In this document: positions 1 to 64,000 of the stretch, piece after piece | Layout: every line of letters begins with the position of its first letter | How positions within the stretch are numbered: position 1 is the first letter of the stretch | Origin: Cryptococcus deneoformans JEC21 | Lineage: Eukaryota; Basidiomycota; Tremellomycetes; Tremellales; Cryptococcaceae | Length of the DNA: 64,000 bases | NCBI RefSeq assembly: GCF_000091045.1 | Contig: NC_006680.1 | Location: forward strand, 786,001-850,000 | Reading direction: 5' to 3' | Notes under the pieces: model-generated | Database searches by the model: none | Told to the model about the DNA's origin: nothing | Seen by the model: only the letters and a program-made list of their open reading frames with translations | Program-made: the position numbers and the translations under genes

Positions 1-1893
1 TGGTATCTCCTGCCCGGCGATCGTAAACGTCAAAGCGAGCTGCTGAGTACAACGCATACGATCTGATTTGCCGTTAGCTCAATCTCAGTCCTTACCCCAA
101 TCCCTATAGCTGAAGCAAACTTACAAAGTCCATCAGAGCTTGAGGTGATACCAAAAGCAGAGTATATCGAATCCGCATACGACCTGCTCGAAACTAAGAT
201 CTGTACACCACCTGAATCCAGCACAGCCAACGGATAGTTTCTTGATGGATAAACTTTGCTCGCACCCAGCGCTATACGTTTTGTCGTCGCTCCTGTCCCA
301 CTCTGCTCATTGCTAAAAGTCGTGACCGTCAAGGCCTGCATCTCCACTCTCCAATGCAAATAGCCTGTACTGCCCAAGTTGGGTTGAGCGATGATGGGCG
401 TGTAAGTGAGGTTACATGGCGACGGGCAGTAAGTGGGATCGATAGCACCGATACCAAAGGTAGAGGATGTACGGACATCCTGTCGACGTTCGAGCGAGAG
501 AGCAAACAGTCGTTTACTTGGTGCTGAAGGCCCAGAACCGAACAGGTTATCGAGAAAAGTAGCACCATCGGGGTTGGAGCTGGTCGTACCTCCGATTTCG
601 TCGAGGATTGTTGAACTGGCCGGCACTACGTCGAGTATTAGCTACAATGACAAAATCAAATGTTTTGAAAAGATATACAGGCCAGGCCAAGGACACCAGA
701 GAAATTCCCCCCTTCCAAATCTTCATTTTCGACATCGGTTGCCCCGACTGCATTTTGGTCAGCTCGATCCCTACATTTTCCAGAATCACGACTCACCAAA
801 AGCTTGGAAACCAATTCCGAAACCTGCCAAATTCACTTCTTCCCAAAATATTGTGCCTTCCACAGATCCAGATTGATACGTCAAATTGGCGTCGACTCCA
901 GAATCCAGGGAGAGGGAATTGTCAAAGAGATACGGCGAATTCCGACAATCGCTCGATGAGCAGTCGGTGGTGGCAACCCACTAACTTGATGCGTCAGTAT
1001 ATGTCCTGGAAGATAACGACATAATTTACCATGTCCGATGATCCTAAATCCACTTGCAGATTGACATACTGGGTACTCCCGTCCTCCTCATATAAAGCTC
1101 CTTTCCGAAAAGCCCTCTTTCGTCTAGAATTATCGTCATCATGTCCAAAAGCCATTTCGACACTGTACACCGCCTGCGTATCACTAGTCCCCCCCATCGT
1201 CATATTCAACACCACCCCCGGGACATATGCAGAGGACGTGGATTTCGATGCAGTAGCGGTGTCAGTCTTTTTCGAGGCAGAATAAGACCATAATGAAGTG
1301 AAGCTTGGGGTATATGCTTGTTTTGTCGAGGTGGAATGGGTTGAGGACGTTTTTGATGACCATACCGATGTGCTCGTACGATTTGAAGTGTAGTACGGTT
1401 CGGAGGCGTTGAAAAGAGAAGTTGAGGCGTTGTATTCGGAATATGTAGAGGTTGAGGATGGGTTGTAGGAATATGATGAATTTGTAAAAGAGGCGGTGGT
1501 CGCAGGATAGTAATCAGAAGTGAATGTCGAAGCGACGCTTTCATTATACGTGGACGATGACGACCCATGCAAGTCTCCTTCATTCTCCTGCCGTCTTGTC
1601 ACTTCCCAATTTTTCAGCTTGCTTCCATTTAATCTGCGCATTGCAGCTTGTGTGACTTGTGGTTTTCGAGCGTCAATCGGGTCTGCTGGAAATGTATCCA
1701 AAAATGGACATGAGGTTGAGCATTGGATTGACGGTCTGAGTGAAACCGTAGGTACCGGGATGGATTGGTAGACGTATGGCCTTGAGCTGGGTCCAGCAAC
1801 GTGTTGGTCCTCATCTCGAAGGATACGCATGGCGCGAGGGTAAGGGAAATGTGTCTGTTTAGGCAGAGTCGTCAGTTCGCCAAGCTTTGACAC
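1..1893 (-). CDS. Pepsin-like aspartic protease (family A1), C-terminal part beyond window
   Basis: Secretory-type aspartic endopeptidase homologue, read on the minus strand and cut at base 1. The first catalytic motif is VDLGSSDM just before an intron (981-1029), continuing as WVATTDCSSSDC. The second is VLDSGGVQ near 200-230. Later exons give the usual GVLGLA and, after an intron ending near base 76, LTFTIAGQEIP, all typical of A1 proteases. The N-terminal third is Ser/Thr/Tyr-rich, like a propeptide or glycosylated linker. Both catalytic Asp are present, but the first motif has DLG where most family members have DTG. The 5' end is unresolved: the open frame starts at 1893 without an ATG. 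In-frame ATG 1830 lacks a signal peptide; ATG 2014 would need a short intron. Confidence 0.85.
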
Positions 1894-2014
1894 GAAGACT
1901 GGTGGATGACGACGCGGGAGGCGAAAAGAACGTGTTATACACTGGGGATGATAGATCCTTGAACTGGCACTGTGTGGGGACGACCTCTGACAGTGAGGAA
2001 GGAGACAGAGCCAT

Positions 2015-3923
2015 CCGCTATTCGACGATACCCGGCACAGCCTCGCCGGACAAAAGTAAACTAAGACTCACCTCGTTGTTCCCGCCCAATCACACAATGT
2101 GTATTTCGAGCTCCTCCCAGTGTGTGTATTCAGAACTGGAGATGTCGGGTACGCGAGCAGTAACGGCACATGAAATGCGATTAGAAAGTGAATGGGCGTC
2201 CAAGTGCGAGCGTCAGTTGATTAATGGCCTTTGTGACAAAAAGCGGTGAGGGCTGATCAATTTCTGATCGGAAGTACGTCGGATGACTGGTCGAATAAGC
2301 CGATGACTGGCGACTCGGTCGGTGTGGCGGTGAGGATGCCGAGGGCTGAAGGAGACACGGATAATTGAGGCGAATGTGGGTTTGTGGATGGACTGAAGAA
2401 GGATACGGATTATACGGACTGGACGAGTAAACGAATAATAAAATGAATAATAGGAGAGAGCGAACAGGGCGGAAGGCGGAGGGAGGGCGCACGAAAAGAA
2501 TTCAACCAGCGCAAAACGACTGGGAAATCAGGGACACAGGAACAACTGGGGTAGGGCAGACCCCTCTCCGCGTCAGGCATATTTTATTTCTCCGACACCA
2601 TTCTTTTTTGGGATCCGCAATTTTTTGTGGACATCTATGTATGTGATCCAGTCTTGAGTGTGCGCTTCGCGCGGAGTGTAGACCAGAATATGGCCATACA
2701 GGCCGTCGTCCTTCACGGGCTCCGCAGACCGACTCGCAGGACTGGAAGACAAGAGACGAAAAGAAGCGGCCATTCGTTGTTTGTGGCCGAACTCTTCGGT
2801 CATGTGCCTTGGCAGGATAATAAACAAACAGCCCCGGAAACATTAATAATAAATTAATGATGATTTTCACTCATCGCACTTTCATTCGCCGCTTTCTCTA
2901 CTCAGTCTCTCCTGCTCAGTGCTCGGCCGGCCCTGAAATATATACTTTTCTTCTCCTCCACTCGTCGGTGTACCCTCTTCATCCCCCGTCGTTGGTCGCT
3001 TCCGCTACTACCGAACATTCCGTGTTATGCGTTGTTTTCGCGTTTCATTGATGTAAAACCTCTCATTCACCTTCATCATCACCCATCCATCCCTTTCGGC
3101 TTCCTTCACATGTTATTTCTTGCTCTTTGCTTCCATCTTCCGTCCTGTCCTGTACCTTGCACTGCACATTATCATCATCACCAAACATTAATCGTACGCC
3201 GTCCATAAGCGGCGAACCCGAACGATAAGTAGCGAGAGTCTCATTACCTTGGAGCAACATCAGGTCAGACATGCAGGATATATATTGTACAATGCACATC
3301 ACCTCACACATGTCACAGAGCTCTTCATCATTGTGCCATCAGGTGTACTTATCAAGTATAGATTATAGAAGCGTACTGCACGGTGCGCTGTCGCGCCTAT
3401 CCTTAAACTTTAATGTGTTAATCTTCTATACCGCCAGCAGCATTGCTTCAGAGAGTATTGTAGATAACATAATTTAGCTGCCCTTTCTCGAAAAAGCGAA
3501 ATGTTCCCTTGTATCATGGAGGTACGTTCCCATCCTTACACTCAGCGTCACCATTTTGATGTCTAGGCAGATCTTCCTGTGGTTCCGTCTACAAACGAAA
3601 ACCATAAGAGCTTTTTCAGATTAGATCCGGTTGCATGACAGAAACGGCCGCTTCTTCACTTTTCAACCCACCATATATGACCAAACTTTCTTTGTGTTTC
3701 GCAGAATGTAGTAAAAAATGCATGGGATCTATGCAGCCTGAAAAAAAGGAAAGTCATGGCAGCTTACACGGAAACAGCAGTGACGTGAGTTAGTTACTGG
3801 AATGAAGAGCTTGAAAGAAGGCTGGCGCTGTTGATTACTGTTTCCGTACTTCTTTTATCATCTCCTTTACCACATTTCTACAGGTTAATGGAGATGTATA
3901 CCCTGTAATTTGTAAATAAAGGC
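2015..3923. other. Gene-poor spacer
   Basis: About 1.9 kb between the protease 5' end and the 3' end of the next minus-strand gene. I see only short unsupported frames. Stretches are pyrimidine-rich with AT-rich tracts, as expected of UTRs and a promoter. One frame at 2181-2492 (minus) begins with a hydrophobic run but with GTG rather than ATG, and I could not splice it to the protease. Confidence 0.5.
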
Positions 3924-5444
3924 TCATCCTACTGCGTATTTAGGCCTTGATAAGACCATAGGCCATAATGGATACTGTTTCGGCTCCGATGGAGGAGGAG
4001 GTCCAGGTTTCTTCCGTCTTCCTCCACAGATAGCACCAAAAAGCTCCCCTTGGCCTCCGGCCTTTTTCCATCGCCAATAAGCCCAGAAAAACCATATGAG
4101 GAACTATAATTAATGTCAGTTTGGGCATGAAAAAAGTACCAGGGAGATGAAGACTGACCAATGCCCCTAAGCCGCCTAATATGCCGCCAATAATGGCAGC
4201 TGTAGAGTCACCTCCTGAGCCCTGATTGCTGTTCGTGTTTCCATCTCCAAAATCTGCAGTTGCCGTACTTCCTTTTGCCAAGCTCGTCGTCGTGCTTCCT
4301 GAGATAGTAGTGTTCCCACTTCTATTGCTAGTACCAGGTTGAACGGCCACAAAGTAGTCCAAGGCCAGTAGCATCCCATCATTTTCGTTCGTAATTTTGA
4401 CTGTATGTTCATTCGAGGCATCGAGATAAGTGGTGAAGAATAGCAGAGTGTGGTATGTTTCAAATGTTGTCGAGGCGTTGTAGATGCCAATAGTGATCGA
4501 GTCGATTGAAATTGAAAAGCAGCCAAATTCGGGCCCTGTCATGCCGAAGATGTAGATAGCAGAGCCTGTAGTTCATGTCAACGTGTTACCTTCCGACGTG
4601 TCTGTCTACTGGGAAACGAGTGAAGGAAATCACGAATAGTCAAGAACGAAAGAACTACGAAGGAAAGGTTACTCCAGCCCGTCGGCCTGACGAGTAGTAC
4701 GACGAGTCCGAAGATAGCGGGTGCCACCGCTGCTAAGTGAGCGGGAGGGACTGACCTTGAAAGGTGAAGCTCGCAGATGCATCTGCGCTCGACGTGTAGC
4801 TCACCGTATCTTGGTAGAAGGATCCTCCTTTTATGACAGGGACAGTCGATTGTGATGAGGATGTAGATGCAAATCCGCTGTAAGTGACTTCAGATGAAGC
4901 ATCGTCAAGGGTTGAATTGTATGGGCTCCTGACAATGTGACAGAAATCAATTCTTCATCAGTCTACATTCCGTTGGCTTTTCTTAAATCCCTCACACCTA
5001 CCCATATGAAACGACCTGCGTATTCAACTTGACTCCAGTCAATTCAAATCCCGAGGATGACCCATCTCCAGCACACTCCAACCTCGCCGAATGACTTCCA
5101 AAACTTGAAGTAAGCGCTGCGACGCCGGAGCTGGTCGAACAACTTTGGAGTGATCCGTCAAGACCCGCTTGGACAGAGTAGGATGCCGAGGATGACCAGT
5201 AAAATGCAATGTCGCCGACTTTGCAACCCGTCAACCATGACTATTGAATGTTATTACTAGGCAACTCACAGTACAGCGAATCTATCTGGACGGCAAACGT
5301 TGAAGATCCTTCACATTCGCTTGAGCCATCCTCATTCTGGAACCATGCTGAACCTGAGGCACCATTGCGTGAAGGTGTATAGGCTAATAGCGGTGAGCTC
5401 GGTCCTATATACACATCGACACTTGTATCGCTTGAGCTACTCAT
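3924..5444 (-). CDS. Single-pass membrane protein with beta-rich ectodomain and Pro-rich tail
   Basis: Five exons fit in phase: 5270-5444, 5002-5218, 4756-4928, 4565-4928 being separate from 4159-4565, then 3924-4103; the full set is 5270-5444, 5002-5218, 4756-4928, 4159-4565 and 3924-4103, giving 383 residues. The extracellular part contains ASFTFQGSAIYIFG and a later HTVKITNEND...LDYF segment. This pattern is common in basidiomycete cell-surface proteins with a lectin-like beta-sandwich. A Ser/Thr-rich stalk follows, then one membrane span (AAIIGGILGGLGAL continuing FLIWFFWAYW across the last intron) and a basic, Pro-rich cytoplasmic tail ending RPKYAVG. No signal peptide is visible at the first ATG, so an upstream exon is likely missing. 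Ligand and role are unknown. It may be a wall sensor, but that is a guess. Confidence 0.75.
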
Positions 5445-5936
5445 CCTACTTCACTATATTGAGTTGGCCATTCGCAAACGTTCTATGTCCCTCGCGACTT
5501 GGTGGAAATGTGAGATCCGGTGACCTAGTAGCACGAATACACTAGCAGGCTCCAACTGCCACGTATCGTTTCATACACTTTACAACGCTATTAAAGCCTT
5601 GGAAACTGGTCTTTTGGTGATACATCGCAAAGGATGGACATCAGTCACAAAGGACAATGGTTACGCGACATTTGTTGTGGACCCCCACACCTCCGAGTCG
5701 CATAATTTCAAAGGAAGGAGGGTTATATTGATTGTTTGGGTCTTCAATCGCAAACTTTCCCGTCACGATTAAGATATAAATACCTCGTCGTGGACCGACA
5801 CTAATCTTCAAACAGCATCGACGAACTACTTGCGAACAGCTTAAAGACCTACTAGCAGCTGAGCTGTACATTGCTTGACGCACATAACAAATACATATAA
5901 CAAGCAAGTCCCTCCATAACCGTCCACGCTGTACAT
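5445..5936. promoter_or_regulatory. Divergent intergenic region with TATA-like box
   Basis: Lies between the minus-strand membrane protein and the plus-strand small peptide gene. It contains a TATA-like element (agatataaata near 5771-5782) about 30 bp ahead of a plausible plus-strand transcription start. It probably also contains the missing first exon of the minus-strand gene. No other feature is seen. Confidence 0.35.
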
Positions 5937-5941
5937 ATGAG

Positions 5942-6133
5942 ATGCTAACTGCCAGCAGAATGATCGTCTACTCCGCGGCTGGCCCTCTGGTTTCCTCCAT
6001 GCCCTTCTACACCGGCATTTATGGCGGTCTTTATAATGGCTGGGGTCGATATGGCGTTGGACCGAACTATGGAACAGGTTGGACAGGATCCTGGTACGGA
6101 CCTTACAGCTACATGTCTGGTACCTACTGGTGA
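5942..6133 (+). CDS. Small Gly/Tyr-rich peptide
   Basis: An ORF of 57-63 residues ending in MSGTYW. It is rich in Gly, Tyr and Trp (repeated short YG/GW/GT patterns) and has no Cys and no obvious domain. The ATG at 5942 overlaps a branch-like CTAAC and a CAGCAG acceptor (5946-5960). The mature transcript may therefore be spliced just before the second ATG at 5960, making the first intron part of the 5' UTR. A TATA-like box lies ~170 bp upstream. Such short aromatic/Gly-rich proteins are often secreted, wall-associated or condensate-forming, but nothing here proves that, and coding status is not certain. Confidence 0.4.
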   Translation: MLTASRMIVYSAAGPLVSSMPFYTGIYGGLYNGWGRYGVGPNYGTGWTGSWYGPYSYMSGTYW

Positions 6134-6542
6134 TCGAGAGATAATATGACATCTCCAAAATACACCATGTTTCAGCAGAGAAGAAAGAGAAAATAAGTGA
6201 AAGAAGAAGTGTTTGTTGTTATTCTACTGTACCTTTTTATGAAGCCGTGTGCAAGTAGTTGCGCTTCTGTATCATGACTCGATGTATACCGTGCCGTCGT
6301 GCATGACGAAACCGTTCGGACAGGCAATATATCCGGAAATTATAGATGGACACTTAAAGACGGTCGGCTGCACAGCAGGGGTGATTGAAAGGATGGAATC
6401 AAAGGTTGATTTCTTGATCAGCCCGGGCTAATCGTAAGTTCATTGACCGGCGATACTATTATATGATGCTATTCGTCAGGAGCTGAAGGCTATAAAAGCT
6501 CGTCAGTCAAGTAAATTCCATAGGTCTTCCGTGTTGTGTACA

Positions 6543-7151
6543 ATGGACGGAAACCGCCTCACACTTACCTCATATCGCCATTACGACGGGGAGGATTGCG
6601 CAAGATATCCCGCCCCCGCCTTTTGCCATCACCAACGCTATTATTCGTCTCATCCAGAAGCCTTCACACGTCGAGCACACTCTTTGCCATCTCGGGAGCG
6701 AACCCAAGTATTCCACGACAATCCTGAAAGAGGCTTCCCCATAGCTAATAACTGCACTCATCCTGGATACACCAATCTAGATCCTGAGAGGGCACAGATG
6801 TTTTATGACAATCCTGAGGATAGTTTCCTCTTCGCTGGCGCCGTTTCCCACCCAACAATGCACGCCCACTCTTTACCTCTTTTAGGTCCCGCCCGCCTCA
6901 GACCCCACCCTCTTGCTCCAGCTAAACCTCTTCAAGACTTGGGGTTTGGGCCTAGCCCGCTTTTCGGATGGGGGTCAGTCATGCCCCAAGGTCATTCTTA
7001 TGGTCAGCCAAAGTATCTCAGATACCAGAAACCCGATCACAGGCGATTTTGCTACAGCGTCGGTAAGGCTGAGGTACCTTATGCGTCGCTTCCGGGAGGA
7101 CCCCTATGGGGTTATGCAGCTCATATGGCTGAACAGTTGGTCAGAAGGTAG
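6543..7151 (+). CDS. Unknown 202-residue protein with internal repeat
   Basis: Intronless ORF, first ATG at 6543 (the frame opens earlier without ATG). A TATA-like ctataaaag lies ~50 bp upstream. The N-terminal half has two related segments: ERTQVFHDNPERGFPIA, and DPERAQMFYDNPEDSFLFAG about 25 residues later. This suggests an internal duplication of ~28 residues. The rest is Pro/His/Gly/Leu-rich and ends AAHMAEQLVRR. No membrane segment, signal peptide or known domain is recognised. It is the first of three plus-strand genes of unknown, low-complexity type in tandem (6.5-12.5 kb). Confidence 0.5.
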   Translation: MDGNRLTLTSYRHYDGEDCARYPAPAFCHHQRYYSSHPEAFTRRAHSLPSRERTQVFHDNPERGFPIANNCTHPGYTNLDPERAQMFYDNPEDSFLFAGAVSHPTMHAHSLPLLGPARLRPHPLAPAKPLQDLGFGPSPLFGWGSVMPQGHSYGQPKYLRYQKPDHRRFCYSVGKAEVPYASLPGGPLWGYAAHMAEQLVRR

Positions 7152-7562
7152 ATTTCAATAAGCGGATGACATTGTTGCAGTATTGTTGCGGTGGTACATA
7201 GTAGTTGTAGTAGCGCGGTGAGACAGATGGCATCGTACAGCTTGATAGGCTTGTTGTAATTTCATACATGGTTGTATATCCGATGAAAATGTATATTCTT
7301 CTCATGCTACCATGTTTCTAAACCAGTCAGCCCTTGGTTCTGTGACAAACATGAAAACCGAAAGGTTTTACAGAAATAGAATGATTATCCTTTGGAGTGC
7401 GATGGCATGAATATCCTTTGTAAACTCATACTGCCTCCTTTGAACCTGCGCTGTCTAGGTGCGACCATTGATATGTATAGCTGCAGCCGTACGCCAGTGA
7501 ATATAGAGATGCGGATGTAAGAGACGAGCAATTCAACACGAACATCAAATCGGTCCATCGCC
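7152..7562 (+). other. Intergenic spacer
   Basis: AT-rich 3' flank of the preceding gene and 5' flank of the next. No supported gene is seen. The minus-strand frame covering 7385-7963 is antisense to a well-spliced plus-strand gene. Confidence 0.4.
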
Positions 7563-8885
7563 ATGGCAGCACAACTTCCGGAACAAATAATGCCGGGCGG
7601 ATTCCCGAGGTAAGATTGCTCAAAGCTCATCGCTTTTTCTGTTTCGCACGCATTTCTCCTGATGTTAACCTCAATACAGCAGCTTCCCTCAAGACACTCC
7701 AGAATATCCCGACCAATACTTTTACAAGGACCAGCAACCACCATCAGAAGATTATAATCCATATTCCTCAGACATCTCACCAGCACCTGGGAATACCAAT
7801 AATGGTGCACAAGGTCAGCAAGAGGGTCAACGGTCACACGACTACTTTCAACATAACCAACCAAACTCGCCAGCCATTCATCAGCAGCCCTTAGCTCCGG
7901 ACCCTCAATCGCAAGTGCTTCCCCCTCAAGTACGGCACCAACATCCTTCTTCTCAAGCTCCACAGCAACATCAATGGCCCCCTCCTAATCCGCATTACTA
8001 CCATCACACAGCGGATCAGGTCTACTCTCCGAGGCAAGACTCGGCGGCCCGTTTCCCCACAAGGAACTCTGAGGAATACGATGGGGATCGCTCCTACCGT
8101 TCTCAGCGGCGTGCCAAGAAATATGGGGGGGTTAAAGAGCCAGAGAAGCGAGCCTCACTCTATCCAGCTTCGATGATGAGCTAATTAGTGTCTGTACAGG
8201 CCTCAACAGATTCAAATCATAACTCAGGGAAAAGATACCGGATCTAGCTCAACAGACATAGCGAACCAGATGCAAATGATGATGATGAATCAGATGATGA
8301 TGCAGCAAATGCATTCGCAACAAATGCAAGCAGCACAGATGGCAGCGATGACACAACAGACATTCCAAAGTTTACAAAACAGCGGCAACAACAATAATCA
8401 AAACAGCAACCAAAACAACGATTGGGCGCCCAAAAAGAGGAGTCGAAAGTCTAAACCAGCGGTGAATATTCAAAGTGGGTCGCAATGGAACTACTTTCAT
8501 TCAGGTTTCTAATACCAGTAACAGCCATTCAACACATGTCTGCGCGTAAAAGATCTTCCAAGACCAAGGTCATTCAAGCTGCTTCGCCTCAAGCTCCCGA
8601 AATTGTCGTCCTTCGGCCACCCCGTGAGCTACAATTCTACCGATACAGGGCTTCTGAAAGTTTATCCATTTTGCTCCAGCTGCTGCTCCGCCAGCGCCAC
8701 CAGTTATAGCCCCTCCCTCAACTGCCGAATATGTCGATAATATGGCCATCGACAATTGGCAAGAAGCTACTATCATTTTATGCTTTGCAGCTATCGGATT
8801 AATTTATTTGATTTGTTCGCGAGCTAACGATAAAGGCGACGGGAAAGAAAAGAAACCAGACTTGGCAAAAAAGCACCTGTCCTGA
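7563..8885 (+). CDS. Q/N-rich single-pass membrane protein, unknown function
   Basis: Five exons join in phase: 7563-7609, 7680-8130, 8210-8474, 8525-8623, 8680-8885, giving 355 residues. The N-terminal ~160 residues are Pro/Gln/Tyr/His-rich. A Gln/Met/Asn-rich block follows (runs of Met and Gln, then Asn repeats), then a basic KKRSRKSK patch, a Pro/Ala linker and one C-terminal span (ATIILCFAAIGLIYLI). The tail is short, Lys-rich and ends KKHLS. The intron before exon 3 uses a poor donor (GTTAAA), so that junction is the weakest. The acidic/Trp segment and span resemble the first span of the next gene downstream, hinting at common ancestry. Prion-like composition is visible; function is not. 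Confidence 0.65.
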
Positions 8886-9203
8886 TTCTTGTCTTCCTTT
8901 GCAGGGTTCGAAATATTTTTATTGTACTTATCATCTATCTTCTAGACTTTGGGTGTGAATCCACTATGCCAACCATTTTTGCTGGCCAAACGGAGTAGAA
9001 TAGCTGCCGAGAGATCGACGTAACATTCTTTCATCTGTGAAGCACTTTGCTGTCTTCCGCGACCTCCTTTCAGCCTTCCCTTCACATTAACAAAAAGGAT
9101 AGGGCTGTCAGTCGCAGCAAATCTGGAGTCGCGGTGTTAGGCAAAGTTTTAAAAGGTTCAGGTTGGTATTCACAAATTTATTGCGGTTGGCGATATCCGG
9201 AAA
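8886..9203 (+). other. Spacer and promoter of the large charged protein
   Basis: A 318-bp gap between two plus-strand genes. It holds the 3' UTR of the first and the leader of the second. No clear TATA box or ORF is seen. Confidence 0.35.
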
Positions 9204-12200
9204 ATGGAGCCGTACCCCTCCTATGAAGAGGGGTTACCTTCAGAATACCTCTCACCCGAATATATTGATCCCCTATATATTCCGACACCAGAATACCTCC
9301 CATCCGACGAGTACCCACCACCAGCAAGGTACGATATTCCGATGGATTATGGACACCCCGAAGGTTACCAGCCACCATTTCAGCCAGTGTATCAGTTTGT
9401 TCCTCAAGGATACAAAGACAGCGATGCGCTCGATGGCATCATTATAGACGATCACTGGATAGATCCTAACATTGACGATGAGGATGATGTGTGGTCCGAA
9501 GAGTCTTGGATCCCATATTCATCGCATGCAGTGCCCAACCTCAGAGACTCCGCAGTCTCCCCAACAAGTCAAAGTGGCAATCAGCAAGTAGTCATTGCTC
9601 CCCTAACCAATTGGTACCCAACGCCGTCTGACCTTAGACAACATTACTGTGACCTGCATCAATCAGAGTGTCTGCATCAGCAAATGCCTGTAGAAACAAA
9701 CTCGACTGAGAGGAGTAATACTACTCTTGAAGATGATCTGACCCAGGGCACTGACCTGAAGCACATCGATTGGTCAGGAGTCGGACTCGCTTTCACTTTA
9801 CTCCTTATTATTCTTTTCGCGATACACGCGAGCTGGTCAGGCGACGATGAGGAGGAGGGGGAGAACAAGGGAAAAGACAGCCCAGGGAGTAGATCACACA
9901 GTAAAGACAAGAACGAATCGAGTAAAAAAAAAGGAGAAACGAAGAAGGAACAAAAGGAATCAAGAAGCGACAAAGACAACGAGAAAAAAGAAGCAGGAAG
10001 AAAAAACGGTGATGAGAAAGATAATGATAAAGACAAGAAGAAATCAAGTTCAAGGATCTCTTCAAAGAATGACGCTGCCGAGGGTAATGATGACAAGGGA
10101 TCTTTGAAAGGTAAAGGAGAAGGGGAGAAGAAAAAAGATGGGAGCAGCAGCAAGTCTAAAAAACCCAACGATGACAAGAAGTCTTCCGAGAAAAGCGACA
10201 AAGTTGATGGCGACAAGAAATCAGATCCGAAAAAAGATGACAAAGCCGAAGGATTGGAGAAGAAAGACGTTAAGAAGAAGTCTTCGTCCTCAGACGACAA
10301 GAAGGAAGACAAGAGGGGCAGTGGTGGGGAAAAGAAGGAGGAAAGGAATAAGAAGGAGGAAAGGAATAAGGAAGATGAGAACAAAGCAAGCAGGGGCGAG
10401 AAAAAAGAAGATAAGAATTCCAATAGCAGGGAAAAGAAAGACGACAAGAAAGCTGCTGGCGATAAAAAGGAGGATAAAAAGGCAACAGGGGAAAAGAAAG
10501 ATGAGAAGAAAGCAGCAGGCGCAAGTAGAAATAAGGACGATAAGAAATCCGCTACAGGCGAGAAGAGAGATGAGAAAAGGGCTGTTGGAGCAGAAAAGAA
10601 AGATGATAAGAAAGTTGCCGCAGCAGACAAGGACGATAAGAAAGCAGCCGGAGGAAACAGGAAAGACGACAAGGAAGCAACTGGAGCAGAGAAGAAAGCA
10701 GCTGGAGCAGAGAAGAAAGATGATAAAAAAGCCGGAGACACGAAGGCAGAGAGAAAAGTGGAGAAAAAGGAAGTGGAGGGAGAGAGGAAGAAGGACGATA
10801 AGAAAGTAGGAGAGAAAAAACATGACGAAAAAGTGGCCGAAGGTGACAAGAAGAACGACAAAAGCCAAAGCGGACGAAAGAAGCACGATGAGAAAGTAGG
10901 AGAGAAAAAACATGACGAAAAAGTGGCCGGAGGTGACAAGAAGGACGACGAAAGCCAAAGCGGACGAAAGAAGCCTTCTTCTGGAGATAAGGAAGGTGGG
11001 GACAAAAGGCTTGACCATAAGAAGACAGATAAAAAAAATAATGAGGAGAAAGACGACAAAAAAGCTGGAGAGAAAAAGTCTGGAAGCAAGGAGGGCGATA
11101 AGAAGCCGGGAGACAAAAAAGGTGACAAAAAGGCGGAAAATAGGAATGAGGAAGCTGGTAAAAAGCCTGCAAACGAGAAAGAAGCGGTCAATAAGCCAGG
11201 TGAAAAGAAAGAGATGGATAAAAACCCTAAAGATAACAAGGAAATGGACGAGAAACTGGCAGGAGACAAGAAAAATGATGGGAAAAGTGAGAAAAAAGGA
11301 AAAGGGTCTGTATTAGAGGAAAGGGGGGGAGAAGGAAAAGGCGACAAGAAGGAATCGAAGAAGTCCGGAAATGACAAACGGAAGCATGAAAAGAAGTATG
11401 AAGAGGACAAGGAAAGAGAGGGGACGAAAGAAGAAGGCAAGAAGGATAAAAGCGAACAGAAGGATGATCCAAAGAAAGATGGAAAGGGATCATTAACTTC
11501 TGGGTCCAGCAAAACGAAAAACGAGAAAGACGATGAAAGATCGTGGTTCAGTTCTCATATACTAATCGGTCTCTTGCTTCTTCTTCCCTTGCTTGCCATG
11601 ACGGGCCGATCTCGAATGCCTATCATCTATGACCCGGCTGCGAATCGCCCGTCCATTCTGACCGGTAGTGGGCTTGGAGATATACTTGCGTCACCCGTTA
11701 TGGCAGCTTCGAAGGGTCTAAAAAGGGCAACAACCAGTCCAAGGGCAAGCTCGTCTGGCGCTCGATGGGTAGTCAATGAACAACCTGAACCAAAAGCACA
11801 CATTCACATTAACAATGTCAATTCTCAGGGAAACGGTAATCCCATCAACATAAGGGAACCATCGAGTGAACCGGCGGTTGAGATTACTGTCGAGGAATCA
11901 TCGCTTGCTGCCGAGCAATTACTCAATCGACCGCATTCTCCTCCTGTGCTGGAGGAGGAGAGAATTTGGGAGCCAATCAACTTTCGTTTCACAGGTCCTG
12001 CAAATCCCGATCGTCTTTGGAACATGATTTTTGCATGTTTCATAGTTGCGTTGCCGTTGATCGTAGACCAGGTAATGGATTACCCCGAACGCAGGTACTC
12101 ACAGCCAGATTATCTTCCACCAGCCTCCCAACTCATCCTTCTAAGTGCCTCATTCCTCATCTGTGCAGTTATCGGCGACTGGCATTTTGGCTGGTCAAGC

Positions 12201-12491
12201 ACCATCGCCCCGTTTGCAGAAGTCTCCATATCAGGAGCACAGCGCGGTTTGACTCCGTTAATTGTCGGTGTAGTTGAGACAGGCGAGTCTCTAATTTGGA
12301 GTCTTGAAGATGTAATGTTCGGAGATGGGAGAGTCTTGCTGGGAATGGGCCTCGCCGCTCTTGGTGTGGTTTTGTTTAGCCAGAGACAGCCTAGTCTGGA
12401 CGTGCCAAAGACTGACTACGCGTCTAGTACTGTTCAAGCAATGTATTTCTTGGGTGCCTTGTTGATCGGAATGTTTGTATGGAATGCCTAG
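9204..12491 (+). CDS. 1095-residue multi-span protein with giant Lys/Glu/Asp-rich segment
   Basis: One uninterrupted ORF from ATG 9204. Residues 1-190 are acidic and Pro/Tyr-rich (repeated EYLP/EYIP-like steps). A membrane span lies at ~192-213 (FTLLLIILFAI), then ~565 residues of almost pure Lys/Glu/Asp/Ser/Gly with repeated short KKDDKKA/KKEDK-type units, then a second span at ~782-801 (ILIGLLLLLPLLAM). The C-terminal third has four more hydrophobic segments (~940-959, 976-995, ~1043-1060, 1079-1095). The charged segment includes a 30-residue (90-bp) tandem duplication at 10801-10980. No enzyme domain is recognised. The long GC-poor purine-rich track creates a false antisense ORF. This is unusual in an intron-dense genome. 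Function is unknown. Confidence 0.7.
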   Translation: MEPYPSYEEGLPSEYLSPEYIDPLYIPTPEYLPSDEYPPPARYDIPMDYGHPEGYQPPFQPVYQFVPQGYKDSDALDGIIIDDHWIDPNIDDEDDVWSEESWIPYSSHAVPNLRDSAVSPTSQSGNQQVVIAPLTNWYPTPSDLRQHYCDLHQSECLHQQMPVETNSTERSNTTLEDDLTQGTDLKHIDWSGVGLAFTLLLIILFAIHASWSGDDEEEGENKGKDSPGSRSHSKDKNESSKKKGETKKEQKESRSDKDNEKKEAGRKNGDEKDNDKDKKKSSSRISSKNDAAEGNDDKGSLKGKGEGEKKKDGSSSKSKKPNDDKKSSEKSDKVDGDKKSDPKKDDKAEGLEKKDVKKKSSSSDDKKEDKRGSGGEKKEERNKKEERNKEDENKASRGEKKEDKNSNSREKKDDKKAAGDKKEDKKATGEKKDEKKAAGASRNKDDKKSATGEKRDEKRAVGAEKKDDKKVAAADKDDKKAAGGNRKDDKEATGAEKKAAGAEKKDDKKAGDTKAERKVEKKEVEGERKKDDKKVGEKKHDEKVAEGDKKNDKSQSGRKKHDEKVGEKKHDEKVAGGDKKDDESQSGRKKPSSGDKEGGDKRLDHKKTDKKNNEEKDDKKAGEKKSGSKEGDKKPGDKKGDKKAENRNEEAGKKPANEKEAVNKPGEKKEMDKNPKDNKEMDEKLAGDKKNDGKSEKKGKGSVLEERGGEGKGDKKESKKSGNDKRKHEKKYEEDKEREGTKEEGKKDKSEQKDDPKKDGKGSLTSGSSKTKNEKDDERSWFSSHILIGLLLLLPLLAMTGRSRMPIIYDPAANRPSILTGSGLGDILASPVMAASKGLKRATTSPRASSSGARWVVNEQPEPKAHIHINNVNSQGNGNPINIREPSSEPAVEITVEESSLAAEQLLNRPHSPPVLEEERIWEPINFRFTGPANPDRLWNMIFACFIVALPLIVDQVMDYPERRYSQPDYLPPASQLILLSASFLICAVIGDWHFGWSSTIAPFAEVSISGAQRGLTPLIVGVVETGESLIWSLEDVMFGDGRVLLGMGLAALGVVLFSQRQPSLDVPKTDYASSTVQAMYFLGALLIGMFVWNA
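10801..10980 (+). repeat. 90-bp tandem duplication inside the charged segment
   Basis: Two consecutive 90-bp units (10801-10890 and 10891-10980) start with agaaagtaggagag and encode VGEKKHDEKVA-type 30-residue repeats. They differ at only a few bases. The in-frame unit length suggests recent expansion tolerated by the protein. Shorter 18-bp repeats (aaggaggaaaggaataag) occur at ~10334-10370. Confidence 0.85.
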
Positions 12492-13364
12492 TCGTATCCG
12501 AAGTGGTGAGTACTTTGTACGAGGTCATATATGTTTATCACGCACTAATCACCCATCTTATTCTCTTGCAATATAAGATGCTGTAAAGCCTATCAGAATC
12601 TTGCTAGAAGTGCTACTGATGAGTGCGGGACGTCCACTGATATGAATGTTATGACTCGTTCCCAACAAGGTCCGGTCTTGAAGACGAGATGGAAAGCCGT
12701 AGTTTATTAAGCAATGAAGTATGTGTATGATATGCTCCTTGACACTTGTCCGTCGGTGGATGGTATAGGGCGGAAGTATTTATGCTTGGGAAGATCAGGC
12801 AAGCTTATATACTAGTGAGTTATGTTTATGTAGAAGGGTTGTGCAAGGTAAGACGAGAGCGAGCAATGGGAGCTCGAGGACCTTTCCCAAAGTAACTTAT
12901 GAAATACTGATCTTCAAGGGAAAGGAAATCAAGATCGCGGAGGACGGACCTGCAAGTATTGTGGAAACTGTAAAAAGATGACGACTATGATGGAGGGAGT
13001 GGAAAAGCAGGATGACCGCTTGAAAATTGTCAGCTGGCTCAAGTCAGTCCTTTGCCAATTTTGCAGATAGGGAATGTAGTATGTTTTGTTAATCGTGCCG
13101 GTAGCAACTCGTGCCATGAGTTTCTGTGGCTGCAAAGTAATGCTGGAAACCTTAGGAAAGCACATGTATAATCCAATAATAAAGATATGTTTGACCTCTT
13201 CAGCGCATAATAGATGTACCAGTTGCATATACATCAGATGTACCATGAGCTTTCTGATTATTACAAGACCCGATAATCGTTTCACCGCTAAAGTATACAC
13301 CAAGATACTCAAAACCCTATCTCAATAACCCTCCAGACAAATAATTAGATAACCTATAAATCCT
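12492..13364. other. Convergent 3' spacer
   Basis: 3' flanks of the plus-strand 1095-residue gene and the minus-strand sugar transporter. Short frames on both strands have no domain signal and no splice support. No gene is seen. Confidence 0.45.
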
Positions 13365-15493
13365 TTAAACCCTTTCCTTTTCCTTTTCGTCAAAGTGCTC
13401 CAGGTGCTCAGCTCCATGCTTCTCCTCCTCGTCGAGTGTTCGGCCTTCGAGCTCGACTGCTCGTCTCGCAATCTCGGCCTCTCGTTCCTCCTTGGTGACG
13501 GAACCAAAGATGACGTCCATAGACTCCAAAGAGACACCTGATGTCTCGGGAAGGAACATGGCGAGACAGAACGAAATTATATTGATAGCAGCGAAAAAGA
13601 AGAACTAATCGCACTGTCAGCTCTTGAGATAAATCATAAAACAGTAATTGCTACTTACGATCCCACCCTTAGGCATGTGAATGACCATGAGAGGGGTAGC
13701 CTTGGTAACAGCAAAGTTCCAGAGCCATTGGGTGGCGGCGGCAGTCATGAGACCATAATGACGTGTGCGGTTGTTGAAGACTATTCAAGCTCAAGTCAGA
13801 CGCCTGTTTATACTGTAAATGCTACAATCACTCACTCTCAGAACAGATAACCCATGGAAGAGGACCAACAGAGAAGCACTGTGATGTAGGTTAGTAGCGT
13901 TTGACAAATTGACAGCTTATTGCTCACGTAAGGGATGACGAAAAGGTAAATCATGACAGCTGGATTATGTCAGTATTTTTTTATTAAAATTATTAGAATC
14001 TTATGAAACTCACCCATAGCGATGGAAGCAGCGGAAGTAGTAGTGGCGTTTTTGTCAGGAAGGTGGGTGTTGAAGATGGCACCGATGATCCAAAGGAACA
14101 AGGACATAAGGCTGACACCCAAGAGCAAAGGCTTCTTCCTGCCGAATCTCTCAATACCGAAGGCGATGAAAGTACCGGTGGCAATAATCTTGACGATACC
14201 GTAGATACCACTGGCGAGCAATCCAGACTTGCTACCTCTGATACCTATTATAGAGTTAGTCAGCGTGATTCGCCTGCTTACATGGAAGTGTTAAGACATA
14301 CCGATAGACTGGAAAATAATGGGAGCATAGTAAGAAATAGAGTTCTGACCACTCCATTGCTGAAGGGTGAAGACAACGAAAGCGATGATGAATCGGATGG
14401 GGTTACCCTTGGCAAAAACTTCCCTCCAAGAGGCGCCCTTGGTAGCCTCCTCCTCCTCCCTGATAGCAGCGGCGATTTCAGCATATTCAAGCTGAACAGA
14501 CTGGTCGGTGACGGGAAGCTTCCTAATCCAAGCGAGGTTGGCAAGTGCTCTTTCGTCCTTGTGCTTGGTTGCGAGCCATCGAGGGGATTCTTTGAGGAGA
14601 GGCAAGAGCATGACCATGATACCAACAGGGACGAGCTGGAAGCCGATGGGGATTCGCCACACAATGTTCCCTCGGTTTTGGTCCATGAAGCTGTGGAACA
14701 TCAGCAAAATCAACAAGCGTTTCCATCTAAAACAAGACACGTACGTTACACCATAATTAATCCAGTAGGAGAAGGCAACGCCGATGACGACAATAACCTG
14801 GAACATACCAGTGATTCGGCCACGAATTTCCTTAGGCGCAATCTCACCTGTGCTATCGTTAGCTTCTGCGACCACAGGCAATGCTAAAATCACTTACTGG
14901 CATAGGTAGGGCAGACAGCTGACATGAGACCTACTCCGAAACCCGAAGTGAATCGTCCTCCGTATACCCATGACAGCTGAGAGCTGGCCGCAGTTTGGAA
15001 GCAGGCACCGATGATGAAGATCCAGCATCCAACTGATAACACATTAGCTCCAAACCAACTGTACCCTGGAGATTCATAAATTAAATTAACTTACCCATAA
15101 GAGAGTACTTTCGACCCAACCAGTCGTTGACCCAAGCGGCAATAATGGCACCGAAGAAGGCTCCGCCTTGTAGGATAGCAACAATGTTACCCTGCAAATC
15201 CGCAATTTCGTCACTGGTTCCAGTGATGTTAAAAGATGTGGCAAAAGAAGAAAGAGCGATGACGCCTCCACCAAGACCAGTATCGTAACCGAAAAGGAAG
15301 ATACCTAGGAAGCCTACACTAGCGAGCAGATACGCTCGAGAGTGGGCATGCCATGGTCGTCGCTCCGAATCAGATGTGGGAACCATGGAGGCCTCCATTG
15401 CTTCCTGGCGAAGGCGCTTAGATCTGTGATAATGTGGCTGTCAAAACTTGGCCAATGTGGAGTAACTCCGGTTACTCACCCAAAACCGACCAT
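13365..15493 (-). CDS. MFS sugar transporter (sugar porter family)
   Basis: Predicted plasma-membrane proton-linked sugar or quinate-type transporter with about 12 spans. The start is ATG 15493: a 14-nt first exon (15480-15493, MVGFG) joins in phase to an exon starting at 15423. Family motifs are in order: NDWLGRK (loop 2), R(I)TGMFQ after EIAPKEIRGR, KESPRWL (after span 6), LQQWSGQN (span 7), FGRKKPLLLG (loop 8), GPLPWVICSE (span 10) and LPETSGVSLE after the last span. The cytoplasmic tail is acidic/Lys-rich and ends EKEKERV. Multiple ~50-nt introns interrupt it. Family assignment is secure; the substrate cannot be told from sequence. Confidence 0.92.
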
Positions 15494-17325
15494 CTTGAAG
15501 AAGAGTGATCTATTACTGAGTCCGCGTTAAAATTGAAGTTGGTCAAGTAAGACTCAGGTGGGTAATACTCCGTATCAAGAGGCGAAAGCGTTTGAGTATG
15601 AAATCCACTGATTGGCTTGATCTGCTTTTGCTTCTCTTAACCTCTCATGTATATATAGCATTCCCAGGACCCATAGCGTCAGTTAGCCGCCCATAATAAT
15701 AAGGAGTCGTCCGTCACACATGACATTCAACGGGCCGTCGGTGACTGTCGGTCCGAAAAATTGGAGCGTCTCCTGATAAAAAAACTCAAATCAAAGTATT
15801 TGATTGCCACCTTGATAAATCAAACAAGGCGGGGAAAGGATTAAGCAGCGGTCGACGAAGAGAAGGCCGAAACATCGAAGCCAAAAAGGTTTAGAAATTC
15901 AATTCGCCGCCGCAAAACATGCAAGGGCCCCAGCCCCACCCTGAAGGTTCCCCAGGGGGTATTTGGGAGACCCCAATTGATTGCAGATGTCATGTGCCTT
16001 GTTCGCTATGTGCCAAACCATCTTCCGGGCAAAATGGAAGGTGATATGATTGCCAAAAAGGGCACAAACAGAAATAAGGAACGCTCGTTTCTGCCTGCGG
16101 TCCGCTGCCGTATGCATACGCTCTCAACTCTGATCGTTGATCTCTCTCATCTTCTTCCCCTTTGTGCCTTGGATAATTGTATCATCACTCCCGGCCCGAG
16201 ATCATGACAGATGGCGGGCGGACGCTCTTGGAAGAGAAAGGAGGAAGAAGACACTGGCCCCGTCCCTACTATTGTTCATTGCTGACGCTGCGCAATTCGT
16301 TCCTTGCTTTTGTTGTGTCTGGAATTTCCAACTGATTTTCCGGGCTGAGCCTGTGGAACCGGAATATGCGCAGATACCCGCCCATGTGGCATGTGGTTTG
16401 CTTAAATTAGAGTACTTGGCAGGAGGGGACCACCAGGAACGCCTGGGACCCGTGCCGCGTTTGCGAAAGCTGCCGGCGGTCCGCTCCTGCGAGATAATAT
16501 AGAAGTTCAATACAGAAACTTGGCCTCGTGACCTGCCTCTTGATCGAGTATTTATTATCTGTATCGTAAAGAGGATTTTGGGGCATGATATCCCTTTTTA
16601 CAAACTTATGCTGGGTACCTTACAACTTATTGGGCCACACCCCCTTTTATTGGTCCAATTCTAGAAATCGCGTATAGACATAAATCAAACAAGTACAACA
16701 TTTCGTACCGGGATAAGCGGCCGTATGAATAGTGTAATAACTGCCTCTGCCATCAAGAGATTAAATAGGAGCCGGACCGGAAACCGGAAAAGAGATAAGC
16801 AATTAGAAGTGAATAGTAGGCAATGAACAGTGATCAGTAAGCAGTGGGCAGTGAGCAGCTAGCAATGCGCAGTGAGCAACTAGCAATGTGCAGATGATGA
16901 CCTAGGGTCTCGGCAGCACGTCTCCGGTGGTCTTTTGTTTGTTGACATGGTTGGCAGTTTTTACATCTTTGAAATGACAAATGGAAATGGGAAATAAAAA
17001 ATGGCAAATGGAAACGATGAAAAGTTAGTTCAACGAAGAAACATGAGAAGATTGTACGTGTAACTCATGGGAATCCTTCTCTCGAATCACGAAATAACGC
17101 TCATACGTACTTCTGTACAATGGGTGAACTGTTATCCCGGGTGCGACAGCTGGTTCATGAGATAACACTTCTGACCTAATCGGCCACCTTGGCGTGTTAA
17201 TGAGTTGGAAGATGAAGGGGGGGTTACTACGCGGTGAAAAAGCTTATGAATTGGGAAGGCCACTCTGAATCTTTCCCCCTAACCCTTTAGCCCTCTTTTC
17301 GCGGTTACGAATCAGGCGAGATAAA
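15494..17325. other. Long intergenic region upstream of the transporter
   Basis: About 1.8 kb with no supported gene. Frames at ~15.9-16.5 kb are short and their predicted peptides show no domain. It contains the 21-bp tandem repeat at 16848-16893. A long 5' regulatory region would suit a sugar-regulated transporter, but no specific operator was identified. Confidence 0.4.
16848..16893 (+). repeat. 21-bp imperfect tandem repeat (2.2 copies)
   Basis: Units gcagtgagca(g/a)ctagcaatg(c/t) at 16848-16868 and 16869-16889, followed by the first 4 bases of a third. A degenerate copy precedes at ~16812-16847 (caatgaacagtgatcag, gcagtgg). It lies in intergenic DNA. It may be a minisatellite; no protein-binding site is implied by sequence alone. 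Confidence 0.75.
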
Positions 17326-17727
17326 TCATAAGGCAAAGGGCACTCCTGCAAATGTCGTAGCAGTCCCCAAATCGGTTCCATATATCCTCAAACTCTCTTC
17401 AGTAGGCATTAATATTTTCAGGGCCCATCGTAAGCAACCAATCAGCCCATGCCCTTGCGTACGCTCCACAGATGACAATAGCTGACCATGTCGATACAGG
17501 CCCCATTGGTCAGGATCAGCAGACCGTTGGAAGTCACGTCGAGCTTGGCTGAATATTTGCCGCGACTGAGCATCGAATGCTCGGATTGTAGCCAAGTCGT
17601 CGACGGAGATATCGCTTTCGGCTAAGGGAAATAATGGTTGAGGAGTGTATGGAGGCGGGAGAGGGCCATTACGTTGGATCTGTGTGCATTGGGGAGGAGG
17701 TATGTCCACGGAGAATTGAGGAGTCAT
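17326..17727 (-). CDS. Hypothetical 133-residue protein
   Basis: Single-exon ORF with ATG at 17727. Composition changes from a Pro-rich N-terminus (PPPYTPQPLFPL) to a more globular-looking C-terminal part (ADPDQWGLYRHGQLLSS ... RWALKILMPTEESLRIYG). No known domain is recognised. It sits isolated in a 3.4-kb gap between the sugar transporter and the KIN1 kinase. It could be a real small gene or the remnant of a longer one. No splice extension was found. Confidence 0.35.
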   Translation of the reverse strand: MTPQFSVDIPPPQCTQIQRNGPLPPPYTPQPLFPLAESDISVDDLATIRAFDAQSRQIFSQARRDFQRSADPDQWGLYRHGQLLSSVERTQGHGLIGCLRWALKILMPTEESLRIYGTDLGTATTFAGVPFAL

Positions 17728-18970
17728 GCTGAATAATTCAAATACTTTCTATTTGTGGGTTATTGGTGAAGAGCGTGGAATTTGACCGTTGGGAGTATTT
17801 TGTGTTGGCTACAGAATTTCAATACTGAAGAGCCAGAAGCCTTTTTGCTCATTTAGTACGTGAAACACATCAGAGGGTCAACAAAAGTGGTCATGTCAGT
17901 TGTCAGAAACAAGTGTCGGAGTAGGGAAAGAAATCAGCGAAAAGTCTCGTAGGCGGACCTTCAAATAGGAAATGTCGATCCTTTGCCTACGTAGTGAGAC
18001 AAAGGTGAGGTAGGTCAGTATATATTATTATGATTCTACTCAAACACTGAAGAAGGGGCTACACAATGTTTCGCCCCGCTCGCATATTTCATCTGCCCAC
18101 CCCCCTCATCACAACCACGTACCATATCGTTGGCGGAAACCTGATCGCCATACACGTCTCCCGGTTGCGACTAAAACGGGAGTAATCATCATCTCCGTGT
18201 CAGCAATCAGTGTTGTTCTCGCCTCTCAACAGAATTTTCACCTTACATTGTCAATCCTGTCGCACACAAACGCCGAAGAAGAAAATCAGAAGGACAGTCT
18301 TCTAACCAAAGGAGTGACACCCATATCCGTAATTGTCATCAATCTGTCTTATCTATGAATCCTTTCATTGGGCGGCGGAGGGAGATACCGGAGTCGCGTG
18401 TCGGGTCGCTGGTGTGCAGCGCAGACGTCGGAGGAATGCATAATGCGTGGACATCCATTCTGTTTGTAGAAAAGATGGACTAAATACGGATGCCACACTC
18501 GGTGCGGCTTGAATCGCCGCGGATGTGTTGACAGGCGCGTAGCTGATTGTTGGTAGGAGTGCGATGTCAGTGGCACAGCGGCTGGCAGTGACGATTTCAG
18601 CCTGTCTCTAATTCGATCTACTTGATCAACAGCCATCAGCTTCCTTGCCTAATAGACACATCATCTTTCTCCCGCCACCCAATCCAGATGGTCATAGCCC
18701 CTCTCCACATCCCACAGGCGCATAACAACCCATCTGTCTGGATCTAGCTCCAAGCTCAGCGCACCGCCCTAGCATCCTCTAAGTAAATACCTTGGGTCGG
18801 CCTCGCCACGCTTCAAGCTCTTTCCGCATTCTACATCCTGCTATCCTCCTACAGTCTTCTTCCCGGCAGAGGAACTCTCCGGATATTCCATCCTAGACAG
18901 TCAATTTCTGGTTCATTCGCGTCACAGCAACATCATCATATTATTTAGACGTCAACATTATCCCGTGATA
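17728..18970. promoter_or_regulatory. KIN1 upstream region
   Basis: 1.2 kb of pyrimidine-rich sequence with no supported gene. The last ~300 bp (C/T-rich, cctcct/cttcc runs) looks like a fungal promoter and leader for the kinase starting at 18971. A minus-strand frame at 18349-18636 is considered spurious. Confidence 0.4.
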
Positions 18971-21900
18971 ATGACTTCCTTCAATCCTGCTCCTGCGCAG
19001 ATACAAGCTGCTCAAGACCATACCTATGGAAGCATGCCCACACCTACTTATATGGGAATGGTTGATACTGGCGCACAGTGGGACTATGTGGGACGCAGAG
19101 GAAGCAGTAGAAGGTGAGCAGCAATTTGTCGCGGATTGCGAAGGGCAATGCTGCGTCTTACATCATACATCTTGGACTCTGGAAACCATGCTGATGTTAT
19201 ACCCATATTGCAGTCGAGAACCATCCGCTTCTCCTCAGCGAGCAGCAACGGAATCTGGCATTCCTCGAACTTCGACCCATGCAGCGAGCGCTTCCGCGAG
19301 TTCATCCTACGCTCCCGTCGCTGGCGCATCTGGTCAAGCGTCTTCCGCTCCTCACGAACCCACGATAAGAGAAGAAGCCACAGCAGTTGTTGACAGAAGT
19401 ATGCGGGCTCATCAGCAAACCACCGGACCAAGCAATGGAAACGGGAACTCCCAACCAAAGAAGTCCAAGGTCAGGATGGTGGGAGATTGGCAGCTGAACA
19501 AGACCCTGGGGGCGGGAAGTATGGGTAAAGTGAAGCTGGCGACCAACATTGTGACAAAAGAGAAGGTCGGCATGAAAGTGTTAATCCGGATACCTCATGG
19601 CTAATCATTGTTATAGTGTGCTGTGAAAATTATTCCTCGGTATACCGACGCGAACAGGAAGGAAGAAACAACAAGAACGCCGGAAGAAGTTGAGAAACAG
19701 CGGTTGAAGGACGAATCTAAGGAGATTCGAACAATTCGGGAAGCACACATCTCCCTTCTCCTCCATCATCCATATATCTGCGGCATGCGGGAATTTATCT
19801 CTCACCAGAACCATCATTACATGGTATTTGAGTTCATCGACGGCGGTCAGATGCTTGATTATATTATTTCTCATGGTCGACTTCGAGAGCGCGCGGCGAG
19901 GAAATTCGCTAGGCAAATTGGATCAGCACTAAACTACTGTCATCAAAACTCTATCGTCCATCGAGACCTAAAGATCGAAAATATTTTGATATCAAAGAAT
20001 GGAAACATCAAGCTCATCGACTTCGGCCTTTCCAACTTGTACTCTCCGTCACGTCATCTCTCAACATTCTGCGGTTCATTATATTTTGCCGCGCCAGAGT
20101 TATTGAACGCCAGACCCTACACAGGTCCGGAAGTTGACGTTTGGTCATTCGGTATCGTCATCTACGTCCTGGTGTGCGGAAAGGTACCGTTCGATGATCA
20201 GTCAATGCCAGCTTTGCACGCAAAGATTAAACGTGGTGTTGTAGAGTATCCGAGTTGGTTGAGTGCTGAGGTTAAATCTCTGCTGAGTCGTATGTTAGTC
20301 ACTAATCCAGCGGAAAGGGCGACTTTGGCAGAAGTGCTCAGCCATCCGTTCATGACAAAGGGTTATGACGGTCCCCCCGACTCTTTTCTCATCCGACGCG
20401 AGCTGCTTCGCGCCGAAGAGATTGATATGAACGTCGTTGAAGCGATGGAAGGCTTTACTTTTGGTGATGCCAACACCATCTACCGTAACCTTCATAGCAT
20501 CCTCACCTCTGAAGACTATCTTCACTGTGTTGCTACTTTTGAAGCCCATCGGGAGAAGTTACGCACTTCTAGTCCTGGTGTCTCAACGAACGATCCTAGT
20601 GACTCACCGAAGAAGAAGAGGTTCAGCGGCTTCGACCTAAAGAAGCGGTTATTCAAAGAGGACAAGAAGGTCGAAGAGGCACCATTCAAGGAGAAAGTCA
20701 GAGATCCGACCAAGGGTTATGATCCGCTCATTTCAATCTATTTTTTGGCGAGGGAAAAGATCGAAAGAGAGAGAGTGTTTGGTCCTGGTTTCTTTGCCTC
20801 ATCGCAATTGTCGTTGGATACATTTAATACCAGTCAAGGTTACGGTATGGCAGTTCCCAATCTTCCACCACCCGCGTCAACACACGTCATGGGTCACGAT
20901 TCTTCACGAGGTCCCGACTTTGCCTCTGAGCCCCGACCACGGTCCGACGATGTCCCCAACCCTGTCATGGCCCACCCTTCAGCAGACCGAGAACAGTCCA
21001 AACTCGCCGACATTCCTTCTGCCGTCCACCGCCGGCAACCTTCCCTCAGCCAGCCACCGTTACCCAGCAGTATGCCAGCTGCAGTAGAAAGGTCTGCCGA
21101 CGAGGGTTTGACGAAAAAGTTCAGTATGCTGGGGCGCGGGCCTCGACCGCCCTCTGCCGGTCCTGCAGGACCGTCTCGCTCAGCCTCTACTAAACGTGAG
21201 AGCATGACTGCTTCACCTTCCATGCCTATACAAGAGCACCGACGTGCGACCACTGTCGTCCACAGCGACAAATCCAAACAAGAAAGGCGGGTATCAGTCG
21301 GCAGCTTTACCAACTCTGTCAGCAAAGCAAGCGGCTTGGCGAGGCGTGCATCCCAGCGCGATCGACCCCCTGCGACACCTCCCGATTCTCGATGGTTGAA
21401 CGCACCAGCAGAAGCAGAGGAATATCACCAGGTTGAGACTTCGGTTCGGCCGTCGTCTACTCCCCGCGAACCCGAGCCGGATACTGCCAACGAACCTCAA
21501 AGCTACGATGATGTCAAACCAAGTTACCTCAAGGGTATCTTCTCTGTCTCCACCACTTCTACCAAACCAGCCAACGTGCTTATCCGAGATATCGCCATGG
21601 TGTTGGACAGGATAGGCATCAAGCACCGCCCGATCAAGGGCGGTTTTGAGTGTGTCCATATGCCAAGTATAGACCTTGCGAGTGTGGTGAATGGTGACGA
21701 GGCGAGTACTAGTTTGTCGAACGTCCCCTCTCACGCTTCTGGTGCAAGGCGGAAACAGAGCTTGAGACGAAAGGGCAGTAAGGTCAATATGAATGGCATA
21801 AGTAGCAATGGTGCTGGAAGTAGGGCAACGAGTCCGGGACCGCATAGAGTCTTGACTGGCAATTCAAGCGGTACGGTCAGCGGTGGCGATGTTGCTCATT

Positions 21901-22205
21901 TGTCGGTGCCATCAGGCAAGAACCGACATCATGTCGGAACTGTGGAGGAAGACGAGGTGGATGCGTGGGCTTTGGCGCAAAGTGGAGGAGCTGGAAGCAG
22001 TTTAATTGTCCGATTCGAGATCTTTGTGGTCAAAGTGAGTCTAGATCGATGTTGTTCGGAGATGGTTAGGATTGAGTGCTGACAAAGAATGAAAATTTAG
22101 GTCCCTGTTCTTCCACTTCACGGAATACAGTTCAGAAGAGTGGGAGGTGATGGATGGCAGTATCAAATGTTGGCCAAGGCGATCCTTCGCGAAATGAGAT
22201 TATAG
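18971..22205 (+). CDS. KIN1: Serine/threonine protein kinase, KIN1/MARK-PAR1 family
   Basis: Four exons fit exactly in phase (18971-19113, 19214-19565, 19617-22034, 22101-22205) and give 1005 residues. The N-terminus is Ser/Pro-rich. The kinase domain has the P-loop LGAGSMGKVKLA, the VAIK-type lysine in CAVKIIPR, HRDLKIEN, DFGLSN and FAAPELL. An insertion of charged residues lies between the VAIK strand and the C-helix, as in fungal Kin1/Kin2. A long disordered Ser/Pro/Arg region follows, then a C-terminal KA1-type domain split by the last intron (RFEIFVVKVPVLPLHGIQFRR ... LREMRL). Family members act at the plasma membrane in polarity and secretion. In Cryptococcus neoformans a KIN1 homologue has been linked to virulence. 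All catalytic residues are present. Confidence 0.95.
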
Positions 22206-24040
22206 TCGGGCCGAGACCGCATTATGGTAAGGCTTCTAGATTCTAGACTTCAAAAGCCAAAAGTCTAGGTGGAGGGCAGGGAAGATGGAAAAAAGGGGGA
22301 GAGAGCGATCAAAGGTGGATTTATGGCTGTTTATGCTTAGGATGGTTATACTCTTTACAATTTTTTTGCTGTCCGCTGTGGACTGTGGATCTCTAGACTT
22401 TGGAAAGCGAGAAAAGGGGAATGCGGAAAAACATATTTTAGGATGATTGCAAATCGCGTCCCAGATCCTTGGTGAAGCCTTGAGCGGTGGAACGGCGGAG
22501 TTAATCAGCAGAGAACAGTAAAGTTATCAGATATCAAGATATACCCGACAAGGAAAGAGAGGGCAGATGATAAACGGACAAGGAAAAAGGATAAAAATGG
22601 ATCTGTATATGATACGTAGATGTATGTTCTTCATGATAGTCTGATTATGCCTTTTGAATAGATGTTAATGAGTGATGTGCGTCCTTTTTTTTTTCCTCGC
22701 AATCATCGTTAAGTCAGACGAAATGAAAGTATATACACTACTGTTCGGAAGTGAGCATACACCGATTTCATGTGTATCAGGTGCTGTGCGCTAGACTATA
22801 CGCCATGGTACCGCATAGCGCATAGTGTATATTTTACATTGAAGAAAGCCGCAGTAGGGCAGCAAGAAGCAGTGCTTCAAGAGATGATGGTGGAGGGTGG
22901 AGGTTGAAGATTGGAGAACGGTGGATGGCGGAGGCTGTCGTCTGGCAAATGGCCAGTGCTAAACTGCGCCCTGCATTGGCTGCGGGCTGCTGCACCTTTA
23001 TTATTATCTCCAGCGATATGTACAGTACAGTATCCCGTATATTAGATCCTGGAAGATGCTATTATACCAGAAGCCTGGAACAAACGAACGACAGGCGGTA
23101 AACGAAGTGCAGAGAAAGTCGCGCCAGCGAGTAGTGTCGTGACGACGTGAAGGAGGGTGGTTACGTTTATCGGTTGTAGCTTGCTTTAATTTTCACGTTC
23201 CTTTTTTGGTTTTTTCCTCCCTTCTTTCCCTGTTCTCTGTGCCCTGCGTACTCTGCTGTTTTTGCCACTTTGCGCACTCTGCTCAAGTCGAAAACCCGCT
23301 TTAAAATCTTTTGCTTCCATCACCAACGTCGCACCGGAAGATCTCGCTCATCGCCGCAGAGGTTCTAGAGCCTCCACCAACGCGTCCACGTCGCGTATAT
23401 GCGCGTCGAGAACCAATTGAAAAAAAGGCCTGGGAAGGTTTCTCCGAACCCTTTAAACGACCTGGAATGTCAGTTTAGCGGGGTCGTGCATGGCGCCGAG
23501 GGTGTGCTTCATTTCACCACTTCTTTCCATGGAATCAGAATTCAACAGACGTTACATGTCTTCTGCGCTCCCCAAAGGAGTAGTGAAGACGGAGATGTAT
23601 GGCAGCATGTCGGGTTTTATAGAGTCACACACTAGCCCGATTTTTTTTAAATTTCCCATCATTTTTAGCCCGAACTAGTGCCGCAACAATTGACCGTGCC
23701 TGATTAGGACTGATTGTCCTGAAAATGCGATGTCAACGTCAAAAAGTTGCGATCGCTACGTTTTGGAGGCGAAATGTGAGGTCGTCCAGCTCGACAGGCG
23801 GAAAGTACAACACCCTCGAATGAATATTCAGCCGCCTTCCGATCAGAGCGAATGCATACAATCCAAGTATAAGAACAAAACACTGTCGTCGTCGCAACCC
23901 GTTCCCGCATCTTCGTCGTCCATCGCCCACGGACGCCCTCGCACCTCTTCGCTTTTTGATACACAGGCTGTCTCGGAAGGCGCTAGCGGATCAGTCAGGC
24001 GTCTTTTTCAGGATCATATATTTTACGGTAGTCACCCATC
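22206..24040. other. Intergenic region, KIN1 3' flank and next promoter
   Basis: About 1.8 kb. The first 500 bp is AT-rich 3' flank with T-runs. A short inverted-repeat-bounded segment lies at 22731-22832. From ~23170 the sequence is C/T-rich and promoter-like. A plus-strand frame opening at ATG 23730 overlaps the start of the next gene in another frame; if transcribed it would be an overlapping upstream ORF. No independent gene is supported. Confidence 0.4.
22731..22832. repeat. ~100-bp segment bounded by a 10-bp perfect inverted repeat
   Basis: atatacacta at 22731-22740 is the exact reverse complement of tagtgtatat at 22823-22832. The interior has no coding potential. No clear target-site duplication was noticed, so calling it a miniature transposon would be speculative. 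It may also be chance in AT-rich DNA. Confidence 0.3.
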
Positions 24041-26575
24041 ATGCTTCATTCCCTCCAGCCACAGAATTTTCCAGACGACCTCGGCCGCTCGAACAGCGTG
24101 TATTCTTCGCTCTCGCCTGCTACAAATTCTCTGCCTTCCAGCTCCTTTTCAGCTCGCCCCCACTCTGCTTTCGAAACCACCACCCCGCGAGCTCGCCACT
24201 CATTTTTACTGCCCGCTGTTGATCGCTCCCCTTCCTCCGACGGTCACTCTCCTCAGCAGTCACAGGCGTTGCGCCGCCCACCCTCTTTACCAAACGCCGC
24301 CATTCTTTTAGAGCACAGCCCGGTCCGCAATAGCACTCTTTGCCGGAGCCATTCTACCAGATCTGCAAGGACCAAGTCTATTCGACGCAAGCCTGTCCCG
24401 GCCATGGTGCTGCCTGCGGCCGATAAAGAAGTTACAATCGGCGTTGGTCTTCCACCTAACCATCCATTCGCCAATGTCGCTTCACAAGCTATGACGAGAA
24501 GCAGCAGCTCGTACGGTTACGAGGACATGCGCTACGGTACGGAGAAGATCCATAACAGATTGGGAACCAGTTCTCAGCTAGCCAACAGGGCGGTAAGTGC
24601 GGGAGTGATGACTCCAGTGCCTCCGCACCGGGTGACGAGCCGACCACATCTCGAGCGTGCCTGTGCAAGTTCCCCCTCCACTCCCATCCGCAACACTCAA
24701 CCGCCTTTCCCTCCGTCATTCTCCGTACATCGTTCGGCAGATCCTCCGCCCAAGCCATTTCCCCGCAGAGACACATCTCCGCATCTCCCCGAACAATATG
24801 GGCAGCGTCTGCACTCCCGTTTCCCGGAGTACACCCTTTCCGTCGATCGTCCTCTGCCTCCTGCTCCGACAGACACCGCGTCCATCCGATCCACCGACAC
24901 CGCACCCCCCTCCGCTGCCACTCATGGAGGTCGTTCCTCCGCTGACAGTGCAAGGATCATGACGCCCATCCATGGTTCCACCCACGAGCAAGTCGGGCAC
25001 AGTCGGGAGTCATCTTGTAGGAGTGGACACAATGTGTCCTTATCTGTCCCTCCTATTATGCCCAAGAGATTGATGTCGGACGATATCGTCGTCAGAAGCA
25101 AGGGTTCGAAAAAGGTTCAGCAAAAGATCAAAGTTCCCAAGAAGGTAATTCTGCTCGGAGGCGAGACTCTTGCAGACGTCGAGTTTAGCGTCGATAAACT
25201 GGTTTCAAGGGATCGAGTGCTTGAAGCTTCGACATGTTTTGTGAGAGATGAGAATGGTCTTCCGGTCTGCTTTGGTGATCTCCTTCCGCCCCCTGGTCCT
25301 GTCGAAGCTGGCAAACCTACTCCCAAAACTGTCGTCTTCTTCATCCGTACGTTCTGGTGTGGTCAATGTCAAGATTATACGCTTGCCTCTATCTCGGTCC
25401 TTTCTCCCGAGGCACTCGAGAAGGCAGGTATCAAGGTGGTCATCATTGGTCATGGGAGCTGGAAGGTCCTCAAGGCGTATAGGAGGTTGTTCAAGTGCCC
25501 GTTCCCTATCTATGTGGATGGACCGAAGAAGCTGTACTCGCTCATGGGGTACGTTGTCATGCTCGACCACTAGATGTTTAATACTGACCCATCCATATAG
25601 CATGACGAAAGGTGCACCGAAGACAGCACCCTGGGGTCATTTCTGGAAAGGTCGAGCAGAGTATCACCAACGTGCTGTGCCTGGTCAACTCGTCCATGGT
25701 ATCTCTGTAGGTCTTGCCTTTTATAACGTTGACTTTGCTGAAGGCTCACGCTCGACTTGCAGAACGCCCTCTTCAAGATGCCTGTCAAGCCTCCAGGCGA
25801 CCTTACCCAATTAGGTGGTGAATTCATCTTCAGCCCTGGGTCTGTCTGCGAGTTCGCACATCGCATGACTCACGCCTCTGGTATGTCATATCGTCCTCTT
25901 CTCTTCGTGACGCTGAGCTGACAAGATTCCCTTTTTCTACATGAACTATCAGACCACATGGAAGCTCCCGAAGTCATTCGTCTTGCAGGTTGTGACCACC
26001 CAACTGTTGAGGAAACTAAAGCGGTCGAACTCGCCGAATCGCAAAAGGAAGAGCTTGAGAAGCTTCGCATGGAAATGGAGAGGTGGAAGAAGGAGAGGGC
26101 TGCCGAGCTCGAAGGGTGAGTTTTTTTTCCCTTTTTCCTTTTCCCTTTCTCTTCTCCGTCCACGACATGCACATATTGATCAGTGTCTTCTCATAGAATC
26201 AAGATGCGAAAAGCCGCTCGACGTGGGATTCCATACTCTCGTTCACTGGAGATTGGCCCCCAAATGGTCCAAGTCTACGACTTTGAATATGACTTTGAGG
26301 ACGGTCTTCAAGTAGCGTATGAGGAAGGAAATGAAGATGAAGCAGAGGCGGTGGACATGGGGGAACATTGGGATGAGAGGTTTGGGAAGGTCATGTCGCC
26401 TGAACAGCAAGTCGGCAGAAAGGAGGAAAAAGAAACGTTTGCAGGGATTGGGACAAGAGCGATGGAGACTCGACTCCGACACGAGGCGCGCGGGCAACAA
26501 CGGGATGATGAGGTTGAGATGGTTTCTCCGGAAGGAAGTGGAAACCTTAACGTTCATATTGGGCCGGTCTCATAA
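24041..26575 (+). CDS. PRXL2/AAED1-like thioredoxin-fold protein with disordered N-terminus
   Basis: Exons 24041-25548, 25601-25706, 25763-25880, 25953-26115 and 26197-26575 join in phase to 757 residues. The first ~345 residues are low-complexity Ser/Pro/Arg. The folded part begins near VILLGGETLADVEF and shows the AhpC/TSA-like pattern: TVVFFIRTFWCGQCQDY (CGQC active-site pair), IKVVIIGHGSW, FPIYVDGPKKLYSLMG, and GGEFIFSPGSVCEFAHRM. This matches the peroxiredoxin-like PRXL2/AAED1 family. A short Lys/Glu coiled coil and an acidic tail follow. The likely role is thiol redox; substrate and partner are unknown. The long N-terminal extension is not part of the usual family core. An alternative start is ATG 24404. 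Confidence 0.85.
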
Positions 26576-26887
26576 TTGGACTTGAAGACATTTAACGAAG
26601 AATCATGGTTTTCATATGACGATATCATAGATGATTTTTGTTTCCCTTTTTTCAAATTGAAGGTGTACTGTTATCAATATAATGTCGAATATAAGCTACG
26701 AAGACAATATACATCTCTCATGAATTTAGACTGCTCTGGCGATATTGTAAATTGGCAGTCATAATGCTAAAAAATAATAATAAAAATACAAACTGGCGCA
26801 TGAGTGAGGAAATATCGATACACCCTCCTTTTCTCATCTAAGGGACCAGCCCACTTCAGACCTCACATAAACAAACAAAAGTCCTTT
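26576..26887. other. Convergent 3' spacer
   Basis: A 312-bp AT-rich region between the PRXL2-like gene (plus) and the amylase (minus). It contains AATAAT/ATAAAA tracts suited to transcript ends. No gene is seen. Confidence 0.5.
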
Positions 26888-29275
26888 TCACAAATCCCCG
26901 TTACCACCCCCACTTCCCCACCCTCTCCACCATCCCATCCAGCCTCCAAATCCGCTCATCATCCTTGGGCTCCACGGTCCCGCGGGACTCCACCTCCTCG
27001 TCATCTCCGGCCTATCCTCATCTCCTTCACCGTCCTTCCCGCTCCGCTTCCCCTTCCCTTTTTCATTTATCAGCACCCCCTTCCACTCACTATCCGGCAC
27101 TTCCACAGGGTTGGGAGAGTGGTAAAGGATAAGAGGAATGAAGACGAGAGGTTCGCCTCGGACGATAGTGATAGTTAGTCCACCGTAAGGATCGGTAGAG
27201 TATATTCGTCCGGTCAAGACGTTAATAACGGGGAGAAGACCTTTGTACCCTGTTTGCGACGGGGGGATATGCATCGGGATAGCTCTTGCCCCTCCTGTTA
27301 TATGACATGACGAAGAACCGTGGTTGTTGAGGATGGAAAGGAGGGGAGCTTTGGACATAACGATGGTATGGTTACCGTGCTGGAAAGGGCGGAGAAGGGC
27401 GGGGAATGATGGGGATGACGATGCGATACGGCGGGCGTTATTGAGGGATTTGATCATATTGTATGTAGGCTGAGGTTTTCCTTTGTTAGTGAATGGATAT
27501 GAAGGACAGAGCAAAGAGAGCACATACAGAAGACTCGTCATATCCAAATAGCCAAATTGCTTCCCTGTTATAGGGATCATCCCCGCCTTGCAGATTATGT
27601 TCTTGGCCCGAATAGAGGATTGGATAGCCATCGTTGATGAAAGGATAAACCATCGCATTGCGAATAAGCTGAGCAATATCGTTAATTAAGACATTCTTTG
27701 ATGTTAGAAGACGTAGAAAACGTACAGCCTGATCATCGGTCTTACCAGCAAACCTGGGGAAGTCATGATTACTGATCAACATATCAATCAGTCTTTCAGC
27801 GGTTACAGCAATACGGTCAATAATGAAAGCGACGAACTCGAGAAAAGATCCTAGTGATGATGGGTCTGGGAAAAGTCGATGAAGGAGTTTGATCATGTTC
27901 ACCAGCTCTGATATCGACCCCAGCGGAGACTGGAATGCCCGTCTATTAAAACAATCAGCATACCGTATTATTAGAATTACTCAACCTAACTTGACTCACT
28001 GAATATGCCAGTACGTGGCAAAGTCAAATATACTCCCCATCGCTTCCCTCTGATATAGCGCCAAATACGTCGGGTCTCCATTCAATACTTCTCCCAAACA
28101 CGCTACACCTGCGCTCTCTATAAAACCTTTCCAGAAATCTTTCCTGACGTGCTTGACAGTGTCGATGCGGAGAGCGTCTATTTGGAACGTGGAAACGAGA
28201 TGGTGGATCCAGGTGTTGAGCGTGGAGATGACATGGGGGGATTCGGTGTTGAGGTCCGGCGTTTGAGAACCGACCCAGCCTGGATTTGGATAAGGTAAGT
28301 GGACGTTACTCTGAGAAGAGAAGAGAAGAAAGGATGCAAGTAAAATATAATTGGTAACATACATTGCTCGATTTCTTCCTGAACATCCCAGTCAGGCTGA
28401 CAGTACTCGTGGAAATCAGAAGGCGACGAAAAGGGACCATAATCGGAAGAGGGCACGAAAGATACGTGGTCCTGCGCTCCGACATGATTTGCTACCTATT
28501 TCAGAAATCCATCAGCTCCATTCATGTACCCTAAATCTTTAAGTGAAGTAATGCATGGGAAGACGACTTACGACATCCACCATAAGATACATGCCTCTAT
28601 TATGTAGTGCTTGGCTGAGGTCAAGCAAGTCCTGGGGAGTTCCGAAATGGTGATTTAGCTCTTTTTGTCCAGTATGGCCGCACATTATAGAAAAAGTCAA
28701 GCACGTATCGCGATCCGTTTAGCTTCCACCATAATATCATTGAGGATCGTGAAACATACCATATATGTTGGAACCCCAGTAGCCATGATATGGGTCCCCG
28801 TGAAATGAACGTGCACCTGGGTCAAGTTGGATGTTGGCGACGATCGGCGATATCCAAACTGTGCAGGTGTCAATATTAGTCCCCAAGCGTATCTTCTGCC
28901 AGTTCATGGACGAACAGTACTTTCTTAAGCACCGTCGTATCAGATCAATCAACACCGACAGCACAATCCGCCACGCATTCGAACGAACGCACAAACAGGA
29001 CTAATCACACGCTTGACATAGGTACACGTACTTGTATCGAACCCCATCCCTTTTATATAATCCAGCCTCTGCTCCACACCCTTCCATCCTCCTCCACAGT
29101 ACTCCTTTTTTGCAACATCACAGGGTGCAATCTGCTGGTCTGGTCGGGCAAAGCGATCTGTAAGGAGTTGGTAGACTGAGCGATGCCGCAGTTCCGATTG
29201 GGGTAGGGCGCTGGAAGAGAGAGAAGTGAGGAGCAATGGTAATATGGAGAGGGATATGGAAAAGGGGACGAGCAT
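26888..29275 (-). CDS. Secreted alpha-amylase (GH13)
   Basis: Endo-acting alpha-1,4-glucan hydrolase homologue, multi-exon on the minus strand. Start ATG 29275 gives a clear signal peptide ([20 protein letters not shown]). The family landmarks then follow: [53 protein letters not shown] (region I); RIDTVKH with the nucleophile Asp (region II); LGEVLNG with the acid/base Glu (region III); and SNHDFPRF with the third carboxylate (region IV). The complete triad suggests an active enzyme. The C-terminal part after the barrel is Lys/Gly then Trp/Gly-rich ([11 protein letters not shown]) and may contact substrate or wall; that last point is a guess. Divergent from the Knr4/Smi1 gene. Confidence 0.92.
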
Positions 29276-30367
29276 GATCGTTTTAAGGAAAGATGGAAGG
29301 ATAATAATGTTTATAAATGGAAAGTCAAGCTCTGTGGGGACAAGTCGTCGCCGCAAAAACAAAAGGTGGAGGTGGAGGCGGTCCGAATATTAGTAGAGGA
29401 CCGTCCAAAATGTTACCCTCTTAATTATGATGTCCTCTGAACTGTAGCACTACTGTATGATGGACTGCATATTAGCTCCTCATCAAGTCGTTCCTCAGTC
29501 GAGCATATAGACAAATGAAGGACACGGTGGGCGAGCGAGATGAAGAAGAGGGCAGTAACTCAAAAAATACTACATACGCTATCCCCTGTCCTGTTCTTTC
29601 TCAGTAGGTGAGCATTAATGCCGTGCCATGTAGTTGTAGAAGCTTGTCCAACAACCAGTATAGTCATTGTAAGAAATCGTCAATATTCAACGAAGGAAAA
29701 GAACAAACACGTTACGATAATACACGAGTTTCTGCAGACGTATTAACGTAAGGCAAGACAGCATTTGATGTATTTGTTTGATCCCGTCCTTTACTCCGTC
29801 GTCGACACCGCACGCAGCTGTTGAAGAACGAAGAGCGACTATTGACCAAGTACGAGTGGTTGCCAAGCAGGACGCTGAGAAAGATAGAAGTGGAGCGTCA
29901 TAGACATAGACACCCTTTTTGCCAGAGTGTGGCTGTCGGGTGTGACAGTGCTGCGACCCTCTTTCTTCCCAGTGGCCACTGTAGCATCGTTGAAAAGCCA
30001 TGGTGGTGCATCGGATGTGACTTTCGCGCGGTTGATCCTCGGATAAGTGTGTTTACGTAACCCTATGCACCTGTGTCGGGGTTGTTGCTTGTCGGTGCCG
30101 GCGGGTGCAGTGTTGATCTCTGCACTTTGCTTTCCATTGTGAGCTTGACTCATTGTTTCCCGCGTTTCCGGCCTCGAGAAGACAGCGCCCCCTGCCGCCA
30201 CACACATGCTCCTGTAGTCCTTCCCATATCCACGACCACTCAGCGCCTGCCACGTGACTCGCTCACCACGCCATCAATAGCAGCTTGTCCCGTCCATCTC
30301 GTTAGTCGCAACAGCTGTAAGTGAGCGGCCCATTCAAACTCTCCCTTTGCTCTCTACAGCTCTGGCT
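29276..30367. promoter_or_regulatory. Divergent promoter, amylase / Knr4-Smi1
   Basis: 1.1 kb between divergent starts. On the plus side a GTAAGT donor (30317) and CTCTACAG acceptor (~30360) right before ATG 30368 suggest a 5' UTR intron. No ORF here shows domain content. Confidence 0.45.
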
Positions 30368-33079
30368 ATGGCTAACGCCTTGCCCAGCAATCGTAGCGCC
30401 GATATTCCGCAGCCTTGCCCGCAAAATCTCACGCCCAAAATGCCCTTTCTCCAATCCATCTCAAGCCTCTTTTCAGGCAATTCTTCAAAGTCCAATCCGA
30501 ACCGCTACAACAACAGGCGCTCCGTTATGGACTCTACCCGCGACGCATTCAGTCTACCGACCACCAATGCTGGTAACATACACTATGGCAACGGGTACAA
30601 TGATGGCGTGAGTCACGCGATATCATTTTGCTGCGTCAGGTGGTGGCTGACATTGGACGCGTCAAGCCACAATTGGATAGCGCGTCGTCTTCGCCTGGTC
30701 CTAGTAGACGTAACAGCAACGCTTACAACAACAATTACCCTCCAAGAGACTTGTTTGTGCATTCCATTTTTTTTCCATCGTCTTCGTTAACGTTCCGCAC
30801 AGCTCCGCGAACCCAAATTCCTATCCTCCCTTAACCCATACTTTCCACCGACTGCGTAAAACCCTTGCTGGCTCATTCCCCGAACTCCTCGAAACACTCA
30901 ACCCACCTGTCAATCCGACTTTACTGGCCACCTTTGAGGCCGAAATCGGGTGTCCACTTCCTCGCTCGGTACGCGAGTCTATCCAAGTTGCAGACGGCCA
31001 AGACCTCGAGACCACTGGCAACATCTCCGGCTCCGGAGGATTGTTTTTTGGGCTGTATTTTCTGCCCCTTGAGGAGGTTATGCGGGAGTGGGCATTTTGG
31101 AGATACGCGGAAGATGACCCTACAGTAGGTGGAAACCCGGCGATATTGGCGACTATGGCGTCTGTCCCTCCTCAATGGATCAAAACTGTCTATGCGTGTA
31201 AAGGCTGGATCCCGCTGTTAAGTGATCGAACAGGGAATTATGTCGGTGTTGATCTCGACCCGGGGGCGAATGGCGCGTGGGGACAAGTCATCGTCTTTGG
31301 ACGAGATTTTGACCGAAAGTGCGTCCTTTGGAATGGGGATGGCGAAGGCGGCTGGGGTAAATGGTTAGCCGCGTTTGTGGATGAGCTGGAGTCCGGTGAA
31401 GGATGGGAAGCGGACAAGGCTGCTTCGTCAGATGAAGAGGAGGAGATCGGGTATAGCAGCTATAACGGTGGAGGGACATATGGTGAGGTTGGAAGTGGAC
31501 TCCGGCTCGCGGGCCAATACCGAGGATGGAATGTGCTTGAAGCATGGTGGGATAGGAGTGTGAGAAAGTGGGAATCATTAGGATTGGGATTAGACATTGA
31601 AGAGGTTGAAAGAGGATTAGAAGAGGCTAGAAGGTTGACAGGCTACGGTGTGAGTGAAACTGAAGGGAAAGGGAAAGGGAAAGGAAAGGGCAGAGAGGGG
31701 ACCAATGGGAACACAAGTAACAGCAACAGCCCGCTGCAAGAAAGCCTTGGTGAGTATACTGCTTCTCCCTAGAGTACGTATACTAATAAGCAACAGGCGG
31801 TTCTCAACACCTCGCTGCAGTACCGGGAACTCCTGTAACCCGTGATTCCGATGTTCTCCTCCCACCTTCATCTCCCGAACAACCATCCATCCCCAAAATT
31901 AGACATCCATCTCCTTCCCCCGTGAGAGTCATTACACCAGTGACATCTACCATTGATCATCCTCTCAAACCGGGACCACCCTCTACTGTTTCCGGTTCAG
32001 GTTCAGGCTCGGGATACCTTTCACCTCCTACTCATTCTCCATCTCGGCGTAAGCGCGCACCTGCCCCTGCACCTACACCCATTGACCTCCCCACACGAGC
32101 CGATATCCAAGCCATGTCCGCTATCGCCCAAGCTGAAACTTCGGGTCTCCGCGGTGGCTGGGTGATGAACCTCGATACCTCTGTCGGATCCGCCGCCCGT
32201 CGTGCATCTCGTCTGTCTTCTCTCGGCTCGGGATCCCAGGGAAGGGGAAGTATGGATGCGGAGATGGTGGATATTGATCTTGAAGGTGGACGGGCAGTAC
32301 CATTTGGTTCGCCAAACATGACAGAGGACGAGTTGGAGAGGCAAAGAGAAGAGGAAAGGATGGCACATGCGGGATTGGAACATCGACGGAGTCCCGTGAT
32401 GCTCAATTCCCGTACCCCTTCTCCTCTCGCCCGTTCCCCTCATTCATCTCATTCCCCACTCTCTCCACATTCCCCCTCTTTCCATTCTCCTCACTCTCCA
32501 TACTCTTCTCGCCCACCCTCTTTCGAAACTCGCACCGCCATCATCACTACCGAAGACCCTTCCCGGGAAAAGACACCCAAAGCATCTCTTCGCTCACCAA
32601 ACGCCCCATCCCCATTGGACGTTACCGCAATCCCTCAAAGTGTATTGGACGCTACTAGCATGATTCGCCCCCCGCCGCCTGTAGCAAACAACTCAAGCTT
32701 AACAATTCGGGGATACGATGGTGAAGAGAGGGATCGATCTCTTGTACGAGCCAACTCGGGAGCTTCCAATGGTCAAAGATCTCCCCGGCCAGAAAGGTCG
32801 GGGACGACGCCCATTCCCGGTTCCGGACCGACGCAGCAGAGATCGATGACAAGGGGCCAGCGGGAGTCTAGCGTCATCTCCACAGATAGCCATGACGGTT
32901 TGCTCGAAAGTGTTTCATACCGTAGAAGTGTGTCTCCCGTCTCGGTTTCTGATGCTTCCGCACTTGAAGGTGAAGAGGTAATGGAAAGCCCTAGTACTAT
33001 CAAGAGTATGGAGAGTGAGAACCAAATAAAGGAGAGGAAGACGGGGATAGAAGAGGGCTTTCAGGAGGTGAGCCTTTGA
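30368..33079 (+). CDS. KNR4: Knr4/Smi1-family cell-wall integrity regulator (SUKH domain)
   Basis: Exons 30368-30607, 30640-30752, 30803-31749 and 31797-33079 join in phase to 860 residues. The globular part starts at HTFHRLRKTLAGSFPELLETL. It contains the SUKH/Knr4 signature: FEAEIGCPLPRSVRESI, DGQDLETTG...GLFFG, PPQWIKTVYACKGWIPLLSD and GNYVGVDLDPG, with VIVFGRDFDRKCVLW. N- and C-terminal flanks are disordered and Ser/Pro-rich, with HSPHSPHS-type repeats. In yeast, Knr4 links the Slt2 MAP kinase and calcineurin pathways to wall synthesis. This protein is longer than the yeast one because of its C-terminal disordered half. The first intron would be only 32 nt, so that junction needs transcript support. 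Confidence 0.88.
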
Positions 33080-34000
33080 GAGGCGTTTCGGATGATTATG
33101 CCAGGAATGTTGCCAAACTGTGGACTGTTGAGCGTCGTGGGCCAGGTGTAAGAGGACGGGTCAAGACTGTCTTATGTTTTATCATGAGCATATTCAAAAA
33201 AGAGATGTTTTCTGCATTGTTAGACAAGCTTTTAGTGCCTTTATTCAAATCCTGCATTGACTTCCATCTTGAAGAGCTTAGGTATATGTAGGAAAAAAAA
33301 GGCGGTAACAGTTGGGCGCGAAGAGGCCCAAGGAGAAAAATATAGAGTGCTTATTCCGAGTACGATCATGGACAATAGATACCACTTTCTTTCTTCGCAA
33401 AGATAAGCTATATACCCACTTCTTTCTTACCATTGATATTGAAAATGTGTTTTATCTCATCGTACTTTGGCATGGATTTTGATAAGCATTTGCGGGTACT
33501 ATTTGCGAGTTTATTCAATACACCCATTAAAACGCTTTGTAATATCATGTCTTTATCTCTGCTCCCTTCCTCCTTTGTACTTTTTTTTGGACGGTTGTGC
33601 TACTCAAGCAGTTCATTGATGATTCTCATACTGCGAAAGTCTTTTCCGGCTTTCTTGGCAACATAAACGAGAGGGATTTTGTCGCCTCTTTCTCTGTTAA
33701 AAGGTGTGATCTTCCATCACAAAAGCAGGAAGAGTTCTGGATGGCGGTTGCGGATGCGTCCGATCCTTCTCGGATAAGAAGATAAGAAGATACATCAAAA
33801 TTCTTATTGCTCATGACCTTTAACTTAAAGGTACTTATTAAGTTTCCTTCGCCTTCCATTTACCCATCTACCAACTTTCTTATCTCAGTAGCGCATACTA
33901 CTATTGAGGTCATCATCAATAACTCATATCTCAATCCAGCAATGAGAAATGTCATCATCATTCAACTCTTTAACTTCCTCCCTCCGCCAAGTGCCATCCA
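33080..34000. other. Spacer after Knr4/Smi1
   Basis: AT-rich sequence with several short frames on both strands. None shows convincing splice structure or domain content. It is probably 3' UTR plus intergenic DNA. Confidence 0.35.
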
Positions 34001-34003
34001 TTT

Positions 34004-34760
34004 TCCGCTTTCTCCTTGGGCTTGTCTGCTTCTCACATGATGTTCCACCCTCCTCAGGGTGGTGAGAGTCTGGAAGTGGAACAAGTGGAAAAGAGAAGGC
34101 CGGTGATGGGCCTCTGGACGGAAGGGAACAGGAAACAGACGGACAAGTTGTATTTGGTTGAAAAGCAGACTGAAAGGCCCAGTTGGGTTACTTGGGAGAG
34201 AGCGAAGGGCGGTAGGTGGGAGGATGAGGAAACTGCACACAAATGAGATGGCGAGAATACATCTTCGACACATCGTTCGTTCAATATTCACCTGGTCTAA
34301 CAGACCACCCCAGCACACTCTCGCTCATCCCTCCGCTCTTGGCGGAAGCGGCGTGCAAGTGTGGTTGTGGGAAGGAGATGATGAGAGGGGAAGAAGAGAC
34401 CAGGGGGATTTTGAGAGGAAAGAGGAAGTATGGGTGATCGGAGTTGGGGTTGAGAAGGGACCCTATGCGGGATGCGTGGGAGGAGCAAAAGCTTTTTGGA
34501 AAGGATGGGGAGAGTGTGAAACTGGATGATGGGACGGAGATAGTTATGGATGTGGCTGTGGATATGGATGACGAGTCGTTCGTGCCGAAAGGCAATGAAT
34601 GTGCTTACGCGTGATCTGCAAAGGCAAAATGAGAGAACAGTGTCAAGTACAAGGACGAAGGGGGAACAGTCAACGAAGTTTGCAGAATCTAAAGGAACAC
34701 CTCAAGAGAGACAAGTGGGCGAAGGAAATAAAAAGGATAACGCTGCTAAGAGGAACTACA
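34004..34760 (+). pseudogene. Broken coding segments, possible degenerate or mis-read gene
   Basis: Three adjacent plus-strand pieces look protein-coding but lie in different frames. One piece reads MGLWTEGNRKQTDKLYL...PSWVTWERAKGGRWEDEE (frame of 34016). Another reads RWREYIFDTSFVQYSP...LLAEAACKCGCGKEM (frame of 34243, ending in TGA at 34435-34437). Beyond that stop the same frame continues as LRRDPMRDAWEEQKLFGKDGES...VKLDDGTEIVMDVAV up to TGA near 34614. I could not join them with standard introns. It may be a decayed gene, or a gene with introns I mis-assigned. No family is recognised. Confidence 0.35.
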
Positions 34761-35261
34761 AGTAGGTAAGTTCATCTGTTATCTGATCCGGCGGAGGATT
34801 TTGTAAATGATCTACCTCCTGGGACGACGGCCAAAAGGACGGTAGGCGCTCCGCCCTCTGCTGCTGGGAGAATTGGTTGTGCCATTACGGATATCCAACG
34901 ATCAAATCAATACAACACAACCGATGCCCTTGCGCCCAGAGTATAAAGAGCCAATCCAGGGCGATAGTGACAATAACTAAGGCCAAATTTCTTGGGGAGA
35001 ACTGTCAGGAAACAGTAGGCCATTCCTCCAGACAGGGAAGTTTGCTTGGGTAAGTGATGATTGGGAAGTCGTAAAGGTTATATCATACTGAGCGAACAAT
35101 TATCGATACATAGTCGTGTATAATAAATACAAGGGGTCGTATGGAGCGCATTATGCTTCGTTGATGGTCTAACAGCACGGTATAGGGATGATACAAATGT
35201 CACATCTACGGTGTATGATGAGCTTCTGCATTTATTAGAATAAAAGAGAACCAATCATGGC
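34761..35261. other. Spacer
   Basis: About 500 bp with no supported ORF, between the disrupted region and the 3' end of the small minus-strand gene. Confidence 0.35.
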
Positions 35262-35599
35262 TTACCGGCATGGGAGAATAGCTAAGTATCAAAATTGCGT
35301 CAGGATCACTTCTGATCAAAGGTGCGGTCAAGTGAAGACTTACGAAGACCACAGAGATGACCGGGACATCCGCCTCTCAGTCTCATAACTTCTTCGTCCT
35401 GCTGTTTCTCCTGTATAGACTCTCTTGATCCAGCATTCCTAATATCTAGATTGAAATGAATCAACGCAAGAATACGAGTGTAAACAATGACAGAAGACAT
35501 ACCCATGACTCGTTGTGAGATGGGCTGCTTTGCAACGACTGGAGCATCAATTGAGGGCTGTGTGGGGTGCTGATATGTGGTTGTAGGAGGGTACGACAT
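35262..35599 (-). CDS. Small Tyr/Pro/Gln-start protein with CPGHLCG tail
   Basis: ATG 35599 begins MSYPPTTTYQHPTQPS. A GTATGT donor (after VM) joins in phase to an acceptor at TCAATCTAG, continuing DIRNAGSRESIQEKQQDEEVMRLRGGCPGHLCGL. A GTAAGT intron then leads to a short last exon ending PILPCR. The total is about 75-80 residues. The disordered YPP/Q-rich start plus a Cys-containing hydrophobic end resembles small membrane-attached (possibly palmitoylated) fungal proteins; that is inference. A TATA-like TATATAAAG lies ~60 bp upstream. The last exon is uncertain because another GTAAGC donor follows. Confidence 0.55.
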
Positions 35600-35968
35600 T
35601 GTGGATGGTTTTTGGTAGACGATTTAAGAGTTGTTAGTGGAGTTATTTGGAGAGCTTCTTTATATAGATGGCCAAGTACGTAAATGGCACAGCAGCTCAA
35701 ATTCAAAATGTCAAAACATGACGTAATGACGTCACTCCTGTACCTGCCCAAGAAGAGCCTAATTGCGTCCGCAGCTGAATTAGGCGCACATTTACAAAAG
35801 CCCCGGAATATTCTTAGGCGCGCTTATCTTTATATCGAAATCTGCCGGAAAACCGTTGTGGAAAAGTGTTGAAAGCAGCTAATTGTTCCTATCTCCATAC
35901 AAAAATAATCTCAGATTTTACTCTTCTCTTCCCACGTATACCCCGGCTTCCGTATAGACTCTCAGACC
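35600..35968. promoter_or_regulatory. Divergent promoter
   Basis: A 369-bp region between the small minus-strand gene and the plus-strand eIF4E-like gene. It carries TATA-like tatataaag on the minus strand (~35657-35665). No coding content. Confidence 0.45.
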
Positions 35969-37378
35969 ATGGCACAGCGAACAACCTCCCTCAGCGGCTC
36001 ATCCAGGCTTTCACTCAGCGTAGACAAGATTCCGGCTGCAACTCAAATCTCAGTCGCCGGCAGGCATCCGCTCAGGCAGGAGTGCGTTGCGTCGATATCT
36101 CCTACAGAATATCCTACGCTGATACGCAGAAACTAGCTGGTCCATATCCTACGTCCATCGGCCTCCGAATGCTAAGGTTGACTACGAAAAAGAGATTCGC
36201 CGGGTCGCTACTTTTGGCTCAGTACGTCTCCTACCAAACGTCACTTGGTATCACGTTAATGATAATTGACTGTGGCCATTTGGATTGACAGATTGAGTCT
36301 TTCCTCCATCTCTACTCCCATCTTACCCCGGTGAACGAATTACCTCCAGTCACCGACGTACTCGTTTTCGTCAGCCGGATTGGTCGACCTGGCGTTTGGG
36401 AGGAGATGCGAGAGTATGTCTTTGCTTTTCTGGCTTAATTGAGCTACACTGACATGTAAGTCTACAGCGGAGGTCGATTTACCATCCGGCTCGTTCACCC
36501 TATCGTCCCCGTCCTCTACGAATCGCTTCTCTTCTCTCTTATAGGTGACCAGTTCGATGAGGCGGATAATGTTGTGGGCTGCGTTTTGAGCATGAGGCAG
36601 GCGGAGGGTATCCTGAGTGTCTGGGTGGAGGATGAAGGAGAAAATGTCCGAAATGGCTCCTTAAGGTATGTTTACCTTATCCTGCCTATATGTTGGCATT
36701 ATTGACCAAGAGAATAGGGCCAAGATTCTTTCCTTACTCAATCTTCCACCATCCACCACATGTGACTACCGCGCGAACCGAACTCTGCTCGAAAATGCCA
36801 ACAAACCCGCTTACATAAGCACCAATTCCACCAACAACGTAAACGGCATCTCCACCAATGGCGAAGGCGGTGGGCACGGTCACGGGCACGGACATGGGCA
36901 TGGGCATGGTGGGCGAGGTGACAGAGGAGAAAGGGAACACGAAGGCGGTAATCCCGGGGGCGAACGTCGTACGCACGGTACCGGCCGTGAGAGGGGTGAA
37001 CGGATTGGTGGTGACCGCGAACACGAGTACCATCCTCGTCCACATGGGGGTCGGTATGACCATCACCACCACGAGCGGCCGCACAGGGAGAGGAGTGAGC
37101 GCGCCGAGAGGATGTCGGCAGTGGCTGCAGGCAGCACTGGTGGAGATCGACCCGAAAGACCCGATCGCGAACGAGGGGAACATGCCCATTCAAATGTAGG
37201 AGGCCAAGGGCACGAGCGTGTAGGGAGTTCGCACTGGGGTACAACAGGAGGATTTAGGGATAGGGAAAGTCAGCCGGGGCAGAGGAGGACGGTCGTAACG
37301 CCTGGAGCTGCGGCTGCGGCGGGTTTGCCGGCTGCACCTGGTGCGGCAGCTCCTGGAAATGGGGCTGGGGTGTGGTGA
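35969..37378 (+). CDS. eIF4E-like cap-binding protein, class II (4EHP type), with H/G/R-rich tail
   Basis: Exons 35969-36081, 36137-36221, 36292-36413, 36468-36665 and 36718-37378 join in phase to 392 residues. The eIF4E core reads HPLRQDWSISYVHRPP, VATFGSIESFLHLYSHL, RPGVWEEMRDGGRFTIRL, LLFSLIGDQFDEADNVVGCVLSMR and ILSVWVED. The cap-stacking Trp of WEE and the Arg and Trp downstream are kept. The first cap-stacking position is Tyr (VDY), as in class II/4EHP proteins. The dorsal helix has FLHLYSH where most family members have FWxLY, so the Trp that normally contacts eIF4G/4E-BP is Leu. After ~210 residues comes a ~170-residue tail of Gly/His/Arg repeats (GHGHGH, RGER) and an Ala/Pro end. It probably represses or selects mRNAs rather than driving general initiation (inference). 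Confidence 0.85.
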
Positions 37379-37963
37379 GATGCCCGTCTGTCGTTCTAGG
37401 TAGAGGGAGTGTGTTAGGGGTGAAAACGGGGGGGGGGGGTTTATGTAACCCAGAGTAGATCAGGCATGTGAGAATATCATGCGAAACTTGAAAGCACAAG
37501 TTAATATTGGGGAAGCGCGTACTGCGTATTCGCTTGCGGACTCATTCATTTTTCATACATTATCTTCCGATAGCGCAGATGAAAAAAACAACAAAGAAGA
37601 TTTCATTCGACAAATCAAGCCTAAATCGCTCCATAACTCCATACCAGTAGAACAAAGGGAGTTTTATATTTGTTTGACTGACAGGAAGAAAGGTGTCCCG
37701 TGTATAATCGGTTCGTATTATAAGAAGCGGAAGAGAAGGTCCATCAGGAAGACAAAGGAGTCTGAAATTCTCACTCATTCTACTTGATTCGATAAAACCT
37801 TGACATTATACTCATACCTTGACATAGAGGAAACTCACTTTTATCAATCACCACATACGATCCATCACAGCTTACCAAAAGCAAGTCCCATTCCTTTCTC
37901 CCTCTTCTCCAACGCTGCTAACTAACCCCCTTCGTCCATCGCCCCACTTGAAATGCATGAACA
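37379..37963. other. Spacer with G-homopolymer
   Basis: 3' flank of the eIF4E-like gene. It contains a run of 12 G (37428-37439), a likely sequencing-fragile site, and an unsupported 102-codon frame (37479-37787). The first exon of the following small gene may lie near its end. Confidence 0.4.
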
Positions 37964-38584
37964 GTGCCATTGAACATTGACCACTTCCAAATCCATCACC
38001 CATACGTCAATCCTCAAGAACTACCTTTCCCAACGACCACCTTACCCGGTGGAGGGAGGGCTGCGATATACCCTGCTGTGAAGACGAGATGGGCGGGGCC
38101 GAATGTTGGATTTGGTGCTGGGGTGAGTTTGTCGCTCTTCGTCAGACTTGGGGTCGAGAGGTACCGAAAAGAAGAAAAGTTGTGAAGGAAACGATATTGA
38201 GAGATCGGTGGCTGACTGACGAAAATAGTTGATGGGTATGCCCCACCCGCTTGGAACCCCCTTGGCATGGGAAGTAGGTACGGGTATCGATAATACGGCG
38301 GCCGCCTGGAGGAGATATTATGGCCTTGGAGGGTAAGGCAGCTCCCCTTTTTTCCTTTACATATTCTTCTCTGTTGTTTCATGAATTGTAAGAGAAGCTG
38401 ATTGATGGATGATTCGATGGATACGATTGATAAGGCTTTTGACCGGTTATCCTCTGCATTATAGGCTACCTGGTAGACCTGGATTAGGAGGGTACTTTGG
38501 TGTGAGTAAAATCTGTTTTGCTTCCTCGTTGCTGTGAGATTGAGTGTTGATAATCATGTCAAGGGATGGGAGATACGAGATTGA
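37964..38584 (+). CDS. Small unknown protein, 5' end unresolved
   Basis: Coding exons follow clean introns. The first reads HPYVNPQELPFPTTTLPGGG...TRWAGPNVGFGAG (GTGAGT donor), then LMGMPHPLGTPLAWEVGTG...NTAAAWRRYYGLGG (GTAAGG donor), then LPGRPGLGGYFG (GTGAGT donor) and GWEIRD stop at 38584. All junctions are in phase. The first exon begins after a TGAACAG acceptor, so the initiating ATG must be in an upstream exon I could not place. The protein is ~110 residues or more, Gly/Pro-rich, with no recognised domain. A small organellar protein is possible but unproven. Confidence 0.5.
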
Positions 38585-39089
38585 TTGATCAACTGGAATT
38601 GGGGATTAACAGCTACTACGTAAATAAAACTGAGTGTACGAAATCTCGTACTATGTTTATACAGTGACTGCATGTAAAACACACAAATAATCACCATTCA
38701 TCCCAATGTACCCCTCCTTAACAAGCTCTACAAGCGCAAGAGCGGCTTCAAGTATTTGAGTGTAATGTCGAGATAGCTTCTTCCAAGAGATTTGCTTGAG
38801 CTCTACTACCCCGCACCACCACGCACCATCCTTCTCGTTCTTCCACCTGAACTCTGAATAGCCCTAACCAAACCAATAGTTTTGCTAAGTCTCTCAGGAA
38901 TAGCACCATCCATTAGCTTTTTTTATCTTCAGAGTGCAAAGTGCTTGTCTGAAAGCTCATGTGAGTGTTGAGCAAGAGACCTTCATTGACTGCGTCTGCG
39001 TGTTCATCACAACAAGAGCCGTGCGTGGAACGGAGAATAGACGCGTCAGCATGAGATAGCCTGCTACGGATCATAATGAGATCCGGTAC
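38585..39089. other. Spacer or 3' exons of minus-strand gene
   Basis: No clear ORF is seen. It may contain terminal exons of the minus-strand gene starting at 39431. Confidence 0.3.
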
Positions 39090-39431
39090 TTAATCCGTCA
39101 AGCGAGCGAGATAATCAGATAAACAGCCCAAGTACAAATGCAAAAAATCAGCCGCGCAACGAAAGCTTACCGCGTCATCGAATGGCGCTGTTCTTCTGTT
39201 CAATTGTTCCCATCGCTCTTGTAACTCCCATACAACAATCTTGCTTTCTATAACCTTACTTGTGTTCGTCTCAAAAGACCCACATAGTTCATATATCTCG
39301 ATATGCGCTTCGTGGCCCTCTCGAATGAGAACAGCAGCTCCCAGAAGTCCGTCACAACCAACAACTCGAACAGTCATTGTCATGTGGGTGCAGACGTAGT
39401 TGGGTGGTGAAACATTACTGATGCAAGGCAT
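39090..39431 (-). CDS. Hypothetical protein fragment, probably first exon of a spliced gene
   Basis: ATG 39431 opens a frame reading VRVVGCDGLLGAAVLIREGH and later KIVVWELQERWEQLNRRTAPFDDA. A GTAAGC donor follows at ~39174, and the frame beyond it looks like intron sequence. Downstream exons were not resolved. It lies divergently 50 bp from the coiled-coil gene. No family is recognised. Confidence 0.35.
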   Translation of the reverse strand: MPCISNVSPPNYVCTHMTMTVRVVGCDGLLGAAVLIREGHEAHIEIYELCGSFETNTSKVIESKIVVWELQERWEQLNRRTAPFDDAVSFRCAADFLHLYLGCLSDYLARLTD

Positions 39432-39480
39432 GGGATGTTAGCCCCAACCATCAGTCAATGACTCATTGGTCATTGAGGGT

Positions 39481-41112
39481 ATGATAACATGTCTACAAAA
39501 TCAACTAGTTCTGAATAACAAACTCTTTGAAAAGTTCTTGATTGCGGACGAAGCCCGGCAAAGTAGATACGAAAAGCAGTTAGCCGTCGGTTTCACGTAG
39601 AGATAGATCCAGAACCAGGCTAATCCTAATCAGGCTCAGGATTCTGAACTCCAGGATCTCCGAGACCGGTTAGACAAGCTTGAAAATGCCCGCTTTCTTA
39701 TGGAGAGTTCATACGAGCAAGAAAGTGTGGGTAGCTCCAGCGTGACGCGATTGCATCAAGCAGGCCAACGAAGGCTGATAACAGGAATACAATAGTTTAC
39801 TCACAAAGGGCGCGTGTACGAGCTTGAAAATCAAATAATAGGGCTCAAAGCTCGAGAGCGTGGCCGAGAACAGGTACGTCTAGAGTGGAATAATCATCAA
39901 GTCTGACCATATGTGACTGATGTAGAGTAGCAGAAAGATTATACGGTGTCTCAACTTAAACAACAACAGAAGGCTTTTGAAGATCAATTGGAGGCTCAGC
40001 GAAAGGGGTTTGAGGCACGTATCAGGGAGCAGCAAGAGGGCTTTGAAGCTCGAATTAGAGTGCAGCATGAGGAACTCATGGGTCGTCTGAAAATGGGACA
40101 GAAAGAGGTCATGGCTCGGATGGAAAAGCTGGAGTCTGCTGCGGCCATTGTAAAGGAGCCCAAGCCCAAAAAATCCGTGAATTTCAGTGAGATGGTGGGT
40201 TTGATTTATTTGTCTCTGTATAATACGATTTTGTTTGCGACACTATTAATGACGAAGGTTAGGCAACCGTCCGCACTTTTAATCCACCACAGTATGCATC
40301 ACCAAACCTGGGGAAGCAAATTAGTGATGATATGGAATGTTCTGGGGCAAGCGGGACGTCCGCTCGGTCGTCAGCACTAGTAGTAAGCAATAAACTGAAA
40401 CTTGCGCGTGGTTGAGCCTATTAACATTTGTCGCAGCGAGGTGCCTCTTTTGCTACTGCAAGAAGTGTGGTGCCAGCCAAAGCAAAGATGAAAACGTGAA
40501 TGATGTTGCAAGCCTATCAATCAGTATAAATCTTTGAAATTATCTGTTATAGAAGTCTGAGTGTTAATTGTTTGCATATAATATGTGCTTTCACCAGCTG
40601 TCGACCAAAGATCTGAAGTATCACAGTTGACCATCAGATTGGCAGCGGCCTCCTTCAAATTGGCGGAGAGTATAGACCCCTTAATGAAGCGCGAGGCTAT
40701 CAAGTGTCTTGCGAAAGTCATTTCCTCATTTATTTCTCATGAGGCAGAGGCAATTGCTTCAAGGGGGTCGGCCCTAAAAGATGATCAGATCTCGGAAATT
40801 GTCCAAAATATCCTTCAGTCTATCCAAGGACCTCATTCAAAGGCATTTTTGAGCCGGAAGTCCCTACAACTAGTTATCGATGAGCTAGAGACTGTGAAAC
40901 TATCATGGTCGAAAAGCGCTTGCAATGATTTGGCATGGCGGAAGATACTGCTAATCACTCCTGTAATGAAACATCTTTGCATTTCTGTACAAACACAGAC
41001 CGACCGACTAGAGGAGGGGTTTTCGGAAGTATCTGATAAAGGTAGAAGTATTTGTGAATACTTGCTACAGATCAATTACTCCAATATTTCTAGTATTTAC
41101 GCCCTGCTATGA
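39481..41112 (+). CDS. Coiled-coil protein with C-terminal helical domain, unknown function
   Basis: ATG 39481 starts MITCLQNQLVLNNKLFEKFL. Successive exons in phase give ELQDLRDRLDKLENARF, YELENQIIGLKARERGREQ, and a strong coiled coil (SQLKQQQKAFEDQLEAQ and FEARIREQQEGFEARIR repeats). A basic/Ser linker follows (SVNFSEM joined to ATVRTFNPPQYASP and RGASFATARSVVPAKAK). A ~170-residue helical C-terminal exon (40606-41112) has VDQRSEVSQLTIRLAAASFKL and ends SIYALL. One junction needs an 8-nt microexon (~40552-40559) or an alternative splice. The FEARI repeat unit is about 14 residues. No known family is recognised; an oligomeric scaffold is plausible. Confidence 0.55.
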
Positions 41113-41534
41113 TTGACACGATGCGGCGAGGCATCTTCTCCTGTCAGCGTAGTTGTAGTGCTTTTTTTCCTGCCAAGAGGACTATACGTCCGTTTGAATG
41201 AATCCATGCATGTACTTGTACGGATTCGATGCATGCTCCTTTTGCAGCAGTGTTCCAGTAGATAACAGAAATACTGTTCTTGATAAGGAGATCCGAAAAA
41301 GCAAACGAGTGGGGAAATCAGGCGCGTCGCGGGCACGCAATAATTGTGAATTGGTGGTCATTTGTTAATTGGCTTGAACGATGTACTTGTATTACATATT
41401 ACTCTGCACTTTCCCTTAACCTTACTGCCCATACACCTTTACCAATCTTTTGGGTCGAAATATCTCGCTATGCACTTGATAAACAGACACTTGATATCCT
41501 TTTCGTAACCCAATCCCGTGGAGCCCAGATATCC
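41113..41534. promoter_or_regulatory. Upstream region of Zn2Cys6 gene
   Basis: 422 bp between tandem plus-strand genes. No gene is seen and no TCGGAGCT motif is present. Confidence 0.4.
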
Positions 41535-44436
41535 ATGGTTTCAATCCCTCGTGGTCGGCCAAACCCGTCCCCGATCTCCAGCAACACCAGCAGAGAAGAC
41601 AGAGGAAATTCTGCATGTTCAGATGTGAGCGATGGTAACAACAATAGCCCGAAGAAACGAAGGAGGAATGAAGATTCCGTACCCAAGGCTTTGCAAGCTT
41701 GCGACAGGTGTCGTACCAAGGTATGGGCATAGTTCACATACAAAAACCTTCCTCATTGAGCTCACCCTTTGTTCTTATAGAAAATCAAATGCCACCCTGC
41801 AGAAAGCTCAGAGTTTTGCCACTCATGTACTATCGCCTCTTTATCTTGCACATACGACCTTCCCATAACCGCCTCCCGTACAAAACGCATACAACGAGGG
41901 TTATCGACTCATCCTCAAACATCACAACAACTTCCTTCCTTTTCTTCTGGCCAAGCAGATGTGCCACCACCAAATACCGCCGAACATGTTCTTTTCGATC
42001 CAGAGACTATGGCAAGTCATGGGCCTGTTGAAACACATCAGAGCAGAGACACCAATGCCTCCGAAAGGCGCGAAATTGAAAGTCAATTCACAACAGGGGT
42101 TGCCTTACGACGAAGAGGGCGTACTGTTGGCTTGACTCAGGGTCGTGCCTCTTCTTCTGTTAGACGTGAGGGTGGGTTATAGCTATTCAGTCTCCAGTTT
42201 CTCAATCTGACCGCGACTGCCCCAATGATAGGTGCCACCGCATTGTCGTACATCCTGCATTCAACTCCTACACTGCCAGTTGCCAGTCTCTCTGAATTCG
42301 ATCGTGCAAACGGCCTTTCAATGTGCTTTTCATCGTCTGATACTTCTATGGATGGCGATGGCTTCATGCTCATTACTACCGAATGCACGACGTTTGAAAC
42401 TATCGACGACCAGGCTGTCGAGCCCCCACCTTATGTTTTCGAAGCACTACACTCTCCAAGCTGGAAAGAAGTGATCAATCGATTAGCAATGACCTTTATC
42501 GATCACATTAGCCCGTTTATACCTGTGGTGATCCGAACGGAGATGGGTGAGGTGGGTCAGCTGGTCTTGTACGCGATGGCTGGCGTAGCTGCAGCTAGAC
42601 GGGATTGTCCTAAGGAGATTTTTGATTGTTTGAGATATATCATCAAGCAAGAGATACATGATCGAGGTATGTTCAAATATCTTCCATCACTGGGTAAGGT
42701 ACCTTGGTAGTTTCTGACGCAGGTTTAATCAGATGCATTGAGCAATCCGACCCGCGAGAATGTTCAAATCCTTCTTACTACCTGCCTCGTAGACGAATTG
42801 GCGCTTGATTGTGGAACGGCTGCTCCCCCTTCTGTGCAACGGACAAGATTATCGGCCGCTATATGCATGGTACGTGAGACACTTATACTCTCATTTAAGT
42901 CCTCAAATTGGCTTATAAGGGTTCAACTCTAGGCTAGAGATTTGAATATGGATCAACCTGCCCGAGGAACGACCTTAGGAGAATCAAATGCTCGTATATG
43001 GCAGTGTGCAGTAATTATCGACCAGTGGTATGAATTCAGTTGTATTGATATTCAATCAATATGCGACTAATTTCTGTGCTATACCTGTAGGAACGCAGCA
43101 CGCTACGGCGTCCGACCACTCATCCTTGACTTCTTATCGTCATCATCATCAGCAACAATTTCAAGGGATCTTACCGATAATAAGTTCTTTCAACATCTTT
43201 ATAGCCTTTCAGCCATCCTTCGTCGGATAATAGATAAAGTCTATGGAGTTGAAGGGTTGAAAAATACAGAGGACGAAGATTTGCTTCAGATAGCGGAAGA
43301 AGTGTCGAGATGGAAAAAAGAATTACATCGTGATCTTCATTTCACTGGTGATTCGTCCAGCCTTCCGTCTGGTATGCTCATCTCTCTCCCAAATATCAAT
43401 CAGAAATACTGACAGTCTGGTATAGGGATTCTCCATATATTACACACTGCTATTATGATCCTCCTCTACCGTCCTTTCATGCGCTGGTCATTCATCGTCC
43501 CCCAATCCCTCTCACTCGACCTAAACCTCGAAGTCTGGACACTCATCTGCCCAGCTGCTCGTTCCAGCCTCGAATGGGCCGCTAACCGGGAAGATCCCTT
43601 TGAATTCTTGTTCTTTGGACCTTATGCCTTGGGTTTGTCATGTTTGATACAGTATCATTCATATGCGAGAAGGAGGGAATGGGATGGGGTAGTCGTGCTG
43701 GAAAGATTGCTTATGAATGGGATTGGGAAATGGGCTCCGAGTTGGGCTCATTTACCTCTCCAAGCGGCAGTGAGTAGAGAAAATCATGAATTATCGTCAT
43801 GAGAAAAATCTTTGACTTATGTGATCAACATAGCAACTGTCCGTTGTACAGCTGTTATACTCATCCACCCAGAGGACCCTTCCTTCGTCCTTTCACCATC
43901 CAAATACTTCTGCGCGTGGACTCAATCCAACACCAGGAATATTCAACAGACTCCCCGAAACAGCGGTGAACGGGATTACTTTTTTGAGGGATCCAAGTCA
44001 TCCAGAGGGCGGGGTGCTGGTCGCCACGCGGCAGGCTGCGAGGGAGATCAAGGATTTACCGCCTGGGACAGTTATCATCGGAGGGCCTCTGTCGCCGGAA
44101 GAGATGGATGGTGATCCTGTTGTCAGTGGAAGAACACAGACACGACCGGTAGGTGGTAATGAAGTCGAGATGAGCCTCAGTAATGGAGGAGGTGAGGTAG
44201 TTCCTGTAGATGATGGAAGAGGAATGACAGGGATGATGCCCTTGACAAATATCCCTGGATTGTCGGCCCTGCCGAATTCAGAATCAGCAACTGTTTTGGA
44301 CTCCTTTGCGCGTCTGGCTGGGAGCCAATTCGCTAACCATTACATGCCTGACCTGTCAGTAGATGGCGCAATCACTTCGGCCTCGACAGCGGATTGGGAA
44401 GCCATCGTATCGTCATTGACATATCCAGGCTTCTAG
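41535..44436 (+). CDS. Zn2Cys6 fungal-specific transcription factor (block A)
   Basis: Start ATG 41535 (MVSIPRGRPNPSPIS). After a Ser/Asn/Lys-rich leader the binuclear zinc cluster reads CDRCRTK, an intron, then KIKCHPAESSEFCHSCTIASLSC. All six Cys are present with C-x2-C-x6-C ... C-x2-C-x6-C spacing. Later exons read YVFEALHSPSWKEVINRLAM, FIPVVIRTEMG, LVLYAMAGVAAARR and LILDFLSSSSSAT, and a helical region with HTAIMILLYRPFMRW typical of the fungal_trans middle homology domain. The C-terminal region (ALPNSESATVLDSFARLAGSQF) is acidic/hydrophobic and may activate transcription. It sits next to five metabolic/transport genes and could regulate them; direct evidence is only proximity. Confidence 0.9.
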
Positions 44437-44552
44437 CTCATATGCCAACCGACAGTCATTCATAGCGCTAGTGCATATGGAGTTCGATTGAGTTTGTATG
44501 ATTCACATTAATTGTTCCAGTTGTAATGGTATCCATCATTCTGCATGGGATA

Positions 44553-47112
44553 TCACAAAGACTCAAGGAAATCAAATATGGCCCTATGCCATTTGGAAAA
44601 CGCCCATCTATCTGATACCAGTATCTCACTGTTGACTCCTCGACTTTGCAAAAGCGCAAAAGAGGCGTAGCTTTGCGATAGAGGGCCAGCGTCGCAGTCA
44701 TCTGGGGCAGATTTTAGCGTGGATTACGTGCACACATCTCGGAACTCACTTCGACCATCGTGGATAACTAATTCTGGTATGGCCCATTCACGGGACGAAC
44801 GCTCAGGATCCCAGAGCGAACTGATAAACATAGATTAATTTCAGTCATTGGCACGGGAGCAGGGATGCCAATAACTTACAATGGTGACTCATCATCATAC
44901 GAGACTTCGCCAAATTCCCACTCTACCTTCGCTGGGCAAGATGTCTCTGCTGCCCACCACCTAGGAGACAGTACGCCATCATGAACCACTAATCCCTTCC
45001 ATCTCACTGGCTCCCCATTGGAAGCGACAAAGGCGGTGGAGTGGCCTTGTATCCAATGAATAACAAATCCGCCATAGGCGCCATAACCCATTGCCGTGAC
45101 GCTGGTATTGTTCAGGTTAGGAAATAGGTTGAAAGAATGGAAAAGACCGCGGGAAATGTCGTTTATAGTTTGATTACCCCAATTAAACCGGCCCGACTGG
45201 GCAAAGTCTAGCAACCAGTTAGTAACATGTTAAATGAAGATCGTATATGCATTTGCACTCACAGTTACCGTAGCCTTCGGAGCCTGTAGGGTTGATAGTA
45301 ACCACAGCATATCCCTCACTGGTCAAGGCTGCGATATTCAGTCCTGAAATGGAAAGGAGATCAATTAGAAGACCTACCGTTCTGATTCCAATACTGCATC
45401 CACTGATTACGCCATCCTTCGCTGTTACCATCGCCATGCAGCAACAGCACGACTGGTACCTTCTCCTGTGATTTATTTTTACTAGGAAGAAATACCTTCC
45501 CCTTCACGGTCAACCCTAACTCATTCACGAACTCTATACTTTCACCCGCATTTAGCTGTCTTCCTTGTAGTACCGGTTCACTGAAATATGTCAACCTGAT
45601 GTTCTCATAATTGTAGGTCGGATCATCATGAGGCGAGTGTGAAATGACCCAAAGTTCGTGAGCCGATGTAAGAGAAGACATCACGCCTATTAAATGTGAA
45701 TGATCAAGAGGGGTAATGCCGACGTGATATACAGAGTGGATTGTGCCATTAGACGGGATCCGCACAGGTGTAGAAGGGGGCGATGATCGAGTAGGGGTCC
45801 AGATGTGGAAAAGTGATGTGTCTTGGTCATTGAGAGTAAGAAGATTGAGAGCCTCGCTGTTTTCCGAAAACTGTGGATCCAAGTGAGTCAAATGATGTGC
45901 CGCTTGTGTCACTGGTCAGCGGATTTCATGGCTTACGATAACCCTTGATGGACTCAGGTCCCAATCCTTGAATGGAACTTTCCAAGGGGTATGACCATCA
46001 TACATCCATAGGTCTTTTCGTCCTCCCCAATTCCCATTATCTCGTTGCTCAAGCCAAGCGATCTGACCATTAGAGCTCAGGGCTGGAGAAAATACAGCAC
46101 CAAAACTGCCTGAGCTAATTTGTACCGCGAATGAAGGGGAGAATAAATCAAGGAAGTAGAGCTACATGCAAATCAGCCTTTGGTTTCATCAAATACGAGT
46201 ATGACTAGAATTCATACTTACGATGCTTCGGGTAGCATTATTGGGCCTAATGACAGGCTTATGAGCAGTGAAAGCTATGGCAGAATCATTTGCGGCGAGT
46301 TCGTCGATAATCTGCATTTTTGGGCGCTCAATCAAGTATCTATTCATAGGTCAGCCAGGATGATCGGACTCACCAGGTCGTTTTCGAGGAAAACGGTTAA
46401 TTGCTCGACTGTCCAGACCTCATCTAGTTTAGAAATGGACAGTAGTGTCAACGGGCCAAGAGATCCAGCAAATTCGTCTTTGGAACCCCCACCAAGAACA
46501 ATAGAGAGTATCTTCGGTCCGGCAGAATACAGCATACTCTCTGGCCTCCTATTTCCCAACCGAACGGTCTTCAGGATAGTTGGCTCAGAGGCAGTTGGTG
46601 CCCATGCTGGTGGAAGAGTTGTATAGTTGAGAACTTGAAGCGTAAGATCCCAGGAACCGAAGGAAGACTGTGAAGGCAGAAGGGTAACGAAGATATCGTT
46701 GGTGATGAACGAATAGAGTGCAGCCGGATGGGTCGGACCATGAAGGGCGGTGGGGACCGTGTATTGGGCATTGATAGCAAGAAGATGGAGGTCATACGAT
46801 GGTCTACGATGTATCATGATCAACTATGAGCTAGTTATGATAAGCAGAACGAGCTACTGGCCCCAAAGGCACTTACATATCTGTTTCAACATCTATGGTA
46901 GCAGTGCGGATGACAGAAGCGTCACCGGCAGGATTAAGTGTCCAAGTGTCTATGATGGGAATGGAGACTACATCTTGCCATGGCAGTCCAGTGTTCTCCG
47001 AAAAAGCTCCTGAGCTGGATAATGCTCCGTTGTTGAAGGTCTTTTGTTGGTAAGGAGCCGCAAGCGATATGGCAGCAGCGAAAACGATTAGGAAAGAAGC
47101 TGATGTTCTCAT
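44553..47112 (-). CDS. DPP5-like S9 peptidase homologue, catalytically broken
   Basis: Secreted: ATG 47112 gives signal peptide MRTSASFLIVFAAAISLAA. The middle is beta-propeller-like (repeats such as WDLTLQVLNYTTLP, SLFHIWTPTR). The C-terminal alpha/beta-hydrolase part reads VPVVLLLHGDGNSEGW, YAVVTINPTGSEGYG, MGYGAYGGFVIHWIQGH, KGLVVHDGV and ELVIHDGRNDCD. In dipeptidyl-peptidase 5 the nucleophile elbow is G-x-S-Y-G-G. Here the Ser position is Ala (codon 45077-45079, GAYGG). After LLQSRGVNSEIL the usual DENHW segment with the catalytic His is missing (SDRWAFSKWH). The Asp position (NDCD) remains. It is therefore probably a non-peptidase binding or regulatory protein, while the reading frame and splicing look intact. 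Family certain; loss of activity is inferred. Confidence 0.85.
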
Positions 47113-47478
47113 CTGTGGGTGGTTACTTGATAGGAAGTCTGTTCATGATTGGGTTCATGTTGTATACCATGGAATAAGGAAAACATATTTGATGTGTTTG
47201 CGACATATTGGCGATTTGACGATGAAAGACATGCTGAGGCGCTGATTGTGTACATAACTCCTCAGCTCCGAACTTGATGACCAGGTCTTCCCCCCGGACG
47301 CGGGCATCAAGCTCGGAGCTGCAGTAATAATCAACCGGCGCTGCATATAGATTTCAACAACAATGCAAGTATGTAGTCGTCTGAAATCCACATTACTGGT
47401 TATATTATGAAATGGCTAATTAGAGGGATGCATCGCCATTTTTGATCAGGTTTAAAATAGTAAATGCTATAATGCATC
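47113..47478. promoter_or_regulatory. Promoter of DPP5-like gene with 17-bp inverted repeat
   Basis: A 366-bp gap. cagctccgaacttgatg (47263-47279) and catcaagctcggagctg (47305-47321) are reverse complements with one mismatch, separated by 25 bp. Each arm contains AGCTCCGA/TCGGAGCT. This resembles a dimeric Zn2Cys6 operator or a hairpin. The same 8-mer recurs in two other intergenic regions of block A. Confidence 0.65.
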
Positions 47479-48404
47479 TCAAGCCCATTCTCTGCCACCT
47501 CCTAAGACAATAACCTGCCCATCCACATAGCTTCCCGCTTGACTAGCCAACCAGATTGCTGTACCTGCTATATCCTCCTCCTTGCCACCTCTTTTGAGCG
47601 GTACTAGCTCATGTGCCCTGGCTAACATGCTCTTAGGATTGCTAGGATCATTCATCTGACTAGGGAAGTACCCAGGAGAGATTGCATTTACACGGATCCC
47701 ATGCTCACGGAATTTACTGGCTTGCAAGAGAGTGAGATGATTGAGAGCCGCCTTTGACGCTTGATAGGCAGGCTGGCTTATGACAGGGTCGGACATGGTG
47801 GATCCGATGGACGAGATGTTGATGATTCGTCCGCCCGCTGGAGCTGCAGCTAGTAGATGAAGCGCGGATGCCGATAAAAAGAAAAGGGATTCAACATTTG
47901 TTGAAAAAGTGCGAGACCATGTTTCGTGCGGCGAAGCTAAAAGGGCAGCTTGGAGCTCGGGCAAAGGGGTGAACTGATTGCAAGGCGTGTCGGGAAGCAC
48001 GATACCTGCGCAGTTGATTAGAACGTCGAGCTTGCTCAGGGAAGCGACGAGTGAGGTGATGGAGGGTCTGTCGGAAATATCTGCCACATGACTGGGTACG
48101 TATGAGAATAATGATACTGATTACAGACCAACGGTCTCTCACATGTGAACGTGAGCTTCTGGGTTAAGTTCAAGAATCGTGACCTTGGCTTCCTCCAGTT
48201 TTTCGCGTCTGCGGCCTGCGATATGGGTGACTGCACCGTTCATGGCCATGCCCTTGGCCATATAGAGTCCTGTATATATTTTAGTTCATTAGATTTTCCT
48301 TCCATACCAAGGCTTCACTCACCGAGACCTGTTCCGGCGCCAGTGATGAGGACATCGAGACCGTTTACCGAGAACAGATTGTTTATGGAGAACTGATGAG
48401 ACAT
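47479..48404 (-). CDS. Short-chain dehydrogenase/reductase (block A)
   Basis: Classical SDR oxidoreductase. ATG 48404 begins MSHQFSINNLFSVNGLDVLITGAGTGLG; the GAGTGLG nucleotide-binding motif is split by an intron and continues LYMAKGMAMNGA. HIAGRRREKLEEAK suggests a coenzyme-selecting Arg-rich loop (possibly NADP). Downstream are INCAGIVLP, INISSIGS (catalytic Ser), AYQASKAAL (Tyr-x3-Lys) and VNAISPGYFPSQMN, ending GGGREWA. The catalytic set is complete. The substrate is unknown. It is divergent from the DHA2 transporter, with a shared intergenic region. Confidence 0.9.
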
Positions 48405-49026
48405 GTGGGATATAGACGAATTTCGAAGCCTTTTGGCGCACAAAAATCAGCGGCATATCGTTCATATACTTGGCCCTGTTCGGACGCGAAGTGTCGGATA
48501 ACAATAATAAGTTCATGATTCGTGAAAATGAAAGTGAAGATAGATGAGGCTGGATGGCGGGGCGAAGTCCGATCATTAAGCTCGGAGACTGCCAAAGAGC
48601 GCTCGGAATTGACTTCTGAATCCGGAGCTGCAGTGAGATTCTCCTTGCGTGCTATCTCAACGAAGTTGTTTCCAATATCTTCACCTTTGTTATTTTGAAC
48701 ATCCCAATATAGTAGCAACGTTATTCGCAATATCTTCCCCCCCAACTGCCCTCGGAGCTCGGGGCAGCTCTATATCAAATACAACTTGCCAATATGAGTT
48801 TGTAAGTCAGTTGTGCGGGATATTGACGACATAGCCTGCGGCTCTCTTGTTTCGTGCAGAAGAGCTGACTTGCCTCATTTCTTTACAGATGCATAGAATA
48901 CAATGGTACCTCTTGCTTCTATAGAAAGTGACCGTGAACCTTTGATAATAAGTCTTTGGTGCCTCGTGGAACGTGAAACCACTTACGATCAATGTCTAAT
49001 AGCTTTCTCATTTGAGAAGTCCCATC
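48405..49026. promoter_or_regulatory. Divergent promoter SDR / DHA2 transporter with TCGGAG motifs
   Basis: 622 bp. It contains CTCGGAGA (48581-48588), CTCGGAA (48602-48608), CCGGAGCTGCAG (48622-48633) and the palindrome-like CTGCCC-TCGGAGCTCG-GGGCAG (48746-48767). The ggagctgcagt string matches the DPP5-like promoter copy. It is likely a shared regulatory region for both genes. Confidence 0.6.
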
Positions 49027-51059
49027 ATGTCGGAAAGAACACCACTTGTCCCTAAAATCAGCCAGAAATCGTCTGGCTTCCTATCTAATTTAGACTATGT
49101 CCTTATTCTCCCTGGTTAGTTGTTTGATTCAATATTATTAGTCTTTGTCAAATGCAAATTGACCGTTTTCTGATCACTGATGAGTAGCTCTCCTATCCAA
49201 CAACTTTTTCGCAGCCTTCGAAAGTACTATCGCAGCTTCGACGCAAGGAGCTGTAGGAACAGAATTCAACTCTTCTGATCATGTTGCATGGGTGGCTATA
49301 TCTTACCTAACTGTATCGACCGCAGTTCAGCCTGTAAGTGCCCCTATCTGCCCACGAATTACAAGCTAATCTACCGCCTTCCATTAAGCTTTACGGGCGT
49401 GCCTCTGATCTCTTTGGGAGGACTAGATTATATGTCTTGTCTCTAGCAGTGTTCGCCCTAGGCTGTCTTGGGTGCGGATTAAGTAATAACTTGGGTCAGA
49501 TGATAGCTGCCAGGGCTATCTGTGGTATAGGAGGTAAATATACCTGCTTGACTAGCAAGTCATCGACTAATTACCTTTTTTAGGCGGAGGCTTGATTACC
49601 GTCTCTCAAGTTTGTGCTTGGGATGTTCTTCCCATGCGTTTGCGGCCTCTGTACCAAGCTGCCAACAATGTCACGTACGGTGTACGCTAAATATCTGTGC
49701 CTTTTTGCTTTTTCCTCATGTGGCTGACTGTTCCACAGCTTGGTGCTGCTTTAGGAGCTTCTTTAGGAGGTATCTTATCAGATTCCATTGGTTGGCGTTT
49801 TGCCTACTTCTTTCCGGTACCTTTAACTATCTTCTCTATAGTGGTGTTTCTTTGCAGAGCGAGCCCAAAGCTACTTGAGATTCAAGCAGGCAAAACCAAT
49901 AGTTTTCAGAAAAAAGATATTGATTCATTGGGCAGTGTGCTTTTGGTAAGTCGAATCTCACATGGAATATAGTCTAAAATTTGCTGATCCAGAGAGTTAT
50001 AATCAGATGACTTCCATCACACTTTTCATGCTTGTTATCAATCTTGGAGGCAGCACCATACCCTGGTCCAGTTCGGCTAATCCCATTCTTCTCGTCTTTT
50101 CAGTCATTACCACGTTAGCCTTTTTTCAGCATGAGAAGAGAGTTAAACTGCCTGTCTTACCAATCAATCTCTTGACTAACCGACGAATGGTACCTCAAGT
50201 GGGATTAAACTTGTTCGGGGCAATGACCATCTTTGGCGTAAGTCTAATATCGACAAATCAACATCAACTGATCTCACACATTGTAGACACTTTATCTCAT
50301 ACCTGTCTTTTTTCAAACGACACTCCTGACCTCCGCCAGTGTCGCATCTCGCCGTCTTCTGTATCCCACACTTACCGCCCCAATCGCTTCTATTGTGACC
50401 GGGATATTCCTTCATTGTCATCGTCGGGCAACGGCTAGGAGCTATTAGTCTCGCCGCGGGGGCACTCATGATGTTTGCGTTGACTTTCTCAAACAATGAG
50501 TCAAAGGGCGAGTGGTACTTTATTGCGAGACTAATCTGGGTTCATGCGGGAATGGGAGTGATGTTTATATCGAGTCTAATCGACATTCTTAGCACGTCAG
50601 GCACTGGTGAGCTTGAGAGATCCGTCAATATCTCATAACCTTCTGGCAGTTTTATCTAATCACTTTACAGACCATGCGGCTGCCACGTCGCTTATTTTCC
50701 TCCTACGGTCCATAGGTACCGTGCTGGGCATATCCGTATCTCAAGCTATCCTCCAAAATATACTCTCGTATCAGCTTGTCACTCACTTCACCAGCCCTGG
50801 CTCCGAGACAATCATCCGCGGCATTCGGGAGTCGGTTGATTATCTTGCCCAGCTAGATCCGTCTCGAAGACAAGTAGCAGTTAATTGCTATGTGTTGGCG
50901 TTCCGCGCGGCGTTTGGGGGTTTAGTAGGAGCAGCTGGGTGTGTGTTGATTGCTATTGTGTTAGGGATAAGGACTAGGGAGGATACGCGAGTAGTGGAAG
51001 TCGCTGATGAGGAGAGGTGTAACCCGCCTCTTTCGGAAGGGGTACCGGTACTGGACTGA
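49027..51059 (+). CDS. MFS transporter, DHA2/14-span type, with a frame break
   Basis: ATG 49027 (MSERTPLVPKISQKSSG). Exons give LDYVLILP, HVAWVAISYLTVSTAVQP, LYGRASDLFGRTRLYVLS (motif A), GCGLSNNLGQMIAARAICGIGGGG, ITVSQVCAWDVLPMRLRP, LGAALGASLGGILSDSIGWR (motif C-like) and LFMLVINLGG. The C-terminal part reads LRSIGTVLGISVSQAILQNIL. It resembles drug:H+ antiporter-2 / vacuolar basic amino acid transporters. Between IASIVTGIFLHCHRR and LGAISLAAGALMMFAL the frame changes without a usable intron (~50410-50450). As written, translation stops at TAG 50447-50449. It is therefore a pseudogene, a strain-specific frameshift or a sequence error. Confidence 0.8.
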
Positions 51060-51543
51060 GCGAATCAGATCGAGTGGTGTTGCTCCTAAAGTTAGGGGAG
51101 ATGTATTCTATCAATGATGGACTCCTTACTAAATACCAAAGTAACCGGCTATTAGAAGTCATCTCAGAATTACTGGAAAGAAATACTGCGGTACAAATTC
51201 TGGCACATAACGAAAAGAGAAAGGCAAGGCAACCGATGATCATTTACGTGGATGCACTGGGACGGGGAGAGTGCAAGTTACTTGTTCTAATTCACCCACA
51301 GAAAATACCTGCCAGTTTACGAGTCTCCGCCTATGAACACTTCAATAACGTTTTCCCGACTGAATGTGGATAGAGAGGGATGTTCGCATTCTAAAGCTAA
51401 AACATATGATGGAAGAAAAGCAATGCGTATGGATGCATGAAGACAAGAAGAGGCATGCATGAACGTCAATGAAGATATAGTTACAATTACTACTAACGGC
51501 TACTAAACAGACCCACAGTACAGTAACGCCAAAAGTACACTTA
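51060..51543. other. Convergent 3' spacer
   Basis: Between the DHA2-type gene and the dioxygenase 3' ends. A 99-codon plus-strand frame (51074-51373) has no domain signal. Confidence 0.45.
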
Positions 51544-52992
51544 TCAAATAGCTCCCTTTTTGCCGGACGAGGTATCGGCAAAGTTTTCCAGAACTTCGAG
51601 GTTCTTGTGCGTAAACTTGGTACCAGGGGCAGTGCCATAGGTGTTGCTTCCGTGCACCGCCTTTACACGCGCAGCGACATATTCTGCTCATCGGAGTCAG
51701 CTAAACCACTAACCAAGGCGGAGGAAGAAAAGAAAGGAACTGCTTACCTCCAGCTGTGACAGCGTCCTCTTCCTTAGCGTTCCTGTCAGCATCGGAGATT
51801 AGACCGAGACGCTCGAGAAGTGGGGAAGGAGCGGTAATGACTGGGACATTATCGTTTGGACGGCAGCCGTAGAGCACACCAATGCGGCTACATAAGGTTT
51901 GTTAGCTACGTACCGAATTACGGACCAATAAGCAAGCGAAATTTAGCACTTCAGGCTCACTGGATAGACGACTGGATACCAGGAGGAACGGTAACCCGAT
52001 GAATGGTGGATCTGAGATAACCTAGAAACTCAAAATGAGTGCAATGTCTATGACAACAGCGGCTCTATGGGACTTACCTTTGGTCATAAAGCTCAAGGTG
52101 TCGGCAATGTTGACAATAACTGATCCTTTTTTGTACTTGATGTCATGATAAGTACCATCCGAAAACTTGACTTGCAGCCCTGACACAGTTTGGGAGAAGA
52201 GGAGGGTTAAGGATCCATAATCGGTATGAGCCCAGGACCAAAGGTTGTTACATTTGGCATCATCCTCTGGAGTGCGGGGATGGTATTGCATCTACAGAAG
52301 CTAGTCAGTCGGGATTCAGCCGGCAGGATAGAAGCAGCTCACATAGCGAAGATGGTCTTGAGAAGGTTTGTTATACTCATGTCTCTCCACAAAGTAGTTT
52401 TCAGGAAGCTCCATAGCAAGGGCAAAAAGTACAAAAAGAGGTTTGGCAATCTGTTGCCAACACTTGCGATGGAAGTCCGCGATCACTGTCTCATGGGATT
52501 TGAAGATGTCGTGGCGGGGATAATCCTTGTAGTCATCGGTATACTTGGGAATATTAACCAACTCCATGTTGTCAAGAACGTCGGTGTCGGCAATTGTTCT
52601 CTCATAGGGCTATGATGGTACCTTGTTAAGAGGTTTCCTTGTCTAGCGAAGCAGATGGCATGGCTCACCGCTCGGTAACCAAGGTAGCCACCGTTTTTTG
52701 CATCAATGGCGTTTGACTTTCTTTCCTCAATGGGGAGATTGAAAAAGGCTTGAGCAATAGCGAACTGATGGTCAATTTCCTCATCCGAAAAGCCCGCATT
52801 AGTCACAGACCAGAAGCCAAGGTCGTCGACTTCGAGAGCATGCTTGACGCTCTCAACGAGCTGAGCCCGGCCTTTGGGGTCATAGAAGAGGTCAAGAGGA
52901 AGCTCTGTGAGATCGGCCCAGTCTAGATCCTCGGTGGTAGGAACAGGGCGATCAAATGGCGGGATGGGATAAGTTTCGGTGGCGATAGGCAT
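51544..52992 (-). CDS. 2-oxoglutarate/Fe(II)-dependent dioxygenase (isopenicillin-N-synthase-like)
   Basis: ATG 52992 (MPIATETYPIPPFDRPVPT). The N-terminal DIOX_N part reads LVESVKHALEVDDLGFWSVTNAGF and FFNLPIEERK. The double-stranded beta-helix core carries WAHTDYGSLTLLF (His-x-Asp iron ligands), LQVKFSDGTYHDI, GSVIVNIADTLSFMTKG and STIHRVTVPP (third ligand His, then Arg for 2-oxoglutarate). The C-terminus ends SSGKKGAI at TGA 51544-51546. All iron ligands are present, so an active oxygenase is expected. The substrate is unknown; such enzymes commonly tailor fungal metabolites. It is divergent from the Dal5-type transporter. Confidence 0.9.
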
Positions 52993-53635
52993 GTTGTTGA
53001 GTATTCTTACGACGAAGGGACCAGCCTAAGGGAGAGAGTAGCCATGGTTATATGAGACGCATTGCCTTGGCTGAAGAAAGGTTGATGGCATCTTTGACAT
53101 ATGAGGAAATGTTGTGCTCCGACTTCCGATCATTGCTAAGAATACGAAACAATACGAGCAAAGCAAAGAGCAAACACCAAGACTTGACATGCAGTGGGGT
53201 AAGAAGGTCTGTCGCGTCGGAGCTTGACGGGGGGAAAAGTCGGTCGGAGACCGGATCTGGAGCTCCGTCGGAAGTAGTGCGATCGACTTTCGATCTTTTT
53301 TAAGGATGTTATTGCGTGCTCAGAATCTTCTCCGCTATTCTTCTTTTTTTGGTCTTCACCAGATCATATCGCAGTTGTGACCTTCATCGATATTGTTGCT
53401 GTAGCATAGAGCCTTTAGCATTGAGCCTTTGGTCGCCAACCCTTTGGCCAGACGCAGCGATTATCACACTTCCCCACCAGGTGAACAGCCCTGATAGACT
53501 AATCGTCGCGTATTCATTTGCTATCATGCCTTTCGCCTTTCCCAACGCCACCGATCAAACTACCTTATAATCCGCTCACTGAAACGGCTGCCAACAGCTT
53601 TCCCACCAAGCATCCCAACTTCAAGCAAATCCAAG
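52993..53635. promoter_or_regulatory. Divergent promoter dioxygenase / Dal5-type transporter
   Basis: 643 bp. TCGGAGCT (53217-53224) and inverted AGCTCCG (53261-53267) flank CGG-AGA-CCG (53245-53253), all within 51 bp. This compact set of CGG half-sites is typical of Zn2Cys6 binding regions. The TCGGAGCT string is shared with two other intergenic regions of block A. Confidence 0.6.
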
Positions 53636-55550
53636 ATGTTCGACCATCAACAAATGACAGAAGAAGAGATCGCCCTTGAGCGCAAGGTCGTCAGAAAAGT
53701 TGACGCGATTCTTTTGCCTATCATGCTCGTTAGCTACGGCTTACAATACTATGACAAAAGCGTATTAGGAACAGCCGCTGTGTATGGAATAATAAAGGAT
53801 TTGGTAAGCTCCAGTAAAATCACTGTTGACAGCATGGCATTGACATCTATGATGTTGGCAGGATCTCCAAACAACCGTCAACGGTGTGGTATCTACCACT
53901 AGATATAGTACAGCCACAGCTGCATTTTATTATGGTTACATCGTTGGTGTGAGTTCATATCCCTATCAAGCTTAATGGCATTGTTCAATCATTGATTTCC
54001 ATCCTAGGTCCTTCCTATCGCCTTTCTCTTCACTCGTCTGCCTCTGGCAAAGGCTACCGCCTTCTTCGTCATCATTTGGGGTCTGGTCTGCATTCTTACA
54101 GTCGTCTGCACAAACTATCCAGGATTCACCGCGCAGCGAGTGCTACTGGGTATCTGCGAATCGGCTGTCTCTCCTGCTTTTGTTGCTATTTGCGCGTTGT
54201 GGTGGAAGCCTCAAGAACAGGCGAAGAGAATCGGGGTTTTCTACTCTGCGACAGGAGTGAGTGCTGTTTTTATTTTGCCTTACTTGATCCGAGTTGACCG
54301 TTCCTCTGCTCGTATCAGGTATTTTCAATGTTCTCCTCTCTAGTGAACATTGGTTTGGGAAAAACTGGTGGTACTCACCCTTGGAAATCCATGTATTATT
54401 TCGTCGGGTTCGTCGGTTATCCAGCTCCCATCCCTCTGGGAAAAGCTTGCTAACCTTATCCACAGAGCTCTTACAATTTTCTGGGGCTTTGTCATTCTCC
54501 TGATTCTACCCGATCACCCTCTTCGTCCTGGGCGATGGTTCACCGCGGAAGAGCGTACCGTCCTTGCTCGCCGCTTTGCTCAGAATCAAGCCGGAGCTAG
54601 TCAACAGCCCATCAAGCCCTACCAGATCCTTGAAGCCGTCTCCGATATCAAGACGTGGCTGTACCTCCTTATGGCCGCTTCTATCTATATCTGCAATGGT
54701 TCCGTCACCGCCTTTGGCGCAAAGATCATCACTGGATTAGGCTACACCAGTTTGCAGGCGACAGCGTTGTTGGTACCTGGTGGAGCGATGACTGTGATCA
54801 CCATTGCCATTTTCAGTTATCTTGCCGACAAATATACCAATATCAGAACTTTGGTGAGTTAATCAACACCCATATGCTTGCATACTCTCTGACATTGTTT
54901 TATAGCTGTTGCCCATTAGCTGTATCCCTGTCGTCGTTGGTGCAATCGTCATGTGAGCTACTTTTATTTATTCTTATGGTCTCTGCGGAGCTGTCAATGC
55001 TGATATTGCGTCAAGCTGGACCGCCCCTTGGAAGCCAACAGCAGGCCCCCTTATTGGCTACTACTTGGTTGCCAGCTTCGGTGCCCCTTACGTCGTATGT
55101 CCTTTTCTTTAACATATCTTCCTTTTGCTTACCCAAATCCAACCGTTTTAGCTTCTCCTCACTCTCGCTTCCTCTAACACAGCTGGCGCGACCAAAAAAG
55201 CTGTCACTACAGGCTTCATCTTCATTGGCTACAACGCCGGTAACATTGCCTCTGCTTACCTTGTTTTCGCCAAGGAGGCTACCATCAAGTACCGCTCGAC
55301 ATGGATCTCTGTGATTGTCGGGATGGCGTTTGCTTCGGCGGCGAGTTTGGTGTTGAGGTGGTTGTATGTGAGAGAGAATAAGAAGAGGGATAAGGAAGAG
55401 TTGGCAGGGAAGCAGAGTGAGTTATCGACGGAACCGGATGAAGAGAAAGGTGCTCCAAAGGGATCAGTCGACTCGCTTGATGGTCTTGCCACACTGTTAG
55501 TATCAGACAGGTCAGACAAGAAGACACCTGGTTTCCGTTATACTCTTTGA
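53636..55550 (+). CDS. MFS transporter, anion:cation symporter (Dal5/allantoate permease-like)
   Basis: ATG 53636 (MFDHQQMTEEEIALERKVVRKVD). Exons give ILLPIMLVSYGLQYYDKSVLG, YYGYIVG, LPLAKATAFFVIIWG, RVLLGICESAVSPAFVAIC, WWKPQEQAKRIGVFYSATG, LPDHPLRPGRWFTAEERTVL, FGAKIITGLGYTSLQATAL and FIFIGYNAGNIASAYL, plus the tail motif DKKTPGFRYTL characteristic of the family. The ~12 spans and loop motifs are intact across introns. The family imports organic anions such as allantoate, nicotinate or small carboxylates; the substrate is unknown here. It may feed or export the product of the adjacent dioxygenase (inference). Confidence 0.92.
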
Positions 55551-56784
55551 TTGTGGTTGGACTTGCTTGATTCAGAATCTATGATTTTATTTGTTTTTCC
55601 TTCAGTTTGGGTTCCTTTGTCAGACTATGTATAATTTACGCGAACCCAGCGATGGTTTGTAGGGCCAGCAAACTGCAATTAACATGGTGGTGATAGCAAA
55701 GTAGGTATGAACCCAAGGAGTTAAGCTACATGCATTGAATAATGGGATAACGAGGAGAGAGAATATGATCCTTGACGTCGTCATTCCCCAATAACGATTT
55801 GTTGCGAAGATGTCTCGGTATTGTAATTTTGATCCGCGCCCTGTCCTAACCGATAACAGCCCTCTTGCTACCACATAGCTCTAGTACAGCAGTGCACACG
55901 TTTCGCTACATCCGACAAGTCTTCCATGTGTTTCAGGAAACGCTCCACCAATATGGAATAACAAATGATTCGATTTATGTTGCTGCAATCATGGCAATGC
56001 GGCGCGTATCTCCATGTGCGATGAGAGTGAAAGCATCTTATATGCGCGGGGTAAAAATAGGGAGTCCACAATTTGTGGGAGCCTGCAAGACACATGAGCG
56101 GAATCTGTTGCGCTCACCCGTCGGTCGGACTACTCTTGCCGACTGCGACCGCGATTTGCCAAAACCGAAATTTCAGCATTGAATCATTTTTTTTTTTTTT
56201 CATTCCTCGCCAAGAATGTCGATCTCCTGCTGAGTTTGACATATTCAGTTTTCGTCAATTTGAAGGACAAGAATCTTATATCGTCGGCTGCTTGCTGCCA
56301 GCAGCTCAGCAGCTTGAAATCGTAGAAGTGGGAGAAACTCATTTTTTGGCGTACACTGGTGTTCTGGTAATGGGAGAAGACCGAGACATGCAATGCTTTC
56401 TCGTATACCAAGCGGTGCCCAAATAGCCATCTGTCTTACTACAATTATCAGCGTACTTGTACGAATTTTTTGAGACTGCGGAAGGACAAACAATTATTTG
56501 ACCAAGAAGCTTATTAACCTATATCGGCCGCTTCTCCGGTCCGGTGTTCACGCCTATCTAAAGTTTATCAGGTACCGAGCAAAAAGGTGTGATGATCGGA
56601 CGCGGAGCCCTCGACGCTTCACCCTTCAGCCTGGATGCCGGCGGATTCCGTCAATAAGTAAGCGGAAAACAGTGCGCTCTACCTTCATACTTATTGCTTA
56701 TGAGCAAGGAGGATTAACCAACATGCCCCCTACTTTTGACACCTAGCGTTTCCTCATACATCCCATAATACTTATCTCACAATC
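55551..56784. promoter_or_regulatory. Spacer between blocks A and B, with GCGGA sites before the SDR
   Basis: 1.2 kb with no supported gene. The last ~200 bp contains GCGGA at 56602-56606, 56641-56645 and 56662-56666. The second is part of CGG-ATT-CCG (56642-56650). The same pentamer is concentrated upstream of the L-arabinitol dehydrogenase-like gene. Confidence 0.5.
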
Positions 56785-57813
56785 ATGTTTTCTATCGATT
56801 ACAGCGGCAAGATTGTCTTTATCACCGGCGGGGGTCGTGGTATTGGTCTCGCCTTGACGGAGGCTTTCGCGGAAGGTAAGTCAGCAGCACCCCATATCTA
56901 ATGCTCTAACGCTCAAACGATATAGCCGGTGCGACTATTGTTGTTACTTACAACTCGCGAGACCCTTCGGAATACGTTCAGGCCGTCTCAAAGAAGTTCC
57001 GCGTTCCCATCCATGTCTACCATTGCCCCGCCGAGGACTCCAAACGCATCGATGAAGTGATTGAGCTTGCTAGCAGGGAAGTGGGCGAGGTGGACATTGT
57101 GATTGCTAATGCCGGCATGAGTCAGTGGGTCGAAATGATTGACATGAAGGATGGTGAGTCATGAATATTGCAGTGAAAGCCCAGGATTAACGCTCCTACA
57201 AGCCGACTTGCACAAGATGTTTGACGTCAACCTCGTTGCCCCTTTGTTCCTCGCTCGTGCATTCACCAGACATTGGCTCGGTCTTCCAGCCACCATTTCT
57301 GAGAATGACACTGCCCAAGGGTCCAGAAAAGATGTTGTCAAGCTCAACAAGCGGATCGTCTTTATTGCGTCTATTAGCGGTCTCGTGAATATGTCTCCTC
57401 AGTATCAAGTAGCCTATAATGCTTCCAAGGCTGGCCTTGCCATGGCTTCCAAGGTATGTGTTTGAGATCGTCCTCAATCTGCCGGGATGCTGATCCCTTG
57501 TAGTCTTTAGCCGGAGAATGGGCGAAATACGGTATCACTGTCAACAGTATCTCCCCCGGCTATGTCTCTACCGATATGATCAAGAACCCACCTCCTGGCG
57601 AAGGGGAGCGTTGGGTTGCCAGGTGGAATGAGATGACCCCTGTCGGTCGCTTTGCGGATCCCAAGGAAATTGGTGACACTCTGGTACTCTTATGCTCCGA
57701 CAAAGCGTCGACTTTCATGACTGGACATGACCTTGTGATTGATGGAGGTAGGTAAATTGAACTCACCATTGTCGACTTCGCTCATTGGCTTCCCAGGTTA
57801 CACTACCTATTAA
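56785..57813 (+). CDS. SDR, L-xylulose/sorbose reductase-like (block B)
   Basis: ATG 56785 (MFSIDYSGKIVFITGGGRGIG) carries the TGxxxGIG dinucleotide motif. The first intron has donor GTAAGT at 56876. Later come VDIVIANAGM (NAG), VNLVAPLFLARAF, IVFIASISG (Ser), AYNASKAGL (Tyr-x3-Lys), KYGITVNSISPGYVSTDM and HDLVIDGGYTTY to TAA 57811-57813. Overall pattern and length match NADPH-dependent fungal polyol SDRs (Sou1, mannitol dehydrogenase, L-xylulose reductase). All catalytic residues are intact. Its neighbour, an L-arabinitol dehydrogenase-like enzyme, would produce L-xylulose, so L-xylulose reduction to xylitol is an attractive but unproven role. Confidence 0.88.
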
Positions 57814-58765
57814 TTAAGGAACATGGAGGACCATATCAGATTATGAACGTCTCAGAATTAGAACTGAACGTAAGAGTGAAAATACGAATACAGTAACTCG
57901 GGAGAGGAAAAGCAAAAGACAATAGAAAGGTCTAACAGACCGATCTTTGTTGAGTTTCAAAAGTTGGGTTCCACATTGAGATACCTTATCATTATTACTG
58001 GCATGAATCGTCTACTCCTGGTCACCAACGGTGTCTTCCTAGCCACATCTATTCCCCTACTCTCCAGAGATTCTAAAACACTGTGGCTTGGTAAATTTGT
58101 ACACCGACTTCTTTCCAGGCTCCGTGTTGGTGAAATGAATAGAGCTTGAGGTCGTAATCCACTGGACCCATAGATTGCCTCTTCTAACGATCAAGGGTGC
58201 TGCAAAGATATTCATCATGCAAACTGTTCTTGATATAAGTATTCTTCTGCATAAATAAACGACGGAATGAAATCAATGATGACGAGTAGTAGGAGAATGC
58301 TGGACCCAAAGCGGCAAAGGCCATTGGGACCTTTTCATTCATTCAGGGGCTCGGTGGGGTTTTTCCCCTTCAAACCCAATTTTTGGCTTTAATTCGGTTC
58401 AAAATTTCTCCGCCTCGCCCCCACTTCATTCACAACCAGTTGTATTTTAAGCACAGTTCGGGGAATCTGGGGTAACAAATTTGAATGGCGGATTTTATAC
58501 AGGGGAATGGGCGTCCTGCACTTGTGGCTTACGGCCGTAGTTCTGGGCGTGGGCCAAGAAAGGCGACAAACCATCCAATCCGAGGAACGACCATTATTAG
58601 AAGATTGAGAAAGAACAGATGTCGCGATTTCTGCATGTTTCCTACTATCACTTCTTGCTCACAAGTCTCACAAGCTGCTTTCTCCAATAGCCCGCAGGCC
58701 GCATATCATTCTACATCCTTGTCGTGCCATTCTCCGTGGAGCTCGCTACTGAGCCACAGTGCATA
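57814..58765. promoter_or_regulatory. Upstream region of second Zn2Cys6 gene
   Basis: 950 bp with no supported gene. It has one GCGGA (58488-58492) and one inverted TCCGC (58409-58413), possible autoregulatory sites. Confidence 0.4.
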
Positions 58766-61700
58766 ATGTCATCTTCGGGGGAGCCATCAGAGACGAGACA
58801 ACGACTGGATCGCAATAGGCGCCGCTCAACTTCATCCGACCGCTCCGCCCCCGCTCAGAATGGCAAAAAAGCTAAAACTACGGAAGAGAGTAACCAAAGC
58901 AACGAGAAGAATAATGAGGATGGTTCCCGTCCGAATGAGGATCCGGTTGCCTCGAGTAGATCGGTAAGTTTGGTGTTAGAACGACGGATATCAGGAAGTA
59001 CTGACTGGCCTTTGGCTCCTGAAGTGCAAGGAATGTCGCAGGTTGAAGCGAAAGGTATGTGGTGAAGAGCTTATAAGATATCGCCCTCACAAATGTGCAG
59101 TGTAACCGCCAACTTCCTTGCAGCGTATGCACACGATTCGGAAAAAAGTGCGCATATGCTACCGAACCTCTCCGTAAAAATCAGGAGCAAGTTATCATGC
59201 TATATCCATATCGTGCTTTACTAACCCTTGTACGTTCCGCGTCGGCCATCTTGTTCATTTCCCCATCTCCTCCCACAGATATATCATGGGGCTGGAACGA
59301 AAAGTCGATTATCTTCAACACTTGCTGGAGACAAGCCATTCCAGTCACGGGGGTGGAGTTCCGCCAGCCAGATCGGATCAAGGGCTTAATGTTGGCTCCC
59401 CAGCCTCACAATCCCAATCGCTTCATTCGGAGGAACATGTGAGGGCTTGTTACGCGTTCAAGTTTCGATTTTTAATGCCCTTTTCCAGGTTGTTCCGATG
59501 CGGCAACCTCCCTTGCTTCCAATTCAATATCAGCCATCCCCTGCCCCTACAAGAATCCCAATGCGGCCTCCTTTGCTTGCCGGTCAAACACACTTATCTA
59601 CAGCTAGGACACCAGAGACGCGCAGCTTTACTCCCTCACACATACCTTCTTATGAACTTTCCACCGCTCCTGGCAGCGCCAGCTCAAGCAGTGCTATTAT
59701 GAGACCAGAGTCAATGCCCACTACAGACAATGCAGCGCGCCCACTTATCAACGGAGCCGAGAATCCAAACATCTCTTCTTCCAGCACAATGGGCCCATCA
59801 CATTCGATGGCGACAATCCCCGTGGACTTCAAATACGACCTTCCGCCGGCTAGTGAGGTCTTAGAAAGGCAACCCAGCAGCGTGTCTGGCTATGAATGGA
59901 ATGAGAGATGGGCGACTAAAGGCCTCGGAGGGAATGATGGTTATGCCTCTTTGTCGATAGAACCTGATGGGCAAGGGTATCTAGGTACGTGACTCCGAAC
60001 AACTTATTCTTGTATTCTTCGCTGGCCACCATATCAACGGTTGTGTTTTCGCTCATACTACAAAATTTTCAGGATTCGCTTCAGGGTCAACACTGTTACG
60101 CATCCTGCAATTGTGTGCGGGGTCGGTTTCTCTTGCATCACTGGAATCAGATCTTTCAGCGGCTCCGCCGCCACCTCGACCCCAAGGGTGGACTCCTACA
60201 ATGTCGGAAACCGTGTCTTGCGTAGATGCGTATTTTGAGCACTATCACCCTCAGTATCCGCTGTTACATGAGCCTACGTTTAGAGCGCAATGGAATGACC
60301 TGGTGCCCCAGCCATTAGCGAGCGAGTAAGTGCTCAAGCAGATCAATTTCAAAGTGATATTGACATCTTCAAAGGTGGGATTTTCTTTTAAACATCGTTC
60401 TCGCGATCGGTGCCTTTTGTGTCTCTCGTCCAACATACGTCATCGACTATTTCCTCGAAGCCGCCATATCACAACTCTCTGTCGAATATCTGGAAAAAGG
60501 CAGCTTGACATTGGTTCAAGCCTTCTGTTTATTAAGTAACATTTCACAAAAACGTAACAAACCGAATTCAGGTTCGGTATATATGGGTAAGTACACGTAT
60601 TACATGAGCTGATTTGCGAAGTTGACTTGTTAAAAGGTATCGCATTACGCTTGGCGATCGGACTAGGTCTTCATCGCGAGCTTCCCTTTTGGAATATTAG
60701 TCCATTTGATAGAGAAGTCAGGTAAGCTCCGAAATTATCCCTTTTTGATATGGATTGTTCAATTCCCCGCAGGCGGCGAACTTGGTGGGTTGTAGTATCA
60801 TTTGACTCTGGTTCAACGATTACATTTGGCCGTCCAATTGTAAATATGACTACTGTTTAGTATAAGTAATTGAGACTTACAATACCGCAGCTAGAACCTC
60901 ATTATCCAGCGGAATCCGATGTGTACATGGTGCATAATGTTCATGACAGAGTCAGTGCATATGTGTCTATCCAATTGCACAATCAACTAATCACATAAAT
61001 AGGCATTTACCCCAGCGGCTCGATTACCACCTGTTGAGGTTAATGAGCCAACCATCTATACCGCCCTTATTAATCAAGCATCCTTCCATGCTTCAACCAA
61101 TCGTATCTATACCCGCGTCATGTCATCACCGGCACCGTCTGCTACAGAGACTTTGGCGCTTGATTCAGATCTGCTTAGCTGGTACGCTACTGTACCCGAA
61201 CATTTACATCCTCAGAACGAACCCGTATCACCTCATTGGCTTGAGTTTGCACAATACAAGATGTTTTGGAGGTACTGCAACCTGCGAATCATTCTTCATC
61301 GCCGTGCTTTTCTTGAGAGAGCTTTGAAAGCCCTCCCATTATGGGTAACCGATGAAGACATCGAAGACGATGATAACACGGTGGCGGAAATAAAATGTAC
61401 CCGCCTATGTCAGTATAATGCTTCCGATACGATTCACAGCATGAGTCGGTTCTTTTCGATGCATCAACGGATGAGCCGCCTGGAGAGTTGGTATGGTCTG
61501 TGAGTTTACCTGTCATTTAATCATGCATCATAAACTCAATTGAGATCACTTAGCCATTTCCTTTTCCATGCAAGTTTCATCCCTCTTATCGCATTGCATG
61601 TTGATCCAAATTCCCTTCGACGCCCAGTCTGGGAGGAAGAAGTGTCTCTGGCACGCGAAATCCTTGTCTCTTTGAAGGACGACCCATTGGTCGGGAGATG

Positions 61701-61975
61701 CCTTTCAATTATTGATGCTCTTGTTCCCCATACTTCTTCGACATCGATCGGGCCAGGACAAATGGGATTCCAAGATACAAGCACCATGCTTTATGAGATG
61801 CTTCAAAGCAATCCCAGCTGGCAAAATTCGCTCGATGTGCCTGATGATGACCTGGCTCCAAATTTGTGAGTCGTCGATGACGTTTCCGTGGACTTTTTGT
61901 TGACGCAATACATATAGATTACCGGTGGCAGATTTGGCGACTCTGAGCTCTCTGTGGCCCTATCGAAGTTCTTAA
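58766..61975 (+). CDS. Zn2Cys6 fungal-specific transcription factor (block B)
   Basis: ATG 58766 (MSSSGEPSETRQRLDRN). The zinc cluster is assembled over two introns: CKECRRLKRK, then CNRQLPCSVCTRFGKKC, six Cys with the canonical spacing. A disordered Ser/Pro region follows. The fungal_trans domain then begins (CVDAYFEHYHPQYPLLHEPTF), with LALRLAIGLGLHRELPFW-like and RRRTWWVVVSFDSG-like segments, WKYCNLRIILHRRAF-like helices and a C-terminus ending SLWPYRSS at TAA 61973-61975. Lying between the SDR and the L-arabinitol dehydrogenase-like gene, it is the obvious candidate regulator. Targets and inducer are unknown. Confidence 0.88.
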
Positions 61976-62585
61976 AAGTAAAAGGAAGTTCTAGTCATGA
62001 TTCACTTTGTGTGATAGCTGTAAAAGAGGTATATGGGGAACGTAGCATAATGCAATGTAGATAGATAGACATATCCGCGAGTTGAAAGAGTTTTCTTACA
62101 ATTTATAATTACTGATGTCGCTCCCAAATTCAAAAAACGGTTGTCCGACTAGCTGTGATTCCCATTAATCATTCTTTTTTCTATACGTTCTTTGTACACT
62201 GCGGAACGAGATGCGAGGCGGAACGCTCAATCCGCTAGTCGTGTTGGTGGCCAAACCTTATCATTTATCTTGAGGTGAACACAGTAGGCACCCTGAGCGG
62301 CTGCAGAGGCCTATCGTAATCTCCAAACTCCAAAAGCCGAACAAACCACTTTCGTTGTCGGTAAATGAGGAGCGGAGAGCGCGGCCGCTTTGCTTATTTA
62401 TGGTCACTTCGTCGCCAAAATCTGACCGGCAAAGCGGGGCGGAGGCATCGCAAGTGTACAAATTATTTTGTTTGACGTCTATTGTGCAACATGCTGTGGT
62501 GACTGATGCCCAAAACCCTATATAAGTATGATGCATCCTACTCCAGTAGCCCCCCTCTTCCTCTATTCCTTCAAGAACCACCGCA
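61976..62585 (+). promoter_or_regulatory. Promoter of L-arabinitol dehydrogenase-like gene with GCGGA array
   Basis: 610 bp. GCGGA occurs at 62201-62205, 62218-62222, 62372-62376 and 62439-62443, and inverted at 62231-62235. The pair 62218-62235 reads GCGGA-N8-TCCGC, i.e. CGG-N10-CCG, a standard architecture for Zn2Cys6 dimers. A TATA-like ctatataag lies at ~62518-62526, about 60 bp before the ATG. Confidence 0.65.
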
Positions 62586-64000
62586 ATGTGTTCTTCTCAC
62601 GCCACTGCTGTCGAGTCCGTCTCTCCCGCTCCCCGAAAAAGCCAATACGAGGTCAAGTACGACCCGGATCTTGTTCTCAAGAGCGCCGAATTCAAGGAGC
62701 TGAAGCAAGGGGACAAGGAGCTTGAGGATCCTAAGGCCAACCTTGCCTGCGCCTACGATGAGAAACACAACGTGAAGATGATCAACAAGCCCATTCCTAA
62801 AGCCAGGCAGGATGAGGTCGTCGTGCACATCAAAGCCACTGGTATCTGTGGGTGAGTTGTTGGAGCTTCTTTTGTGAATTTTTCTTTAGTCGTTGTCTGA
62901 CCTCTCACTTCAGTTCCGACGTCCATTTCTGGAAGCACGGTCAGATTGGTCCCACCATGATCGTCACTGACACTTGCGGTGCTGGCCATGAATCTGCCGG
63001 TGAAGTCGTCGAGGTGGGTCCCGGAGTCGAACAGTGGAAAGTCGGAGACAGAGTTGCCATCGAATGTGGCGTTCCCTGCGGACAAGCCAGTTGTGGTCCT
63101 TGCGTGACTGGCAGGTATAACGCTTGTGAGTCCTCACTTCAAGCCTTCTTCTCATTGTGCTTGTTTACTGACTATTATGTAGGCCCTCAAGTCGTCTTCT
63201 TCTCGACGCCCCCTTATCACGGTACTTTGACCCGTTATCACGCCCACCCTGCCTCTTGGCTCCATCGACTCCCCGACAACCTCTCGTACGAAGAAGGTGC
63301 TTTGTGCGAGCCTTTTGCCGTTGCATTGGCGGCTCTTGAAAGGGCTGGTAACCGTCTGGGTGACCCTGTTTTGATTTGGTGAGCCCTGCTTTGAACTGTT
63401 AAAATGAAGGTTACTGACAGTCAACAGCGGTGCTGGACCTATTGGTTTGGTTACTCTTCTCGCTTCCCACGCTGCTGGTTGTACGCCTATTGTTATCACC
63501 GACTTGCAAGCATCCCGTCTTGAGGTCGCCAAGAAGCTTATCCCAACCGTGAAGACTGTCCAGATCGAACGTAGCTGGACTTCAAAGGAGACCTCTGAAG
63601 CTATCAAGGAGGCTGCTGGCACCGGTATTCGTGTTGCCATTGATGCCACTGGCTTCGAAAGCTCAATTACTGCTGCTATCTATGTACGTGTGACCCCACT
63701 GAGCATGGCGATACGCTTTGCTAATATCCTTCCAGTCTGTTGTGTTTGGCGGAAAAGTCTTCGTCATTGGTGCCGGTCCTTCTGAGCAAAAGGTGGTTGA
63801 AAGATATCCCCCGCTGCCATTATGTTCGCGGAACTGATGATAGATCCCCCTTCTTAGTATCCCTTCGGTTACTGCTCTGCCAATGAGATTGACCTCCAAT
63901 TCCAATACCGTTACGCCCACCAAGTAAGTTCGAACGCTGCTAACCATCAGTTGACAGCGCTGATTCTCGAGCAGTACCCTAAAGCCCTCCGCATTGTTTC
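62586..64000 (+). CDS. L-arabinitol 4-dehydrogenase-like zinc MDR (partial, right edge)
   Basis: NAD-dependent polyol dehydrogenase of the sorbitol/xylitol/L-arabinitol group. Exons in phase: 62586-62851, 62914-63125, 63183-63378, 63428-63683, 63736-63792, 63858-63923, 63975-64000+. Motifs: [13 protein letters not shown] (catalytic Cys), [13 protein letters not shown] (His-Glu), a structural Cys cluster [69 protein letters not shown] (Rossmann), [24 protein letters not shown] and [13 protein letters not shown]. The sequence pattern is closest to fungal L-arabinitol 4-dehydrogenase; xylitol dehydrogenase is the alternative. A ~50-residue N-terminal extension precedes the core. The C-terminus lies outside the window. 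Confidence 0.88.

What the first reader, a model, noticed from the sequence alone, without database searches (positions are those of the whole stretch)
44553..47112. Secreted DPP5-like protein with catalytic Ser and His lost but gene intact
In sequence: the nucleophile elbow reads MGYGAYGGF where DPP5 relatives have a G-x-S-Y-G-G elbow (Ala codon at 45077-45079), and the DENHW segment bearing the catalytic His is absent. Signal peptide, propeller-like part, flanking WIQGH and HDGV motifs and open frame are kept. A disabled but maintained S9 protein points to a new role such as peptide binding, inhibition or signalling.
Basis: partly seen in the sequence, partly recalled or inferred. Interest (0 to 1): 0.75.

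Follow-up and report, generated by a model that had tools for sequence, protein, structure and literature searches.

The report
Dead secreted protease kept, then trimmed
A Cryptococcus-type yeast carries a secreted protein that looks like a protease but lost its cutting residues long ago; relatives keep it in that state, and some seem to have dropped the dead cutting half while keeping the rest, so it probably works by binding something rather than cutting it.

Summary
The window holds an intact nine-exon, 695-residue gene (minus strand, 47112-44553) for a secreted-looking S9C/DPP5-like protein with Ala at the nucleophile position and an 8-residue deletion over the DENHW segment. It is not a local error: 6 of 6 full-length relatives with the site also have Ala and HGD for HGGP, and 4 of 4 with a readable C-terminus lack DENHW. 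The same genome has a separate intact DPP5. New here: 13 relatives in Kwoniella and the Cryptococcus amylolentus/wingfieldii group are annotated as the beta-propeller alone, ending at nearly the same point, and a search found no separate hydrolase domain. In 12 of these the last blade is about 85% identical, residues 151-300 only 24-32%. Best reading: an ancient secreted pseudopeptidase that acts by binding, mainly through its propeller. The ligand is unknown; six invariant histidines hint at a metal or ligand site. The propeller-only state rests on annotated proteins, not on DNA that I could read, and dN/dS could not be computed.

The parts
44553..47112 (-). whole gene, 9 exons (47112-46877, 46803-46374, 46311-46222, 46161-45937, 45870-45378, 45328-45263, 45207-44880, 44820-44750, 44701-44553), 695 aa
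   Evidence: junctions 1-7 match P0001; last exon matches the annotated relatives P0002-P0004
47056..47112 (-). N-terminal signal-peptide-like stretch (aa 1-19)
   Evidence: read by eye from the translation; no predictor run
45577..46962 (-). beta-propeller part (about aa 51-425, introns included)
   Evidence: models of relatives P0002 and P0016, fold matches
45583..45768 (-). last blade, aa 362-423: most conserved part of the family, with invariant H376, H384, H386, H405
44553..45576 (-). inactive alpha/beta-hydrolase domain (aa 426-695)
   Evidence: PF00326 at aa 486-675; alignment
45430..45438 (-). HGD (aa 472-474) in place of HGG of the HGGP motif
45077..45079 (-). Ala557 codon at the place of the catalytic Ser
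44951..44968 (-). SPRWWA (aa 594-599): motif SPxxWA, fixed in 7 of 7 inactive proteins, absent from the active paralogue
44697..44762 (-). HDGRND (aa 643-648, spans intron 8): place of the catalytic Asp loop; the Asp column is N, D or G among the seven rows
44616..44621 (-). junction L674/V675 where 8 residues with the catalytic His (FPDENHWI in the active paralogue) are missing
   Evidence: exact gap place depends on the alignment
47479..48087 (-). neighbouring short-chain dehydrogenase gene (part), upstream on the same strand
   Evidence: Pfam; 72% identity over 136 residues to the N-terminal part of P0005 of Naematelia, in which it is joined to the DPP5-like protein

Best explanation
The gene encodes an ancient, secreted, catalytically dead S9C (DPP5-like) protein. 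Shown: nucleophile and catalytic His lost, the loss shared across Tremellales and one Trichosporonales species, complete proteins annotated in all of these, an active-looking DPP5 elsewhere in the genome. Inferred: a duplicated S9C gene lost catalysis before these lineages split, was kept for a non-catalytic binding role borne mainly by the propeller and above all by its last blade, and the hydrolase half, kept as a scaffold or pocket in some lineages, was later discarded in Kwoniella and in the C. amylolentus group. It works by binding an extracellular ligand or partner, not by cutting.
For: Ala at the elbow and HGD in 7 of 7 full-length members (own + 6 relatives), DENHW missing in 5 of 5 with readable C-terminus (own, P0002, P0003, P0004, P0006). 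Relatives only 43-51% identical to ours are still complete annotated proteins (P0004-P0006). 25 of 63 hydrolase positions that are invariant among the inactive rows (letters in at least 5 of 7) differ from the active paralogue, so the dead domain has fixed residues of its own (one active comparator). 13 propeller-only relatives ending within six residues after RLT.[FL]T; propeller-only P0016 predicted well, pLDDT 88.6, pTM 0.84. Last blade (362-423) 85-86% identical among 12 propeller-only rows against 24-32% in residues 151-300. Spliced transcript-like contig. SDR neighbour shared with Naematelia.
Against: No ligand, assay or phenotype was found. In full-length members the hydrolase half is about as conserved as the propeller, with pairs leaning either way (own to P0004 54% versus 55%, to P0005 51% versus 43%, to P0021 44% versus 51%), so it is constrained too and the propeller may not be the only working part. 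The propeller-only state rests on gene models; no DNA was readable. The gene tree does not show two separate losses: the truncated rows form one group with weak support 58/63, and a Cryptococcus clade is not rejected, p-AU 0.181. The full-length model has only moderate confidence (pLDDT 74.1, pTM 0.64). His enrichment among invariant columns is modest (6 of 48, binomial P 0.010). Annotated proteins have no stops by construction, so frame-keeping in relatives is weaker evidence than dN/dS would be.
Confidence: 0.72

Rival explanations
1. Regulatory partner of the active DPP5: the dead protein pairs with the intact DPP5 of the same cell, in the way that DPP6 and DPP10 act as non-enzymatic subunits, and tunes its activity or secretion.
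For: DPP5 with full catalytic motifs in the same genome; both have secretion-like N-termini by eye; full-length members keep the fold.
Against: DPP4-like dimers use propeller and hydrolase loops (PMC4350108 passages), and the hydrolase half is missing in 13 annotated relatives. Only 22% propeller identity to the DPP5 of the same genome.
Confidence: 0.15
2. A secreted metal- or small-ligand-binding propeller: invariant histidines of the last blade form the site.
For: H85, H349, H376, H384, H386, H405 are His in every row that has a letter (18 or 19 of 19); five of the six are not His in the active DPP5, two of these five by a gap there. Strand limits in both models place H376, H384, H386 and H405 on one face of the last blade (inference).
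Against: No coordinates could be read, so clustering is not shown; His among 48 invariant columns is enriched only at P 0.010; blade faces are usually buried (recalled).
Confidence: 0.12
3. Still an enzyme, using another nucleophile or another chemistry in the old cleft.
For: 25 newly fixed residues in the dead domain, with D474 and D644 near the former site in sequence.
Against: No Ser, Cys, Thr or Asp at the elbow in 7 of 7; the window protein's only cysteines, 604 and 649, lie elsewhere; His segment deleted; domain absent in 13 annotated relatives.
Confidence: 0.05
4. Local sequencing error, wrong gene model, or decaying pseudogene.
For: None beyond the loss of catalytic residues.
Against: Same losses in 6 of 6 full-length relatives with the elbow; transcript-like spliced contig.
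Confidence: 0.03

Closest known systems
Fungal secreted dipeptidyl-peptidase 5 (MEROPS S9C), including the intact copy in this genome (L012, contig 9)
   Same: Signal-like N-terminus, propeller plus alpha/beta-hydrolase, INPTGS.GYG, W.., H.G and PEL.I motifs
   Different: Ser to Ala, DENHW deleted, HGGP to HGD, Asp column N, D or G; 31% identity in the hydrolase domain
DPP6/DPPX and DPP10/DPPY (S9B pseudopeptidases of animals)
   Same: S9 two-domain proteins without enzyme activity and with another role (PMC4873792: start of abstract in the listing; PMC4350108: listing and passages)
   Different: Those are S9B proteins acting on Kv4 channels; ours is closest to S9C structures, has also lost the His segment, and has relatives without the hydrolase half
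Solved S9C peptidases 8wt1, 7ep9, 5yzm
   Same: Among the best fold matches of the full-length relative P0002 over nearly its whole length, TM 0.57-0.67 by query length
   Different: Enzymes with GGSYGG (or GGAYGG in the engineered Ala mutant 5yzo) and HGGP; that they are active is from entry titles and general knowledge
Fungal pseudonucleases of the RNase II family (PMC8097288, listing and start of abstract only)
   Same: Repeated loss of catalysis in a kept fungal family that then acts by binding
   Different: Unrelated fold and substrate

Membership tests
S9C dipeptidyl-peptidase 5 (active enzyme) | Propeller followed by alpha/beta-hydrolase of the S9 type | tested here: met
   PF00326 E 1.5e-18; model of relative P0002 matches 8wt1, E 8.5e-28
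S9C dipeptidyl-peptidase 5 (active enzyme) | Ser nucleophile in GxSxGG | tested here: not met
   Ala557; Ala in 7 of 7 full-length members
S9C dipeptidyl-peptidase 5 (active enzyme) | Catalytic His in DENHW | tested here: not met
   8-residue deletion (two more residues missing in P0006), 5 of 5 with readable C-terminus
S9C dipeptidyl-peptidase 5 (active enzyme) | Catalytic Asp in GKDYR | tested here: inconclusive
   Aligned column is N (3), D (3) or G (1) in the seven rows; the next residue is D in 6 of 7
S9C dipeptidyl-peptidase 5 (active enzyme) | HGGP motif | tested here: not met
   HGD in 7 of 7
S9C dipeptidyl-peptidase 5 (active enzyme) | Secretion signal | tested here: inconclusive
   read by eye only
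S9C dipeptidyl-peptidase 5 (active enzyme) | Dipeptidyl-peptidase activity | not testable with these tools
   needs protein
S9 homology (descent from S9C) | Recognisable sequence relation of both halves | tested here: met
   Hydrolase half by Pfam; propeller-only profile to the active DPP5 by hhalign, prob 82, E 1.1e-5 over 123 columns
DPP6/DPP10-type pseudopeptidases | S9B type | tested here: not met
   Best sequence and fold matches are S9C-type entries; DPP8 weaker (E 2e-7 versus 9.7e-17)
DPP6/DPP10-type pseudopeptidases | Auxiliary subunit of a potassium channel | not testable with these tools
   needs protein interaction data

The most novel reading that the evidence does not exclude
A secreted protease died before Tremellales and Trichosporonales split, its propeller took on a histidine-rich ligand- or metal-binding site in the last blade that the active paralogue lacks, and the dead catalytic half was then shed at nearly the same domain border in two lineages (Kwoniella and the C. 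amylolentus group), leaving a free-standing secreted propeller family without a Pfam model of its own (precomputed Pfam empty in 13 of 13; none over cut-off in the 4 scanned).
Probability: 0.2. Interest if true: 0.8.

Novelty: new variant of a known kind. Interest (0 to 1): 0.6.

Why it matters
Inactive S9 proteins with a kept role are best known from animals (DPP6, DPP10). Here is a fungal, secreted-looking S9C case old enough to compare across two orders, with a second step: the dead catalytic half is absent from whole groups while the other half stays conserved. That offers a natural dissection of which half carries the role. Surveys of fungal serine proteases can miss such proteins: one states that it dismissed fragmented and likely inactive homologues (PMC5567314, passages). 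The C. deuterogattii relative is named a dipeptidyl-peptidase in UniRef, so it may be counted as a protease that it is not.

Tried and rejected
Local error or pseudogene: rejected by the relatives. Alternative nucleophile: rejected at the elbow in 7 of 7. A separately annotated hydrolase domain in Kwoniella: a search with the hydrolase half alone (571 candidates) returned only P0014, a piece that resembles C. gattii exon 5 with flanking introns read through; remote or unannotated copies are not excluded. Other copies in the own genome: besides the gene itself only the C9 DPP5 matched (four candidates scored); the other PF00326 places on C10 (two genes), C14 and C5 were looked at, whose output was cut, and look by eye like two prolyl-oligopeptidase-type genes, a DPP4-type gene and another alpha/beta-hydrolase. 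My first intron 5 (34 nt) was dropped for the 49-nt version. dN/dS: not possible, no orthologous DNA. Clustering of histidines in 3D: no model coordinates were among the files; only strand limits were used. Position of the two truncated Cryptococcus rows: unresolved. P0020 (second K. mangroviensis strain) was left out of the tree and of the conservation table; P0001 (same gene as the window) and P0014 (a fragment) were left out of the counts of relatives.

In the listings I saw no paper on this protein; one search listed 15 of 50 papers, 10 of 19, 12 of 20. DPP5 with pseudoenzyme gave 0 papers, prolyl oligopeptidase with pseudoenzyme and fungi 0. The library holds open-licence papers only, so this does not show that nothing is in print. 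PMC4556806 (passages) reports S9 peptidase domains among lineage-specific genes of C. gattii and two S9 peptidases lost in lineage VGII; our family is present in C. deuterogattii (P0002), and I could not tell whether those genes belong to it. PMC11185503: passages and section 6. PMC12345193: one passage, on Aspergillus DPP5.

Full report
Locus. The window is contig 11, 786001-850000, of a 19.05 Mb genome in 14 contigs. From memory of the chromosome lengths this is Cryptococcus deneoformans JEC21; no tool named it. The gene lies on the minus strand, 47112-44553, in nine exons, 695 residues. Introns are 48-73 nt, 472 nt in all, with GC 43% against 48% in exons.

Transcript support. Database protein P0001 is identical to the model through exon 8 and then reads into intron 8 for eight residues (654 in all). 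Its longest contig is 2,151 bases; the genomic stretch from the start codon to that stop is 2,389 bases and holds seven introns, so the contig must come from spliced RNA. The source tag 'lgn' does not splice by itself: P0014, from the same source, reads through introns 4 and 5 (my reading). So the gene is transcribed and spliced, and a form with intron 8 kept exists. These are inferences from the records, not expression data.

What is lost. Aligned with the intact DPP5 of the same genome (L012, 750 residues, 12 exons joined, PF00326 E 6.1e-58), the window protein has Ala557 for the Ser, one extra residue just before it, HGD for HGGP, and an 8-residue deletion that takes away FPDENHWI. The column of the catalytic Asp is Asn here. 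The overall S9C character is kept: INPTGS.GYG, WI, HDGV, PELVI.

How old the loss is. They gave 21 distinct proteins; the 19 that bear a name are all from Tremellomycetes, and P0001 and P0014 bear none. In some searches only the 7,997 and 7,998 candidates sharing most words were scored, so absence elsewhere is not shown. Six full-length relatives carry the elbow: C. deuterogattii, C. gattii VGV, Cryptococcus sp. DSM 104549, Naematelia encephala, Tremellales sp. Uapishka_1 and Cryptotrichosporon argae (Trichosporonales). All six have Ala and HGD; the four with a readable C-terminus lack DENHW (with our own, 5 of 5; in P0006 two further residues are missing). The models P0005 and P0021 end before that point. 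One paper dates the Cryptococcus-Kwoniella split to about 110 million years (PMC11185503, section 6 read in full). Naematelia belongs to another family and Cryptotrichosporon to another order, so the loss should be older than that split; this is my inference.

Maintenance. Complete proteins at 43-51% identity with constant motifs speak against neutral decay, though annotated proteins are free of stops by construction and dN/dS could not be computed. In the hydrolase half 63 positions are invariant among the inactive proteins (letters in at least 5 of 7 rows): 38 shared with the active paralogue and 25 not, among them D474, H564, S594, P595, W598, A599 and D644. With only one active comparator this is a lead that the dead domain took on its own constraints.

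The propeller-only relatives. Thirteen proteins of 326-457 residues from ten Kwoniella species and from C. amylolentus and C. wingfieldii align with the propeller only and end within six residues after RLT.[FL]T. Their precomputed Pfam field is empty in 13 of 13; of four scanned, none reached a curated cut-off. In the window gene this end falls inside exon 5, not at an exon border. A search with the hydrolase half alone found no separate gene. A profile of the propeller-only set still finds the active DPP5 (prob 82, E 1.1e-5), so these are S9 descendants. The model of P0016 has pLDDT 88.6 and pTM 0.84, which agrees with a self-standing fold; its best fold matches, all modest in TM-score, are S9 enzymes and TolB.

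One loss or two. If Cryptococcus and Kwoniella are distinct clades, as that paper finds, two losses are needed, because the pathogenic species are full-length and C. amylolentus, named there among the Cryptococcus species, is not. The gene tree cannot decide: the truncated rows form one side of a branch with support 58/63, and a Cryptococcus clade is not rejected (p-AU 0.181). Differential loss of two old copies is possible too.

Where the constraint sits. Among the 12 propeller-only rows examined, residues 362-423 are 85-86% identical, residues 84-100 are 77%, and residues 151-300 only 24-32%. The last blade carries H376, H384, H386 and H405; with H85 and H349 six histidines are constant in every row that has a letter. 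Five of the six are not His in the active paralogue, two of them because of a gap there. From the strand limits in both models the four last-blade histidines have the same parity across paired strands and should point to one face; this is an inference and assumes no bulge. The enrichment of His is modest (P 0.010).

Against the reading. In full-length members both halves are about equally conserved, with pairs leaning either way, so the hydrolase half is not idle there. The propeller-only state comes from annotation. No ligand is known. The exon-by-exon Pfam scan of the genome did not list this gene, a sign of how far it has drifted. A partner role with the active DPP5 is not excluded for the full-length forms, but it does not fit easily with relatives that lack the hydrolase half, which supplies part of the dimer interface in DPP10 (PMC4350108, passages).

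Verdict. The finding is larger than reported: an old family of secreted-looking dead S9C proteins in Tremellomycetes, with a propeller-only branch. I rate it a new variant of a known kind.

Noticed in passing
44702-44749: Intron 8 is kept in the database protein P0001, which replaces the last exon by eight new residues and a stop; a shorter isoform may exist.
   Followed up: partly
47479-48120: Short-chain dehydrogenase gene upstream on the same strand; in Naematelia encephala the two neighbours are annotated as one protein (P0005), probably a merged gene model that shows shared gene order.
   Followed up: partly
9153-12491: A 1,112-residue stop-to-stop frame rich in Lys, Asp and Glu with a 625-residue frame on the opposite strand (9677-11554); low-complexity sequence.
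   Followed up: no
L012 840-3714: DPP5 paralogue on contig 9 with complete catalytic motifs and a signal-like start.
   Followed up: yes
41262-44436: Zinc-cluster-like frame (CDRCRTKVW) at 41262-41732 and a later frame ending at 44436 on the plus strand, possibly one regulator gene convergent to the DPP5-like gene.
   Followed up: no
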